Program-made: the position numbers and the translations under genes | Shown: positions 1-64,000 of the stretch, piece by piece | How positions within the stretch are numbered: the first letter of the stretch is position 1 | How the letters are laid out: every line of letters begins with the position of its first letter | Notes under the pieces: generated by a model | Databases searched by the model: none | Told to the model about the DNA's origin: nothing | What the model saw: the letters and a program-made list of their open reading frames with translations, nothing else | Assembly: GCF_025061645.1 (NCBI RefSeq) | Contig: NZ_JANYMP010000012.1 | Coordinates: 186,001 to 250,000 of the forward strand | Direction: 5' to 3' | DNA from: Umezawaea endophytica | Lineage (GTDB): Bacteria; Actinomycetota; Actinomycetes; Mycobacteriales; Pseudonocardiaceae | DNA length: 64,000 bases

Positions 1-24
1 ACGTGAATCGGCGAGACTGTTTCG

Positions 25-1029
25 ATGGTCGACCAGAACTCCACGCCCCTCGGCAAGCGCCCCCTCGGCAGCCAGGGGCTCCTCGTCTCCACCCAGGGCC
101 TCGGCTGCATGGGCATGAGCGCCTACTACGCGGGCCGCGACGACGCCGAGTCGACCGCGACGATCCACCGCGCACTCGACCTCGGGGTCACGTTCTTCGA
201 CACCGCCGAGTCCTACGGCCCGTTCACGAACGAGGTCCTGGTCGGCAAGGCGCTCAAGAGCCGCCGCGAGGACGTGCAGATCGCGACGAAGTTCGCGATG
301 GAGTTCGACGACGACGGCAACGCCCTCGGCTTCAACGGGTCCCCGCGCTACGCGAACAAGGCCGTCAACCGGTCGTTGAAGCACCTCGACACCGACTACA
401 TCGACCTGTACTACCTGCACCGCGTCGACCCCGAGGTCCCGATCGAGGACACGATGGACGCGCTGGCCGACCTGTTCATGGCGGGCAAGATCCGCTACAT
501 CGGCCTGTCCGAGGTGACGCCGGAGACGATCCGGCGCGCGCACCTCATCCACCCGATCACGGCCGTGCAGTCCGAGTACTCGCTGTTCGCCAGGGACCCG
601 GAGAAGGACGGCGTGCTGGCCACGTGCCGCGAACTCGGGATCGGTTTCGTCCCGTACTCGCCGCTGGGGCGCGGCGTGCTCACCGGTGGCATCACGAAGG
701 TCGACGACCTGGCGGCCGACGACCACCGCCGGAACCTGCCGTGGTTCAAGCCGGAGAACCTCGACGAGAACGTGGCGGTCGTCGACACCCTCAGGGAGTT
801 GGCGGCGCAGAAGGAGGTCACGCCCGGCCAGTTGGCGCTGGCGTGGGTGCTCGCCCAGGACACCACCCCGATCCCCGGCACCAAGCAGCGCCGGTGGCTG
901 GAGCAGAACGTCGCCGCCTCCGGCATCAAGTTCACCACCGCGGAGATGGCCGCGATCAACGCCGCGTCCCCGCACGGCGTGACGGCGGGCGAGCGCAACA
1001 ACCCCGGCGTGCTCGCGACCAACCGATAA
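25..1029 (+). CDS. Aldo/keto reductase (NADPH-dependent oxidoreductase)
   Basis: A 334-residue protein with the full-length (beta/alpha)8 aldo/keto reductase fold. The four family active-site residues can be placed: Asp59 and Tyr64 in FFDTAESYGPF, Lys89 in IATKF and His132 in YYLHR. This family reduces aldehydes and ketones with NADPH in the cytosol; the substrate cannot be read from sequence. The PLGRGVLTG segment near residue 215 and the C-terminal IPGTKQRRWLEQN cofactor loop are typical of the YakC/AKR13-like subgroup. The ATG at 25 is the start used; what lies upstream is outside the window. It is distantly similar to the second AKR at 25.3 kb. Confidence 0.9.
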   Translation: MVDQNSTPLGKRPLGSQGLLVSTQGLGCMGMSAYYAGRDDAESTATIHRALDLGVTFFDTAESYGPFTNEVLVGKALKSRREDVQIATKFAMEFDDDGNALGFNGSPRYANKAVNRSLKHLDTDYIDLYYLHRVDPEVPIEDTMDALADLFMAGKIRYIGLSEVTPETIRRAHLIHPITAVQSEYSLFARDPEKDGVLATCRELGIGFVPYSPLGRGVLTGGITKVDDLAADDHRRNLPWFKPENLDENVAVVDTLRELAAQKEVTPGQLALAWVLAQDTTPIPGTKQRRWLEQNVAASGIKFTTAEMAAINAASPHGVTAGERNNPGVLATNR

Positions 1030-1069
1030 CCGGTCGACCGGGGTCCGGCCGATCCTCGATCATCGGCAC

Positions 1070-1975
1070 GTGATCGAGGTGCCGGACCTGGTCCGCCGGA
1101 AGGCGGAGAGCCTGGGTGAACCGGGGGAGCGCTGGCTGGCCGCGCTGCCCGTGCTGGTCGCCGCCGCCGTGGAGGAGTGGGCGCTCACGCTCGGACCCCC
1201 GTTCACCGGCGGCAGCGCCTCCTACTGCGCCAGTGCCCGCACGGCCGACGGCGAGGCCGTGGTCCTCAAGCTCGTGGCACCCGGCCACGACGTCGAGGGC
1301 CAGGTCCGCACCCTCGCCGCCGCGAACGGCCGCGGCTACGTCCACCTGCTGGCCAGGTCGGGCGACGCCCTCCTCCTGGAAGCGCTGGGCCCGCCGTTGT
1401 CCCTGCCACCCGAGCGGGCGATCGGCGTGCTCGCCCGCCTCCTGCGGCGGGCGTGGCTGCCGCCGGACGAACCGGCGACGTCGAAGGCCGAGGACCTGGC
1501 CGTCCTCGTGGACGACCTGTGGCGCAAGCACGACCGCGCGTGCTCCCCGCGGGCGTACGGCCTGGCCATGCGCTGCGCGGAACGCCGAGCGGCCCCGTGC
1601 GCCGAGGTCCGGGTGCACGGCGATCCCCACCACGCCAACACGCTCGGCGTTCCGACGCCCCGGCCGGGAGCGGAGGAGGGGTACGTCTTCATCGACCCGG
1701 AGGGCTTCGTCGCCGACCCCGCCTACGACCTCGGTGTCGTCCTGCGCGACTGGTGCGCCGAACTCCTCGCCACCCCCGACCCCCTGGGCCTCGCCCGCCG
1801 CTACTGCGCCCTGCTGGCGGACGGCAGCGGCCTGTCCGCGACGGCGATCTGGGAGTGGGGCTTCCTCGAACGGGTCTCGTCCGGCCTGTACCTGCTGGAC
1901 TTCGCGGGCCCCGCCGAGGCCGCCCCCTTCCTGCGGACGGCGGACCTGCTGGCCGGTGCCACACTGTCGACGTGA
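1070..1975 (+). CDS. APH(6)/hydroxyurea-type phosphotransferase
   Basis: A 301-residue kinase of the aminoglycoside/hydroxyurea phosphotransferase superfamily (streptomycin 6-kinase-like). The Brenner-type catalytic motif HGDPHHAN is at residues 183-190 (catalytic Asp185), followed by the metal-binding IDPEGFVADPAYDLG at 208-222. An N-terminal GGSASY loop and VVLK strand match the ATP-binding lobe. Such enzymes phosphorylate small hydroxylated molecules, sometimes antibiotics; the substrate is not predictable and resistance should not be assumed. The start is GTG. Its stop overlaps the start of the next gene by four bases (GTGA), so the two are probably translationally coupled. Confidence 0.8.
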   Translation: MIEVPDLVRRKAESLGEPGERWLAALPVLVAAAVEEWALTLGPPFTGGSASYCASARTADGEAVVLKLVAPGHDVEGQVRTLAAANGRGYVHLLARSGDALLLEALGPPLSLPPERAIGVLARLLRRAWLPPDEPATSKAEDLAVLVDDLWRKHDRACSPRAYGLAMRCAERRAAPCAEVRVHGDPHHANTLGVPTPRPGAEEGYVFIDPEGFVADPAYDLGVVLRDWCAELLATPDPLGLARRYCALLADGSGLSATAIWEWGFLERVSSGLYLLDFAGPAEAAPFLRTADLLAGATLST

Positions 1976-2997
1976 ACACGACCCCTTGGAAACCCGGCTC
2001 CGCCACCGGCATCGGCTCACTGCCCGGCACGGATCCGCGCGAGGCGTCACGCATCGTCCTGGGTGAACTCCCGACGCTGCCGCACCTGCCGGAACTCCCC
2101 GACCGGGGTGTGGGGGCCGACATCGTCGGCCGCACCGCGGGTCTGCTCGTGGACATCCCCGTCGAGGTCGTCCCGTCGGGCTACCGCGTGACCGCGCACC
2201 CCGGCCGCGACCACCGCCGGGCCACCGACCTGATGAACTACGACCTCGACGCGTTCGAGGAGGCGGTCCAGACCGTCAACCTCCGCCCGGAGGTCGTGAA
2301 GATCCAGATCGCGGGCCCGTGGACGCTGATGTCGAACGTCGAACTCGTGCGCGGCCACCGCGTCCTGACCGATCCGGGCGCGGTGAAGGAGTTCACCGAA
2401 TCCCTCGCCGAAGGCCTCAAGCAGCACATCGCCGAGGTGCGCAAGAGGACCGGCGCGCAGGTCGTCGTGCAGCTCGACGAGCCGGGCGTCCCGGCGGTGC
2501 TCGGAGGGCTCCTGCCGACGCCGTCGAAGCTGGGCACCGTCCGCGCCGTGCCGGAACCGGACGCGCGGGACGTGCTCGCCACGATCATCGACGTGGCCGG
2601 GCCCGGCACGATCGTGCACTGCTGCGCGCCCAAGCCGCCCGTGACGCTCTTCCGCGAGGCGGGCGCGTCCGCCGTGGCGCTCGACGTCTCGTTGCTGCGC
2701 GGAGCGGGCAAGGCCGTGGCGGACGAGCTGGGGGAGGCCTGGCAGGCGGGCACCTCGCTGTGGCTCGGGCTCGTGCCGAGCACCGATCCGGGCACGAAGG
2801 TCGAACTGCGCGACCTCGCCAGGCCCGCGCTGGAGCTGGCGGACCGCCTCGGCTTCCCGCGTTCGGTGCTCACGGACCTGGCGCTGCCCACTCCCACCTG
2901 CGGGATGGCGGGCGCGTCCGAGAAGTGGGTCCGCCGCGCCCTCTCGCTGACCCGAGACCTGGGCAAGGCGTTCTCGGAGCCGCCCGAGGACTGGTGA
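1972..2997 (+). CDS. MetE C-terminal-domain-like protein
   Basis: A 341-residue protein related to the C-terminal (beta/alpha)8 barrel of cobalamin-independent methionine synthase; it lacks the N-terminal half of MetE. The family pattern is visible in GSLPG near the N terminus, QLDEPG near residue 165 and the zinc-ligand region IVHCCAPK near residue 215, with a second likely Cys ligand in PTPTCGMAG near the C terminus. Stand-alone proteins of this type occur next to ligA in mycobacteria (Rv3015c as I recall), and here too it lies near ligA. Methionine synthesis is not demonstrated; methyl transfer to another thiol is equally possible. It starts with GTG overlapping the preceding kinase stop. 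Confidence 0.8.
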   Translation: MNTTPWKPGSATGIGSLPGTDPREASRIVLGELPTLPHLPELPDRGVGADIVGRTAGLLVDIPVEVVPSGYRVTAHPGRDHRRATDLMNYDLDAFEEAVQTVNLRPEVVKIQIAGPWTLMSNVELVRGHRVLTDPGAVKEFTESLAEGLKQHIAEVRKRTGAQVVVQLDEPGVPAVLGGLLPTPSKLGTVRAVPEPDARDVLATIIDVAGPGTIVHCCAPKPPVTLFREAGASAVALDVSLLRGAGKAVADELGEAWQAGTSLWLGLVPSTDPGTKVELRDLARPALELADRLGFPRSVLTDLALPTPTCGMAGASEKWVRRALSLTRDLGKAFSEPPEDW

Positions 2998-3086
2998 CCG
3001 CGGCGACCGGCGGCTAGTCTTCCCGACTAATTAGGCAACCTTCTTAACCATAGGACCACCGCCGCCGGTCCGGGCAAGGAGCCCCC

Positions 3087-4946
3087 ATGCGTTTCGCGCA
3101 CGCCCTCGTCGCGGCGGCGGCGGTCACCGGGTTGGTCGCGGTGCCCGCCCAGGCCGCCCCGTCCGGGCAGGTCCGGCTGGACCAGGTCGGCTACGGCACC
3201 ACCGAGGGCAAGCAGGCGTACTTCCTCGCGCCCACCGCTTCGTCCGCCACGTTCTCCGTCCTCGACGACCGGGGCAGGTCCGTGCTGACCGGCCGGGTCG
3301 GCGCGTCGCTCGGCGGCTGGAACACCGGCTTCACCGCCGTGCACCCGATCGACTTCACCGGGGTGACCAGGAAGGGCACGTACCGGATCAAGGTCGGCGG
3401 GGTCACCTCGCCCACGTTCAAGGTCGACACCGTGCGGAAGCTGTACGCCCCGCTGGCGGCCGACAACGTCGAGTTCTTCCAGGCCCAGCGCGACGGCGCC
3501 GACGTCGTTCCCGGCAGGCTCAAGCGCAAGCCGTCCCACCTGGCCGACCGCGAGGCCTTCGTCTACGACCACCCGGTGTTCAAGGGCGAGGGCGGCGACG
3601 AGGTCGCCGAACCCCTCAAGCGCGTCGGCGGCCCGGTCGACGTCGAGGGCGGCTGGTTCGACGCGGGCGACTTCGTCAAGTTCACCCACGCCACCTCGTA
3701 CTCGCTGGCGGAACTCCTGTACGCGCAGCGGGTCGCCCCCAACCCCGCGCTCGACGCCGAGACGAAGTTCGGCCTCAGGTGGCTCGACAAGGTGTGGGAC
3801 AGCAGGTCCAAGACCCTCATCGCGCAGGTCGGCATCGGCACCGGCAGCGAGGAGCACGGTTTCGTCGGCGACCACGACGTGTGGCGACTGCCCGAGGCCG
3901 ACGACAAGCTCAGCGTGGAGCCGGGTGACCTGGAGTACTTCATCAAGCACCGCCCCGTCTTCCGCGCGGCGGCCCCCGGCGAGAAGATCAGCCCCAACCT
4001 CGCGGGCCGGGTCTCGGCCGCCTTCGCCCTGGCCGCCCAGGTCGAGGCCAAGCGCGACCCCGCGCTGGCGTGCCGATACCTGGAGGAGGCCGCCTCCGTC
4101 TTCGCCCAGGCCAAGACCACCGACGTCGGCGAACTCGTGACCGCGTTCCCGCACGCGTACTACCCCGAGGACTCCTGGGCCGACGACATGGAGTTCGGCG
4201 CCACCCAGTTGGCGCTGGCGGGCAAGGCGCTCGGCGACCGCCGCGCCGCGGGCTGGGCCACCGCCGCCACCCACTGGGCGAAGGAGTACCTGGCGAGCGG
4301 CGACACCGACACGCTGAACCTGTACAACACCAGCGCTTTGGCGCACACCGACCTCGTCCGCGTCCTGCGCTCGGGCGGTGTGCGCAACGCCGAGGTCACC
4401 GAGGCGCAGCTCGTCGGCGACCTCAGGCGCCAGCTCCAGCAGGGCGTCGACGCCTCCGCGTCGAGCCCGTTCCGCACGGCCGTCGACGTCACCCAGTTCG
4501 ACGCCGCCCCGCGCAGCTTCGGCTACGTGGCCACCGCCAAGCTCTACCGCAGTCTGACCGGCGACCGGACGTTCGACGACTTCGGCACGCGGCAGCGCGA
4601 CTTCACGCTGGGCGCCAACGCCTGGGGCACGACGCTCGTGATCGGCGTCGGCACCACGTTCCCGAACTGCCCGCAGCACCAGGCGGCGAACCTCTCCGGC
4701 GACCTCAACGGCGGTCGCAAGGTACTGGTCGGCGCGGTCGTCAACGGCCCCAACGGCGCGGACCTGTTCGGCGACCTCGGCGAGATGCCTGCGGGCTCCG
4801 CCCCGTGCACCAAGGACTACACGAAGCGGTACGACTCGGCCACGTCCGTCTTCGCCGACGACCTCCGCTCCTGGCCCAGTTCCGAACCGGCCATCGACTT
4901 CACCTCGATGGCGGCCCTCGCGTTCACCCTGACCGCGCAGGGCTGA
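3087..4946 (+). CDS. Secreted glycoside hydrolase family 9 (endoglucanase type)
   Basis: A 619-residue exported enzyme. Residues 1-23 form a Sec signal peptide ending in AQA, residues ~25-115 an immunoglobulin-like CelD_N domain (QVRLDQVGYG), and the rest the (alpha/alpha)6 GH9 catalytic domain. The catalytic-base motif GGWFDAGDFVKF is at 189-200, the family signature region GANAWGTTLVIG near 510, and the C-terminal acid is probably Glu600 in SSEPAIDF. GH9 enzymes hydrolyse beta-1,4-glucans, so a role in plant-polymer breakdown outside the cell is likely. There is no carbohydrate-binding module. AAGGAG lies six bases before the ATG. A terminator follows. Confidence 0.88.
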   Translation: MRFAHALVAAAAVTGLVAVPAQAAPSGQVRLDQVGYGTTEGKQAYFLAPTASSATFSVLDDRGRSVLTGRVGASLGGWNTGFTAVHPIDFTGVTRKGTYRIKVGGVTSPTFKVDTVRKLYAPLAADNVEFFQAQRDGADVVPGRLKRKPSHLADREAFVYDHPVFKGEGGDEVAEPLKRVGGPVDVEGGWFDAGDFVKFTHATSYSLAELLYAQRVAPNPALDAETKFGLRWLDKVWDSRSKTLIAQVGIGTGSEEHGFVGDHDVWRLPEADDKLSVEPGDLEYFIKHRPVFRAAAPGEKISPNLAGRVSAAFALAAQVEAKRDPALACRYLEEAASVFAQAKTTDVGELVTAFPHAYYPEDSWADDMEFGATQLALAGKALGDRRAAGWATAATHWAKEYLASGDTDTLNLYNTSALAHTDLVRVLRSGGVRNAEVTEAQLVGDLRRQLQQGVDASASSPFRTAVDVTQFDAAPRSFGYVATAKLYRSLTGDRTFDDFGTRQRDFTLGANAWGTTLVIGVGTTFPNCPQHQAANLSGDLNGGRKVLVGAVVNGPNGADLFGDLGEMPAGSAPCTKDYTKRYDSATSVFADDLRSWPSSEPAIDFTSMAALAFTLTAQG

Positions 4947-4954
4947 CGTGCCCA

Positions 4955-4988
4955 CCTGTCGGGCCTGTCCTCGCACAGGCCCGACAGG
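4955..4988. terminator. Bidirectional terminator hairpin
   Basis: A perfect 14-bp inverted repeat (CCTGTCGGGCCTGT / ACAGGCCCGACAGG) with a 6-base loop. It sits between the convergent GH9 gene and the small secreted-protein gene, where it can end transcription from both sides. Confidence 0.8.
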
Positions 4989-4994
4989 CCCCGG

Positions 4995-5423
4995 TCAGCA
5001 GCGGTCCTGGACGTGGATCGTCACCGGCACGGCCTGGGTGACCACGCCGTCGGACGCCCAGACCTCAGGCGTGTACACGCCGACCGGGGTGGGCGCGATG
5101 GAGACCAGGACGAACGCGATGATCGTGTTGCCGTGGTTGGAACCGGGAGGGAGCGGGGTGCCGTCCTCGCCGGTCGAACCGGCGGGCAGGTCCCGGATCC
5201 CCGACTTGATCGGCGTCGACCAGGTGCCGAAGACCGGGACGAAGAAGTACGTGCCGCTGTGGCCGGATCCCGAGTTGACGCACATCCGCTGCCCGATGTC
5301 GCGCAGCGTCCACGTCGGGTTCGCGCCGTCGGCGATGGCCGACGGCGCGTTGCCGAGCAGCGCCAACGCCAGCGCGGCCAGTACTGCGAGCAACGGCTTG
5401 ACGGTATGACGGGTGGATCTCAT
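4995..5423 (-). CDS. Small secreted protein of unknown function
   Basis: A 142-residue protein with a clear Sec signal peptide: MRSTRHTVKP, a hydrophobic LLAVLAALALALLG core and a cleavage region after PSAIA. The mature part has three cysteines (CVNSG and the C-terminal DRC among them), is rich in beta-forming residues and has no transmembrane segment. I chose the ATG at 5423 because GGAGGA lies seven bases upstream; a longer frame starting at 5447 has no such site. I do not recognise the family. The gene is monocistronic and convergent with the cellulase, but no functional link can be shown. Confidence 0.75.
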   Translation of the reverse strand: MRSTRHTVKPLLAVLAALALALLGNAPSAIADGANPTWTLRDIGQRMCVNSGSGHSGTYFFVPVFGTWSTPIKSGIRDLPAGSTGEDGTPLPPGSNHGNTIIAFVLVSIAPTPVGVYTPEVWASDGVVTQAVPVTIHVQDRC

Positions 5424-5591
5424 AGGTGTCCTCCAGGAGAAGCACACGTGGACGGAAGTCGAGGCCCCACAACGAATCCTAGTGAAGTTGATCTTGTTCG
5501 CAGCAGGGCCGAACAGCCGACTCCGCCTGTCGAAGCCGACAGGTTCGCCCTGCCGCGAGCACGGGCCAGGAGCGGACCGGCGCCCGTCCGG

Positions 5592-6095
5592 TCACAGCCG
5601 GTCGAACGGCTCCGAGTAGCGGAACGCCCCCCGCAGCCCCTCGTCGTACGCGCTCAACGCCCGAGCCTGGAAGTGCGGCGCCCACTCGGCCACCGGTGGC
5701 GTGATCCCGAACGACGCGGCCAGCCGGAAACCGAAGCGCGAGTAGTAGTCCGGGCTGCCGAGCAGCACCACCAGCGGCTCGTCCAGCGCGTCCGCGGCCC
5801 CCAGCACCGTGTGCACCAACGCCTTCCCGACCCCCGACCGCTGGTGCGACGGCAGCACGCTCAACGGCCCCAGGCCCAGCGCCGGAGCGTCGTCCACGGT
5901 GGCCCGCGTGCACACCACGTGCCCCACGACGGCGTCGTCCACGACCGCCACCAGCGACAACGCCGGAATCCACCCCTCGTCGGCCCGCAGCCAGTCCACC
6001 AGCAGGTGTTCACCGGCGGGTCGAGCGGCGAAGGCCGCCTCGGTCACCGATCGGATGACGTCCACGTCACCGGGCACTTCGCGTCGAATCAGCAT
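5592..6095 (-). CDS. GNAT-family N-acetyltransferase
   Basis: A 167-residue protein of the YhbS-like branch of GNAT acetyltransferases. The acetyl-CoA binding motif A, LSVLPSHQRSGVGKALVH, is intact near residues 79-96, followed by VLLGSPDYYSRFGF, typical of this branch. The acceptor is unknown. The start MLIRREVPGD is preferred over an upstream methionine because the alpha/beta core begins there; the extra N-terminal residues of the longer frame look non-coding. It lies tail-on to the LysR gene on the same strand, with 46 bases between them. Confidence 0.8.
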   Translation of the reverse strand: MLIRREVPGDVDVIRSVTEAAFAARPAGEHLLVDWLRADEGWIPALSLVAVVDDAVVGHVVCTRATVDDAPALGLGPLSVLPSHQRSGVGKALVHTVLGAADALDEPLVVLLGSPDYYSRFGFRLAASFGITPPVAEWAPHFQARALSAYDEGLRGAFRYSEPFDRL

Positions 6096-6141
6096 CCGGC
6101 CAACCCTAGGCATCCGGCCGGGGAGCACCACCGAATATCCG

Positions 6142-7074
6142 TCACCCGAGCAACGCGCCCCGGCCGCGGGCGACCCGGTCGGCCGCGCGCACCCCGGACG
6201 GCAGTTCCGCGCCGCGCAGGAAGCTCAGCAGCACCGAGCGGAACGCGCGCGCCGCACCCGTCGGCGCGACGTCCGTGCGGTGCGCCAGCGCGATGGTCCG
6301 CCTGATACCAGGTGCCGTCAGCGGGGTCCCGTGCAGCAGCGGCCGGGTCGCCAGCACCATCGACGGCACCAGCGCGACCCCCAGCCCGGCCTCCACGAAC
6401 CGCAGCACCGCGTCCATCTCCCCGCCCTCCACCGAGAACCGCGGCTCGAACCCGGCCGCGTGGCAGGCGGCGACGGTGGTCTCCCGCAGGTCGTAGCCCT
6501 CGCGGAACATGACCATCGGCTCGTCCCGCAGGTCGCTCAACCGCACCCGCTCGCGCCCCAGCGGCCGGGCGGAGGCGACCACCAGTTCCTCCGACAGCAC
6601 CGGTACGGAGGTCAGGGACAGCCCCGGCGACGCGATCACCAGCGCCAGGTCCAGCGCGCCCGCGGTCAGATCCCGCTCCAGGTCACGGGATCCGCTCTCG
6701 GTCACCAGCAGCCTGATCCCCGGATACGCGTCGTGGTAGCGCTTCAGCACGTCCGCGAACAGGCTGGCGCACAGGCTCGGCGGCGCGCCGACCCGGACCC
6801 GGCCGCTGCGCAGCCCGACCAGTTCGGCGACTTCTAGGTGCGCGGTGTCCACATCGGACAGGATGCGCAGCGCGATCGGCAGCAGCGCCTCGCCGGCGGG
6901 CGTGAGCGCCACGTTCCCGCGCGCCCGGCTGAACAGCTCGGCCCCCAGCTCCTTCTCCAGCGCCTGGACCTGCTTGCTGAGTGAGGGCTGCGCCACGTGC
7001 GACTCCTCGGCGGCCCGCGTGAAGTGCCGCGTCCTGGCCACGGCCAGGAAGTACGCGAGCTGCTGGAGCGTCAT
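6142..7074 (-). CDS. LysR-family transcriptional regulator
   Basis: A 310-residue LysR regulator. The N-terminal winged helix-turn-helix (residues 1-60: MTLQQLAYFLAVARTRHFTRAAEE, then QPSLSKQVQALEKELG) precedes a full periplasmic-binding-like effector domain (about 90-300). It is divergent from the succinate dehydrogenase operon with only 72 bases between starts, the classical arrangement in which a LysR protein controls its neighbour. The inducer is unknown. A dyad ATCGA-N10-TCGAT in the shared promoter region is a candidate binding site. Regulation of sdhCAB is an inference from position. Confidence 0.88.
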   Translation of the reverse strand: MTLQQLAYFLAVARTRHFTRAAEESHVAQPSLSKQVQALEKELGAELFSRARGNVALTPAGEALLPIALRILSDVDTAHLEVAELVGLRSGRVRVGAPPSLCASLFADVLKRYHDAYPGIRLLVTESGSRDLERDLTAGALDLALVIASPGLSLTSVPVLSEELVVASARPLGRERVRLSDLRDEPMVMFREGYDLRETTVAACHAAGFEPRFSVEGGEMDAVLRFVEAGLGVALVPSMVLATRPLLHGTPLTAPGIRRTIALAHRTDVAPTGAARAFRSVLLSFLRGAELPSGVRAADRVARGRGALLG

Positions 7075-7085
7075 AGCGCCAGGCT

Positions 7086-7105
7086 ATCGAAATCAGGCCA
7101 TCGAT
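7086..7105. promoter_or_regulatory. Candidate LysR operator between lysR and sdhC
   Basis: An interrupted dyad ATCGA-N10-TCGAT in the 72-bp region between the divergent LysR and sdhCAB starts. Its size and spacing resemble LysR T-N11-A boxes. Seen directly; function inferred. Confidence 0.4.
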
Positions 7106-7146
7106 GTATTGGACGACTCGTCGAAGTCGCGCTTACCGTCGCTGAC

Positions 7147-7775
7147 GTGCAAACACTCCGCCTGTACCGGTCGACGGTCGGCAAGAAGGCCGTCATGGCC
7201 GTGACCGGCGTCGGGATGCTGCTGTTCGTCGTCGGGCACATGATCGGCAACCTGTCGGTGTTCTCCGGACCCGCCGCCATCGACGGCTACGCGCGCTGGC
7301 TGCGCGAGATCGGCGTCGTCTGGCCGCTGCGCTTCGGGCTGCTGCTGTGCGTCGGCCTGCACATGGTCGCGGCGGTCCAGTTGGCCCGCCGCGCCAGGAA
7401 GGCCCGACCTCAGGGGTACGAGCACGGCCGCCGTCCGCAGAGCTACGCGGCGCGCACGATGCGCTGGGGCGGCGTGATCATCACCCTGTTCGTGGTCTAC
7501 CACCTGCTCGACCTCACGGCCGGCGTCGCGAACCCCCACGGCGTCCAGGGCGAGGTCTACAACAACCTCGTCGCGGACTTCCAGCTCTGGTACGTCGTCC
7601 TGGCCTACACGGTCGCCGTCCTGGCCCTGGGCCTGCACATCCGCCACGGCGCGTGGAGCGCGTTGCAGAGCCTCGGCGTCACGGCCCCGCGCGGCATCGC
7701 CCTGGTGGTCGCGGGCGTGATCTGCGCCGGTTACCTGTCCGTTCCCGCAGCAGTCGTCCTCGGAGTGGTGAGCTG

Positions 7776-7776
<1 letters not shown>
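7147..7776 (+). CDS. sdhC: Succinate dehydrogenase cytochrome b subunit
   Basis: A 209-residue integral membrane subunit with five hydrophobic segments, matching the single-polypeptide (type B) anchor of succinate:quinone oxidoreductases. Candidate haem-ligand histidines lie in [22 protein letters not shown] and LGLHIRHG. It anchors the SdhA/SdhB head to the inner face of the membrane and passes electrons to menaquinone. The start is GTG ([14 protein letters not shown]); the open frame extends further upstream but through the divergent promoter region. Its TGA overlaps the sdhA ATG by one base. Confidence 0.9.
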
Positions 7777-9655
<1,879 letters not shown>

Positions 9656-9659
<4 letters not shown>

Positions 9660-10390
9660 AGCTGACCCTGCGGATCTGGCGCCAGTCCGGCCCGACCGGA
9701 GCCCTCGTCACCTACCCGCTGGACGACCTGTCGCCCGACATGTCGTTCCTGGAGATGCTTGACGTCCTCAACGAGTCCCTGGTGGTGCGCGGCGAGGAGC
9801 CCGTGGCGTTCGACCACGACTGCCGCGAAGGCATCTGCGGCATGTGCGGCCTGATGATCAACGGCGTCGCGCACGGCCCGGAGAAGGCCACCACGGCGTG
9901 CCAGTTGCACCTGCGGCACTTCTCCGACGGCGACACGATCACCGTGGAACCCTGGCGCGCCAAGCCGTTCCCCGTCCTGCGCGACCTCGTCGTCGACCGC
10001 TCCGCGCTGGACCGGATCGTCGAATCGGGCGGCTACATCAGCGTCCCCACCGGCAGCGCGCCCGACGCGCACGCCACCCCCGTGCCCAAGGAGTCCGCCG
10101 ACGCCGCCTTCACCTCCGCCGCGTGCATCGGCTGCGGCGCCTGCGTGGCCGCCTGCCCCAACGGTTCCGCGATGCTGTTCACTGCAGCCAAGGCCACCCA
10201 CCTCGGCTCGCTCCCGCAGGGCCAGCCGGAACGCTGGAGCCGCGCCCAGGACATGGTCCAGACGCACGACGACCTGGGCTTCGGCGGCTGCACCAACGCG
10301 GGCGAGTGCACCCCGGCGTGCCCCAAGGGCATCCCGCTGACCACGATCGCCCAGCTCAACCGCGACCTGCTGCGTTCACACCTCCGCTGA
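9656..10390 (+). CDS. sdhB: Succinate dehydrogenase iron-sulfur subunit
   Basis: A 244-residue subunit with an N-terminal [2Fe-2S] ferredoxin domain ([10 protein letters not shown] plus a fourth Cys in ACQLH) and a C-terminal domain whose [14 protein letters not shown] and [16 protein letters not shown] motifs bind [4Fe-4S] and [3Fe-4S]. It relays electrons from FAD to quinone. It starts with a GTG that overlaps the sdhA stop. The operon ends here; no strong terminator hairpin is evident before the next gene 26 bases on. Confidence 0.95.
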
Positions 10391-10415
10391 CGGGCCGTGG
10401 GGGTTGAATGGGGGC

Positions 10416-11084
10416 ATGAGCTGGTTCCGCCGACGCCGCCCCGACCCGTCACCCCCGGTGCACCTGCCGAACCCCCACGAGGCGGCGGTGGTGTTCTGGC
10501 AGGGCTGGTACGAGCTGCTGCCGACGGTCAGCGCGGCCATCGGCGACGGTGAGCCGCACCGGGTCGAGAACGAACTGTGCGAGCTGGTCGCGGCCATCCA
10601 CCCGGACCTGCACTTCTCCCTCGAACGCGGGCAGCGGGCCATCTACGCGCTGGTGGTGAGCGGCCAGGAGGACCCGCGGCTGCGGCCGTACACGGACGCG
10701 TGGATCGAGGCCGCGCCGCCGGAGGACATGATCTGGGAGTACCACGACTCGGTGCCGCCGGTGCCGGACCCGACCGAGGTCACGGTGAACCTCGCGGGCC
10801 ACCGGCTCCGCCTCGGCGACTTCCGGGTCGTGGCGCAGGTGACGGACGGCGCGGTCGACGTGGCCGTCTACCACCCGGAGCTGGCCGAGTTGGAGGAGGA
10901 AGCCCGCAGGGCGATGACGTTCCTCCCGCTGGACGTCACCCTGGGTGAGCGCCTGGCGGGGGAGTGGCTCGGACGGGTGGAAACGGCCGCGCAGGAACCC
11001 GAGGGCACGATCGACCTCCTGGAGCTGCGGGAACTGGTCCACTCACTGGCCCGTGTGGACGAACCACCCACCCACGGGTCGTAG
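10416..11084 (+). CDS. Conserved-looking hypothetical protein upstream of ligA
   Basis: A 222-residue acidic, soluble protein of unknown function. Apart from an Arg-rich N terminus (MSWFRRRRP) it has no signal peptide, membrane segment or recognisable catalytic motif. Predicted alternation of helices and strands around residues 20-170 (HFSLERGQRAIYALVVSG, TVNLAGHRLRLGDFRV) suggests a single alpha/beta domain. The ATG at 10416 is preferred over a TTG twelve bases upstream. It sits 25 bases after sdhB and 36 before ligA, so it could be co-transcribed with either. I do not recognise the family. Confidence 0.7.
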   Translation: MSWFRRRRPDPSPPVHLPNPHEAAVVFWQGWYELLPTVSAAIGDGEPHRVENELCELVAAIHPDLHFSLERGQRAIYALVVSGQEDPRLRPYTDAWIEAAPPEDMIWEYHDSVPPVPDPTEVTVNLAGHRLRLGDFRVVAQVTDGAVDVAVYHPELAELEEEARRAMTFLPLDVTLGERLAGEWLGRVETAAQEPEGTIDLLELRELVHSLARVDEPPTHGS

Positions 11085-13749
<2,665 letters not shown>

Positions 13750-13790
13750 AAAACGCCAACCACCCACAAACGCAACGCGCCCACCCAACC

Positions 13791-13908
13791 GTGGCCGATT
13801 TTACTTGGGGGATTTGCCCCTTAAACTTGCGTCGGACGGCAGCTTCACCTCTGCCCTTTATTGTCCGACGAAGGGGCAAATCTAGGGGCCCCAAGTCAAA
13901 TCGGCCAC
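13791..13908. repeat. Palindromic repeat element, copy 1
   Basis: A 118-bp imperfect palindrome. The outer arms are GTGGCCGATTT and AAATCGGCCAC, then TACTTGGGG/CCCCAAGT and GATTTGCCCCTT/AAGGGGCAAATC, and a central hairpin GTCGGAC...GTCCGAC enclosing GGCAG-CTTCACCT-CTGCC. A near-identical copy is at 52175-52293. It occupies most of the 317-bp gap between the GNAT gene and the next coding region; the rest (13909-14066) is C-rich with nothing I can identify. Short open frames across it are artefacts of the repeat. It could act as a terminator for ligA-GNAT or be a non-autonomous mobile repeat. Confidence 0.85.
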
Positions 13909-14066
13909 ACTCCCCACCAACCCGCGTCCACAACTAGACCCCGACGCAACCCACACGCACCACGCGACCCCCAACGGAACCGCAGCTTCCAACCCCTCCC
14001 CCGTAGATCGATCAGTCCCCATTTTCCTTGCAGGGACACCACATCCCCCCTCCCTATGATCCCCTC

Positions 14067-14864
14067 GTGATCTCCTTCGAGACTGACCAACTGGCTGGTC
14101 TGCACCGCTACGCCTACCTCCCTGGCGAAGACCTCCCACTGGACGACCCCTGGCCAGGTCTCTTCGAGGAGTGGACCGACAACGGCGTCCTCCTCACCCG
14201 CACCCCCATGACCGAGTACGCCATCAACAACATCAACTGCGAAGAGATAGCCGTCTACCTAGGCCTGCTCTGGCGCCTGACCGAAGGCGGCAACAGATTC
14301 GCCATCCCCACCTACTACCGCGACAAGGCCACCGAACTCCTGGGCCGTGACCCGGAGTTCATCAACTGGGAGTACAGCGTCGAAGCGGGCGCCCCGGACG
14401 TGGTCGCCAGGGACCAGGGCTTCACCCCCGCCAGGGCCTGCGTGCCCTTCCGCCCGGAACCCACCCCGTGGCAACAGGAACACGCCACCCACGCCGGCCT
14501 CTTCGCCCTCCACGCCCCGAGCGACCTCGTGGCGCTGCTCCGGGCCACCATCGCCGACGCCGCTGCCGAGGTCACCGTCTTCGCGGTCCAGGACCACGAA
14601 CGCCTCCTGGCCGGGCTCAGGAGCGGCGGCAGACCCGAACTGACCGACCTGCTGCAACCGGGTGACGTGTTCGCCGACCTGACGATCGGCGTGGACGAGC
14701 CCTACTCCGACTCCCTGATCATCGCCGCCCACGAGGACCTGACCGCCAGGGTCACCGAGGTCGTGGTGCACGCCCAGCGCCGGATCGCCGAGTACGACCC
14801 GGCCCAGCTAGCGGACATGTCCGCGTTCCTCGACGCCATGGGCAGGCTCAGCGGGTTCGCCTGA
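14067..14864 (+). CDS. Hypothetical protein
   Basis: A 265-residue acidic soluble protein of unknown function starting at GTG (VISFETDQLAGLHRY). A TTG 39 bases upstream keeps the frame open but adds residues that look translated from non-coding DNA. No signal peptide, transmembrane span or catalytic motif is evident. The N-terminal third is aromatic-rich (LPGEDLPLDDPWPGLFEEWTD begins near residue 18); the C-terminal half has regular helices. Its last 57 bases overlap the 3' end of the opposite-strand SWIM gene, an uncommon tail-to-tail overlap. Confidence 0.65.
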   Translation: MISFETDQLAGLHRYAYLPGEDLPLDDPWPGLFEEWTDNGVLLTRTPMTEYAINNINCEEIAVYLGLLWRLTEGGNRFAIPTYYRDKATELLGRDPEFINWEYSVEAGAPDVVARDQGFTPARACVPFRPEPTPWQQEHATHAGLFALHAPSDLVALLRATIADAAAEVTVFAVQDHERLLAGLRSGGRPELTDLLQPGDVFADLTIGVDEPYSDSLIIAAHEDLTARVTEVVVHAQRRIAEYDPAQLADMSAFLDAMGRLSGFA

Positions 14865-15263
14865 CCCGTGGATCAGGTCGTACAGCGACCGGTCGCGCCC
14901 GGCCTGGTGGTACAGCAGCTCCACCAACTCCTCGTGGCTGAGCGTCCGCAGGTGCGACCGCAGCTCGACGTCCTCCGCGTCGGCGGGCGGCACCTCGTGA
15001 CCGCGGTCCAGCAGCACCAGCCCGACCGCCACGAGGTGCTTGCAGAAGAACCCCTGCTCCCCGTACGGGCACGAGCACTCGCCCGCGAGCTGCTCGTCCC
15101 GCCAGGCCAGCTCCACCGCGTACGAGCCCGCTCCTTCGACCCGCGCGGCGACGTGCCTGCGCAGCACCCGCAACTCGATCACCGAGTCCCGATAGCCGAG
15201 CCCGCGCCAGAACGACTTGGCGCCAGCTTTGTGCTGAAGCATCTCGGTGGTGAGCGTCGGCAT
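14808..15263 (-). CDS. SWIM zinc-finger protein
   Basis: A 151-residue protein built around a SWIM finger: the CxC...CxH ligands are in ECSCPYGEQGFFCKHLVAVGL (residues ~66-85). The N-terminal half (FWRGLGYRDSVIELRV) resembles the short strand-rich module that often precedes the finger. SWIM fingers bind DNA or protein, and the motif occurs alone or with Swi2/Snf2 helicases and MuDR transposases; here it stands alone, so its partner is unknown. I use the ATG (MPTLTTEMLQHK) rather than an upstream TTG. It overlaps the preceding convergent gene by 57 bases. Confidence 0.78.
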   Translation of the reverse strand: MPTLTTEMLQHKAGAKSFWRGLGYRDSVIELRVLRRHVAARVEGAGSYAVELAWRDEQLAGECSCPYGEQGFFCKHLVAVGLVLLDRGHEVPPADAEDVELRSHLRTLSHEELVELLYHQAGRDRSLYDLIHGSGEPAEPAHGVEERGHVR

Positions 15264-15364
15264 GATCGTATTCAACTACGAGCCGAGAATTCACCCGCAA
15301 GGATGGTGTTCCCAACCCGTCCGGCGGGGCACCGGCGCCACGCACCGGTGCCGCCACCCGCACC

Positions 15365-15589
15365 TCAGCCCGAGTTCTTCTCCAGGTCCAACAACGTCAC
15401 CGCGGCCCGGAAGTACTTGTTCGTCCCCAGGTCCCGCACCGTCTTGATGTTGAACGCCGCCTTCAACTTCTCCGCGTCACCGTCGCTGACCCCGGACAAC
15501 GCCGCTACCGGCGCGTCGAGGATGTCGGTGAGGGGCATGTTCTCGTACGCCTTGTCCAACAGCGAGTCGAGGTTGACCGAAACAGCCAT
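15365..15589 (-). CDS. Small helical (HhH-like) protein
   Basis: A 74-residue protein, MAVSVNLDSLLDKAYENM onwards, with a strong Shine-Dalgarno (AGGAGGA) eight bases before the ATG, which decides the start over an upstream in-frame ATG. The central part, LDAPVAALSGVSDGDAEKL, followed by KTVRDLGTNKYF, has the helix-turn-helix spacing of helix-hairpin-helix modules (GVSDGDAEKLKAAFNI resembles the hairpin). Such modules often bind nucleic acid or protein non-specifically. There are no cysteines and no signal peptide. Function unknown. It is divergent from the BKACE gene with 123 bases between the starts. Confidence 0.7.
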   Translation of the reverse strand: MAVSVNLDSLLDKAYENMPLTDILDAPVAALSGVSDGDAEKLKAAFNIKTVRDLGTNKYFRAAVTLLDLEKNSG

Positions 15590-15712
15590 GATCGCGTCCT
15601 CCTGGTACCCGAAGATCACCGTGCGGCCCGATTCTCACCGCCCCACCCCGAACGCGCAGCGCGTGGCGAAGCACTCGCTTGCGAATGGAACCTCCGACCG
15701 GCCTGTGGTTAC

Positions 15713-16450
15713 GTGGATCGCGTGCTGCAAGCCTGCCTCAACGGCGCTCGCCCGCTCGGGAGCCACCCGGCCCTGCCGACCTCACCCGCCCAGCTCGCCG
15801 CGGACGCCGCCGCCGTCGCGGCGCTCGGTGTCACGTCGCTGCACCTGCACCCGCGGGACCTGGTCGGTCTGGAGGTGCTGGCGGGTCCGGAGGTGGCGAC
15901 GACGGTCGCGGTGGTCCGGGCCGCCGTGCCCGGTGTCGAGATCGGGGTGACCACGGGCGGGTGGATCCAGCCCGACCCGGTCCGGCGGGCCGAGCTGGTG
16001 GCGGGCTGGGCGGGGCTGGCGGCGGGGCGGCCGGACGTCGCCTCGGTCAACGTCCACGAGGACGGCTGGACCGAGGTGTGCGCCGCGCTGCACCGGGCGG
16101 GCATCGGGATCGAGCTGGGCGTCTTCCACGTCGAGGCCGCGCGGGCACTGGTCGCGAGCGGGCCACCGCCGGGGACCAGGCGGGTCCTGGCCGAGGTCCA
16201 GCCCGGCACCGACCCGATCCCCACGGCGGAAGCGCTGCTGGCGGAACTGGAACCGCTGGGCCTGCCGCTCCTGCTGCACGGCGAGGACGACACCGCGTGG
16301 CCGGTGCTCTGCCACGCGGCCCGCCTCGAACTCGACACCCGCGCCGGCCTGGAGGACACCCTCCACCTACCGGACGGCACCCCCGCCCCGGACAACGCGA
16401 CCCTGATCACCCTGGCCCACCGCACCCTGCACAACCTGGGCCCCCGCTGA
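15713..16450 (+). CDS. BKACE / DUF849 beta-keto acid cleavage-type enzyme
   Basis: A 245-residue TIM-barrel protein of the beta-keto acid cleavage enzyme family, whose members condense a beta-keto acid with acetyl-CoA. Conserved pieces are CLNGAR near residue 8, the metal-binding HLHPRD (HxH, about 44-49), VNVHEDG and the GLEDTLHLPDG segment carrying the usual third metal ligand Glu. At 245 residues it is somewhat shorter than typical members (roughly 270-310), but no key motif appears to be lost. Substrate unknown. It starts with GTG; a second in-frame GTG nine bases on is an alternative. Confidence 0.75.
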   Translation: MDRVLQACLNGARPLGSHPALPTSPAQLAADAAAVAALGVTSLHLHPRDLVGLEVLAGPEVATTVAVVRAAVPGVEIGVTTGGWIQPDPVRRAELVAGWAGLAAGRPDVASVNVHEDGWTEVCAALHRAGIGIELGVFHVEAARALVASGPPPGTRRVLAEVQPGTDPIPTAEALLAELEPLGLPLLLHGEDDTAWPVLCHAARLELDTRAGLEDTLHLPDGTPAPDNATLITLAHRTLHNLGPR

Positions 16451-16548
16451 CCTGATCAGGCCCGCTCGCGAAGTCAGGACCAGGACCGGCACTCGCCACC
16501 CGCGACCGAGCCCAGCACCAGACCGATGGGTTCCCGAACCTTCATGCC

Positions 16549-16700
16549 CGGCCCGGCAACTAGCCCCAGCACTAGGCCGACCAATCCTGGCGCTAGGCCG
16601 ATCAACCCCGCCCGGCAACCAACCCCGGCGCTAGGCCGACCAACCCCGGCCCGGCAACCAACCCCGGCGCTTGGCCGGACCAACCTCGGCGCTAGGCCGG
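16549..16700. repeat. Degenerate tandem repeat (~40-bp unit)
   Basis: The convergent space between the BKACE and MerR genes is filled with imperfect tandem copies of a unit around CCCGGCAACCAACCCCGG followed by CGCTAGGCCGACCAACC. At least three to four copies with a period of about 40 bp can be aligned, and the last runs over the MerR stop codon. GGCGCTAGGCCG is the best-conserved part. This is a candidate VNTR (variable number tandem repeat). Confidence 0.75.
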
Positions 16701-17558
16701 ACCGATCGGTTCCTGGAGCTCCGTCACCCACAGCGCCTTGTCCTCCGGGCACTCCAGGTACAGCTCACGCGACGGCCCCAGCGTGCGGTAACCGTTGTCG
16801 TCGATCCACCGCGCCAACGCCTGGACGTCGGGCATCACCTCGTCCATCGACCCGCGGTGCAGGATCGTCGCCACCCGCTCGTACGCCGGCAGGTCGACGA
16901 CGTCGAAGTCACGACCCGGCACCGACGCGCCTACCCCAACACCAGCGCCCACCCCGACACCAGCGCCCACCTCGACGTCCGCTCCCACCTCGATGCCCGC
17001 GTGCACTTCGACCCCGTCCGGCAGGTCCACGTAGTACGCCAGCCCCATCCCGGTCGGCGTCACGCCCGCGGCCCCCAGCCTGCGCATCAGCTCCTCGTAC
17101 AGCGGCTGGATCACCGGGCTGATGTGCTCCGGGTCGAACCCGCCCGCCACCGCGCTCAACTCGGCCACCCGCACGGCCGGAACGCTCTTCACCACGACGT
17201 CATCCGAAGGCATGAGCCCCTCATCCTCAATCGTCCGGAGCCTCGCCTCGACCCTGACCAGCCTGGCCCGGTCGGCGGTGATCGCCGCCGTCAGCTCGAC
17301 CTGCCGCAACCGCAGCATCCCGCGCAGCTCCTCGACGCTCACCTTCTCGTCGAGGATCCCGCCGACCTGGACGAGCGTGAACCCGAGGTCCTTGAGCGCG
17401 ATGATCCGGTTGAGCCTGGCCAACTGCGAACCCTCGTACGCGCGGTACCCGGTGAACGGGTCGACGCGCGCGGGTCTGAGCAGGCCGATCTCGTCGTAGT
17501 GGCGCAGCATTCGCACCGACACACGACCGTGCTTGGCGAAGTCCCCGATGCCGAACAT
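16692..17558 (-). CDS. MerR-family regulator with GyrI-like effector domain
   Basis: A 288-residue regulator. Residues 1-70 are the MerR winged helix (RVSVRMLRHYDEIGLLRPARVDPFTGYRAY is spread over 12-41), a coiled-coil linker spans ~75-112, and the C-terminal part (LYLECPEDKALWVTELQEPI at the end) matches the BltR/GyrI-like ligand-binding domain. MerR/GyrI proteins usually sense hydrophobic or cationic drugs and activate efflux or detoxification genes. An unusual insertion of Gly/Val/Ala dipeptide repeats (residues ~188-213) interrupts the effector domain. The likely target genes are not adjacent. The stop codon overlaps the tandem repeat. Confidence 0.85.
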   Translation of the reverse strand: MFGIGDFAKHGRVSVRMLRHYDEIGLLRPARVDPFTGYRAYEGSQLARLNRIIALKDLGFTLVQVGGILDEKVSVEELRGMLRLRQVELTAAITADRARLVRVEARLRTIEDEGLMPSDDVVVKSVPAVRVAELSAVAGGFDPEHISPVIQPLYEELMRRLGAAGVTPTGMGLAYYVDLPDGVEVHAGIEVGADVEVGAGVGVGAGVGVGASVPGRDFDVVDLPAYERVATILHRGSMDEVMPDVQALARWIDDNGYRTLGPSRELYLECPEDKALWVTELQEPIGPA

Positions 17559-17601
17559 GTCGCCTCCGAGTCAACGGCCTCACACGGTGTCAGGGTCAAC
17601 C

Positions 17602-18255
17602 TCAGTCCGGCAGGACGACCGCGACGATCCCGGCCAGGTGGGCGAGCCGGGCGACCTCGGCGGCGCGGAACATCGGTCCGCCGGGACGGCCGACGAGCAG
17701 CACGCGGTCCGGCTTGCCCAACGGCGTGGCGGCCAGCTCGGTGCCCAGTTCCTGCCAGGTCTCGGGGACCCAGTCCTCCTCGCCGTCCAGCACGGTCGCG
17801 CGCTGGAGCGGGAACCACGGCGGGTTCGTCATGCGGGTCTCCGGGGCCGCCGAGCTGGCGGTGATCCGGTGGACGCCCTTGGCGTCGTGGCCGAGCACGA
17901 CGGCCCAGCCCGCGCGGATGATCTTCGGGACGCCCTCGGTGAAGACGGCGAGGCCCTTCGCGGGCTCCTCGGCGACCTCCTCCACCAGCTCCAGCTCGCG
18001 GTGCGTGTCCAGCACGCCCGCGTACGGGCGCACCGCGTCGACCTCGACACCCTCGATGGACTCGGCCGCGGTGATGAGCACGTCGGGGAGGCGTCCGGAG
18101 GGCAGTTCGACCACGAGGTCGTCGATCGCCACACCGCCGCCGCGTTCCACCACGTCCACGCTGAGGATGTCAGCCCCGATCTCGCCGAGCGCCGAAGCGA
18201 CCGCGCCGAGCGTGCCGGGACGGTCCGGGAGTTGAACCCGGATCAGGAAGGACAC
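17602..18255 (-). CDS. ACT-domain amino acid-binding protein
   Basis: A 217-residue protein with an N-terminal ACT domain (SFLIRVQLPDRPGTLGAVAS) and a second ACT-like segment, followed by a C-terminal domain of unknown role (WFPLQRATVLDGEEDWVPE). Genes of this type lie between ligA and gatCA in mycobacteria (Rv3013 as I recall), and here also the gene is divergent from gatC. ACT domains bind amino acids as regulatory ligands. I chose GTG at 18255 because GGAGG lies eight bases upstream; two ATGs slightly further upstream would add seven residues but lack a ribosome-binding site. Confidence 0.8.
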   Translation of the reverse strand: MSFLIRVQLPDRPGTLGAVASALGEIGADILSVDVVERGGGVAIDDLVVELPSGRLPDVLITAAESIEGVEVDAVRPYAGVLDTHRELELVEEVAEEPAKGLAVFTEGVPKIIRAGWAVVLGHDAKGVHRITASSAAPETRMTNPPWFPLQRATVLDGEEDWVPETWQELGTELAATPLGKPDRVLLVGRPGGPMFRAAEVARLAHLAGIVAVVLPD

Positions 18256-18516
18256 GGTGAACGCCTCCATGCTCATGCGCGGGAGAAGATCACCCGAGCG
18301 GTTCGGTGAGCGGTACGCGCCACGTGCCGTTACCGCCGACCGGTGATTCTCGCAGACGAACTATCGCTTTCCGACTCTCCTCCGACAGTTGCGCTCCGGT
18401 AAAATCGCGCAACGCCCGTTCAGCGGCCCTCGGTAACCCGGTCGGAGCGTGTGCTGACCTCGCCATAGACTCGTGTAGTCCAAAAATCCGACTACCGACC
18501 CACGGGGGTTGACGAG

Positions 18517-18816
18517 GTGCCCAGCATCTCCCGCGACGAGGTCGCGCACCTGGCCAGGCTGGCCAGGCTGGCCGTCACCGACGACGAGCTCGACCTGTTC
18601 GCCGGTCAGCTCGACGTCATCCTTCAGTCGGTGTCGGCGGTGGGCGACATCGCCACCGCCGACATCCCGCCGACGTCGCACGCCGTTCCGCTGACCAACG
18701 TGTTCCGCGAGGACGTGGTGCGCCCGAGCCTCGGCCAGGCCAAGACGCTCGCGGGCGCCCCCGCCGCCGAGGACGGTCGCTTCCGCGTGCCCCGAATCCT
18801 GGGTGAGGAAGCATGA
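18517..18816 (+). CDS. gatC: Asp/Glu-tRNA amidotransferase subunit C
   Basis: A 99-residue subunit with the typical N terminus ([22 protein letters not shown]) and C-terminal [11 protein letters not shown]. GatC clamps GatA to GatB in the complex that converts Glu-tRNA(Gln) to Gln-tRNA(Gln) and Asp-tRNA(Asn) to Asn-tRNA(Asn). GTG start. It overlaps gatA by four bases (ATGA), beginning a tightly coupled operon. Confidence 0.95.
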
Positions 18817-20324
18817 GCCTGATCCGCAGCACGGCCGCCGAGCTGGCGGCCAAGATCCACGGCGGCGAGGTCTCGGCCGTCGAGGTCGCCCAGGCGCACC
18901 TCGACCGCATCTCGTCCGTCGACAAGGGGATCAACGCGTTCCTGCACGTCGACACCGAGGGCGCGCTCGCCGCCGCCAAGCAGGTCGACGACGACGTCGC
19001 CGCCGGTCGTCCGGTGGCGTCACCGCTGGCGGGCGTCCCGCTGGCGCTCAAGGACGTGCTCGTCGCCGAGGGCATGCCGACCACGTGCGGGTCGAAGATC
19101 CTCGAGGGCTGGCACTCGCCGTACGACGCGACGGTGACGCGCAGGCTCCGCGAAGCGGGCGTCGTCATCCTCGGCAAGACCAACATGGACGAGTTCGCCA
19201 TGGGCTCCTCCACGGAGAACTCCGCGTACGGCCCGACCCACAACCCGTGGGACCTGGACCGCATCCCCGGCGGCTCCGGCGGTGGCTCCTCCGCGGCGCT
19301 GGCCGCGTTCGAGGCGCCACTGGCCATCGGCACGGACACCGGCGGCTCCATCCGCCAGCCCGGCGCCGTGACCGGCACGGTCGGCGTGAAGCCGACCTAC
19401 GGCTCGGTGTCCCGTTACGGTCTGGTTGCGTTCTCGTCCTCGCTGGACCAGGCCGGGCCGTGCGCCCGCACCGTCCTCGACGCGGCCCTGCTGCACGAGG
19501 TCATCGCGGGCTACGACGACCGGGACTCCACGTCCATCAACGCCCCGGTGCCGCCGGTCGTGGCCGCCGCCCGCGAAGGCGCGTCCGGCGACCTGTCCGG
19601 CGTCCGCGTCGGCGTCGTCACGCAGTTCAGCGGCGAGGGCTACCAGCCCGGCGTGCTGGCGTCGTTCGAGGCGGCCGTCGAGCAGCTCCGGCAGCTCGGC
19701 GCGGAGGTCGTCCAGGTCTCCTGCCCCAGCTTCGACTACGCGCTGCCCGCGTACTACCTGATCGCGCCCAGCGAGGCCTCGTCCAACCTGGCCCGCTTCG
19801 ACGCCATGCGGTACGGCCTGCGCGTCGGCGACGACGGCTCGCACGGCGCCGAGGAGGTCATGTCGCTGACCCGCGAGGCCGGTTTCGGCGCCGAGGTCAA
19901 GCGCCGCATCATGATCGGCACGTACGCGCTGTCGTCCGGCTACTACGACGCGTACTACGGCTCGGCGCAGAAGGTCCGCACGCTCATCTCGCGGGACTTC
20001 GACGCCGCGTTCGCGACCGTGGACGTGCTGGTCTCGCCGACCACGCCGACCACGGCGTTCAAGATCGGCGAGCGCTCCGGCGACCCGATGGCGATGTACA
20101 AGGCCGACCTCTGCACCATCCCGTCGAACCTGGCGGGCAACGCGGCGATGAACGTCCCGAGTGGACTGTCCGCCGACGACGGTCTCCCCGTCGGTCTCCA
20201 GATCATGGCTCCGCCGCTCCAGGACCACCGCATGTACCGGGTCGCCGCCGCCTACGAGGTCGCCCGCGACGCGGCCCAGGGCGGTCCGCTCATCCAGCGC
20301 GTCCCGCAGTTGGAAGGGATCTGA
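18813..20324 (+). CDS. gatA: Asp/Glu-tRNA amidotransferase subunit A
   Basis: A 503-residue amidase-signature enzyme that releases ammonia from glutamine for the transamidation. The catalytic triad can be placed at Lys80 (PLALKDVLV), cis-Ser155 ([10 protein letters not shown]) and nucleophile Ser179 ([10 protein letters not shown]). Length and motifs are complete. It overlaps gatC by four bases, and only two bases separate it from the small membrane protein gene that precedes gatB. Confidence 0.97.
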
Positions 20325-20326
20325 CG

Positions 20327-20518
20327 ATGAGGAAAGCCCGAGGGATCATGGGCCTGCTCGGCGCGGTGGCAGCCGCCGCGAGCGCGTTCTCCACCCTGCG
20401 CACCGCCAGGGGTGACAAGGACAAGCTGGCGCTCGCGAACGCGGTCGCCAGCATCGCCGTGGCCGTCACCGGCGCGGCGCTGGCCGTGCGCGGGTTCCGG
20501 AAGGACGGGAAGGCGTGA
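20327..20518 (+). CDS. Small membrane protein inside the gat operon
   Basis: A 63-residue protein with two hydrophobic helices ([14 protein letters not shown] and [16 protein letters not shown]) separated by a basic, polar loop ([10 protein letters not shown]) and a basic C-terminal end. It begins two bases after gatA and its stop overlaps the gatB start by four bases, so it is translated as part of gatCAB. In mycobacteria a different gene (pfkA, as I recall) occupies a position between gatA and gatB. No function is known to me; membrane tethering of the amidotransferase would be pure speculation. Confidence 0.75.
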
Positions 20519-22017
20519 CGAGCGTGGCTGACCTGATGGACTACGACGAGGTCGTCGAGCGCTTCGACCCGATGCTGGGCTTGGAGGTGCACGTCGAGCT
20601 GCACACCAAGACCAAGATGTTCTGCGGCTGCGCCAACGAGTTCGGCGGCGAGCCGAACACGCACGTGTGCCCGGTCTGCCTGGCCGCGCCCGGCGCGCTG
20701 CCGGTCGTGAACGGCATCGCGGTCGAGTCGGCGATCAAGATCGGTCTCGCGCTCAACTGCGAGATCGCGGAGTGGTGCCGCTTCGCGCGGAAGAACTACT
20801 TCTACCCGGACATGCCGAAGAACTTCCAGACGTCCCAGTACGACGAGCCGATCGCGTTCAACGGCTACCTCGACGTGACGCTGGACGACGGCGAGGTCTT
20901 CCGCGTGGAGATCGAGCGCGCGCACATGGAGGAGGACACCGGCAAGTCGCTGCACGTCGGCGGCACGGCCGGTCGGATCCACGGCGCCGAGCACTCGCTG
21001 CTCGACTACAACCGCGCCGGTGTGCCGCTGATCGAGATCGTCACGAAGATGATCCCCGGCACGGCCGAGCGGGCGCCCGAGGTGGCCCGCGCGTACGTCA
21101 GCGCGCTGCGCGACCTGCTCAAGGCGCTCGACGTGTCCGACGTCCGGATGGACCAGGGCTCGCTGCGCTGCGACGCCAACGTCTCCTTGAGCCCCAAGGA
21201 GACCGGCGTGCTCGGCACGCGCACCGAGACGAAGAACGTCAACTCGCTGCGCAGCGTCGAGCGGGCCGTGCGGTTCGAGATGACCCGCCAGGCGGCGATC
21301 CTCGCCGAGGGCGGCGAGATCGTGCAGGAGACGCGGCACTTCGAGGAGGCCTCCGGCACGACCCGCGCGGGTCGTCGCAAGGAGACCGCCGAGGACTACC
21401 GGTACTTCCCGGAGCCCGACCTCGTGCCGATCGCGCCGTCGCGCGAGTGGGTCGAGGAACTGCGCCTCACGCTGCCGGAGATGCCCGCGCAGCGCCGCAA
21501 GCGCGTCCAGGCCGAGTGGAAGCTCACCGACGCCGAGCTGCGCGACCTGGTCAACGCGGACGCGGTCGACCTCGTCGCGGCCACCGTCGAGGCGGGCGCG
21601 ACGTCCGTCGAGGCGCGGTCGTGGTGGGTGTCGTACCTGATGCAGCAGGCCAACACCCGCGGTGTGGAGCTCGGTGCGCTGCCGATCACCCCCGCGCAGG
21701 TGGCGAAGGTCGTCGCGCTCGTCAACGAGGGCGCGCTGACCAACAAGCTCGCCCGCGAGGTCGTCATCGGCGTCCTCGACGGCGAGGGCGAGCCGGAGCA
21801 GGTCGTCGAGGCCCGCGGGCTCAAGGTCGTCTCGGACGACTCGGCCCTGGAGAAGGCCGTCGACGAGGCGCTGGCGGCGCAGCCGGACGTGGCGGACAAG
21901 ATCCGCGACGGCAAGGTCGCCGCGGCGGGCGCGATCGTCGGCGCGGTCATGAAGGCCACGAAGGGCCAGGCGGACGCGAAGCGGGTTCGTGAACTCGTGA
22001 TCTCCCGCTGCTCCTAG
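20515..22017 (+). CDS. gatB: Asp/Glu-tRNA amidotransferase subunit B
   Basis: A 500-residue subunit that binds the mischarged tRNA and phosphorylates its acyl group before amidation. The N-terminal catalytic cradle ([18 protein letters not shown], the CVC-type cysteines in [11 protein letters not shown]) and the C-terminal helical plus YqeY-like tail ([17 protein letters not shown]) are complete. GTG start overlapping the upstream small gene. With gltX and tRNA-Gln in this window it completes the indirect Gln-tRNA route. A strong terminator follows. Confidence 0.97.
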
Positions 22018-22029
22018 TTATTCCACGTC

Positions 22030-22074
22030 GGAGGCGTTGTCCAGTCCGCTTTATGCGGTCCGGACAACGCCTCC
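22030..22074 (+). terminator. gat operon terminator
   Basis: A perfect 13-bp inverted repeat (GGAGGCGTTGTCC / GGACAACGCCTCC) 12 bases after the gatB stop. The rest of the 297-bp gap before the next gene holds one smaller hairpin (CCAAGCC/GGCTTGG near 22230) and nothing else I can name. Confidence 0.8.
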
Positions 22075-22314
22075 GTTGTGTTAGCGGCTTGCTCCGAACG
22101 GGTGGTGCAGACCGCTCGGGACACGTCGTAAACGCTGGTCAGGCATGACCTGAGTCTTATTTCTGGTCGCTATGGGTGAAATTGCTCATCGAAGATGCGT
22201 CCATCTGTGTAAGGCTTACCCCGTTCACCAAGCCGGGGGGCTTGGGAATGATCTTGACAAACCGGATCAGGTATCGACCCGGACGGGTCGCCTGTTGTTA
22301 GGGGAGAACAACTC

Positions 22315-22530
22315 ATGGCTGCTGAAACCGACCCCAAGTCGACCAACGACATCGTTGTCCTGGACGGCGAGCCCGAGCCCACCGAGCCCGGCACCGGCGG
22401 TGAGGAGACCAACGGCGGGCCGTACCAGACCCACGAGGACCCGGTGCCCACCCCTGGTGGCGGTGGCGGCGGCGCCGTGCCGAACGGCGGCCCGTACCAG
22501 ACCCACTCGGAGCCGGTTCCCGCGAACTAG
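22315..22530 (+). CDS. Small repeat-bearing peptide upstream of a CHAT protease
   Basis: A 71-residue acidic, Pro/Gly-rich and probably disordered peptide, preceded by GGGGAG nine bases before the ATG. It contains two copies of a 13-residue motif, NGGPYQTHEDPVP (33-45) and NGGPYQTHSEPVP (57-69), separated by a linker with six consecutive glycines. The N-terminal third (DPKSTNDIVVLDGEPEPTEPG) is different. There is no signal peptide, membrane span or cysteine. I do not recognise the family. It lies 91 bases upstream of a TPR-CHAT caspase-like protease on the same strand, so it is a plausible substrate, ligand or toxin/antitoxin-like partner; this is inference. Confidence 0.65.
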   Translation: MAAETDPKSTNDIVVLDGEPEPTEPGTGGEETNGGPYQTHEDPVPTPGGGGGGAVPNGGPYQTHSEPVPAN

Positions 22531-22550
22531 GTCGACCCCGCGTGACGCTC

Positions 22551-22603
22551 ATCGGGTACTGGCTGCCGAACGGTTCCGCACCGACTGGCAGTCAGTACCC
22601 GAT
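22551..22603 (+). terminator. Strong hairpin between the small peptide and CHAT genes
   Basis: A 17-bp stem (arms 22551-22567 and 22587-22603) with a single G.T wobble and a 19-base loop that itself holds GAACGGTTC. It begins 20 bases after the peptide stop and ends 18 bases before the CHAT start. It may terminate most transcripts after the peptide gene, giving much more peptide than protease, or serve as a regulatory element for the protease. Confidence 0.75.
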
Positions 22604-22621
22604 TATCGTTTGTGCTCTTAT

Positions 22622-25273
22622 ATGTTAGTGCCTGCGTCATCGTCGAGGACCCCGCCGCGAGGCGTCTCCCGTTCCGCGGATCCCGAAGAGATCGTCCGCC
22701 GCGCGCGGGAGTTCCACCGCACCGGCAAGGCGACCACGGTCGCGGGCAAGCACCTGAAGGCCGCCGCGATCCTCCGCCGCGGCCTGGCGCTGCTCGACCA
22801 CCACAGCGTGGACGACGTCACCCGCGTCGAGGTCCGCACCAGGCTCCTGGTCACCCTTTCCTGGTGCCTGGCCGAGACCAGCCACGTCGACGACGGGCTC
22901 ACCCTCCTGGCAGGCGCGCGGGAAGACCTGGCGCTGTTCCCGGACTTCCCGGAACGCGACGAGCTGCTCGGCCTGCTGGACGGCAACCGCGGCGTCCTGC
23001 TCTTCCGCGTCGGACGGCTCGAAGAGGGCATCACCCACGTCGACTCGGACGTCGACTACCACGAACGCCAACTGGCCGAAGGCGACGGCGACGTGGCCGA
23101 GGTCGTCAAGGCCCTGGTCATCGCGTTGACCAACCGCGGCAACGCCTACGGCGAACTGCACCGCATCACCCAGGCGACGCGCGACCTCAACCGCGTCGTC
23201 GACCTCGCCGCCGAGCACGACATGCCGTTCAGCGGCGCCATCGCCACCCACGCGCTCGGCAACGTGCTGCAACGGGCGGGCGACCTGCCGTCGGCGTTGC
23301 GCCGCTACGAGGACGCGAACCGCGCGTACCAGGAGCTGGAGCCGGGGATGCTGCTCCGGCTGCGCATCGACCAGGCCGAAGCCATGATCAGCGTCGGCCT
23401 CGCCGACGAGGCGGGGCGGCACCTGGACGAGGTCCTGCCGGAACTGCGCAGGCAGCGCGTCGGCCAGGACATCGCCGAGGCCGAACTGTTCCGCGCCGCC
23501 GCCGCGCTGCTGGACGGGGAACTCGTCACCGCCAAGCGGATGGCGAACGCCGCGCAGCGCAAGCTCGTCCAGCGCGGCAGCCCGGCGTGGGCCGCGGTCG
23601 CGGGGCTGATCGCGCTGCGCGTGGACGTGCTGCGGGCGTTGGAGAGCAAGCGCCCGTCCAAGCGCGTGGTCGACCGCGCGCTGGAACTGGCCGACCGGCT
23701 CACCGCCCAGAAGCTCGGCGACCAAGCCGCCGTGGCGCACGCCCTCGCCGTGCGCGTGGAAGTGCGGCGCGGCAACACCGACCGGGCCGCCGAACTGCTG
23801 CGCGACGTGCCCCGCACCCGCCGCACCAGTCCGATCGACCAGCGGATGCTCGTCCGCCTGGCCCGTGCCGAACTCGCGCTGGCGACCGGCAACCGCCGGG
23901 TCGCGCTGGCGCAGGCGAAGGCCGGGTTGGCGGAACTGGGCCGGATGCGCGACCAGATGGGTGGTCTGGAGCTGGTGTCCGGCACCGCGCTGCACGGTCG
24001 TGAACTGGGCGAGCTGGCGGTGCGGCTGGTGCTGGACGGCACCGACACCGCGGCGGCGGCCAAGCGGCTGTTCACCTGGCTGGAGCGCACCCGCGCCCAG
24101 ATGTACCGCTACGAGCCCGTCGAGTCCACGATGGACTCCGAGCTGGTCGAGAGCATCGCCGAAGTCCGCCAGCTCAGCCGCGCCCTGCTCCGCGCCCGCC
24201 TCGACGGCCACCCGACCTCCACCCTGGAGGTCCGCTACGCCACGAGCCAGCGCGACGCCATGCGCCTCGGCTGGAGCGCCAGCCCGTGGGGCAAGGCCCG
24301 CCCGGTCGCCGACCTCAAGGAGGTCCAGGCGGAGCTGGACGACCGGGCGATGGTCAGCTTCGCCTCGTCCGGTGACGCCATGGTGGCCGTGGTCGTGGTG
24401 GCCGGACGGGTCCGCATGGTCCGCCTCGGTTCCGCGTCCGCCGCCACCGAGGCCGCGCTCCGCCTGCACGCCGACCTCAACGCCCTGGCCCCGGACTACC
24501 TCCCGGCCCCGCTGGCCGAGGTCATCGCCACGTCCGCCCGCCGCCAGGCGGACCTCCTCGACCGCCAGCTCCTCCAGCCCCTCGCGGACCTGCTCGGCGA
24601 CCGTGAGCTGATCATCGTCCCCACGGGCGCGCTGTACGTGGTCCCGTGGGGCGTCCTCGCGCTGTGCAAGTCCAGGCCCACCACCGTGGTCCCGTCGGCC
24701 ACCGCGTGGCTCGCCACCGTCCAGGCGGCGGAGGACGCGGCGGCGGGTGTGCTGCTCGTCCGCGGTCCCGGTCTCCAGGCCGCCGAGGGCGAGATCGACA
24801 AGCTCGCCGGCTACCACGTCGACGCCACCTCGCTCGGTGGCGAGGAGGCCAGGGTCGGCACGGTCCTCGAAGCCCTCGACGGCGTCACCCTCGCCCACAT
24901 CGCCGCGCACGGCGAGCACGAACCGGAGAACGCCCTGTTCTCCCGCCTGGAACTGGCCGACGGCGCCCTCTTCGCGCACGAGGTGGGCCGGGTCAGGCGC
25001 CCGCCGAAGCAGGTCGTGCTCGCCGCGTGCGAACTGGCCCTCAACCGCATCCGACCGGGTGACGAGGCGCTCGGGTTCGCCGGGGCGATGCTGGCCAGCG
25101 GCGCGCAGACCGTGATCGCGGCCAGCAGCCGGGTCGGTGACGAGCCCGCGGCGGCCGCCATGGGCGACTACCACCGCGGCCTCGCCTCGGGCTCCTCACC
25201 GGCCGTGGCGCTCGCCGACGCCATCGCGATCGACCCGCTCCGCCGCCCGTTCGTGTGCCTGGGCTCGGGGTGA
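22622..25273 (+). CDS. TPR-CHAT caspase-like protease
   Basis: An 883-residue protein. Residues ~20-560 are helical tetratricopeptide-like repeats (GNRGVLLFRVGRLEEGI, LTNRGNAYGELHRI, GNVLQRAGDLPSALRRYEDA), which sense a partner. The C-terminal ~250 residues form a CHAT domain of the caspase/separase clan. The catalytic dyad is His763 in IAAHGEHEPENALFSRLEL and Cys803 in VVLAACELALNR, so the protease should be active. TPR-CHAT proteins act in regulated proteolysis and bacterial conflict systems (the type III-E CRISPR protease is one). The ATG at 22622 has TTA as its second codon and no ribosome-binding site; a GTG two codons on is an alternative. No CRISPR or gasdermin gene is nearby. Confidence 0.85.
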   Translation: MLVPASSSRTPPRGVSRSADPEEIVRRAREFHRTGKATTVAGKHLKAAAILRRGLALLDHHSVDDVTRVEVRTRLLVTLSWCLAETSHVDDGLTLLAGAREDLALFPDFPERDELLGLLDGNRGVLLFRVGRLEEGITHVDSDVDYHERQLAEGDGDVAEVVKALVIALTNRGNAYGELHRITQATRDLNRVVDLAAEHDMPFSGAIATHALGNVLQRAGDLPSALRRYEDANRAYQELEPGMLLRLRIDQAEAMISVGLADEAGRHLDEVLPELRRQRVGQDIAEAELFRAAAALLDGELVTAKRMANAAQRKLVQRGSPAWAAVAGLIALRVDVLRALESKRPSKRVVDRALELADRLTAQKLGDQAAVAHALAVRVEVRRGNTDRAAELLRDVPRTRRTSPIDQRMLVRLARAELALATGNRRVALAQAKAGLAELGRMRDQMGGLELVSGTALHGRELGELAVRLVLDGTDTAAAAKRLFTWLERTRAQMYRYEPVESTMDSELVESIAEVRQLSRALLRARLDGHPTSTLEVRYATSQRDAMRLGWSASPWGKARPVADLKEVQAELDDRAMVSFASSGDAMVAVVVVAGRVRMVRLGSASAATEAALRLHADLNALAPDYLPAPLAEVIATSARRQADLLDRQLLQPLADLLGDRELIIVPTGALYVVPWGVLALCKSRPTTVVPSATAWLATVQAAEDAAAGVLLVRGPGLQAAEGEIDKLAGYHVDATSLGGEEARVGTVLEALDGVTLAHIAAHGEHEPENALFSRLELADGALFAHEVGRVRRPPKQVVLAACELALNRIRPGDEALGFAGAMLASGAQTVIAASSRVGDEPAAAAMGDYHRGLASGSSPAVALADAIAIDPLRRPFVCLGSG

Positions 25274-25277
25274 GTGG

Positions 25278-25299
25278 TTACAAGTTTCAAAACTTGTAA
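25278..25299. promoter_or_regulatory. Palindromic operator upstream of the AKR-TetR pair
   Basis: A perfect 22-base palindrome TTACAAGTTT-CA-AAACTTGTAA, AT-rich in a very GC-rich setting, 30 bases before the GTG of the aldo/keto reductase. Its size and symmetry fit a TetR-family site, and a TetR gene is the second gene of the pair. Confidence 0.7.
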
Positions 25300-25328
25300 T
25301 CTGTAACTCCCGGCGCTACGGTCGCCGG

Positions 25329-26306
25329 GTGGAGAAGAGACGACTCGGAACCGAAGGCCCCCTCGTGCCGTCGATCGGACTCGGCTGCGGCCCGATGTCC
25401 GCGGGCACCCCCGACCCCGCTCGGGACGAGAACGGCGTGGCCACGATCCGCGCGGCGATCGACGCGGGCATCACCCTGGTCGACACCGGCGACTTCTACG
25501 GCAACGGCCACAACGAGTGGCTGATCCGCCGAGCCCTGCGCGACGGCGACCGCGACCGCGTGGTGATCAGCGACAAGTTCGGCGGGCTGCGCGACCCCGC
25601 GGGCCGCTTCCTCGGGATCGACGCGCGCCCGGCGCACGTGAAGAGCGCGCTCGCGTACTCGTTGCAGCGCTTGGGCGTCGACCACGTCGACGTCTACCGC
25701 CCGGCCCGGCTCGACCCCGCCGTCCCGATCGAGGACACCGTCGGCGCGGTCGCGGAGATGGTCGAGGCGGGGTGGGTGCGCCACATCGGCCTGTCCGAGG
25801 TCGGCGCGGACACCCTCCGGCGGGCCAACGCCGTGCACCCGATCGCCGACCTGCAAATCGAGTACTCGCTGTTCAGCCGCGGTGTCGAGCGGTCGATCCT
25901 GGCCACCTGCCGCGAACTCGGGGTCGGCGTCACGGCGTACGGCGTCCTCGCGCAGGGCCTGCTCACCGGCGCGTACGCGGGCGGCGGCGAGGTCGGCCAC
26001 CTGCCGCGCCACGGCGAGCACCTCGCCGCCAACCTGGCGCTGGTCGACCGCCTGCGCGCGGTCGCGGACGCCCGCGGCGCGACGGTGGCGCAACTCGCCG
26101 TCGCGTGGGTGCTGGCCCAGGGCGACGACGTCGTCGCGCTCGTGGGCGCCAGCCGCCCCGGTCGCGTCGCCGACGCGGTGGCGGCCGCCGACCTCGTCCT
26201 GACCGACGCCGACCTGGCCGCGATCGAGGAAGCCGTGCCCGCGGGCGCGGTGGCGGGGGAGCGCTACGCCGCGCCGCTGATGGCGATGCTGGACAGCGAG
26301 CGCTGA
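25329..26306 (+). CDS. Aldo/keto reductase lacking the catalytic histidine
   Basis: A 325-residue AKR-fold protein. Asp52 and Tyr57 (VDTGDFYGNG) and Lys83 (ISDKFGG) are in place, but where His is expected (LHR in the AKR at the start of this window) this protein has YRPARLDP, putting Ala126 at that position. Loss of the His changes or slows carbonyl reduction; other reactions remain possible. The GTG start is preferred because the upstream extension runs back through the palindromic operator into the CHAT gene. It forms a pair with the downstream TetR gene (23-base gap). Confidence 0.85.
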   Translation: MEKRRLGTEGPLVPSIGLGCGPMSAGTPDPARDENGVATIRAAIDAGITLVDTGDFYGNGHNEWLIRRALRDGDRDRVVISDKFGGLRDPAGRFLGIDARPAHVKSALAYSLQRLGVDHVDVYRPARLDPAVPIEDTVGAVAEMVEAGWVRHIGLSEVGADTLRRANAVHPIADLQIEYSLFSRGVERSILATCRELGVGVTAYGVLAQGLLTGAYAGGGEVGHLPRHGEHLAANLALVDRLRAVADARGATVAQLAVAWVLAQGDDVVALVGASRPGRVADAVAAADLVLTDADLAAIEEAVPAGAVAGERYAAPLMAMLDSER

Positions 26307-26329
26307 CGTGACGGCGCTAAGGTCGCGCG

Positions 26330-26908
26330 ATGGCCGCCCTGGACGCTGAGACGATCATGCTCGCCACCGAGGACGTCCTCCGGCGGCACGGCTCGTCCAA
26401 GGCGACCGTGGTGGACGTCGCCAGGGCGCTGGGCGTCAGCCACGCGGCCGTGTACCGGCACTTCCCGTCGAAGGCGGCCCTCCGCGAGGCGGTGACCCGC
26501 CGCTGGCTGGCGCAGGTGCACGACGTCCTGGCCGCGGCGGACGACCCGCGCCTGCCCCCGCCGGAGCGGCTGCGGGACTGGCTGGTCGCGCTGCACCTGG
26601 CCAAGCGCCGCAGGGCGGCCGACGAGCCCGAGCTGTTCGAGACGTACCGCGTCCTCGTGCTGGAGACCGGGACGGTGGCCCGCGAGCACGTCTCGGACCT
26701 GCTGCGCCAACTGGAGGCGATCATCGTCGACGGCGTCGGGTCCGGTGCGTTCGCGGCCACCGACCCCGCGACCGCGGCCCTGGCGGTGTTCGAGGCGACC
26801 GCCGCCTTCCACCACCCGGCCCACGTGGGCGAGTGGAGCCTGCCCGGCCGCGACGAGGTGCTCGCCGACGTGTGCGCCCTCGTCGTGGACGGCCTCCGGC
26901 CGCACTAG
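26330..26908 (+). CDS. TetR-family transcriptional regulator
   Basis: A 192-residue TetR protein: the helix-turn-helix is at residues ~18-55 (ATVVDVARALGVSHAAVYRHF), followed by an all-helical ligand domain. It probably represses the aldo/keto reductase-tetR pair through the palindrome at 25278-25299. The inducer is unknown. Its stop codon overlaps the stop of the convergent lipoprotein gene by four bases. Confidence 0.88.
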   Translation: MAALDAETIMLATEDVLRRHGSSKATVVDVARALGVSHAAVYRHFPSKAALREAVTRRWLAQVHDVLAAADDPRLPPPERLRDWLVALHLAKRRRAADEPELFETYRVLVLETGTVAREHVSDLLRQLEAIIVDGVGSGAFAATDPATAALAVFEATAAFHHPAHVGEWSLPGRDEVLADVCALVVDGLRPH

Positions 26909-28098
26909 TCCTTGCTGCCGCCGCTCGAGCTGTCCCGCACCACGATCACCACGCGGTCGTCGCTGGAGACCGGCGCCCCACCCGGAGCCTTGTTCACCGT
27001 GCCCACCAGCGCCGTGTTGTCGTCCAGCGCCACCAGCGGTCCGATGCGGCCGAAGCCGTTCTCCTTGTCCAGGAACGGTTCCGGCTTACCGGTGAAGCTG
27101 CCCTCGGCGTTCATGGAGATCATCTGCGTGCCGGGCGCGTTCGACGTGGCGACCCACATCATGTTCGACAGCGACGCGCACCCGCCGACACCCGGCTTGT
27201 CCGGCCACGACCACGCGGGCGCGCCGAGCGGCTTGCCGAACGCGATCTTGTAGAGCACGTCCGCGGAGGCCGTGGAGTCCGTGACCCACGTCTTGGTGCC
27301 GTCGGCCGACACGCACACGCCGCCGGGGGAGCGGAAGCCGCTGGCGACCACGGCGGAGCCGGTCGTGGGGTTGCCCGTGGCGGGCTGGCCCGCGGCGTCG
27401 ATGCGCAGCAGCTTGCCCGCGAGGGAGGCCGGGTCGGCGGCCAGAGCGGGGTTGCCCGCGTCACCGGTCGCGACGAGCAGGGCGCCCTCGTGGTCGTAGC
27501 CCAGCACGCCGCGGTTGCCGGTCGCACCCTTCGGGATGCCGGTCAGCACTGGCTTCGGCGTGTCGCCGGGGGCGAGCCGCATGACCCGGTTGTCCGTGTC
27601 CGTGGTCAGGTAGACGTAGACGAGCTGGTCCTCGCCGTACGTCGGCGAGAGGGTGAGGCCGGTCAGGCCGCCGTCACCGGTGGCGTCGACGGCGAAGGTC
27701 GCCACCTCGACCGGGTCGACGTCCTTGCTGACCTTGAGCAGCTTGCCGGTGGAGCGCTCGGTGGCCAGCGCCGTCACGACGCCGGTCGACTGGTTCACGT
27801 CCATCAGAGCCACCCCGGAGACGGGGTTCAGGCAGGTCGCCACGACGGCGGGGTTGAAGTCCTTGCAGCCCTCCGGCGGTGGCACGGACGTCGGCGGCTG
27901 GCCACCCTGCTGCTGGCCGCCGCCCTGCGGCAGCCCGCCCGGCATCTCGGGCGTCGGGCCCGCCTGCGGCGTGAGCTGCGGCTGGGCGCTCCACCCCGCG
28001 GCCGACGGCTGCTCCGGGAAGTCCGCGCAGCCCGCGGCGAGCAGGCCGATGGCCGTGCTGGCGAGCACTGCGCGGAGCAACCGCTGAGGACGTGGCAC
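26905..28098 (-). CDS. LppZ-like lipoprotein, sugar dehydrogenase-type beta-propeller
   Basis: A 397-residue exported lipoprotein. Lipobox LLAAGC gives a lipidated Cys near residue 22; a Pro/Gln/Gly-rich linker (~30-75) precedes a beta-propeller resembling PQQ-dependent glucose/sorbosone dehydrogenases (TGLTLSPTYGEDQLVYVYLT, ASGFRSPGGVCVS). It is cell-surface anchored. Mycobacterial lppZ (Rv3006 as I recall) occupies the matching place between gatB and ilvB. Whether PQQ is bound is unclear. The GTG start (VPRPQRLLRAVL) gives the signal peptide directly; the open frame extends much further upstream but without a good start. Confidence 0.8.
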   Translation of the reverse strand: MPRPQRLLRAVLASTAIGLLAAGCADFPEQPSAAGWSAQPQLTPQAGPTPEMPGGLPQGGGQQQGGQPPTSVPPPEGCKDFNPAVVATCLNPVSGVALMDVNQSTGVVTALATERSTGKLLKVSKDVDPVEVATFAVDATGDGGLTGLTLSPTYGEDQLVYVYLTTDTDNRVMRLAPGDTPKPVLTGIPKGATGNRGVLGYDHEGALLVATGDAGNPALAADPASLAGKLLRIDAAGQPATGNPTTGSAVVASGFRSPGGVCVSADGTKTWVTDSTASADVLYKIAFGKPLGAPAWSWPDKPGVGGCASLSNMMWVATSNAPGTQMISMNAEGSFTGKPEPFLDKENGFGRIGPLVALDDNTALVGTVNKAPGGAPVSSDDRVVIVVRDSSSGGSKD

Positions 28099-28109
28099 GG
28101 GAAGTGACC

Positions 28110-29042
28110 CTAGGCGCGAGGCCGTGAACACGGGGTGAGCGGCGACGGCGGGTCCAGGTCGCACAGCGCCCGGTGCACGGCGTCGACCCGGTCGACCAGG
28201 AGCAGCAGCTCGTCGGCGAGCACGTCCGGCGCGTCCAGCGGGAGGAAGTGGCTGGTCGGCAGCACCCTGACCCGAGCCTGGGGCAGCGCCCCGGCGGGCC
28301 CGGCCATGCTCTCCGGCGACGCCAGCACGTCGTACCGGCCCGCCAGCACCGTTGTGGGGCACGTCACGCCCGTGAGGTCCTGCCGGGGCGTCCGACCCAG
28401 CGCGAGCGCCAACGTGAAGTACCAGCCCCAGTCGTGCAGCAGGAACCGCTTCATCGAGCCGGCGACGGCCTCCGACGCGCTCGACGACATCATCAGCCCG
28501 CTGTGCCGGAGCAGGAACGTCGTCACCTGGTTGACCGGCAGCCGGTGCAGCACCAGGTCCAGCAGCGGACCCGCGGCGCGCAGCGCCTTCACACCGGTCA
28601 GGCCGATGAGCCTGCGCACGTCCGACGGCAGGCCGGACATGCCGAGCATGCTCTCGAACGAGTCACCCGGCGCGCCCGCGACCAGCATCAACCCGGACAC
28701 GCGGTCCGGGTGCCGCAGCGCCAGTTCGGCCGCGACCGTCACGCCCATCGACCAGCCGAGCACCACGCACGACTCGACGCCCGCGTCGTCCAGGACGGCG
28801 AGCGCGTCGGCCACGTGGTCGGCGAGCCCGATCCGCGACTCGTCCTCCGGCCGCTCCGACCCCATCGTGCCGCGGTGGTACCAGCTCACCACCCGCACAC
28901 CGGCCGACGGCAGGACCAGCGCGGGCCACGTCTCGGGTGTGGTGCCCAAGCCGGGGCACAGCAGGACGGTGGGGCCCTCCGACGAGGTCCGCCACACCCG
29001 GATCCGCGTGCCGTCCCCGCTCTTGACGTCGTGCTCCTGCAT
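28110..29042 (-). CDS. Alpha/beta-hydrolase
   Basis: A 310-residue alpha/beta-hydrolase. The nucleophile elbow is GWSMG (Ser near residue 98), the oxyanion region LLCPGLGTTPETW, the acid in AGRYDVLASPE and the His in PTSHFLPLDAPD. It is cytosolic, with no signal peptide. Substrate unknown. It lies 11 bases upstream of the lipoprotein gene on the same strand, so the two may be co-transcribed. It is divergent from the dehydrogenase gene with only 29 bases between starts, a very compact promoter region. Confidence 0.85.
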   Translation of the reverse strand: MQEHDVKSGDGTRIRVWRTSSEGPTVLLCPGLGTTPETWPALVLPSAGVRVVSWYHRGTMGSERPEDESRIGLADHVADALAVLDDAGVESCVVLGWSMGVTVAAELALRHPDRVSGLMLVAGAPGDSFESMLGMSGLPSDVRRLIGLTGVKALRAAGPLLDLVLHRLPVNQVTTFLLRHSGLMMSSSASEAVAGSMKRFLLHDWGWYFTLALALGRTPRQDLTGVTCPTTVLAGRYDVLASPESMAGPAGALPQARVRVLPTSHFLPLDAPDVLADELLLLVDRVDAVHRALCDLDPPSPLTPCSRPRA

Positions 29043-29071
29043 GGCGAGCAGTGTGCCGTAGGTTTACCGGT

Positions 29072-30013
29072 GTGGCGCTACCCACCGGTGGAACCGGAAA
29101 TCACGTGCTGGTGCTGGTCCCCGATGACTACGGCGTGTCGGTGCTGTCCTCCGTGGACGGTGTCAGCGCGATCCGCTACCGGCCGGGCGAACCCCTGCCG
29201 CCGGAGGCCGCCGAGGCGCGGGTGTTCGTGCCCAGGTTCCTCCAGGGCACGAGTCCGAACGAGGTCTACGCCCAGCTCCCGAAGCTCGAACTGGTGCAGT
29301 TGCTCAGCGCCGGCGCGGAGCGGTTCGTCGGCCAGGTCCCGGAGGGCGTGCTGCTCTCCACGTGCCGGGGCGCGCACGGGGGCAGCACCGCGGAGTGGGC
29401 GATCGGCGCGCTGCTCGCGATCTACCGCGAGTTCCCGGCGTTCGAGGTCGCCCGCCGGGAACGCCGGTGGGACTACCACGTCACCGACACCCTCCAGGAC
29501 AAGCGCGTCCTCGTCGTCGGAGCCGGTGATCTCGGCGAGCAGTTCCGCCGCAGGCTCGAACCGTTCGACGCGACCGCCACTCTCGTCGGCCGCACGGCCC
29601 GCGACGGCGTCCACGGGATGGACGAGCTGCCCGCGCTGCTGCCCGAGCACGACGCCGTGCTGATCGTCGTCCCGCTGACCGACGAGACCACGGGCATGGT
29701 CGACGCCGACTTCCTCGCCGCCATGCCCGACGGCGCGATCCTGGTCAACGGCGCCCGCGGCCCCGTGGTCGACACCGACGCCCTGCTCGCCGAGCTGACC
29801 AGCGGTCGGCTGCGCGCCGCGCTGGACGTGACCGAGCCGGAGCCGCTGCCCGCCGAACATCCACTGTGGACCGCCCCCGGCCTGTTCCTCACCCCTCACG
29901 TGGCGGGTAGCTGCACGGGGTCCGAACGCCGCTCGTACGCCGTCGTCGCCTCCGAGGTGGCCAGGTTCGCGGCCGGTGAGCAGCCCGCCAACCTGGTGAA
30001 AGGCGACTACTGA
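29072..30013 (+). CDS. D-2-hydroxyacid dehydrogenase (NAD-dependent)
   Basis: A 313-residue protein of the D-isomer-specific 2-hydroxyacid dehydrogenase family. The Rossmann motif VVGAGDLGEQF, the substrate-binding INGARGP-type segment (LVNGARGPVVDTDALL), the acid in DVTEPEPLPAEHPLW and catalytic His in LTPHVAGS are all present. It lacks the C-terminal ACT domain of the SerA at 40.1 kb, so it acts on some other 2-hydroxy/2-keto acid. I chose the GTG beginning VALPTGGTGN; an upstream ATG would add seven residues. Confidence 0.85.
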   Translation: MALPTGGTGNHVLVLVPDDYGVSVLSSVDGVSAIRYRPGEPLPPEAAEARVFVPRFLQGTSPNEVYAQLPKLELVQLLSAGAERFVGQVPEGVLLSTCRGAHGGSTAEWAIGALLAIYREFPAFEVARRERRWDYHVTDTLQDKRVLVVGAGDLGEQFRRRLEPFDATATLVGRTARDGVHGMDELPALLPEHDAVLIVVPLTDETTGMVDADFLAAMPDGAILVNGARGPVVDTDALLAELTSGRLRAALDVTEPEPLPAEHPLWTAPGLFLTPHVAGSCTGSERRSYAVVASEVARFAAGEQPANLVKGDY

Positions 30014-30096
30014 GCCGCTGGGTCGGCATCCGCGCCTAGGGGTCTGGCGGAATGGGCTCTCGCCAACGCCGCCGGAGTCTCCTATCGTGCCGGTTC

Positions 30097-30801
30097 GTGG
30101 CTACTCACGACGATCGCTCGGCGAGCTCCGGCGGTTACCCCGACGACGGCTTCTACCCGGCGAGCGGTTCCAGCGGAGGCGTGCACCACTTCGACGACGG
30201 GACGCAGGCGTTCGACGCGTCCACGAAGTCCTACGACAACACCGGCTACACCCCTCTCGACCCGGTGGCGTCGCACTACGAGGACGACGACGACCGGCGG
30301 GTCTTCGGGTGGAACGGCGGCACCGACCTCGGCCTGTTCGTGCTGCGGGTCGGCCTCGGCGCCGCGTTCATCGTGCACGGCCTCCAGAAGGTGTTCGGCC
30401 TGTTCGGCGGCCCCGGCATCGACGGTTTCGCGAAGTTCCTGGAGACCTCCGGCTTCCGCGAGGCCCGCATCCTGTCGTGGGTCACCGGCATCACCGAGCT
30501 GGGCGGCGGCATCCTGCTGGTCTTCGGCCTGTTCACGCCGCTGGCCGCCGCGGGGCTCCTCGGCGTGATGGTCAACGCCATCGTGGTGAAGTGGGGCGGC
30601 GGCTTCTTCGGCGCGCCCGGCGTGGAGCAGGAGGCGTCCTTCGCCGTCATGGCCTTCGCGCTGCTGTTCACCGGCCCCGGCCGGGCCGCGCTCGACTACG
30701 GCCGCTCCTGGTTCCGCCGACCCCTGTTCAGCGGCTTCATCTTCCTGATCATCTCCGCCGCGGCCGTCGCGACGACCCTGTACGTGTTCCGCTCGGTGTA
30801 G
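30097..30801 (+). CDS. DoxX-family membrane protein
   Basis: A 234-residue protein: an acidic, disordered N-terminal tail of about 70 residues, then four transmembrane helices of the DoxX family (LGLFVLRVGLGAAFIVHGLQK, GITELGGGILLVFGLFTPL begin the first two). The mycobacterial counterpart (Rv3005c as I recall) joins SodA and SseA in a redox complex, and this gene lies in the same place. GTG start (VATHDDRSASS); the upstream extension looks non-coding. A perfect palindromic terminator follows. Confidence 0.85.
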   Translation: MATHDDRSASSGGYPDDGFYPASGSSGGVHHFDDGTQAFDASTKSYDNTGYTPLDPVASHYEDDDDRRVFGWNGGTDLGLFVLRVGLGAAFIVHGLQKVFGLFGGPGIDGFAKFLETSGFREARILSWVTGITELGGGILLVFGLFTPLAAAGLLGVMVNAIVVKWGGGFFGAPGVEQEASFAVMAFALLFTGPGRAALDYGRSWFRRPLFSGFIFLIISAAAVATTLYVFRSV

Positions 30802-30807
30802 GAGCGC

Positions 30808-30835
30808 CCGAGGGCCCGCCGCGGCGGGCCCTCGG
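30808..30835. terminator. Bidirectional terminator between doxX and ilvD
   Basis: A perfect 28-base palindrome (CCGAGGGCCCGCCG and its complement, no loop) between the convergent DoxX and ilvD stops. Confidence 0.8.
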
Positions 30836-30844
30836 ACTCCCGGC

Positions 30845-32689
30845 CTACCGCGAGGGGTCGCGCACGGCCCCGGTCGACGCGTCCGTGGTGAGGCGCGCGT
30901 ACGCCCGCAGCGCCGCGGTCACCGGGCGCACCCGGTCCACCGGCTGCCACGGCCGTTCGGCCGCCTCCATCTTCGCCCGGCGCTCGGCCAGCACGTCGTC
31001 GGCCACCAGCAGTTCGAGCCTGCGCTCGTGCACGTCGATGAGGATCCGGTCGCCGTCCTGGACGAGCCCGATCGCGCCGCCGCCCGCCGCCTCCGGCGAG
31101 ACGTGCCCGATCGACAGCCCCGACGACCCGCCGGAAAACCGCCCGTCGGTGATCAGCGCGCACTTCTTGCCGAGCCCGGAGCCCTTGAGGAACGCGGTCG
31201 GGTGCAGCATCTCCTGCATGCCCGGCCCGCCCGCGGGACCCTCGTAGCGGACCACCAGCACGTCACCGGCCTGGATCTCCTTCTTGAGGATCACCGAAAC
31301 GGCCTCCTCCTGGCTCTCCACGACTCGTGCCGGGCCCTCGAAGTGCCACAGCTCCTCGTCGATGCCCGCGGCCTTGATGACCGCGCCGCGCTCGGCCAGG
31401 TTGCCGCGCAGCACCGCCAGGCCGCCGTCCTTGGTGAAGGCGTGCTCCACGTCGTGGATGCAGCCCCCGGCCGCGTCGGTGTCCAAAGAGGACCAGCGGT
31501 TGGACGTGGAGAACGCTTCGGTGGTCCGAACCCCTCCGGGGGCGGCGTGGAACAGCTCCACGGCCCGCTCGGACGGGCCCGCGCCGCGCACGTCCCACTC
31601 GGTCAGCCACTGCTCCAGCGACGGGCTGTGCACCGAGTGCACGTCCCGGTGCAGCAGGCCACCGCGGTCCAGCTCACCGAGCAGCGCGGGGATGCCGCCC
31701 GCCCGGTGCACGTCCTCCATGTGGTAGTCCGAGTTCGGCGACACCTTCGACAGGCACGGCACCCGACGGCTGATGTCGTCGATGTCCTGGAGGGTGAAGT
31801 CGATCTCGCCCTCCTGCGCGGCGGCGAGGATGTGCAGCACCGTGTTGGTCGATCCGCCCATCGCCATGTCCAGCGCCATCGCGTTCTCGAACGCCTTGCG
31901 GTTCGCGATCGTCCGCGGCAGCGCCGTCTCGTCGTCCTGCTCGTACCAGCGGCGGCACAGCTCGACGACGGTCTTGCCCGCCTCGACGAACAGCTCCCGG
32001 CGCGCGGCGTGCGTCGCCAGCGTCGAACCGTTGCCCGGCAGCGCCAACCCGAGCGCCTCGGTCAGGCAGTTCATCGAGTTCGCGGTGAACATGCCGGAGC
32101 ACGACCCGCACGTCGGGCACGCCGACCGCTCGACCTCGTCCAGACCGGCCTGGTCGACGTTCGAGTTCGCCGACGCGGAGATCGTCGTGATCAGGTCGGA
32201 CGAGGGGATCGCCACCCCGTCCACGATGACGGCCTTGCCAGCCTCCATCGGCCCGCCCGACACGAACACCACCGGGATGTTCAGCCGCAGCGCGGCGTTC
32301 AGCATGCCCGGCGTGATCTTGTCGCAGTTCGAGATGCAGACGATCGCGTCGGCCTGGTGCGCGTTCACCATGTACTCGACGGCGTCCGCGATCACCTCGC
32401 GCGAGGGCAGCGAGTACAGCATCCCGCTGTGCCCCATGGCGATGCCGTCGTCCACCGCGATCGTGTGGAACTCGCGCGGCACCCCGCCCGCCTCGCGGAT
32501 GCCCTCGGCGACGATGTCACCGAGGTCGCGCAGGTGCACGTGACCGGGCACGAACTGCGTGTAGGAGTTCGCGATGGCGATGATCGGCTTGCCGAAGTCG
32601 GAATCCGTCATGCCGGTCGCCCGCCAGAGCGAACGGGCGCCTGCGGCGTTGCGGCCATGAGTGGTGGTGCGGGACCGGAGCGGGGGCAC
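30845..32689 (-). CDS. ilvD: Dihydroxy-acid dehydratase
   Basis: A 614-residue IlvD. It dehydrates 2,3-dihydroxy-isovalerate and -methylvalerate to the keto acids of Val, Leu and Ile. Fe-S ligands are in [13 protein letters not shown] and [18 protein letters not shown]; the C-terminal [19 protein letters not shown] is the family signature. The ATG start gives the usual N terminus ([20 protein letters not shown]). In M. tuberculosis ilvD is elsewhere, so its position here, near but opposite in direction to ilvBNC, is a lineage-specific arrangement. Confidence 0.96.
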
Positions 32690-32763
32690 GGCTCCTCCAG
32701 AATCTGGGAACAGCGAGATGATCAGACGCCTGGTGGGCGTGACGAGCGGGTGGGGCCGGTGCC

Positions 32764-33204
32764 TCAGACGTTACTCGTGCGCAGCTCAGCGGTTACCAGT
32801 AGAGCGGCCAGTGCGAGCGTGATCACGTGCACGACGGTGCACCACAGGCAGATCTTGCCGATCAGGAACACCTCGGCCGCGATGAGGTAGACGACCATCA
32901 GGACGCCGACGCCCACCGACCCGAGCCGCGCCCAGCCGATCCACGGGTTCCGGCTGCGCCAGGCCTGGGGGAGGCAGAGCAGGGTCAGGAAGGCATAGAA
33001 CGCGGTGCCCAGGTCGGCGACCGGGATGCCGAACAGCCTGGACTGGTCGCTGCTGGTGACGGAGGCGCAGTCGACGAGGCTGTTCTCCGCGCAGACCAGC
33101 AGGTCGGTCGTGCTGTAGTGCGCGACGGTGAGGTAGATCGACACGGCCAGTCCCGCCAGCGCCAGCAGGAGGCTGGCCAGAGGGACGCGGGAAGTCTTGA
33201 GCAC
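32764..33204 (-). CDS. Vitamin K epoxide reductase (VKOR) family protein
   Basis: A 146-residue four-helix membrane protein. The redox CLWC pair is near residue 119, and the loop cysteines ([13 protein letters not shown], ~37-47) that shuttle electrons to DsbA-like partners are present. In actinobacteria VKOR replaces DsbB and reoxidises periplasmic thiol oxidases with menaquinone. GTG start; the open frame extends upstream over an unrelated region. A second VKOR-like gene may exist elsewhere. Confidence 0.85.
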
Positions 33205-33326
33205 CCGTCGACTGTACGGAGGGCGTGGGTTGGGCTGGTGTGAACCGCGGTGTCGTGCTACCTGATCGAGTGATCTTCCGGCAGGGGCCGGTCCGGTGCG
33301 GGACACCGAACCGCCGCCGCGGGTCG

Positions 33327-33830
33327 TCAGGGGCGTTCGGCGCGTTCGCGGTCGGCGTCGTCCGTGGCGACGGCCTCCTCGACGGGCTCGACAGGGGCGT
33401 CGACCGGCTCGACGGCGGCCACCGGCTCCTCGTCGTCGGCGGGCTCCTCGGCCTTGGCCGTCGGGACGGTGATCCGGCCACCGCTGACCGCCGACAGCGC
33501 GGGCAGGTGCATCATCCGCACGGCGGGGAGCTTGACCAGCTTGTCGTCGGTGAGCACCACGCTCAACCAGGACTTCTCCGACAGCTTGACGGCCTTGACG
33601 TCGTCCCAGGCCACCGTCCTGCTGCCGAACAGCCCGCGCGCGACGATCCGCTCCGCGGTCACCGTCGTCCTGAGCCGCACCACCCACACGGCGAACGCCA
33701 GCGGCAGCGCGTAGAGCACCTGGAGGCCGGGCACCGCGAACGCCACCGGCGTCACGCAGATCAACCCCACCCCGGAGGCGAGGAGGGCGACGGCGGGGAT
33801 TCGGAAGACCAGCTTGTCCACGTCCGCCAT
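33327..33830 (-). CDS. PH-domain membrane protein (Cfp6-like)
   Basis: A 167-residue protein: two N-terminal transmembrane helices (PAVALLASGVGLICVTPVAF, VLYALPLAFAVWVV), a bacterial PH-like domain (VTAERIVARGLFGSRTVAWD) and an acidic, Pro/Glu-rich tail. The mycobacterial Cfp6 gene (Rv3004 as I recall) has the same domain plan and the same place next to ilvB. Function unknown. I used the ATG giving MADVDKLVFRIPAV; the longer frame crosses the ilvB promoter region. Confidence 0.8.
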   Translation of the reverse strand: MADVDKLVFRIPAVALLASGVGLICVTPVAFAVPGLQVLYALPLAFAVWVVRLRTTVTAERIVARGLFGSRTVAWDDVKAVKLSEKSWLSVVLTDDKLVKLPAVRMMHLPALSAVSGGRITVPTAKAEEPADDEEPVAAVEPVDAPVEPVEEAVATDDADRERAERP

Positions 33831-33917
33831 GGTCGCACCGGTCAGCCGAGCGGGTGACTCCGGGCCGGATACGTGCAGCACGTCACGTCCACGATCCGGG
33901 ATTTCGATCCCGCCCAG

Positions 33918-33946
33918 TTGACGATGTCGCGGATTCACCGTTAACG
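33918..33946 (+). promoter_or_regulatory. ilvB promoter
   Basis: A -35 element TTGACG and a -10 element TTAACG with 17-bp spacing. Transcription would start at about 33953-33955, on or next to the ATG of the leader peptide, so the leader mRNA would be nearly leaderless. Confidence 0.65.
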
Positions 33947-33954
33947 TCACCGAC

Positions 33955-34002
33955 ATGCAGCGCACGCTCGTTCTCGTACTTCCCAGGCGCGTCGACGCCT
34001 AG
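33955..34002 (+). CDS. ilvB leader peptide
   Basis: A 15-codon open frame MQRTLVLVLPRRVDA with five consecutive Leu/Val codons (ctc gtt ctc gta ctt). Non-preferred codons are used in a GC-rich genome, as expected for a sensor. It ends at TAG 119 bases before ilvB. Ribosome stalling at Leu/Val codons when charged tRNA is scarce would change folding of the RNA downstream. It is too short for ordinary gene finding. Confidence 0.85.
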   Translation: MQRTLVLVLPRRVDA

Positions 34003-34065
34003 GCAGTAGAAGCTGCGTCGACGCGCGACCCTCGTACGACCCGTTCGGGTTGTCGAGGGTTTTTT
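33987..34065 (+). terminator. ilvB attenuator
   Basis: A terminator stem ACCCTCG-ACGACCC / GGGTTGT-CGAGGGT (34028-34060, one bulged T, one G.T) is followed by six T residues (34060-34065). Upstream, GCGCGTCGACGC at the end of the leader peptide frame (33987-33998) is perfectly complementary to GCGTCGACGCGC (34015-34026). That pairing is under the control of the translating ribosome, the usual layout of amino acid attenuators. Confidence 0.85.
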
Positions 34066-34121
34066 CGTGCCCGGACCCCTAGGTGGGCCCACCACCGCAT
34101 CCGACACCACGAGGCAGACAG

Positions 34122-35954
34122 ATGACTAGCGCAACCTCGCGACAGGCCCCAGGCGAGTCGCCCCGCCCCGGTCCGCGGCCCAAACCGGCCCCGCCGAGCG
34201 GAGCCCCGATCCGCGTAACCGGTGCCCAGTCGCTCGTCCGTTCACTCGAAGCCGTCGGCTGCGAAATCGTCTTCGGCATCCCCGGCGGGACGATCCTGCC
34301 CGCGTACGACCCGCTGCTCGACTCGACCAAGGTCCGGCACGTCCTCGTGCGCCACGAGCAGGGCGCGGGCCACGCCGCGACCGGCTACGCGCAGGCCACC
34401 GGCAAGGTCGGCGTGTGCATGGCGACCTCGGGTCCCGGCGCGACGAACCTGGTCACCCCCCTCGCGGACGCGAACATGGACTCCGTCCCCGTCGTCGCGA
34501 TCACCGGGCAGCAGAGCCGCCCGCTGATCGGCACGGACGCGTTCCAAGAGGCCGACATCTGCGGCATCACGATGCCGATCACGAAGCACAACGTCCTCGT
34601 GACCGACCCGGCGGAGATCCCGCGGGCGATCGCCGAGGCGTTCCACCTGGCGTCGACGGGCCGACCCGGCCCCGTGCTGGTGGACATCCCCAAGGACGTG
34701 CTCCAGGAGATGACGACGTTCTCCTGGCCGCCGGAGCTGCGCCTGCCGGGCTACCGCCCGACGACGAGGCCGCACGGGAAGCAGGTGCGGGAGGCCGCGA
34801 AGCTGATCGCGGCGGCGAAGAAGCCGGTGCTCTACGTCGGCGGCGGCGTCATCAAGGCCAACGCCAACGCGGAACTGCTGGCGCTCGCCGAGTCCACCGG
34901 CATCCCGGTCGTCACGACCCTGATGGCGAAGGGCGCGTTCCCGGACTCGCACCCGCAGCACATGGGCATGCCCGGCATGCACGGCTCGGTCGGCGCGGTC
35001 GCCGCGATGCAGCAGGCGGACCTCCTGGTCGCGCTCGGCGCGCGGTTCGACGACCGGGTCACCGGCCAGCTCTCGTCGTTCGCGCCGAACGCGCAGGTCG
35101 TGCACGCGGACATCGACCCGGCGGAGATCTCCAAGAACCGCCGCGCGGACGTGCCGATCGTCGGTGACTGCAAGGAGATCATCACCGAGCTGGTCGACGC
35201 CATCAAGGTCGAGGTCGAGCACTCCGGCAAGACCGTCGACCTGGCGCCGTGGTGGGGCTACCTCAACGGCCTCAAGGAGACCTACCCGCTCGGCTACGAC
35301 GAGCCGGTCGACGGGACGCTGTCGCCGCAGTACGTGATCGAGCGCATCGGCCAGCTCGTCGGTCCGGACGCGCTCTACACCGCGGGCGTCGGCCAGCACC
35401 AGATGTGGGCGGCGCAGTTCATCAAGTACGAGAACCCGCGCACGTGGATCAACTCCGGCGGTCTCGGCACCATGGGCTACGCGGTCCCCGCGGCCATGGG
35501 CGCCAAGGCGGGCGCGCCGGACAAGCAGGTGTGGGCCATCGACGGCGACGGCTGCTTCCAGATGACCAACCAGGAACTGGCCACCTGCGCCATCGAGGGC
35601 CTGCCGATCAAGGTCGCCGTCATCAACAACGGCAACCTGGGCATGGTCCGCCAGTGGCAGAACCTGTTCTACGAGGGCCGCTACTCGCAGACCGACCTCG
35701 GCACGCACAAGCACCGCATCCCGGACTTCAAGCTGCTCGGCGAGGCCATGGGCTGCGCCGGACTGCGCGCGGAGTCCCGCGAAGAGGTCGACGCGGTCAT
35801 CAGGCAGGCCATGGAGATCAACGACCGGCCGGTCGTCATCGACTTCGTGGTCGGCAAGGACGCCCAGGTGTGGCCGATGGTCGCGGCGGGCACCGGCAAC
35901 TCCGAGATCATGGCCGCACGCGGCATCCGCCCACTGTTCGATGAGGACCTGTGA
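34122..35954 (+). CDS. ilvB: Acetolactate synthase large subunit
   Basis: A 610-residue thiamine-diphosphate enzyme that makes acetolactate (Val/Leu) and acetohydroxybutyrate (Ile). The N-terminal domain ([13 protein letters not shown] with the activating Glu in [11 protein letters not shown]), central FAD-like domain and C-terminal ThDP motif [12 protein letters not shown]...NNGN are complete. A basic, Pro-rich N-terminal stretch of ~40 residues precedes the core. The ATG following GAGGCAG is preferred to a longer frame. It is expressed under leader-peptide attenuation and overlaps ilvN by one base. Confidence 0.97.
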
Positions 35955-36460
35955 TGACCCGGCACACCCTGAGCGTTCTGGTCGAGGACAAGCCCGGTGT
36001 GCTCGCGCGCGTCGCGGGCCTGTTCTCCCGGCGGGGGTTCAACATCGAATCCCTCGCCGTCGGCCGCACCGAGTACCCCGACATCTCCCGGATGACCATC
36101 GTCGTCTCGGTCGACGAACTGCCACTGGAACAGGTCACCAAGCAGCTCAACAAGCTGATCAACGTGATCAAGATCGTGGAGCTGGAGCCGACCGCTTCGG
36201 TTCAGCGACAACTGCTGCTCGTGAAGGTCAGGGCCGACGCGACCGTGCGCAGCCAGGTGCTCGAAACCGTGCAGCTCTTCCGCGCCAAGGTCGTCGACGT
36301 GTCACCGGAGGCCGTCACCGTCGAGGCCACGGGCACGTCTGACAAGCTCGACGCGCTGCTCCGAATGCTGGAGCCGTACGGGCTCCGCGAGATCGTGCAG
36401 TCCGGCATGGTCGCGATCGGCCGCGGCGCTCGCTCGATCACCGCTACCGCGGTGCGCTAG
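35954..36460 (+). CDS. ilvN: Acetolactate synthase regulatory subunit
   Basis: A 168-residue small subunit with an N-terminal ACT domain (HTLSVLVEDKPGVLARVAGLFSRRGFNI spans it) and C-terminal ALS_ss domain (LLRMLEPYGLREIVQSGMVA). It binds Val and gives feedback inhibition of IlvB. ATG overlaps the ilvB TGA by one base. Confidence 0.96.
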   Translation: MTRHTLSVLVEDKPGVLARVAGLFSRRGFNIESLAVGRTEYPDISRMTIVVSVDELPLEQVTKQLNKLINVIKIVELEPTASVQRQLLLVKVRADATVRSQVLETVQLFRAKVVDVSPEAVTVEATGTSDKLDALLRMLEPYGLREIVQSGMVAIGRGARSITATAVR

Positions 36461-37516
<1,056 letters not shown>

Positions 37517-37530
37517 CCAGCGCTTTTCGG

Positions 37531-37571
37531 TACCGGAGCCCGCGATGCCCTCGGCGTCGCGGGCTCCGGTA
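37531..37571 (+). terminator. ilvBNC terminator
   Basis: A perfect 15-bp stem (TACCGGAGCCCGCGA / TCGCGGGCTCCGGTA) with an 11-base loop, 14 bases after the ilvC stop. Confidence 0.82.
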
Positions 37572-37582
37572 TACCTAGGGAC

Positions 37583-37852
37583 ATGACCGAGAGCGCGCCG
37601 ATCTACGACGACAAGGCTCACGTACGCGGCAACCTCGACCTGACGAAGGCCGAGTGGCAGCGAGGCGGAGACGACTCCGACCCGGACGGCGAACACGTGG
37701 AGATCGCTTTCGTCGAGCACACGGACGACGTCACCTACGTGGCGATGCGAAACTCGGCCCACCCGGAGGGCCCGGTCCTGGTATTCACGCCCGCCGAGTG
37801 GGACGCGTTCATCCTGGGGGCGAAGGACGGCGAGTTCGACGAGCCGTGGTGA
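37583..37852 (+). CDS. DUF397-domain protein
   Basis: An 89-residue small acidic protein of the DUF397 family: the diagnostic end FTPAEWDAFILGAKDGEFD is intact. In streptomycetes such proteins usually sit beside an XRE-type regulator (WhiJ-like pairs) and modulate its activity. Here no XRE gene is adjacent, so it is an orphan. ATG start 12 bases after the ilvC terminator. Confidence 0.85.
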   Translation: MTESAPIYDDKAHVRGNLDLTKAEWQRGGDDSDPDGEHVEIAFVEHTDDVTYVAMRNSAHPEGPVLVFTPAEWDAFILGAKDGEFDEPW

Positions 37853-37879
37853 GGTCGGTGCCCGCTGGAACCGCTCCTT

Positions 37880-38473
37880 CTACGGCGTGGTCGGCTCGTT
37901 GGGCGTGTCGACGATCCTGGTGATGAGGAAGTCCAGGCGTTCTTCTTGGCCGGCTTGGGGGATGCGGCCGCTGTCGGACAGGACGGCCAGGCCGTGCACC
38001 GCGCTCCAGGTGACTTCGGCGAACAGTTCGCGCCTGGTGTTCGTCGGGGGGAAGCAGTCGACGAACTCGGTGAACGCTGCCCGTAGTGGGGGCGGGGTTT
38101 CGGTGCTCGCGAACTTCAGGTTGGTGGGTAGGACGAACATGGCCTGGTAGAGGGCCGGTCGTTCGGTCGCGAACTCCAGGTAGGCGCGGCAGACGGCGCG
38201 CAGGGGTTGCTCGGGGTGCGTGGCGGTTTGCCGCGCGCGGCGCAGGTGGGTGGCGAGTTCGTCGAAGCCGTCCAGCGCGACGGCGCTGACGATGGCTTCC
38301 TTGCCGTTGAAGTGGCTGTACAACACCGGCTGGCTGTACTCGACGCGCTCGGCCAGCCGTCGCGTCGTCACCGCCTCCCAGCCTTCGGTCTCCGCCAACT
38401 CGCGCGCGGCCGTGATGATCAGTTGGTGACGGTTGGCGCGTTCGCGCTCGCGGCGTTCGTGGATGGCGGACAT
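37880..38473 (-). CDS. TetR-family transcriptional regulator
   Basis: A 197-residue TetR regulator: helix-turn-helix at ~30-65 (VTTRRLAERVEYSQPVLYSHF) and a C-terminal WHG-type ligand domain (LYQAMFVLPTNLKF). It is divergent from the DUF4267 membrane-protein gene. Two identical-class palindromes lie between them, so it probably represses both itself and that gene. Confidence 0.88.
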   Translation of the reverse strand: MSAIHERRERERANRHQLIITAARELAETEGWEAVTTRRLAERVEYSQPVLYSHFNGKEAIVSAVALDGFDELATHLRRARQTATHPEQPLRAVCRAYLEFATERPALYQAMFVLPTNLKFASTETPPPLRAAFTEFVDCFPPTNTRRELFAEVTWSAVHGLAVLSDSGRIPQAGQEERLDFLITRIVDTPNEPTTP

Positions 38474-38482
38474 GGGTGGATT

Positions 38483-38546
38483 CTAGCAGTGCTAGACATC
38501 CTGTCGAGGCTTGGTCTATCGTCGATACTGTTGCTAGCGCCGCTAG
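38483..38546. promoter_or_regulatory. Twin TetR operators
   Basis: Two perfect 13-bp palindromes, CTAGCAGTGCTAG (38483-38495) and CTAGCGCCGCTAG (38534-38546), 51 bp centre to centre, between tetR and the DUF4267 gene. They share the arms CTAGC/GCTAG. Likely binding sites of the adjacent TetR protein. Confidence 0.75.
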
Positions 38547-38588
38547 GGCGGTGGTCGGTGGTCGGTTTCGTCGGGAGGGGAGCGGGTC

Positions 38589-38966
38589 GTGCTCGTCAAC
38601 GTTGCTTATGTGCTTGCCGGGTTGGTCGGGGTGGGTATCTTCGTGATCGGGGTGCGTGCTTTTTGGGTGCCGCAGGCTGCGGTTGGGTTTGGAATCCCGG
38701 ATACGCCTGTTGAGGATCGGAACTTCCAGGCTTGGTTGTCGGTGAAGTCTGTTCGGGATGTTGTTTCTGGGATTTTTATCTTTGTCTTGATGGTTGGGGC
38801 GCCGGTTCATCTGTTGGGGTGGTTCATGTTGGCTGCTGCGGCGATTCCTGTGGGGGATGGGTTGATCGTGCTGCGTAGTGGTGGGTCTAAGGCTGCGGCT
38901 TATGGGATTCACGGGGCTACGGCTTTGGTGATTCTGGTGAGCAGTGTGATTTTGCTCGTTGCTTGA
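38589..38966 (+). CDS. DUF4267 membrane protein
   Basis: A 125-residue protein with four transmembrane helices (VAYVLAGLVGVGIFVIGV, VVSGIFIFVLMVGAPV, LGWFMLAAAAIPVGDGL, ATALVILVSSVILLVA) matching the small DUF4267 family. Function unknown; family members often stand next to TetR regulators. A GGGAGGGGAG site precedes the GTG. Codon use is clearly atypical: many T-ending codons (gtt, ggt, gct, att), unlike its neighbours, which suggests recent acquisition or a local mutation bias. Confidence 0.75.
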   Translation: MLVNVAYVLAGLVGVGIFVIGVRAFWVPQAAVGFGIPDTPVEDRNFQAWLSVKSVRDVVSGIFIFVLMVGAPVHLLGWFMLAAAAIPVGDGLIVLRSGGSKAAAYGIHGATALVILVSSVILLVA

Positions 38967-39114
38967 GTGTGGTCTTTAGAACTTGACCCTCGTGGTGACT
39001 GGCGCTTTGGCGGTCTTTTGGGCCCCCGGCCGCAACTCGACCCCGTGTGAACGTTCGTTTGGCTGTCCTTTTAACCCCTCCCCCCGGCCCCACCCCGATT
39101 CTTGGCGCACGTCG

Positions 39115-39390
39115 TGCCCGGTTTGGTTTGTCAAGGCATCTTTCCCGCCTTGACAAACCAAACCGGGCATCGAGATAATTGCGCGATCGGGGTGTGTCCG
39201 GGTGGGCTAGGATCTTGTGAACGTTCCTGTTTTAGGGAGACGGTCTGGGTGGTTCTCTGACTCTGAGGTGGTCCTCGAGGGAGGCCAACGGCCCGGTCAT
39301 TGCGACCACACCCCGGTCGCGCAATTGTGTCCATGTCGCTTTTGTCTTGTCAAGGCGGGAAAGATGCCTTGACAAGACAAAAGCGACATG
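39115..39390. repeat. 276-bp element bounded by two perfect hairpins
   Basis: Hairpin 1 (39115-39169) is a perfect 23-bp stem with loop ATCTTTCCC; hairpin 2 (39332-39390) is a perfect 25-bp stem with loop GGGAAAGAT. Their inner stems share TTGTCAAGGC and their loops are reverse complements, so the 29-nt cores are inverted copies. The outer stem halves are unrelated in sequence between the two, yet perfectly self-complementary within each. Nested inside is a second inverted repeat, AATTGCGCGATCGGGGTGTG (39177-39196) and its 19/20 complement (39307-39326). The middle ~110 bp has no gene. Confidence 0.9.
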
Positions 39391-39445
39391 ACATGCGCTA
39401 AAAACCGGGGTGCGGCCGGGGGAAGGGTTTGAAAGGGAAGTCAGG

Positions 39446-39740
39446 GAGGGTTGGTCAAGGGGTTGAGTTGGGGCCGGGGGCCGGTGAGGGCTGGTTGGTC
39501 ACGGGGCGGGATGGGGCCGGGGGCCGAGTTGGGATGCGGGGCAGGATGGGGCCGGGGGCCGGTAAGGCTGGGTTGGGGTGCGGGGCAGGTTGAGGCCGGG
39601 GGCCAGTGAGGGCTAGTTGGTCACGGGGCGGGATGGGGCCGAGGGCCGCCGAGTTGGGTGCGGGGCGGTTGGGGGCTGTGGGTGCGAGTTGGTTGTGGGT
39701 CGGGGACCGTGAGGTCCAGTTGAGGGCGGGTGGGCTGGAA
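39446..39740. repeat. G-rich degenerate tandem repeat
   Basis: Imperfect repeats around GGGGCCGGGGGCCGGTGAGG, with a long-period copy of about 43 bp recurring 122 bp apart (39481 and 39603). Runs of three to five G on one strand give quadruplex potential. The stretch is non-coding. Confidence 0.75.
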
Positions 39741-40146
39741 TAGCGCCAGAGATTGGCGTGTGGGGTCCGGCCGGTGGGCTGACTAGTGGCCCGTACTGCC
39801 AACTGGGCCGTTCGTCTGTCGGTGTGCTCCTGCTGATGGCTTACCCCGGTCGTGGTGTCCCTCATCGAAGGTGTCCTGGACGCGACACGAAGGTGTTCTT
39901 GCCTTCGGGGCGCCGAAGGGGTCTTGGGGGTCCCAAACCGTGAGACCGCAGGTCAGCGGGACGGTTGTACGGTTGAATCCGCTGGTGAGGTGGGACACCC
40001 GGCGGTGGTAGGTGAGACCTCGCTGACTAGACTCGTTAACAGTCCGGACACATTGCCGTGGCCGGTCGGCGCGGCTGCCGACGGCGCCATTCCGGCCGCG
40101 GCCCGCGCTCCCCCATCTGATCCCCGATGCCCTGGGAGCAACGTCC

Positions 40147-41742
40147 GTGAGCACGAGCCGACCTGTTGTCCTGATCGCCGAGAAGCTGGCCCCCTCGGTG
40201 CTCGACGTTTTCGGTGACGGGATCGAGGTGCGCCACGTGGACGGCACCGACCGTCCCGCGCTGCTCGAAGCCGTTGCCGACGCCGACGCGCTGCTCGTCC
40301 GCTCCGCCACGAAGGTGAACGCCGAGGTGTTGGCCGCGAGCACGCGGCTGAAGGTCGTCGCGCGTGCCGGTGTGGGGCTCGACAACGTCGAGGTGCCCGC
40401 CGCGACCGAGCGCGGTGTCATGGTGGTGAACGCGCCCACGTCGAACATCGTGTCGGCCGCCGAGCACGCCGTGGCGCTGCTGCTGTCGGTCGCGCGCCAG
40501 GTGCCCGCGGCCCACGCGACGCTCCAGGCGGGCACGTGGAAGCGCAGCTCCTTCAACGGCATCGAGCTCAACGGCAAGACCGTCGGCGTCGTCGGCCTCG
40601 GCAAGATCGGGCAGCTCTTCGCGGCCCGCGTCGCCGCGTTCGGCGTCACGCTGATCGCGTACGACCCGTACGTCTCGGCCGCGCGCGCGGCGCAGCTCGG
40701 CATCGAGCTCGTGACGCTCGAAGAGCTGCTGGAGCGCTCGGACGCGATCTCCATCCACCTTCCGAAGACGCCCGAGACCAAGGGCCTGATCGGTGCCGAC
40801 CAGCTCGCGAAGGCGAAGCGCGGCGTGATCATCGTCAACGCCGCGCGCGGCGGTCTGGTCGACGAGCAGGCGCTGGCCGACGCGGTCCGCGAAGGCCAGG
40901 TCGGCGGTGCGGGCATCGACGTGTTCTCAACCGAGCCGACGACGGAGAGCCCGCTGTTCGGCGTTCCCGGCATCGTCGTGACGCCGCACCTCGGCGCGTC
41001 GACGACCGAGGCGCAGGACCGCGCGGGCACGGACGTCGCGCGTTCGGTGCTGCTCGCGCTCGCAGGCGACTTCGTGCCGGACGCGGTGAACGTGCAGGGC
41101 GGCGGCGTGGTGGGCGAAGAGGTCCGCCCGTACCTGCCGCTGGTGCAGAAGCTCGGCACCGTACTGGCCGCGCTGTCGACCAAGGCGCCGACGTCGGTCA
41201 CCGTCGAGGTGCGCGGCGAGCTGTCCAACGAGGACGTCGCGGTGCTGCCGTTGGCCGCGCTGCGCGGCGTGTTCTCGCGCGTCGTGGAGGAGCAGGTCAC
41301 CTTCGTAAACGCCCCGAACCTGGCGTCGTCGCTCGGTGTCGCGGTCGAGCTGGTGAAGGAGCCGGAGAGCGCGAACCACCGCAGCCTTGTCACGGTGCGC
41401 GCCGTGCAGGCCGACGGCAGCGTGCTCAGCGTGTCGGGCACCCTGACCGGCCTCGACCAGGTCGAGAAGATCGTCGGCATCAACGGCCGCAGCTTCGACC
41501 TGCGGGCCGAGGGCAACGTCCTGCTGCTGGAGTACCCGGACCGGCCGGGCGTCATGGGCACCGTCGGCACGCTGCTCGGCGAAGCGGGCGTGAACGTCGA
41601 GGCGGCGCAGATCAGCCAGACCACGGACGGTTCGGACGCGTTCATGCTGCTGCGCGTGGACCGCCCGGTGGACAACCAGGTGCTGGACCCGATCGGCGCC
41701 TCGGTCGGCGCGCACAAGGTCAGCTCCGTCAGCTTCGAGTAG
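40147..41742 (+). CDS. serA: D-3-phosphoglycerate dehydrogenase
   Basis: A 531-residue SerA, first step of serine synthesis. The order is substrate/nucleotide domains (GVVGLGKIGQLF; catalytic His in VVTPHLGASTTEAQ; RGGLVDEQAL), an allosteric substrate-binding insert (~315-455) and a C-terminal ACT domain (LLLEYPDRPGVMGTVGTLLG) that senses serine. This long type matches the mycobacterial enzyme. GTG start. It has the same place relative to ilvC and leuB as in mycobacteria. Confidence 0.96.
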   Translation: MSTSRPVVLIAEKLAPSVLDVFGDGIEVRHVDGTDRPALLEAVADADALLVRSATKVNAEVLAASTRLKVVARAGVGLDNVEVPAATERGVMVVNAPTSNIVSAAEHAVALLLSVARQVPAAHATLQAGTWKRSSFNGIELNGKTVGVVGLGKIGQLFAARVAAFGVTLIAYDPYVSAARAAQLGIELVTLEELLERSDAISIHLPKTPETKGLIGADQLAKAKRGVIIVNAARGGLVDEQALADAVREGQVGGAGIDVFSTEPTTESPLFGVPGIVVTPHLGASTTEAQDRAGTDVARSVLLALAGDFVPDAVNVQGGGVVGEEVRPYLPLVQKLGTVLAALSTKAPTSVTVEVRGELSNEDVAVLPLAALRGVFSRVVEEQVTFVNAPNLASSLGVAVELVKEPESANHRSLVTVRAVQADGSVLSVSGTLTGLDQVEKIVGINGRSFDLRAEGNVLLLEYPDRPGVMGTVGTLLGEAGVNVEAAQISQTTDGSDAFMLLRVDRPVDNQVLDPIGASVGAHKVSSVSFE

Positions 41743-41749
41743 TGACCGC

Positions 41750-41783
41750 CCAGGGGGCGTTCCGGCCCCGGAACGCCCCCTGG
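41750..41783 (+). terminator. serA terminator
   Basis: A 16-bp perfect inverted repeat (CCAGGGGGCGTTCCGG and complement) with a 2-base spacer, seven bases after the serA stop. The 282-bp gap before the subtilase gene otherwise holds only an AT-richer stretch that probably contains its promoter. Confidence 0.8.
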
Positions 41784-42024
41784 AGCTTTGCCTGAATTGG
41801 GTATATCGCGCGTACACCCGCTCGTGCGACAGTTGACATCTGGTAAGCAATTCTGTGGGTGCCGTCACTCGTTCGGACTAATATCCGGGTGATGTTCACC
41901 GATTAAATTCGCTCCAACGAGGTTGACCGAGGTGCCGTAGAGGGCACGGCACCCCCGCGAGCAGTCCTACCTGTTTCTCCCCCTCTGCCCGCGCGGTCGT
42001 ATCCGGCCTCGGTTGGGGCATGTT

Positions 42025-45000
42025 GTGAGTCGATCTCGCATTCTCGCCAGATCCGCGGGCCCGGTGCTCGCCGCGATACTGGTGGTCGGCGCCACCGCGG
42101 GCACCGCGGTCGCCGCAGAAGACCCGAAGGCGGAGGCCGTCGCGGCCGCCAACGGTCTACCCGCCGCTTCCTTGCAGCTCAAGGTCTCGCCTCGGCTGAA
42201 GACGACGACCGGCAAGGTCACCGCGTTCGTCGAGCTCGAAGCGAAGCCCGCCGTCGACGCGTACGACGAGAAGAAGAGCCAGGGCGGGAGCAAGGAGCAG
42301 GCCAAGCAGGCCGCCAAGGCCTCCAAGAGCGACACGGCCAAGGTCACCGACCAGGTCGTCGGCCAGCTCAAGAGCGCGGACGCGTCGACCAAGGAGGTCT
42401 CCCGCACCTCCAACGGCGTTCCCGGCGTCATCGTCACCGCCGACGCGGAGAAGGTCCGCGAACTGGCGAGCCGCTCGGACGTGAAGTCCGTCCGCTCCGT
42501 GGTGCCGAAGACCCGCACCAACTCCAGCGCGGTGCAGCTCACCAACACCATCAAGGCGTGGCAGCAGTACGGCAAGCTCGGTGAGAACGTCCGGGTCGGC
42601 ATCATCGACACCGGCATCGACTACACCCACGCCGACTTCGGCGGCCCCGGCACGACCGAGGCGTTCGAGGCGATCGACGAGACCAAGGTCGACCCGTCGT
42701 ACTTCCCGACGGCCAAGGTCGTCGGCGGCACGGACTTCGTCGGCAACGCCTACGACGGCGAGAGCGACGACCCGGCGATCAACACGCCGAAGCCGGACCC
42801 GAACCCGATCGACTGCAACAGCCACGGCTCGCACGTCGCGGGCACGACGGCGGGCTTCGGCGTCAACGCCGACGGCACGACGTTCACCGGCGACTACACG
42901 AAGTTGACGCCCGAGGCGCTCAACGCCATGAAGATCGGCCCCGGCACGGCCCCCAAGGCGCTGCTGTACGCGATGAAGGTGTTCGGCTGCGAGGGCTCGA
43001 CCAACGTGACGTCGGTGGCGCTCGACTGGGCGCTCGACCCCGACGGTGACGGCGACTTCTCCGACCACCTCGACGTGGTCAACCTGTCGCTGGGCCAGGA
43101 CTACGGCGCACCGGACGACCCCGACAGCCTCTTCGTGAAGAAGCTGAACAAGAAGAACGTGCTGACCGTGTTCTCCGCGGGCAACGGCGGCGACCTGTAC
43201 GACATCGGCGGCTCGCCGGGCTCCTCGCCCGAGGCGCTGACGGTCGCCAGCATCCGCGACGCGTACGTGCTGCGCGACGGCGCCGAGGTCAAGGCCCCCG
43301 CGGGCGTGACCGGCGTCAAGCCCGGCCAGTACAGCCAGAACTACACCGGCTTCGCCACGCTCGACCTGACCAAGCCGGTCGTGAAGCTGACCGACCCGAC
43401 GAACCTCGACGGCTGCCAGCCGTTCTCGGCCGCCGACAAGGCGCTCGTCGCGGGCAAGTTCGCCTGGCTGGAGTGGGACGACGTCGACGCGACCCGCCGC
43501 TGCGGTTCCGGCGCGCGCACGAACAACGCCCAGGCCGCCGGTGCGGTCGGCGCGGTGTTCTCGTCCACGCTGGAGAACTTCAACGCGGGCATCGCGGGCA
43601 ACGCGACCATCCCGGTCTTCCAGTTCACCGGCACGGCCACCGCGGCCCTCCGCCCGGCGCTGGACGCGGGCACGCTGGAGGTCCGCCTGGCGGGCAGCCT
43701 GCGCACCTCCACCCCGACCTACGACCAGTCCATCAGCGACACCCCGAGCTCGTTCACCTCACGCGGTGTGCGCGGCCCGGTCGTGAAGCCGGACATCGCC
43801 GCCCCCGGTGACACCATCGCCTCGGCGCTGGTCGGCTCCGGCAACGGCACCCTGGTCATCTCCGGCACCTCGATGGCCGCCCCGCACACCTCGGGCATCT
43901 CCGCCCTGGTCCGCGAGGCGCACCCGGACTGGACGACCGAAGAGGTCAAGGCCGCCATCATGAACAGCGCCAGCGCCGACGTGAAGGAGAACGGCAAGAC
44001 CTACGCGCCCAACCGCGTCGGCTCCGGCCGGATCGACGGCAAGGCCGCGCTGGACAACCAGGTCCTCGCGATGGTGCAGGACGACCCCGGCAACGTGAGC
44101 GTCTCGTTCGGCACCGTCGAGGTCGGCGGTCCGGTGTCGCTCTCGAAGACCATCAAGGTCGTCAACAAGAGCACCAAGTGGGTCGAGTACTCGACCGGCT
44201 ACGAGGCCATCACCTCCATCCCCGGCGTGAGCTACCAGCTCTCCGCGGGTTCGGTGCGGATCAGCCCCCGCGGTGTCGCCAAGGTCAAGGTGACCCTGAA
44301 GATCGACAACCCGGCCGCGCTGCGCAAGACGATCGACTCCACGGTCGACCCGTTGCAGCTCGACGTGCCGCGCCAGTTCCTGGCCGACGCGTCCGGTCGC
44401 GTGGTCCTCACGCCGAAGTCCGGCGCGACGGTCCCGCTGCGGGTGCCGGTCTACTCGGCCCCGAAGCCGGTCTCGAAGATCACCACGGCGGACTCCCTCC
44501 AGTTCAAGGGCAAGGACAAGCAGGCCGTCCTGAACCTCAAGGGCAAGGGCGTCAACCAGGGCACCGGTTCGCAGGCGTACCGCTCGCTGATCAGCGTCCT
44601 CGAGCTCCAGGGCACCTCGCCCAAGCTCAAGGAGTGCGGCAAGAAGATCACCGAGAACTGCACGATCAACGACACCGCCAAGGGCGGCGACCTCCGCTAC
44701 GTCGGCGCCGCGTCCACCGCGCCGCTGGCGAAGGCGCAGGGCGTCCCCGAGGAGTCGCTGCTCGCGTTCGGCATCGCCACCTGGGGCAACTGGTACAACA
44801 TCGGCAGCAACACCATCCCGTTCGTCGACATCGACACCACGGGTGACGGGGTGCCGGACTTCGAGACGTTCGCCACCAAGCTGACCGACACGGACCTGAT
44901 GGTCGCCACCACCGTGAACCTCGCGACCGGTGCGACCGTCGACATCCAGGGCCTCAACGGCCAGTTCGGCGACGTCGACACGAACATCTTCGACACCAAC

Positions 45001-45366
45001 GTCGTCGTCCTGCCGGTGCTGCTCACGGCGCTGGGTCTCGACCCGACCAAGGACACCTCGCGGGTGACCTACCAGGTCGGCGTCGCGGGTCTGTACAAGG
45101 CGCCGGGTTCGAAGGACGGCCTGATCGACTCGATCCCCGGCTCGTTCTCGTTCGACCCGCTCAAGCCGGGCCTGTCCGCGCAGGGTGGCGGTGACGCCGC
45201 GCTCTCGTACCTGGCCAAGCCGGGCACGGCGCTCGTGGTCAACCGCGACGCGGCGGCGCTGGCGAAGGACAAGGCCGACAGCCTGCTGGTCCTCAACCAC
45301 CACAACGCCACCGGTGACAAGGTCTCCGTGGTGAAGGTGCGCGGCGGATCGGGCGGCGGCTACTAG
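42025..45366 (+). CDS. Secreted subtilisin-like (S8) serine protease
   Basis: A 1113-residue exported protease. After the signal peptide (LAAILVVGATAGTAVAA) come an I9-type propeptide (~45-150) and the S8 domain with Asp195 (GIIDTGIDYTHADF), His267 (CNSHGSHVAGT) and Ser616 (ISGTSMAAPHTSG). A protease-associated domain is inserted between His and Ser (~440-560). The C-terminal ~400 residues are beta-rich Fn3-like modules. No sorting signal is visible, so it is probably released. GTG is the start chosen; a TTG 12 bases upstream is possible. It interrupts the serA-leuB order seen in mycobacteria. Confidence 0.9.
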   Translation: MSRSRILARSAGPVLAAILVVGATAGTAVAAEDPKAEAVAAANGLPAASLQLKVSPRLKTTTGKVTAFVELEAKPAVDAYDEKKSQGGSKEQAKQAAKASKSDTAKVTDQVVGQLKSADASTKEVSRTSNGVPGVIVTADAEKVRELASRSDVKSVRSVVPKTRTNSSAVQLTNTIKAWQQYGKLGENVRVGIIDTGIDYTHADFGGPGTTEAFEAIDETKVDPSYFPTAKVVGGTDFVGNAYDGESDDPAINTPKPDPNPIDCNSHGSHVAGTTAGFGVNADGTTFTGDYTKLTPEALNAMKIGPGTAPKALLYAMKVFGCEGSTNVTSVALDWALDPDGDGDFSDHLDVVNLSLGQDYGAPDDPDSLFVKKLNKKNVLTVFSAGNGGDLYDIGGSPGSSPEALTVASIRDAYVLRDGAEVKAPAGVTGVKPGQYSQNYTGFATLDLTKPVVKLTDPTNLDGCQPFSAADKALVAGKFAWLEWDDVDATRRCGSGARTNNAQAAGAVGAVFSSTLENFNAGIAGNATIPVFQFTGTATAALRPALDAGTLEVRLAGSLRTSTPTYDQSISDTPSSFTSRGVRGPVVKPDIAAPGDTIASALVGSGNGTLVISGTSMAAPHTSGISALVREAHPDWTTEEVKAAIMNSASADVKENGKTYAPNRVGSGRIDGKAALDNQVLAMVQDDPGNVSVSFGTVEVGGPVSLSKTIKVVNKSTKWVEYSTGYEAITSIPGVSYQLSAGSVRISPRGVAKVKVTLKIDNPAALRKTIDSTVDPLQLDVPRQFLADASGRVVLTPKSGATVPLRVPVYSAPKPVSKITTADSLQFKGKDKQAVLNLKGKGVNQGTGSQAYRSLISVLELQGTSPKLKECGKKITENCTINDTAKGGDLRYVGAASTAPLAKAQGVPEESLLAFGIATWGNWYNIGSNTIPFVDIDTTGDGVPDFETFATKLTDTDLMVATTVNLATGATVDIQGLNGQFGDVDTNIFDTNVVVLPVLLTALGLDPTKDTSRVTYQVGVAGLYKAPGSKDGLIDSIPGSFSFDPLKPGLSAQGGGDAALSYLAKPGTALVVNRDAAALAKDKADSLLVLNHHNATGDKVSVVKVRGGSGGGY

Positions 45367-45388
45367 TCAGTACTGCTCCATTCGTGTG

Positions 45389-45420
45389 CCGGCCGGTCGG
45401 GGACTTCCCCGGCCGGCCGG
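45389..45420 (+). terminator. Subtilase gene terminator
   Basis: A 14-bp stem (CCGGCCGGTCGGGG / CCCCGGCCGGCCGG, one G.T) with loop ACTT, 22 bases after the stop. Confidence 0.78.
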
Positions 45421-45601
45421 TGTCGTTACACACTGCGGGTGACACCCGAACGGGTGGTATGGACCGTCTAGGTGTCCCGCAGTACGGGAGAAGTGGCCAC
45501 GAAAGTGTGTCCGAGAACCGTTTGACGTCCGGATAACCGGTAGCCTTTCGCAAAGGAAAGTAAGTCCCGACAAATGGGACTGATACCTGGGAGGTGTGTG
45601 G

Positions 45602-46636
45602 ATGCGGCTCGCAGTGATCCCAGGAGACGGGATCGGGCCCGAGGTCATCGCCGAAGCGCTGAAGGTGCTCGGGGAGGTCGTTCCGGCGGCCGAGATCACG
45701 CGTTACGACCTCGGCGCGGCTCGCTGGCACGCCACAGGGGAGTTGTTGCCCGAGTCCGTGCTCGGCGAATTGCGCCAGCACGACGGGATCTTGCTCGGCG
45801 CTGTCGGCGATCCGTCGGTGCCCAGCGGAATCCTGGAGCGGGGGCTGCTGCTGCGGCTCCGCTTCGAACTGGACCACCACGTCAACCTGCGCCCGGCCAG
45901 GCTCTACCCCGGCGTGCGCAGCCCTCTGGCCGACGCGCCGGAGATCGACCTGGTCGTCGTCAGGGAGGGCACCGAGGGCCTGTACGCGGGCAACGGCGGC
46001 CTCCTGCGCAAGGACACCCCGCACGAGATCGCCACCGAGGTCAGCATCAACACCTCGTTCGGCGTGGAGCGGGTGGTCCGCGACGCCTTCGCCCGCGCGT
46101 CCAACAGGCCGCGCAGGCACGTCACGCTCGTCCACAAGACCAACGTGCTCACGCACGCGGGCTCGCTGTGGTCCCGCGTGGTGGAGGAGGTGTCCCTCCA
46201 GCACCCGGAGGTCACCGTCTCCTACCAGCACGTGGACGCGGCCACGATCCACCTGGTCACCGACCCCGGCCGCTACGACGTGATCGTCACCGACAACCTG
46301 TTCGGCGACATCCTCACGGACCTGGCGGCGGCGGTGACCGGCGGCATCGGCCTGGCGGCGAGCGGCAACCTCGACGTGACCCGGCGCAACCCGAGCATGT
46401 TCGAGCCCGTTCACGGCAGCGCCCCGGACATCGCGGGCCAGGGCGTCGCCGACCCGACGGCGGCGGTGCTGTCGGTGGCGCTGATGCTCGACCACCTCGG
46501 CGAGCACGAGTCCGCCAGGCGGATCGAGGCCTCGGTGGCCTTCGACCTCGCCACGCGGGACCACCAGTCACCGGGGGCGACCTACGCCATCGGCGACCGG
46601 CTCGCGGCGCTGGTCTCCTCGAACGTCAGGACCTGA
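45602..46636 (+). CDS. leuB: 3-isopropylmalate dehydrogenase
   Basis: A 344-residue enzyme of the isocitrate/isopropylmalate dehydrogenase family. It oxidises 3-isopropylmalate (Leu) and, in the citramalate route, 3-methylmalate (Ile). The N terminus [11 protein letters not shown], the EGTEGLYAG segment, the substrate loop and metal site [18 protein letters not shown], and NAD-binding [11 protein letters not shown] are intact. GGGAGG seven bases before ATG 45602 decides the start over a GTG six bases upstream. A short dyad AGTCCC-N7-GGGACT lies about 20 bases upstream of the start. Confidence 0.95.
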
Positions 46637-46649
46637 GTCCTCAGCAGCA

Positions 46650-46691
46650 CGGAAGCGCCCGCCCGACCACCCGGTCCGGCGGGCGCTTCCG
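46650..46691 (+). terminator. leuB terminator
   Basis: A perfect 14-bp stem (CGGAAGCGCCCGCC / GGCGGGCGCTTCCG), 14-base loop, shortly after the leuB stop. Confidence 0.8.
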
Positions 46692-46802
46692 CGTCGAGGA
46701 CCGGAAACGGGCCGGAACGCCAGTTCTGTCGAGACTTTGCGTGATTCTGCTCACTTCTTGCGCAACACTGGTCCGCGAGCACCTCCAACGAAGGAGATCG
46801 CG

Positions 46803-48443
46803 GTGGTTGTGTCACGCAGGACTTTCCTCGGATCCGCGCTGGCGGCGTCGGCCTTGGCGGGGGTGGTCCCCGCGGCGGCGCGGGCCGCGAGCCCGCCCGG
46901 CGACGTCGTCGGCAAGATCACCGTCGGCTACCAGGGCTGGTTCGCCGCCCCCGGTGACGGCTCGCCCATCAACGCCTGGTGGCACTGGAGCGACAACTGG
47001 GGGCAGTCCCCGTCCCCGAGCAACACCGCCATCACCGCGTGGCCGGACATGCGCGACTACGCCCGCGGCTACCCGACGGCGTACGGGAACCTCGGCAACG
47101 GCCAGCAGGCCACCCTGTTCTCCAGCTACGACCAGCAGACGGTCGACACGCACTTCCGGTGGATGCGGGAGAACAACTGCGACACCGCGGCACTGCAACG
47201 GTTCAACCCGTTCGGCGGCGAAGGCCCCACCCGTGACGACATGGCCGTGAAGGTCCGCTCGGCCGCGGAGGCCAACGGCCGCAAGTACTACATCATGTAC
47301 GACGTCACCAACTGGACGAACATGCAGTCGGAGATCAAGACCGACTGGACCACCAAGATGTCCGCGCACGTCTCGTCCCCGGCCTACGCCAGGCAGAACG
47401 GCAAACCCGTCGTCTGCATCTGGGGATTCGGCTTCAACGACAGCGGCCGACCGTTCGCCCCCGGTCCCTGCCAGGACGTCGTCGACTGGTTCAAGGCGCG
47501 CGGCTGCTACGTCATCGGCGGCGTCCCGACCCACTGGCGCACCGAGACCGAGGACTCCCGGACCGGTTTCGCCGGGGTGTACCGCTCCTTCGACATGCTG
47601 TCGCCGTGGATGGTCGGCCGGATCGGGACCGTCGCCGACACCGACCGCTTCCACACCAACGTCAACCAGCCCGACCAGGCCGAGTGCGACGCCCGCGGCA
47701 TCGACTACCAGCCGTGCGTCCTGCCGGGAGACCTCCCGGCCCGCCACCGCGCGCACGGCGACTTCATGTGGCGGCAGTTCTACAACATGGTCCGCCTCGG
47801 CGCGCAGGGCATCTACATCTCCATGTTCGACGAGTACAACGAGGGCAACCAGATCGCCAAGACGGCGGAGACGCAGGCGTTCGTCCCGGTGGGATCGGGG
47901 TTCCTCGCGCTGGACGAGGACGGCACCGCCTGCTCCGCCGACTACTACCTGCGCCTCACGGGCGACGGCGGCCGGATGCTCAAGGGCCAGATCGCCCTCA
48001 CCCCGGTCCGCCCGACCCCGCCGACCATCGGCGGCCCGCCACCCGTCCTGGACCTGGCGCGCGGCAAACCGACCGCGCAGAGCAGCCAGACCCAGGGCTA
48101 CGGCAGCGGTCACACCGTCGACGGCAGCACCGACACCTACTGGGAGAGCGCCAACAACGCCTTCCCGCAGTGGGTCCAGGTCGACCTCGGATCACCCGCC
48201 GCGCTGCGACGGCTGGAGCTGGCGCTGCCGTCGGCCTGGGGACCGCGGACGCAGACCGTCGCCGTACAGGGGAGCCTGGACGGCGGCTCGTTCACGACCC
48301 TGGTCGGCGCCACCGGCTACCCGTTCGCGCCGGGCACGACGATCACCCTGCCCGGCCGTGACGTCCGGTACCTGCGCCTGGTGTTCACCGCCAACACCGG
48401 CTGGCCCGCGGGCCAGCTCTCCGGGTTGCGGGCCTTCGCCTGA
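46803..48443 (+). CDS. Tat-exported GH71/GH99-like glycoside hydrolase with CBM
   Basis: A 546-residue protein. The N terminus carries a twin-arginine signal (SRRTFLGSALAASALAG), so it is exported folded. The catalytic region (~35-400) resembles GH71/GH99-type (beta/alpha)8 enzymes that act on alpha-glucan or mannan (VGYQGWFAAPGDGSPINAWW near its start; FDEYNEGNQIAKT near its end). A Pro-rich linker then joins an F5/8-type C (discoidin/CBM32-like) domain (PTAQSSQTQGYGSGHTVDGS). AAGGAG seven bases upstream fixes the GTG start. Substrate unknown. Confidence 0.82.
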   Translation: MVVSRRTFLGSALAASALAGVVPAAARAASPPGDVVGKITVGYQGWFAAPGDGSPINAWWHWSDNWGQSPSPSNTAITAWPDMRDYARGYPTAYGNLGNGQQATLFSSYDQQTVDTHFRWMRENNCDTAALQRFNPFGGEGPTRDDMAVKVRSAAEANGRKYYIMYDVTNWTNMQSEIKTDWTTKMSAHVSSPAYARQNGKPVVCIWGFGFNDSGRPFAPGPCQDVVDWFKARGCYVIGGVPTHWRTETEDSRTGFAGVYRSFDMLSPWMVGRIGTVADTDRFHTNVNQPDQAECDARGIDYQPCVLPGDLPARHRAHGDFMWRQFYNMVRLGAQGIYISMFDEYNEGNQIAKTAETQAFVPVGSGFLALDEDGTACSADYYLRLTGDGGRMLKGQIALTPVRPTPPTIGGPPPVLDLARGKPTAQSSQTQGYGSGHTVDGSTDTYWESANNAFPQWVQVDLGSPAALRRLELALPSAWGPRTQTVAVQGSLDGGSFTTLVGATGYPFAPGTTITLPGRDVRYLRLVFTANTGWPAGQLSGLRAFA

Positions 48444-48448
48444 CCCGC

Positions 48449-48480
48449 CGCCAGGTCACCCCGGCCGGGGTGACCTGGCG
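48449..48480. terminator. Glycosidase gene terminator
   Basis: A perfect 32-base palindrome (CGCCAGGTCACCCCGG and complement) six bases after the stop codon; it separates the glycosidase from the riboswitch-controlled operon. Confidence 0.8.
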
Positions 48481-48489
48481 CACGGCGGG

Positions 48490-48625
48490 TTGACACCCGA
48501 TCTCCCGAACGAACAGCATCACCACACCGCCCGTGGGGGAAGTCCGGTCGAAATCCGGCGCTGACCCGCAACGGTAGGTCCGTCCCCTCGGGGCCGGACG
48601 AGCCCGATCACCCATCGGCGGCGTG
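48490..48625 (+). promoter_or_regulatory. Cobalamin riboswitch
   Basis: The conserved core of the B12 element is recognisable: GGGGGAAGTCCGGTCGAAAT, then CCGGCGCTGACCCGCAACGG and a TAG, followed by the P-stem GTCCG...CGGAC with GCCCGATCACC. The boundaries are approximate. It lies about 80 bases upstream of a BtuCDF-type importer, the expected target, which would be switched off by adenosylcobalamin. Confidence 0.85.
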
Positions 48626-48707
48626 CTGCTCCAGCTCCTGCCGTGGTTTGCGGGACGGGGACCCACCGCGGTCGCTCGCGCTCAGGCCACCTGTCCGAAG
48701 GGTGACC

Positions 48708-49754
48708 GTGACCGCGGTTCGCGTGGCCAGAACAAGTCCGCTCGTGGTGCTCCTGGTGGTCGTGCTGGCCGCGTCCGTCGTGGCCGGTGTGGCGCTGGGA
48801 CCGGTGAGCATCCCGTTCGGCCGCGTCGTCGGGTTCCTCCAGGCCGCGGTCACCGGCGGCCGGATCGAGGCCGTCGACGCGGGCCAGTACCGGATCGTCT
48901 GGGACATCCGCCTGCCCCGCGTGCTGCTCGCCGCGGTCGTCGGCGCCGGGCTGAGCGTCGTCGGCGTCGCCATCCAGGCGATGGTGCGCAACGCGCTGGC
49001 CGACCCGTACGTCCTGGGCATCTCCTCCGGCGCGTCGGTGGGGGCGGTCGCCGTGGCGACGCTCGGGCTGTTCGCCTCGCTGGGGATCTACGCGATGTCC
49101 GCGGCCGCGTTCCTGTCCGCGCTCGGCGCCACCGCGCTGGTGTACCTGGCCGCCAGGACGCGGGCCGGGCTCACACCGTTGCGGCTGGTGCTGACCGGAA
49201 CCGCGATGGCGTACGGGTTCCAGGCGCTGACGCTGCTGCTCGTGTTCCAGGCCCCGCACGGGGAAGCGGCCCGCGCCGCGATGTTCTGGCTGCTGGGCAG
49301 CCTCGGCGGCGTGACGTGGGGCGCCCTGCCGGTCGCGGCGGCGGTGGTCGCGGTCGGGACCGCGTACCTGCTCGCGAACGCCCGCAGGCTCAACGGGCTG
49401 TCGATGGGCGACGAGACCGCCACGACGCTGGGCATCGACGTCGTCCGGATGAGGCGGCGGCTGTTCGTCGTCACGGCCGGGATGACCGGCGTGCTGGTCG
49501 CCGTGAGCGGCGCGGTCGGGTTCGTCGGGCTGATGCTGCCGCACCTGGTCCGCATGGTCGTCGGCTCCGACCACCGGCGCGTGCTGGTCGTGGCGCCGCT
49601 GGCGGGCGCGAGCTTCCTGATCTGGGTGGACGTCGCCGCGCGGATGGTCGCGCCGCCGGAGGAACTGCCGCTCGGGGTGATCACGGCGGCGCTGGGCGTG
49701 CCGTGCTTCGTGTTCCTGATGCGGCGCCGCGGCTACGTGTTCGGGGGTAGTTGA
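48708..49754 (+). CDS. btuC: FecCD/BtuC-type ABC permease (cobalamin)
   Basis: A 348-residue permease with about ten transmembrane helices. The family features are IRLPRVLLAAVVGAGLSVVG, VRNALADPYVLGISSGASVG, the coupling-helix region LGIDVVRMRRRL and GAVGFVGLMLPHLVRMVVG. The riboswitch upstream makes cobalamin or a corrinoid the likely substrate. GAAGGG lies five bases before the chosen GTG; a GTG six bases earlier is possible. It overlaps the ATPase gene by one base. Confidence 0.88.
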   Translation: MTAVRVARTSPLVVLLVVVLAASVVAGVALGPVSIPFGRVVGFLQAAVTGGRIEAVDAGQYRIVWDIRLPRVLLAAVVGAGLSVVGVAIQAMVRNALADPYVLGISSGASVGAVAVATLGLFASLGIYAMSAAAFLSALGATALVYLAARTRAGLTPLRLVLTGTAMAYGFQALTLLLVFQAPHGEAARAAMFWLLGSLGGVTWGALPVAAAVVAVGTAYLLANARRLNGLSMGDETATTLGIDVVRMRRRLFVVTAGMTGVLVAVSGAVGFVGLMLPHLVRMVVGSDHRRVLVVAPLAGASFLIWVDVAARMVAPPEELPLGVITAALGVPCFVFLMRRRGYVFGGS

Positions 49755-50518
49755 TGGACCTGGAACTCGACTCGATCTCGGTCGACGGCATCGTCGACGG
49801 GATCTCGCTGTCCGCCGGGACCGGCGAGGTCGTCGGCGTCGTGGGACCGAACGGGAGCGGCAAGTCGACCACGCTGCGGTGCGTCTACCGGGCGTTGAAG
49901 CCCAGCGGCGGCGCGGTGCTGCTCGACGGGCGGGACCTGCTGTCCCTGCCGCTCAAGGAGAGCGCGCGCAGGCTCGCGGCGCTCACCCAGGACAGCCACG
50001 TGGAGTTCGACTTCACCGTCGCCGAGGTCGTCGCGATGGGACGCCTCCCGCACAAGGGCGCGTTCGACCGGGACACCGAACGCGACCACGACCTCGTCAC
50101 CGACGCGCTGCGCCGCGTGGACGCGGGCCACCTCGCCGAGCGCAGCTTCCTCACGCTGTCCGGCGGGGAGCGTCAGCGCGTCCTGATCGCGCGCGCCTTG
50201 GTGCAGGAACCCGACGTGCTGGTGCTGGACGAACCGACGAACCACCTCGACATCAGGCACCAGTTGGACGTGCTCGCACTGGTCCGCGGCTTGGGCCTGA
50301 CCGTCCTCATGGTCCTGCACGACCTCAACCTCGCCGCCGCCTACTGCGACCGCGTCCACGTCCTGGACGGCGGCCGGGTCGTCGCGGGCGGCAAACCCGC
50401 CGACGTGCTCACCCCCGACCTGGTCCAAGCCGTCTTCGGCGTCCGCGCCCACCTCGTCCAGCACCCCGTCAGCGGCGTGCCCCAACTCCTCTTCGAACAC
50501 CCGGAGGTTTCCCCGTGA
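49754..50518 (+). CDS. btuD: ABC transporter ATPase (cobalamin)
   Basis: A 254-residue ATPase: Walker A GPNGSGKST (~33-41), Q-loop TQDSHVEFDF, signature LSGGERQRV, Walker B VLVLDEPTNHLD and H-loop MVLHDLN. It powers the BtuC permease. The ATG overlaps the btuC stop (TGATG) and its own stop overlaps the btuF start by four bases. Confidence 0.92.
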   Translation: MDLELDSISVDGIVDGISLSAGTGEVVGVVGPNGSGKSTTLRCVYRALKPSGGAVLLDGRDLLSLPLKESARRLAALTQDSHVEFDFTVAEVVAMGRLPHKGAFDRDTERDHDLVTDALRRVDAGHLAERSFLTLSGGERQRVLIARALVQEPDVLVLDEPTNHLDIRHQLDVLALVRGLGLTVLMVLHDLNLAAAYCDRVHVLDGGRVVAGGKPADVLTPDLVQAVFGVRAHLVQHPVSGVPQLLFEHPEVSP

Positions 50519-51492
50519 GACGACTGCTCGCCCTCTGCCTGGTCTTCACCACCACCGCGTGCGGCGCGACCGTCGCCGAGAACACCACCGCCACCGACCC
50601 CGTGACGGTAAAGAACTGCGGCCAGGACGTCACGTTCGACCGCGTGCCCGCCAAGGTCGTCACCAACGACACCGGCATCGCCGAGTTGATGTTCGCGCTC
50701 GGCCTGGCCGACCGCATGGCCGGGTACGTGATCGGCAGCGGCCAGACAGCGGACCTGGCCACGTCACCGTTCAAGTCCGACTGGGACAGCGTCGCGAAGC
50801 TCGGCGAGAAGATCAACAAAGAGGTCGTCCAGGGCGCAGGCGCCGACCTCGTGTTCGCGGGCTGGAACTACGGGTTCTCCGAGAGCACCGGCTTCACGCC
50901 CGACGCGTTGAAGGAACTGGGAATCCCGACCTACCAGCTCACCGAGGCGTGCCGCAACGGCGTAGGCAAACAACGCGGCATCATGCCCCCCTTGGACGCC
51001 CTCTACGAGGACCTGCGCAACCTGGGCAAGATCTTCCGGGTCTCGGACAGGGCGGAAAAGCTGGTCACCGGCTACCAGGAACAGATCAGGTCAGCCGAGA
51101 AGCTCATGACGGGCAAACCGAGGCCCAAGGTCTTCCTCTACGACAGCGGCCTGGACCAACCGTTCACCTCCGGCCGCAACGCCGCCCCGCAGGACATCAT
51201 CACGAAGGCGGGCGGCGACAACATCTTCGGCGACCTGGACGACAGTTGGACCACAGTCGGCTGGGAAACCGTGGTGCAGGCCAACCCGGACGTCATCCTG
51301 ATCAACGACTACGCGGACGGCGACAACAACACCCCGGAGCAGAAGCAGAAGTTCCTGGAGGGCTACGCCCCACTGGCGGCCGTCCCGGCGATCACGCAGA
51401 AGAAGTTCTTCGTCCTGCCCTACGCAGCCTTGGTGGAAAGCCCGCGCAACCCGGCGGCGATCGAGTCGTTCGCGAAGTTCCTGGCTGGATGA
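50515..51492 (+). CDS. btuF: Cobalamin-type ABC substrate-binding lipoprotein
   Basis: A 325-residue periplasmic-binding protein of the BtuF/FepB class. A short signal peptide ends at a lipid-attachment Cys near residue 16 (TTTACGATV); two lobes are joined by a long helix. VTFDRVPAKVVTNDTG, LVFAGWNYGFSEST and NPDVILINDYA match the fold. Translation is coupled to btuD by a GTGA overlap. Corrinoid binding is inferred from the riboswitch. Confidence 0.85.
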   Translation: MRRLLALCLVFTTTACGATVAENTTATDPVTVKNCGQDVTFDRVPAKVVTNDTGIAELMFALGLADRMAGYVIGSGQTADLATSPFKSDWDSVAKLGEKINKEVVQGAGADLVFAGWNYGFSESTGFTPDALKELGIPTYQLTEACRNGVGKQRGIMPPLDALYEDLRNLGKIFRVSDRAEKLVTGYQEQIRSAEKLMTGKPRPKVFLYDSGLDQPFTSGRNAAPQDIITKAGGDNIFGDLDDSWTTVGWETVVQANPDVILINDYADGDNNTPEQKQKFLEGYAPLAAVPAITQKKFFVLPYAALVESPRNPAAIESFAKFLAG

Positions 51493-52140
51493 CGGGGGAC
51501 GGGGGACGGGGTCTTGCCGGATGAGGATCGCTGCCACGACTGGGGGACCCACGATTGGGTGAAGTGTGGCGGGGTGGAGGGGGATGGGTTGGGTGGGATG
51601 AAGGGAGCCGCGTTGGCAGGGCTGCGGCTGGTGGGGTTTGGCTGGGCGGGGATTGGCAGGGTGGTGGTGGATGGCAGGGCCGGGGCCGGTGAGAGTGGGG
51701 GCTGGGCCATGGCTGGCTGGGAACGGGTGGGCGGGCTACGGCTGGCCGGGTGTGAATGGCAGGGCTGCGGCTGGGGGGAGAGTGACTGGGTGGTGTGGTG
51801 GCAGGGCTACGGCTGGGTGGGTGTAGCTAGGTGGAGTCGCGATGGGCTAGACGCGATGGGCTGAGACTCACGACCGGCCAGCGCAACACTGGCTGACGCA
51901 CGGCTGCCGACCCACACTTGGCAACCCGCAGCCGCCGACCCACACCTGCTGACCCAGGCATGTCGACCCACCTGCTGACCCGCACTTGTCGACCAACCTG
52001 CCGACCACGGCAACCTGCGCCTGCCGACCAGCCTGCTGACCTACGGCTGCCGACCCGCACCTGCCGGCCCACCCACCCACCTGCCGGGGCCCTCCCGACC
52101 CACAGCCCACCCAAGCCACCCTCTGGACCCACAACCCAAG
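51493..52140. repeat. Low-complexity G-rich then C-rich repeats
   Basis: Part of a 1.0-kb gap. From ~51540 to 51850 the + strand is G-rich with recurring GGCTGGG/GGCAGGG words; from ~51870 to 52130 it switches to C-rich degenerate copies of a ~22-base unit such as CTGCCGACCCRCACCTGCTG. Long open frames exist on both strands but encode only Gly/Trp- or Pro-type low-complexity sequence, so I call no gene. Confidence 0.65.
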
Positions 52141-52174
52141 TGCGCCAACGGTTTTCAACCATCCGGTGCCAACT

Positions 52175-52293
52175 GCGGTCGATTTTACTTGGGGGATTTG
52201 CCCCTTAAACTCGAGTCGGACGGCGGCTTCACCTCCCCGCCGTTTTCGTCCGACCAAGGGGCAAATCTAGGGGCCCCAAGTCAAATCGACCGC
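52175..52293. repeat. Palindromic repeat element, copy 2
   Basis: A 119-bp copy of the element at 13791-13908. Arms here are GCGGTCGATTT / AAATCGACCGC; the middle blocks TACTTGGGG, GATTTGCCCC and the loop CTTCACCT are unchanged. The differences between copies in the outer arms and central stem preserve pairing. It lies between the repeats and the cimA leader; the ~140 bp between it and the leader is C-rich with nothing I recognise. Confidence 0.85.
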
Positions 52294-52436
52294 CCCCAAC
52301 GCCCCCACCACACACCCCCACCCCAAACAGACCCCACCGGACCACCCCCACCCGACCCCCACCGAACCAAACCCAAAATGTGAGAACCCCAGTCCGACAC
52401 CTGGTACCAACGCCAAACCTGTGGCACCATCGCCGA

Positions 52437-52481
52437 GTGGCTCAGAACACCGTGATCATTATTGATGAGCGCGCCGGGTAG
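52437..52481 (+). CDS. cimA leader peptide (Ile-rich)
   Basis: A 14-residue frame MAQNTVIIIDERAG (GTG start at 52437), or nine residues, MIIIDERAG, from an internal GTG at 52452. It has a Val codon (the internal GTG) and three consecutive Ile codons, atc att att; ATT is rare in this genome. It stops inside the first of two hairpins in front of cimA, the first enzyme of the citramalate route to isoleucine. No ribosome-binding site is evident for either start. Confidence 0.7.
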   Translation: MAQNTVIIIDERAG

Positions 52482-52540
52482 GTGCTTCCCAAGCACCCGG
52501 CGCGCTGACCTCTCGCATCCCGCGGGGGGTCTTTTTGTTT
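52468..52540 (+). terminator. cimA attenuator
   Basis: Hairpin A (52468-52506) pairs AGCGCGCCGG with CCGGCGCGCT and GTGCTT with AAGCAC; its left arm overlaps the end of the leader peptide frame. Hairpin B (52507-52531) is GACCTCTCGC-ATCCC-GCGGGGGGTC followed by TTTTTG, a textbook intrinsic terminator. A ribosome stalled on the Ile codons would cover the left arm of hairpin A, so the right arm could interfere with the terminator. Confidence 0.8.
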
Positions 52541-52573
52541 TCCCGGACCTGCCACCCACCACAGGAGAACCCC

Positions 52574-54169
52574 GTGAGCAGCCTCCCGCTCGGCGACACC
52601 TTCCACGTCTTCGACACCACCCTCCGGGACGGTGCGCAGCGCGAGGGCATCACGTACTCCGTGACCGACAAGCTGGCCGTCGCACGCCTGCTGGACGGTC
52701 TCGGGGTCGGGTTCATCGAGGGTGGCTGGCCGGGGGCGATGCCGAAGGACACCGAGTTCTTCGCGCGGGCCAGGGCGGAGCTGGACCTCAGGCACGCCAA
52801 GCTGGTCGCGTTCGGCGCGACCCGCAGGCCGAACACCAGGGTCGACGAAGACCCGCAGGTCAAAGCGCTCCTCGACGCGAACACGGACGTCATCACCCTC
52901 GTCGCGAAGTCGGACCGCAGGCACGTGGAACTCGCGCTGCGGACCGACGAGGCCGAGAACCGCGCGATGGTTCGCGACACCGTGCGGTACCTCGTGGACC
53001 ACGGCAGGCGGGTGTTCGTCGACGCCGAGCACTTCTTCGACGGCTACGCGCACGACCCGGACTGCGCCCTGGGTGTCCTGGAGTCCGCGGTGGACGGTGG
53101 CGCGGACGTCGTCGTGCTGTGCGACACGAACGGCGGCCAGCTCCCGCTGGGGCTGGCCGAGACGGTCGAACAAGTGATCTCCCGCACGGGTTTCCGTGTC
53201 GGGATCCACTGCCAGGACGACACGTCCTGCGCGGTGGCGAACACCGTCGCGGCTGTGCAGGCTGGGGCGACCCACGTCCAGTGCACCGCGAACGGGTACG
53301 GCGAACGGGCGGGCAACGCCGACCTGTTCGCCGTCGTCGGGAACCTCGTGACCAAGCTCGGCCTTCCGGTGCTACCCACCGAATCGCTGGCCGAGCTCAC
53401 CCGCGTTTCCCATGCCCTCGCCGAGATCGCGAACATCGCCCCCCACACCCACCAGGCCTACGTGGGGGCGTCGGCTTTCGCCCACAAGGCGGGACTGCAC
53501 GCGAGCGCGATCAAGGTTGATCCGGAGCTGTACAACCACATCGATCCGGACACCGTCGGCAACGGCATGCGGGTACTGGTCACCGAGATGGCGGGCCGGG
53601 CGAGTCTCGAGCTCAAGGGACGTGAGTTCGGAATAGACCTGGCCCGTCGGCCCGAAGCGGTCACGAACGCGGTGCGCAAGGTGAAGGAGCTGGAGGCGCG
53701 CGGCTGGTCGTTCGAGGCGGCGGACGCCTCCCTCGAACTGCTCCTGCGCCAGGAGCTGTCCGAATTGGACGAAGCGCCGTTCGTGCTGGAGTCCTACCGG
53801 GTCCTGCTGGACCGCCGCTCCGACGGCGAGATCGTGTCCGAGGCCACGGTGAAGGTGCACGTGGCGGGCGAGCGGGTGATCGAGACCGCCGAGGGCAACG
53901 GTCCGGTGCACGCGCTGGACGCGGCGCTGCGCAAGGCGTTGCTGCCGCACCTGTCCTGGTTGGACAGCGTGGAGCTGTCCGACTACAAGGTGCGCATCCT
54001 CGCCGAGGCCCCCGGCACGGACGCGGTGACGCGGGTGCTGGTGGAGTCGACCGACGGCGAGCGCGAGTGGACGACGGTCGGCGTGCACGGCAACATCGTG
54101 GAGGCGAGCTGGCTGGCCCTCTGCGACGCTCTGGTGCACAAGGCGATGCGGGTCCGCGCCCTGGTTTAG
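52574..54169 (+). CDS. cimA: Citramalate synthase
   Basis: A 531-residue enzyme of the DRE-TIM family: FDTTLRDGAQREG at the N terminus carries the catalytic Arg-Asp, HCQDDTSCAVANTVAAVQAG and CTANGYGERAGN the metal ligands, and a C-terminal LeuA-type regulatory domain (~400-531) completes it. The segment IEGGWPGAMPKD is typical of citramalate synthase rather than isopropylmalate synthase. It condenses pyruvate and acetyl-CoA to start threonine-independent Ile synthesis. AGGAG precedes the GTG start. The Ile leader in front supports the assignment. Confidence 0.88.
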   Translation: MSSLPLGDTFHVFDTTLRDGAQREGITYSVTDKLAVARLLDGLGVGFIEGGWPGAMPKDTEFFARARAELDLRHAKLVAFGATRRPNTRVDEDPQVKALLDANTDVITLVAKSDRRHVELALRTDEAENRAMVRDTVRYLVDHGRRVFVDAEHFFDGYAHDPDCALGVLESAVDGGADVVVLCDTNGGQLPLGLAETVEQVISRTGFRVGIHCQDDTSCAVANTVAAVQAGATHVQCTANGYGERAGNADLFAVVGNLVTKLGLPVLPTESLAELTRVSHALAEIANIAPHTHQAYVGASAFAHKAGLHASAIKVDPELYNHIDPDTVGNGMRVLVTEMAGRASLELKGREFGIDLARRPEAVTNAVRKVKELEARGWSFEAADASLELLLRQELSELDEAPFVLESYRVLLDRRSDGEIVSEATVKVHVAGERVIETAEGNGPVHALDAALRKALLPHLSWLDSVELSDYKVRILAEAPGTDAVTRVLVESTDGEREWTTVGVHGNIVEASWLALCDALVHKAMRVRALV

Positions 54170-54179
54170 GCTGGGTGAC

Positions 54180-54953
54180 GTGCGCATCGCCCGAATCGCC
54201 CAGCCCGACGGACTCGCCTTCGCCAAGATCGAGGGCGAGGGTGACGACCTGACGGCCGTCGAGATCAAGGACGAACCCTTCGGCGGCACGCCGACCTTCA
54301 CGGGTCGGCGCTGGCCGCTGGCGGACGTCCGGCTGCTCGCCCCGTTCCTCCCGCCCAAGATCATCGGCGTCGGCCGCAACTACGCCGCGCACGCCGCCGA
54401 GCTGGGCAACGAGGTCCCCGAGAACCCGCTGATCTTCTTCAAGCCGAACACCGCGATCATCGGCCCGAACGCCGAGATCAAGCTGCCCGCGGTCTCCGAG
54501 CGCGTCGACTACGAGGGCGAGCTGGCCGTCGTGATCGGCATGGGCGGCCGGGACATCCCCGCCGAGCGCGCCCGGCAGTCGATCCTCGGTTACACGATCG
54601 CGAACGACGTGACCGCGCGCGACCTCCAGAAGGCCGACGTGCAGTTCACCCGTGCCAAGGGCTTCGACACGTTCTGCCCGCTCGGCCCGTGGGTGGAGAC
54701 CGAGTTCGACCCGAGCGACGTCGCCATCCGCACCGAGCTGGACGGCGAGGTCGTGCAGGAGGGCCGGACGTCGCAGTTGATCTTCGACATCGGCGAGCTG
54801 ATCGAGTACATCAGCGCCGTCATGACCCTCCGCCCGCTCGACGTCATCCTGACCGGCACCCCCGCGGGCGTCGGCCCGATGAAGGCGGGCCAGTCGGTGT
54901 CCGTGACCGTCGAGGGCCTGGGCACGCTGACCAACCCGGTCGCCAACCGCTAG
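54180..54953 (+). CDS. Fumarylacetoacetate hydrolase-family protein
   Basis: A 257-residue FAH-fold enzyme. The core starts at IIGVGRNYAAHAAELG; metal-binding acids are in VDYEGELAVVIG, and GYTIANDVTARDLQ and ILTGTPAGVGPM complete the site. Family members hydrolyse, isomerise or decarboxylate acyl-pyruvates. The M. tuberculosis counterpart (Rv2993c as I recall) lies next to gltX as here. It begins 10 bases after cimA at a GTG, so it is probably co-transcribed and under the same Ile attenuation; its substrate is unknown. Confidence 0.85.
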   Translation: MRIARIAQPDGLAFAKIEGEGDDLTAVEIKDEPFGGTPTFTGRRWPLADVRLLAPFLPPKIIGVGRNYAAHAAELGNEVPENPLIFFKPNTAIIGPNAEIKLPAVSERVDYEGELAVVIGMGGRDIPAERARQSILGYTIANDVTARDLQKADVQFTRAKGFDTFCPLGPWVETEFDPSDVAIRTELDGEVVQEGRTSQLIFDIGELIEYISAVMTLRPLDVILTGTPAGVGPMKAGQSVSVTVEGLGTLTNPVANR

Positions 54954-55018
54954 CCCGCCCGGCGCCGACCGGCCCGAGCCGGTCGGCCCACCCACGCCTC
55001 GACGAACCGGTCGGGCGC

Positions 55019-56266
55019 CTAGGTGCGCTCGATCTTCGTCGGCTCCCGGCGGGCGAACGACGGCGCGTGCTCGGGCCGGAGCCCGATCGCGACCAGGTAC
55101 GCCGGAACGCCCTGGAGCAGCGGGAACCGCTGGAGCACCCGCAGCGGCAGGGGAGTGCCCGCGCCGCCGACGTCGACCTTGCCGTCGAGCGCCCGCCGCA
55201 GGAAGGCGTTCTGGATCACCCTCTGCATCGTCTGCGTCACGGCGGTCGGCAGCCACCGCCTGCGCCGCACCTTCGCGAGCACCGACGGCGTGACCTGCCC
55301 GCGCCGCAACGGGGCCGCGAGGAGCGCCGCGGCGGCGACCGCGTCCTGCACCGCCAGGTTGATGCCGACACCGCCGATGGGTGACATGGCGTGCGCCGCG
55401 TCACCGACGCACAGCACGCCGTCGCCGTGCCAGCGGCGCAGCCGGTCCAGCTTCACGTCGAGCAGCTTCACGTCGTCGAGCGAGGTGACCGCGTCCATCC
55501 GGTCGGCGAGCATCGGCACCAGCGCCACCATGCGGTCGCGGAACGCCCGCACGCCTGCGTCGCGCAGCATCCGGTCGGTGCCCTTGCGGATCAGGAACGC
55601 GATCTGGAAGTAGTCGCCCCGGTCGAGCATCACCAGGCCGCTGCCCCTGCCGAACCGCCCGAGACCACCGTCCGGGTCGCCCTCGTGGCGCGGCACGCGG
55701 AACCACCACACGTCCATCGGCGTGCCGAACGAGTGCACGGGCAGGCCTGCCTGCGCGCGCACCAGCGACCCGCGGCCGTCGGCGGCCACCACCAGGTCCG
55801 CCGCGATCTCGCCCTCGATGCCCTCCGCGGTGCGGTAGTGGACGCCGGTGACCTTCCCGCCCTCCTTGCGCAGCCCGGTGAACGCGGTGTCCATCCGCAG
55901 CGTGAACGACGGTTCGAGCTTGCCCGCGTCGGCCAGCAGGTCGAGGAAGTCCCACTGCGGCACGAACGCGATGTGCTTGTGCGCGCCGGGCAGCCTGCGC
56001 AGGTCGGCCACGGTCGCGGGCCCGCTGTCGAGCAGCACCCGCATCCGGTCCATGAGCTGGTGGGGGACCGCGGCGAACGCCGGTCCGAGCCCCAGTTCGT
56101 CCAGCAGCGTCAGCGTGGACGCGTGGACGGTGTCGCCGCGGAAGTCCCGCAGGAAGTCGCCGTGCTTCTCCAGCACGGTGACCTCCACACCCGCCCTGGC
56201 GAGCAGCAGCCCCAGCACCATCCCGGCGGGACCGCCTCCGACGACGACGCACGTGCTCCGTTCCAT
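55019..56266 (-). CDS. FAD-dependent monooxygenase (PHBH-like)
   Basis: A 415-residue flavoprotein with the three FAD motifs: VVGGGPAGMVLGLLLARAG at the N terminus, ADLVVAADGRGS in the middle and CVGDAAHAMSPIGGVGINLA near residue 285. Such enzymes hydroxylate aromatic rings with NAD(P)H and O2. Substrate unknown. The ATG start is followed upstream by a perfect dyad at 56277-56292, likely its operator, but no regulator gene is adjacent. Confidence 0.87.
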   Translation of the reverse strand: MERSTCVVVGGGPAGMVLGLLLARAGVEVTVLEKHGDFLRDFRGDTVHASTLTLLDELGLGPAFAAVPHQLMDRMRVLLDSGPATVADLRRLPGAHKHIAFVPQWDFLDLLADAGKLEPSFTLRMDTAFTGLRKEGGKVTGVHYRTAEGIEGEIAADLVVAADGRGSLVRAQAGLPVHSFGTPMDVWWFRVPRHEGDPDGGLGRFGRGSGLVMLDRGDYFQIAFLIRKGTDRMLRDAGVRAFRDRMVALVPMLADRMDAVTSLDDVKLLDVKLDRLRRWHGDGVLCVGDAAHAMSPIGGVGINLAVQDAVAAAALLAAPLRRGQVTPSVLAKVRRRRWLPTAVTQTMQRVIQNAFLRRALDGKVDVGGAGTPLPLRVLQRFPLLQGVPAYLVAIGLRPEHAPSFARREPTKIERT

Positions 56267-56276
56267 GACCCCTCAT

Positions 56277-56292
56277 TTCAACGGTAGTTGAA
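56277..56292. promoter_or_regulatory. Dyad upstream of the FAD monooxygenase gene
   Basis: TTCAAC-GGTA-GTTGAA, a perfect 6-bp-arm dyad 10 bases upstream of the monooxygenase ATG. The form fits MarR/TetR operators. The cognate regulator is not in the neighbourhood. Confidence 0.6.
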
Positions 56293-56360
56293 TAACCTCA
56301 GGGTCCTCCCGCGGTACTCCTTCGGTCAAGGGGAAATCGGGCGGATACCCTGATCGGGCC

Positions 56361-57851
56361 ATGAGCAACGTTTCCGAAACCCCAGAGGTCCGCGTCCGCT
56401 TCTGCCCGTCGCCGACGGGCACACCGCACGTCGGGCTGATCCGCACCGCCCTGTTCAACTGGGCTTTCGCCCGGCACGTCGGCGGCAAGGTCGTCTTCCG
56501 CGTCGAGGACACCGACGCCGCGCGCGACTCCGAGGAGTCGTACGAATCACTCCTCGAAGCCCTCCGCTGGCTGGGCCTCGACTGGGACGAGGGCCCCGAG
56601 GTCGGTGGACCGCACGAGCCGTACCGGCAGAGCCTCCGGCGCTCGGTCCACGAGGACATCGCCAAGCGCCTGTTCGCCGCCGACGAGCTCTACGAGTCGT
56701 TCTCCACCAACGACGAGGTCGAGGCCCGCCGCAGGGCCGCGGGCCAGGACCCGAAGCTCGGCTACGACAACTTCGACCGCGACCTCACCGACGAGCAGAA
56801 GGCCGCGTTCCGCGCCGACGGCCGCGAACCCGTGCTGCGCCTGCGGATGCCGGACAGCGACATCACGTGGACGGACCTCGTCCGCGGCGAGATCACCTTC
56901 AAGGCGGGCAGCACCCCGGACCCGGTGATGGTGCGGGCGAACGGGGTTCCGCTGTACCCGTTCGTGAACCCGGTCGACGACGCGCTCATGGGGATCACCC
57001 ACGTGCTGCGCGGCGAGGACCTGCTGCCGTCCACCCCGCGCCAGATCGGGCTGTACCAGGCGCTCCAGCGCATCGGCGTGACCGGATTCACCCCCGAATT
57101 CGGACATCTGCCGACCGTGACCGGCGACGGCAACAAGAAGCTGTCCAAGCGGGACCCCCAGTCGAACCTGTTCCACTACCGCGATCTGGGCTTCCTGCCC
57201 GAAGGCCTGCTGAACTACCTCGCGCTGCTCGGCTGGTCCATCGCCGAGGACAACGACATCTTCAGCGTCGAGGAGATGTACGCGGCCTTCGACATCGCCA
57301 AGGTCAGCTCCAACCCGGCCCGCTTCGACCTGAAGAAGGCCGAGGCGATCAACGGGACGCACCTGCGCGCCCTGCCCGTCGAGCAGTTCACCAGCGCCGC
57401 GCTGCCGTACCTGGCGGCGGACGGCGTGCTGCCCGCCGAACCGAGCGCCGAGCAGGTCGCCCAGTTGGCCGCCATCGCCCCGCTCGTCCAAGAGCGACTG
57501 GCGCTGCTCTCCGAGGCCTCGGACATGGTCCGCTTCCTTTTCGCGGCAGAGGAATCGTTCACCCCGGAGCCCGCGTCCGCCGCCAAGGCGCTGGGTCCTG
57601 ATGCCGAACCCGTGCTGCGCGCGGCGATCGACTCGCTCCAGGCGCTCGACGAGTGGACGACCGAGGCAATCCAGGACGCGCTGAAGACGTCCCTTGTGGA
57701 CGGACTCGGCCTCAAGCCGAAGAAGGCGTTCGCCCCCGTGCGGGTCGCCGTCACCGGCCGGACGGTGTCACCGCCGCTCTACGAATCGATGGAACTGCTC
57801 GGCAAGGATCGCTCGATCGGCCGATTGCTTCGAGCGCTCGGGGCAGCGTGA
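56361..57851 (+). CDS. gltX: Glutamyl-tRNA synthetase
   Basis: A 496-residue class I synthetase. The HIGH motif is [10 protein letters not shown] (~13-22), the KMSKS motif KKLSKRD near residue 260, and the C-terminal anticodon-binding domain is complete. With GatCAB in the same window and no GlnRS seen, it is probably non-discriminating, charging Glu onto both tRNA-Glu and tRNA-Gln. tRNA-Gln and tRNA-Glu genes follow within 1.2 kb. ATG start. Confidence 0.96.
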
Positions 57852-57955
57852 CTCGTGCGTTCGGTGGCTTGAGCGTTGCTTGACCGTGCAAGAGCCAGCA
57901 GATATCACCTCCTTAGCCGAATCGGCCGAGGGGTGATCGCACCTAGCCTCACGGG

Positions 57956-58693
57956 GTGACAACTGCTTCCCCGACTTTCACGCTCAAGAGAACCGGCGAA
58001 ATCCGCGCAATCTCGCTCGACGTCGACGACACCCTCGTCGACTACAGCACCTCGTCTCGGGCCGCGCTGGCCTCGATGGTGGGTAACGCCGACGCGTGGA
58101 CGTTGTGGCAGCGGATCACCGACGACCACTGCACGAGGCTGTTAGCAGGGGAACTCCAGTACGAGACGATGCGGAACATCCGCACCCGCGCCTTCTTCGC
58201 CGCCCTCGGCGAGGACCTCGACCAGGCGGAAGCCACGCGCCGCGAAATGCGCCGCCAAGAGGTCCTCGCCGACGGCTGGAGCCTGTTCCCGGACGTCGTC
58301 CCGTGTCTGGAGTGGCTCCGCGCCACCGGCCTGCCCATCGCCGCCGTGAGCAACGCCTCAGGCCGCCACCAGCGGGTCAAGATCGCCGCGCTCGGCCTCG
58401 CCGAGTACTTCGACACCGTGCTCATCGCCGGGGAGGTCGGCGCGGCCAAACCGGACCGCATGATCTTCGACACGGCCTGCTCCGACCTCGGCGTCCCGCT
58501 CACCGAAACCGTGCACGTCGGCGACCGGCTGCACGCCGACGCCATCGGGGCCCGCGACGCCGGGATGCGCGGCGTCTGGCTCAACCGCCAAGGCCCCCGC
58601 GAAGGCACCATGCCCGCAGGCATCAGCACCATCAGCACGCTCGCCGAGCTACCCGAACTGCTCGTCTGCGAACTCTCCACCGCGCACGCCTGA
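57956..58693 (+). CDS. HAD-superfamily hydrolase
   Basis: A 245-residue HAD phosphatase-type enzyme: motif I SLDVDDTLVDY (nucleophile and acid/base Asp), motif II AVSNASG, motif III Lys in AAKPDRM and motif IV HVGDRLHADAIGA are all present, with a helical C1 cap. Substrate unknown. The GTG start is used. It contains one TTA codon (codon 63, in TRLLAGE), rare in this genome, which could make translation depend on the TTA-reading (bldA-type) tRNA. Confidence 0.87.
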   Translation: MTTASPTFTLKRTGEIRAISLDVDDTLVDYSTSSRAALASMVGNADAWTLWQRITDDHCTRLLAGELQYETMRNIRTRAFFAALGEDLDQAEATRREMRRQEVLADGWSLFPDVVPCLEWLRATGLPIAAVSNASGRHQRVKIAALGLAEYFDTVLIAGEVGAAKPDRMIFDTACSDLGVPLTETVHVGDRLHADAIGARDAGMRGVWLNRQGPREGTMPAGISTISTLAELPELLVCELSTAHA

Positions 58694-58756
58694 ACACCCG
58701 CCAGGACGGCGCGCACCGGCCCCCACCTCGCCCGATGGGTTGAAGTGGGGGCCGAT

Positions 58757-58786
58757 TTCACTTCTGCGGGCACCGTGGTCTAGTAT
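58757..58786 (+). promoter_or_regulatory. Candidate promoter for the tRNA genes
   Basis: TTCACT and TAGTAT with an 18-bp spacer, about 60 bases before tRNA-Gln. The -10 match is good, the -35 weak. Confidence 0.4.
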
Positions 58787-58847
58787 TCATCTCGTTGGAA
58801 CGAGCGGCCCTCAGCGCGAAGAGCGGGAGAGCTGATCAGGAAAACAT

Positions 58848-58919
58848 TGGGGTATGGTGTAATTGGCAGCACGGCTGATTCTGGTTCAGTCAGTCTAGGT
58901 TCGAGTCCTGGTACCCCAG
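58848..58919 (+). tRNA. tRNA-Gln (anticodon CTG)
   Basis: A 72-nt cloverleaf. The acceptor stem is TGGGGTA/TACCCCA, the anticodon loop TTCTGGT gives anticodon CTG, and the T-arm contains GGTTCGAGTCC. No encoded CCA. In bacteria with GatCAB this tRNA is charged with Glu by GltX and then amidated. Confidence 0.93.
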
Positions 58920-59003
58920 CTGCAAGAGTAGAAATCAGAGTCTGATACGCTGCTCCAGCAACAAGCAAGACCGAATAAGTGCAAGAACAAGTGAATTACC
59001 TAG

Positions 59004-59076
59004 GGCCCCGTCGTCTAGCGGCCTAGGACGCCGCCCTCTCAAGGCGGTAGCGTGGGTTCGAATCCCATCGGGGCTA
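59004..59076 (+). tRNA. tRNA-Glu (anticodon CTC)
   Basis: A 73-nt cloverleaf. The anticodon stem-loop is CCGCC-CTCTCAA-GGCGG (anticodon CTC) and the T-arm GGGTTCGAATCCC; the acceptor stem begins with a G.T pair. It lies 84 bases after tRNA-Gln and is followed by a strong terminator. Confidence 0.93.
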
Positions 59077-59087
59077 CAGATCTGGGG

Positions 59088-59120
59088 GATCCCCATGCGC
59101 AGAAGACGCGCATGGGGATC
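59088..59120 (+). terminator. tRNA operon terminator
   Basis: A perfect 13-bp stem GATCCCCATGCGC / GCGCATGGGGATC with a 7-base loop, then TTTCGCATTT. Further hairpins rich in GGGGC/GCCCC follow (59130-59200), probably a common intergenic repeat; the rest of the gap to the IclR gene holds the next terminator only. Confidence 0.85.
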
Positions 59121-59287
59121 TTTCGCATTTGCGCTGGGGCTCTCGCCCCAGACCCCAAGGCAGGGAGGGCTTCGCCCCCCTGCACCCCCCGGTGTGTGCA
59201 GGTGGTGCTGCGTGTGGGGGCGGTGCGTGGGTGGGGAGTGGCTCGACTGCGTCGTCGGTAAGTATGGGTTTTGGGTGTGGGTGTGGC

Positions 59288-59317
59288 AAAGGCCGTGAGT
59301 GGGGGCTCACGGCCTTT
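59288..59317 (-). terminator. IclR gene terminator
   Basis: A perfect 12-bp stem AAAGGCCGTGAG / CTCACGGCCTTT with loop TGGGGG, placed 34 bases past the stop of the minus-strand IclR gene. Confidence 0.75.
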
Positions 59318-59350
59318 GTGTGTGTTGGGGGTTTGGGTGTTTGTGTGGTG

Positions 59351-60052
59351 TTAGAGGCGGGATTGTAGGGCTTCTGCTGCTGCTAGTAGGTCTGCTGCCC
59401 ATCTTGCGCCTGGGCGTCTGCCCATGCGGTCTATTGGGCCGGAGACTGAGATTGCGGCTACTACTTGGCCTGCGCTGTCTCTTACCGGGGCGCTTACGCT
59501 GGCTACGCCTGGTTCGCGTTCTGCGACGCTTTGGGCCCAGCCTCGTCTGCGGACCTCTAGGAGGGTGCGTTCGCCGTAGACGGCGTCGGCCAGGACGGAT
59601 CTTTGGGTGCCTGGGTCGGACCAGGCTGCTAGGACTTTGGCGCCTGAGCCGGCTGTCATGGGGAGTCTGGCGCCTATGGGGACCGTGTCCCGCAGGCCGC
59701 TGGGGGGTTCGGCTGAGGAGACGCAGATTCTTTGCATGCCGTCCCGGCGGTAGAGCTGGACGCTTTCGCCGGTTATGTCGCGTAGGCGGGGCAGGACCGA
59801 GGCCGCCGCGTCGAGCAGGGGGTCGGTCGCGCCGCCCGCCAGTTCCGCCAGTGCCGCGCCTGGACGCCAGCGGCCGTCTGAGCCCCGTCGGAGGAGGCGG
59901 TGGACCTCCAGGCCTACCGCCAGGCGGTGGGCCGTCGCTCTTGGCAACCCCGTCCGGTTGCAGAGCTCGGCAAGTCCACACGGATCCTTCGCGACGGCGT
60001 TCAACACGGCCACAGCCTTGTCCAGCACGCCGATCCCGCTATGCTGTCCCAC
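59351..60052 (-). CDS. IclR-family regulator of leuCD (NdgR/LtbR type)
   Basis: A 233-residue IclR protein: N-terminal winged helix ([30 protein letters not shown]) and C-terminal effector domain ([37 protein letters not shown]). It is divergent from leuCD, as NdgR/AreB of streptomycetes and LtbR of corynebacteria are. Those proteins control leuCD and other amino acid genes. A dyad in the shared promoter is the likely site. The last codons favour gca and cta, unlike the rest of the gene's neighbours. Confidence 0.88.
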
Positions 60053-60064
60053 AGCGCGATACTA

Positions 60065-60085
60065 ACTTCCCGGTATCTGGGAAGT
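60065..60085. promoter_or_regulatory. Candidate IclR operator for leuCD
   Basis: A perfect dyad ACTTCCC-GGTATCT-GGGAAGT in the 99-bp region between the IclR and leuC starts, immediately upstream of the IclR ATG. Placement fits autoregulation plus control of leuCD. Confidence 0.6.
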
Positions 60086-60151
60086 CCAGAAGTTATCGGG
60101 AGCCCCCGCTCTGGATGGAGCTCCCACCCACGGACCGATGGGGATGAAGCG

Positions 60152-61555
60152 ATGGGCCGCACACTCGCGGAGAAGGTGTGGGAGGCGCACGTCGTGCGCC
60201 ATGGCGACGGCGCCGAGCCGGACCTGCTCTACATCGACCTCCACCTGCTGCACGAAGTGACGAGTCCGCAGGCGTTCGACGGGCTCAGGCTCGCGGGCCG
60301 CGGGCTGCGCCGCGTCGACCTGACGATCGCCACCGAGGACCACAACGTGCCGACGGTCGACATCGACCAGCCGATCGCGGACCTCGTGTCGCGGACGCAG
60401 GTGGACACGCTGCGGGCGAACTGCAAGGAGTTCGGCGTCCGCCTGCACCCCATGGGTGACGCGGAGCAGGGCATCGTCCACGTGGTGGGCCCGCAGCTCG
60501 GCCTCACCCAGCCGGGCATGACGGTGGTGTGCGGCGACAGCCACACCTCCACGCACGGCGCGTTCGGCGCGCTGGCCTTCGGCATCGGCACGTCCGAGGT
60601 CGAGCACGTGATGGCGACGCAGACGTTGCCGCTGCGGCCGTTCAAGACGATGGCCATCACGGTCGACGGCGAGCTGCGCGAGGGCGTCACGGCGAAGGAC
60701 GTGATCCTCGCGGTCATCGCGAACATCGGCACCGGTGGCGGCCAGGGCTACGTGCTGGAGTACCGCGGCGCGGCCATCGAGGCGCTGTCGATGGAAGCCC
60801 GCATGACGGTGTGCAACATGTCCATCGAGGCTGGTGCGCGGGCCGGGATGATCGCCCCGGACGAGGTGACGTTCGAGTACCTGAAGGGGCGTCCGCACGC
60901 TTCCGTTGGTGCCGAATGGGATGCCGCGGTCGAGTACTGGAAGACCCTGCGCACGGACGACGACGCGGTCTTCGACGCCGAGGTCCACATCGACGCGAGC
61001 ACCCTGACCCCCTTCGTCACGTGGGGGACGAATCCTGGACAGGGGCTGCCGTTGGGCGCCTCCGTGCCGGACCCCGAGGCGATCGGCGACGACAACGAGC
61101 GGGTCGCGGCCGAGAAGGCGCTCGCCTACATGGGCCTCGAACCGGGCACGCCGCTGCGGGACATCAGCGTGGACACGGTGTTCCTGGGGTCGTGCACGAA
61201 CGGCCGCATCGAGGACCTGAGGGCCGCCGCGGCCGTGCTGCGCGGGCACCGGGTGGCCGACAGCGTGCGCATGCTCGTGGTGCCCGGCTCGATGCGCGTT
61301 CGCGCCCAGGCGGAATCCGAAGGGCTGCACGAGATCTTCCTCGCGGCGGGCGCCGAGTGGCGCCAGGCGGGCTGTTCCATGTGCCTCGGCATGAATCCGG
61401 ACCAGCTCAAACCCGGCGAGCGCAGCGCCTCCACGTCCAACCGCAACTTCGAGGGCAGGCAGGGCAAGGGCGGGCGCACCCACCTCGTCTCCCCGCTGGT
61501 GGCGGCCGCCACGGCCGTGCGCGGCACCCTCTCCTCACCCGACGACCTGGCCTGA
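60152..61555 (+). CDS. leuC: 3-isopropylmalate dehydratase large subunit
   Basis: A 467-residue aconitase-family subunit; [4Fe-4S] ligands are in GSCTNGR and CSMCLGMN, and [24 protein letters not shown] is the family region. With LeuD it isomerises isopropylmalate and, in the citramalate route, citramalate to 3-methylmalate. The ATG giving [10 protein letters not shown] is used; the frame stays open upstream over the regulator's promoter. leuD begins 18 bases after its stop codon. Confidence 0.96.
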
Positions 61556-61572
61556 GAAGGGATTCAGAGACC

Positions 61573-62175
61573 ATGGACGCGTTCACCACCCACACGGGCA
61601 TCGGCGTGCCGCTGCGCAGGTCCAACGTGGACACCGACCAGATCATCCCGGCCGTCTACCTGAAGCGCGTCACCCGCACGGGCTTCGAGGACGGCTTGTT
61701 CGCCGCCTGGCGCAACGACGAGCACTTCATCCTCAACCAGGAGCCCTTCACGTCCGGCTCCGTCCTGGTCGCCGGCCCCGACTTCGGCACCGGGTCCTCC
61801 CGCGAACACGCCGTCTGGGCGCTCATGGACTACGGCTTCCGGGTCGTGATCTCCTCCCGCTTCGCCGACATCTTCCGCGGGAACTCCGGCAAGCAGGGCC
61901 TCGTGGCCGCCGAGGTCGAGCAGTCGGACGTCGAACTGCTCTGGAAGCTGCTCGAAACCGAGCCGGGCACCGAGGTGACCGTCGACCTGGCGGAGAAGAC
62001 GGTCCGCGCAAAGGACTTCACGGCGGCCTTCCGGATCGACGACTACACCCGCTGGCGGCTGCTCGAAGGATTGGACGACATCGCCCTGACCTTGCGCCAC
62101 GCCGATCTGATCGACGACTTCGAGTCCCGCCGCCAAGGTTGGCTGCCCACCACGGATCCCCTTCCGACGAGCTGA
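61573..62175 (+). CDS. leuD: 3-isopropylmalate dehydratase small subunit
   Basis: A 200-residue swivelling-domain subunit: [15 protein letters not shown] at the N terminus and [21 protein letters not shown] carry the substrate-binding residues. It completes the LeuCD dehydratase. ATG start 18 bases after leuC; GAAGGGA lies upstream. A terminator follows at once. Confidence 0.96.
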
Positions 62176-62180
62176 GAGCG

Positions 62181-62219
62181 GGCCTCGGATTCCTCTCTGA
62201 CGAGGGAGGATCCGAGGCC
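62181..62219 (+). terminator. leuCD terminator
   Basis: A stem GGCCTCGGAT / ATCCGAGGCC extended by CCTC/GAGG inside, six bases past the leuD stop. The remaining ~170 bases before hupB probably hold its promoter. Confidence 0.78.
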
Positions 62220-62393
62220 TCCCAGCCCCTCCCAAAGTGCCCCAGGAGGGGGTTTCTGTCCCTCGACAGAGCGCAATTGCCCACGCCACAACGAAAAATA
62301 TGGCGTGGCGATTGGTATTTCCCTTCATATGGGCTTACCGTGGCCATCAGTCGGCCCGACTAAGGGCCGTAAGCGTCCTGGGAGGGACTGACG

Positions 62394-63110
62394 GTGAACA
62401 AGGCCCAGCTCATCGAGGCGCTGTCCGAGCGTCTTGGCGACAAGAAGAACGCCGCCGCTGCTGTCGACGGGCTCGTCGACGTGATCGTTCGCAGCGTCCA
62501 CAAGGGCGAGAAGGTGAACATCACCGGGTTCGGCGTGTTCGAGAAGCGCGCCCGCGCGGCGCGCACCGCTCGCAACCCGCGCACCGGCGAGACCGTCAAG
62601 GTCAAGAAGACCAACGTGCCCGCTTTCCGCGCCGGCTCGACGTTCAAGGACGTCGTGAGCGGTGCCAAGAAGCTGCCGCGTGTTGCCGCTGCCGCAAAGG
62701 CTCCGGCCGCTGCCGCGACGACGACGCGTGCGGCCGCTGCCGCGAAGCCCGCGACCGCCACCAAGGCGCCGGCGACCCGCAGCACCACGGCACGGACGAC
62801 CACGACCCGCACGGCACGTGCGACGACCGCCCGCACGGCCGCCGCGGCGACCAAGGCCCCGGCGACCCGCAAGACCGCCACGGCAGCGGCGAAGCCCGCC
62901 GCCGTGAAGGCTCCTGCGGCCGCCAAGGCCCCCGCCAAGACGGCTGCCGCGAAGGCACCCGCCAAGACCGCAGCGGCGAAGCCCGCCGCCGCGGCCAAGA
63001 AGGCCCCCGCCGCCAAGACGACGGCAGCAGCGGCCAAGGCCCCCGCCGCCACCAAGGCAGCGGCGAAGCCCGCCGCCGCCAAGAAGGCACCGGCGGCCAA
63101 GAAGAAGTAG
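62394..63110 (+). CDS. hupB: HU-family nucleoid protein with Lys/Ala-rich tail
   Basis: A 238-residue actinobacterial HU. Residues 1-~92 are the HU fold ([32 protein letters not shown] is the DNA-embracing arm). From ~100 to the end is a basic low-complexity tail of [13 protein letters not shown] repeats, like histone H1. It compacts the chromosome. GTG start after a GGGAGG site. The tail DNA is repetitive, so tail length may vary between strains. Confidence 0.95.
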
Positions 63111-63139
63111 CACCACCTCCCCCCAGGGGGAGCAGCACC

Positions 63140-63182
63140 AACGCCCAGGGCCCGATGCGGACGCGCATCGGGCCCTGGCGTT
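63140..63182 (+). terminator. hupB terminator
   Basis: A 15-bp core stem CCAGGGCCCGATGCG / CGCATCGGGCCCTGG with loop GACG, extended by AACG/CGTT around a bulged C, then TGCCTTTTCC. Confidence 0.82.
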
Positions 63183-63207
63183 TGCCTTTTCCGCCTCCAA
63201 GAGCACG

Positions 63208-63420
63208 TCAAACGTGTTTTGGAGGTATGTCGGGGAACCTGGGGACCGCGTCCACAACCGTGAACCGCTCCTCCTTGCGAGCGTTGAAGACGACGACATT
63301 CCACCGCCCGGCAGGCGATGCGCGAGCCGCCCCGGACGCCACGGCGTAATCCGGCCGTGATGGGTCGATGCCCCACCGAACGCTTTGCGCCCAGCCGTAG
63401 TTCTGCGGTGCCACGACCAT
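63208..63420 (-). CDS. Possible small protein (low confidence)
   Basis: A 70-codon frame beginning MVVAPQNYGWAQSVRWGI and ending RFPDIPPKHV. Its composition (NVVVFNARKEERFTVVDAV) looks protein-like, unlike the upstream extension of the same frame. It would be convergent with hupB and divergent from the methyltransferase gene. There is no clear ribosome-binding site and I do not recognise it. Confidence 0.35.
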   Translation of the reverse strand: MVVAPQNYGWAQSVRWGIDPSRPDYAVASGAARASPAGRWNVVVFNARKEERFTVVDAVPRFPDIPPKHV

Positions 63421-63493
63421 TCCGCGGAACCCAGCGGGAACCCCGCACGGCAATTCCGTGGACGCCGACCGCCCGACACCCGAGTCTGGTCGC

Positions 63494-64000
63494 GTGGAAC
63501 TCGACGTGAAGCAGAACCGGAAGGCGTGGGAAGCGGCCTCGCAGAAGCACGTGCGCGAGTACGACGAACTACTGGCACAGGCCCGCGACGAGACTTCCCT
63601 GTTCCCACGAGAACAGGAACTACTACGTCCGCTGCTGCGACCAGGCCCAGTCGTGGTCCACCCGCAGAGCGGCCACGGCCTGGACGACATCGCCCTGGTA
63701 GCAGCAGGCGCGACCAGGGTCGTCGGCGTCGACTTCAGCCCCACCGCCGTTGCCTCGGCCCGGAGGAGAGCCGTTGACCTTGGTGTTCCTTGTCACTACG
63801 TGGTGGGGCAGATGCCAGGAGCGCCCTTGGCGAACGCGTGCGCGGACGTGGTCTACACCGGCAAGGGCGCGCTGATCTGGATGCCGGACCTGGACGCGTG
63901 GGCCACGGACGTGGCACGGCTGCTGCGACCAGGGGGATGGCTGTTCTTGTACGAGTCGCACCCGGCGGTACCACTGTGGACGTGGGACGAGGACGAGCCG
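63494..64000 (+). CDS. Class I SAM-dependent methyltransferase (3' end outside window)
   Basis: An open frame of 169 codons that runs off the end of the window, beginning MELDVKQNRKAWEAASQKHV. The SAM-binding region is VVHPQSGHGLDDIALVAAGA with VVGVDFSPTAVASARRRA, where the usual Gly-rich loop reads QSGHG. LLRPGGWLFLYESHP is the post-motif strand typical of Methyltransf_11 proteins. It uses a relatively high share of A-ending codons (cta, gca, cca). GTG start; a second GTG 12 bases on is possible. Substrate unknown. Confidence 0.8.
   Translation, partial: MELDVKQNRKAWEAASQKHVREYDELLAQARDETSLFPREQELLRPLLRPGPVVVHPQSGHGLDDIALVAAGATRVVGVDFSPTAVASARRRAVDLGVPCHYVVGQMPGAPLANACADVVYTGKGALIWMPDLDAWATDVARLLRPGGWLFLYESHPAVPLWTWDEDEP

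Follow-up and report, generated by a model that had tools for sequence, protein, structure and literature searches.

A putative isoleucine-coded attenuator in the leaders of actinomycete cimA genes

We analyzed a stretch of 64,000 nt from Umezawaea endophytica (contig NZ_JANYMP010000012.1, positions 186,001 to 250,000 of the forward strand), which is called the window below and whose coordinates are used throughout. CimA, citramalate synthase, supplies isoleucine synthesis. Upstream of its gene, positions 52437-52541 were resolved by sequence reading and folding into a short upstream open reading frame (uORF), a hairpin (H1) and an intrinsic terminator (T), and the following features were assigned.

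52401..52430, + strand: putative promoter, with -35-like CTGGTA (52401-52406) and -10-like CACCAT (52425-52430), by eye
52437..52481, + strand: leader peptide uORF encoding VAQNTVIIIDERAG and a stop codon, by direct reading; probably leaderless
52455..52463, + strand: putative regulatory Ile codons ATC ATT ATT, shortly 5' of H1, with the rare ATT over-used
52468..52506, + strand: hairpin H1 (P1), proposed stall-dependent antiterminator, from folding, arm search, covariation and masked folding
52507..52541, + strand: intrinsic terminator T with U-rich tract, abutting H1, from terminator scan, folding and covariation
52563..52567, + strand: Shine-Dalgarno AGGAG of cimA, by direct reading
52574..54169, + strand: cimA, citramalate synthase, GTG start (TIGR00977)

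The uORF reads GTG GCT CAG AAC ACC GTG ATC ATT ATT GAT GAG CGC GCC GGG TAG, and the -10-like hexamer lies 6 nt ahead of its start; a sigma-70 consensus scan of the leader region found no promoter. Each arm of H1 is 12 nt long (52468-52479 and 52495-52506), the two being 100% complementary, and the uORF stop codon (52479-52481) has its first base within the 5' side of the hairpin. The stem of T (52507-52531) has 10 bp and leads into TTTTTGTTTT, and the GTG of cimA lies 33 nt past the end of the U-rich tract at 52541. The terminator scan returned two overlapping hits at T compared to 0.4 +/- 0.7 in shuffles, and the leader folded with a z-score of -4.29 (0/200 shuffles equally stable). The first-pass annotation had described a Val-Ile-Ile-Ile frame that ends inside a hairpin, followed by an intrinsic terminator before cimA. 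All of these parts are present, with the frame starting at the upstream GTG (52437), and the identity of cimA is supported by a score of 618 bits against the citramalate synthase equivalog TIGR00977 (cut-off 450).

Other features were noted in the surrounding DNA. An intergenic palindromic repeat at 52160-52300 (arms 52175-52194/52274-52293 and 52195-52206/52256-52267) has 41 matches in the genome including itself, at 78-100% identity, and represents a dispersed repeat family. The DNA before the putative cimA promoter (51500-52390) is a long intergenic region of low-complexity look, G-rich and then C-rich by eye. Two tRNA genes (Rfam RF00005) are located 3' of cimA, at 58848-58919 and 59004-59076.

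We assessed the conservation of the leader among cimA genes, which were found in 139/150 family, 234/296 class and 218/296 phylum genomes. The family sample comprised the 300 nt upstream of cimA at 110 Pseudonocardiaceae loci (30 + 80, the window's own included and some genomes represented twice). The uORF, H1 and T were present in all 110, and the 109 matched at first comprised 87 distinct sequences; one locus (L038), whose contig ends early, was missed by the first motif scan and was examined separately. The class sample comprised 60 cimA loci hand-picked among the matches listed, from 56 genera of which four were taken twice. A covariance model matched 45 of these on the expected strand (E<=1.6e-6), and an anatomy script for H1 and T, which accepts H1-T gaps of 0-4 nt only and requires GCGC-like arm ends, found 40. 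The 15 loci without a covariance-model match included five from one family (f98), six from another (f91) and four from three other families; in the five f98 loci, another gene seems by eye to end immediately before cimA.

Chance occurrence was rare in these searches. The anatomy script recovered 150/170 real cimA upstream regions compared to 14/850 dinucleotide-shuffled ones. In the 11-Mb genome, a covariance model built from 41 sequences, the window's cimA leader among them, found a single place at E<=1, which was the cimA leader. The pattern ATYATYATY-N5-GCGC was likewise genome-unique at this leader, although its uniqueness alone is weak evidence because 3 occurrences were counted for the reversed control pattern. 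The model itself picked a further fourteen loci that precede a cimA-like gene, with CimA-like identities of 52-68% over the matched part (range for L123-L137), and 11/14 are from a single genus. This genus (g53) is probably Streptomyces, because three of its members have an ilvB leader identical to the published S. lividans ilvL. It was noted that the H1 region of the probable Streptomyces loci (L125-L130, L132-L136) is much longer and still adjoins the terminator (match 1501 to about 1620). One hit (L137) came from beyond the class; the gene after it codes for a CimA relative (52% identity), and the leader encodes AIIIIR followed by a stop codon.

Covariation was examined in two alignments. 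The family alignment (A2) held 41 entered of 50 sequences kept, two loci (L032 and L034) having failed the trimming pattern. Both helices were paired in 98.7% of its cells and 7 pairs had two-sided changes; none of 500 shuffles reached the paired-cell and two-sided values, and the exception among the five measures was further pair types, which 39/500 shuffles reached. Its invariant columns are located within the Ile codons, both stems and the U-tract. The wider alignment of 58 distinct sequences extended beyond the family and, being fitted to the covariance model, leans towards that model; 96.5% of its cells pair, 14/20 pairs are two-sided and 102 cells carry two-sided changes. Here too 0/500 shuffles reached the observed values, and slid structures dropped to 38-61%. 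One H1 pair was unpaired in 11/41 sequences of A2 and another in 19/58 of the wider alignment. Three wrong-strand matches were left out of alignment A4. A comparison of orthologous upstream regions had been proposed as a check on the Ile run and the stems, and from this examination the Ile codons, the place of the stop codon, the hairpins H1 and T and the distances between them were found to be conserved, with covarying stems.

The reading frame was then considered across the 150 parsed leaders, where it was chosen for the longest Ile run. At least two consecutive Ile codons precede H1 in 147 of them, the longest run being 3 in 102 leaders, 2 in 42, 4 in 3 and 1 in 3, and a run of at least 2 occurs in all 110 family loci. 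In 134/150, 5 nt separate the last Ile codon from H1. In all 150 leaders the stop codon is found between -4 and +13 nt relative to the start of H1 (-4 to -2 in 21, +10 or +13 in 129). In Kutzneria sp. CA-103260 (L022 / L056), the uORF VALHTVIIIS stops right before H1, while its Kutzneria relatives stop inside H1. In 142/150, a usable start codon is preceded at 4-9 nt by a loose YANNNT hexamer (spacing 6 or 7 in 126), as would fit a leaderless uORF.

The choice of Ile codon was also distinctive. At 78 named loci (L089 and L093 excluded from the counts), the leaders contain 113 ATC and 112 ATT codons (n = 225), compared to 947 ATC, 37 ATT and 2 ATA over the initial 1,500 nt of cimA at the same loci (n = 986; ATT 3.8%), an enrichment of ATT in the leaders (Fisher exact test; p = 1.6e-61). 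Four genes of the window contain 82 ATC, 0 ATT and 1 ATA. Three loci of family f82 (L185, L196, L199), found by the covariance model only, have by eye a single Ile codon with Thr codons next to it or near it. Threonine is the other route to the isoleucine precursor, and these leaders may therefore sense both Ile and Thr.

We compared the cimA leaders with those of related genes. The window's own ilvB, 18 kb upstream of cimA, has a Leu/Val-coded leader, MQRTLVLVLPRRVDA and a stop codon (33955-34065). By eye, TAACGT lies 7 nt before its ATG, and an H1-like hairpin (33987-34026) is abutted by a T-like hairpin (34028-34060), with the terminator running to 34065. Two hairpins could be parsed in 28 of 30 class ilvB loci, and as in the cimA leaders they abut, with a gap of 0-1 nt in 22/28, a count that includes some doubtful parses: the parse failed for 2/30 and several more look wrong by eye. 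Among 21 well-parsed ilvB peptides picked by eye, all contain Leu or Val and none has two consecutive Ile. The leuA leader of the window's genome (L174) encodes VARALLLRCRDGV and a stop codon, and three branched-chain genes of one genome thus have three differently coded leaders. Three model hits elsewhere (L138, L149, L167) carry Leu runs before genes 28-30% identical to CimA, which were taken as leuA-like. In the sequences compared, the coded residue varies with the gene: cimA leaders carry Ile, ilvB leaders mainly Leu/Val and the leaders of leuA-like genes Leu. The claimed match between coded amino acid and pathway is borne out by this pattern.

From these comparisons, the cimA leader is, with high probability, a ribosome-mediated transcription attenuator that senses charged isoleucine tRNA. 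We infer the isoleucine response, the read-through and the leaderless start from the arrangement of the sequence. Transcription would start at or beside the uORF start codon, and the uORF would therefore probably be translated as a leaderless message. With sufficient isoleucine, the ribosome would run as far as the stop codon, located within H1 or immediately ahead of it, and cover the H1 5' arm, such that H1 could not form, T would fold and transcription would end before cimA. With scarce isoleucine, it would halt at the first Ile codons with its front edge just before H1, allowing H1 to fold and RNA polymerase to read on into cimA. Findings that count against an attenuator include the single Ile codon in three parsed leaders and, by eye, in L185, L196 and L199, the 15/60 class loci without a model match, the S. 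coelicolor ilvB leader in which codon mutations left regulation unchanged (cited in PMC1262725), and the S. lividans survey, whose leaders do not include one for cimA (PMC8079986).

Masked folding of the 150 leaders, in which the ribosome covers 12 nt beyond the A site, was consistent with the first part of this scheme. H1 (six basal pairs) was free with the ribosome at the first Ile codon (median 0.999), partly blocked at the last Ile codon (median 0.33) and blocked at the stop codon (median 0.000). With footprints of 9-16 nt, H1 was more probable by >0.3 when the ribosome was stalled than when it had reached the stop codon, in 133 to 149 of 150 leaders. T remained stable whichever state the ribosome was in: its median probability was 0.96 in one and 0.95-0.96 in the other, and in 112 to 134 of the 150 leaders it exceeded 0.9 in both. 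L116 was the sole leader of the 150 in which T changed by >0.3. Because T folds equally in both states, secondary structure alone predicts no switch.

An intriguing question is therefore how H1 would oppose T. The strongest rival to our reading is a classical attenuator in which the antiterminator shares bases with T, either through the H1 loop pairing to the T 3' shoulder or through the H1 foot extending into T. Such models have been published for the nearest characterised leaders, in excerpts that describe a P1-loop:P2-shoulder pairing for ilvB-II (PMC10272879) and, for C. glutamicum ilvBNC, a three-hairpin model in which terminator and antiterminator bases adjoin and overlap by a shared GCC trinucleotide (PMC11857589). 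In the cimA leaders neither arrangement occurs more often than expected by chance. Pairing of the H1 inner part with the T 3' shoulder beats shuffles in 7/109 sequences (p<=0.05; median p 0.37), which is about the chance rate, and pairing with the 5' shoulder in 0/109; two H1 hairpins whose inner part is shorter than 5 nt were excluded from this duplex test. H1 has an apical loop of 3-6 nt in 123/150 leaders, and it can be extended into T in 8/150, by 1-2 bp, with no overlap in 142/150. No shared-base antiterminator was thus found beyond chance by masked folding, loop:shoulder duplexes or outward extension of H1. We consider this classical mechanism unlikely, and because no antiterminator sharing bases with T was found, the cimA leader is not a textbook trp-type switch. 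The attenuator named in the first-pass annotation is accordingly supported by the comparative evidence (conserved Ile run, stems and covariation), but not in its classical, shared-base form.

If the Ile codons act as expected and there is no competition for pairing, H1 must oppose T in another way. The two hairpins touch in nearly all leaders: the H1-T gap is 0-1 nt in 146/150 by the script restricted to gaps of 0-4, and in 145/153 when gaps of 0-20 were allowed with no preference and T was chosen regardless of H1. In this wide scan, with 17/170 loci unparsed, the gaps were 0 (114 loci), 1 (31), 2 (4), 3 (1), 6 (1), 15 (1) and 19 (1). The RNA exit channel of the polymerase would probably not hold both H1 and T, and an H1 flush against the foot of T would stop T from closing there. 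Given that H1 and T are in contact and seldom have bases in common, we favour physical exclusion of T by H1 as the mechanism, provided that the element is an attenuator, although we hold this tentatively and at less than even confidence. The opposite arrangement, H1 helping T, is less plausible, as cimA expression would then fall at isoleucine scarcity. In a pyrBI-like mechanism the ribosome covers the terminator directly; here the stop codon (52479) is 28 nt from T (52507) and the Ile codons are farther, and this was judged unlikely. It is conceivable, if somewhat doubtful, that the cimA and ilvB leaders of Actinomycetes form one contact-exclusion attenuator family, in which an antiterminator hairpin that shares no bases with the terminator would stand flush against its foot, its presence would be set by the ribosome, and the codons alone would set the sensed amino acid.

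Three further readings were weighed against an isoleucine attenuator. A leader that responds to branched-chain amino acids or to general translation stress, and not to Ile specifically, would fit the Val before the Ile run in the window and many relatives and the single Ile beside Thr codons in family f82. However, Ile is the residue that is retained throughout the class, with Val and Thr present in some leaders and missing from others, and none of the 21 well-parsed ilvB leaders has two Ile in a row, such that this reading appears improbable. Very improbable is that H1 and T are one unregulated or insulating double-hairpin terminator with incidental Ile codons. The two do fold together in naked RNA, and clusters of adjacent hairpins are described as terminators in the available text of PMC8355165, but the Ile codons recur in 147/150 leaders, at a fixed distance in 134 and with a rare synonym over-used, a -10-like hexamer stands just before the uORF in 142/150, and ilvB and leuA-like genes have similar scaffolds with different codons. 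A metabolite riboswitch or T-box that senses Ile or its tRNA directly, with no uORF translation, has a precedent in the translational ileS T-boxes of Actinobacteria (excerpt of PMC1262725) and is hardly credible here, since no Rfam covariance model, the T-box included, matched the cimA leader at gathering score and the invariant columns of A2 lie within the Ile codons, stems and U-tract.

If the cimA leader is an attenuator, the isoleucine branch would have its own sensor, separate from that of the ilvB leader, which the same genome carries 18 kb away, and this sensor would serve a large group of antibiotic producers. The leader could also be used as an Ile-responsive part for strain work in Streptomyces or Amycolatopsis. 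We regard the contact between hairpins as its most interesting part. The excerpt of PMC1262725 cites earlier work in which classical attenuation failed to account for the ilvB and leuA leaders of S. coelicolor, and in which regulation was unchanged by mutations of candidate regulatory codons in the ilvB leader. This old puzzle is sharpened by the cimA leaders, which suggest why: the search found no shared-base antiterminator in them, and their hairpins stay in contact across natural variants.

Several known systems resemble the cimA leader, and the papers are cited here from excerpts. Leaders of ilvB with regulatory uORFs have been published for Corynebacterium, Mycobacterium and Streptomyces (PMC1262725, PMC10272879, PMC11857589, PMC13236596, PMC8079986). 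Like the cimA leader, these and S. lividans ilvL, which is reported as leaderless, combine a short branched-chain uORF, a hairpin, an intrinsic terminator and a biosynthetic gene (PMC1262725, PMC8079986). Unlike it, the ilvB leaders of the three genera carry mixtures of Leu, Val and Ile codons, and the gene is ilvB (PMC1262725). Corynebacterium ilvB-II and C. glutamicum ilvBNC share with the cimA leader a P1 largely spanned by the uORF and a P2 that is the terminator (PMC10272879, PMC11857589). Expression of a Corynebacterium ilvB leader reporter was weak in rich medium and strong in minimal medium (PMC10272879, PMC11857589), and codon and start-codon mutants of C. glutamicum support leader translation (cited in PMC11857589); one Val-codon mutant of ilvB-II made no difference (PMC10272879). 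The ilvB-II motif lies upstream of ilvB (PMC10272879), whereas the leader described here lies upstream of cimA and codes for Ile.

The M. tuberculosis ilvB1 attenuator, which has a uORF with LVVI codons and for which a short terminated transcript was seen, is similar to our proposal in that a ribosome at the stop codon would mask the antiterminator; it differs in gene and in codons (PMC13236596). Among the matches listed, no cimA match was found in the order-mates of family f2, which are probably mycobacteria. The LEU element of actinobacterial leuA also has a uORF with a run of end-product codons, and differs in having a pseudoknot or a hairpin over the Shine-Dalgarno sequence (PMC1262725), while S. 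lividans leuL1 is reported to be without a typical intrinsic terminator (PMC8079986).

Within the excerpts available, Seliverstov 2005 reports no conserved structures before genes of amino-acid pathways other than those named (PMC1262725), the S. lividans RNA-seq survey reports eight leaders and none for cimA (PMC8079986), and PMC8632094 contains no mention of cimA or citramalate. A cimA leader was not encountered among the full-text literature matches listed, and an earlier description in Lopatovskaya 2010 or Craster 1999 is possible. Judged by sequence and conservation, the leader is very likely an attenuator that responds to Ile-tRNA, as an Ile-coded variant, placed before cimA, of the known actinobacterial branched-chain attenuators.
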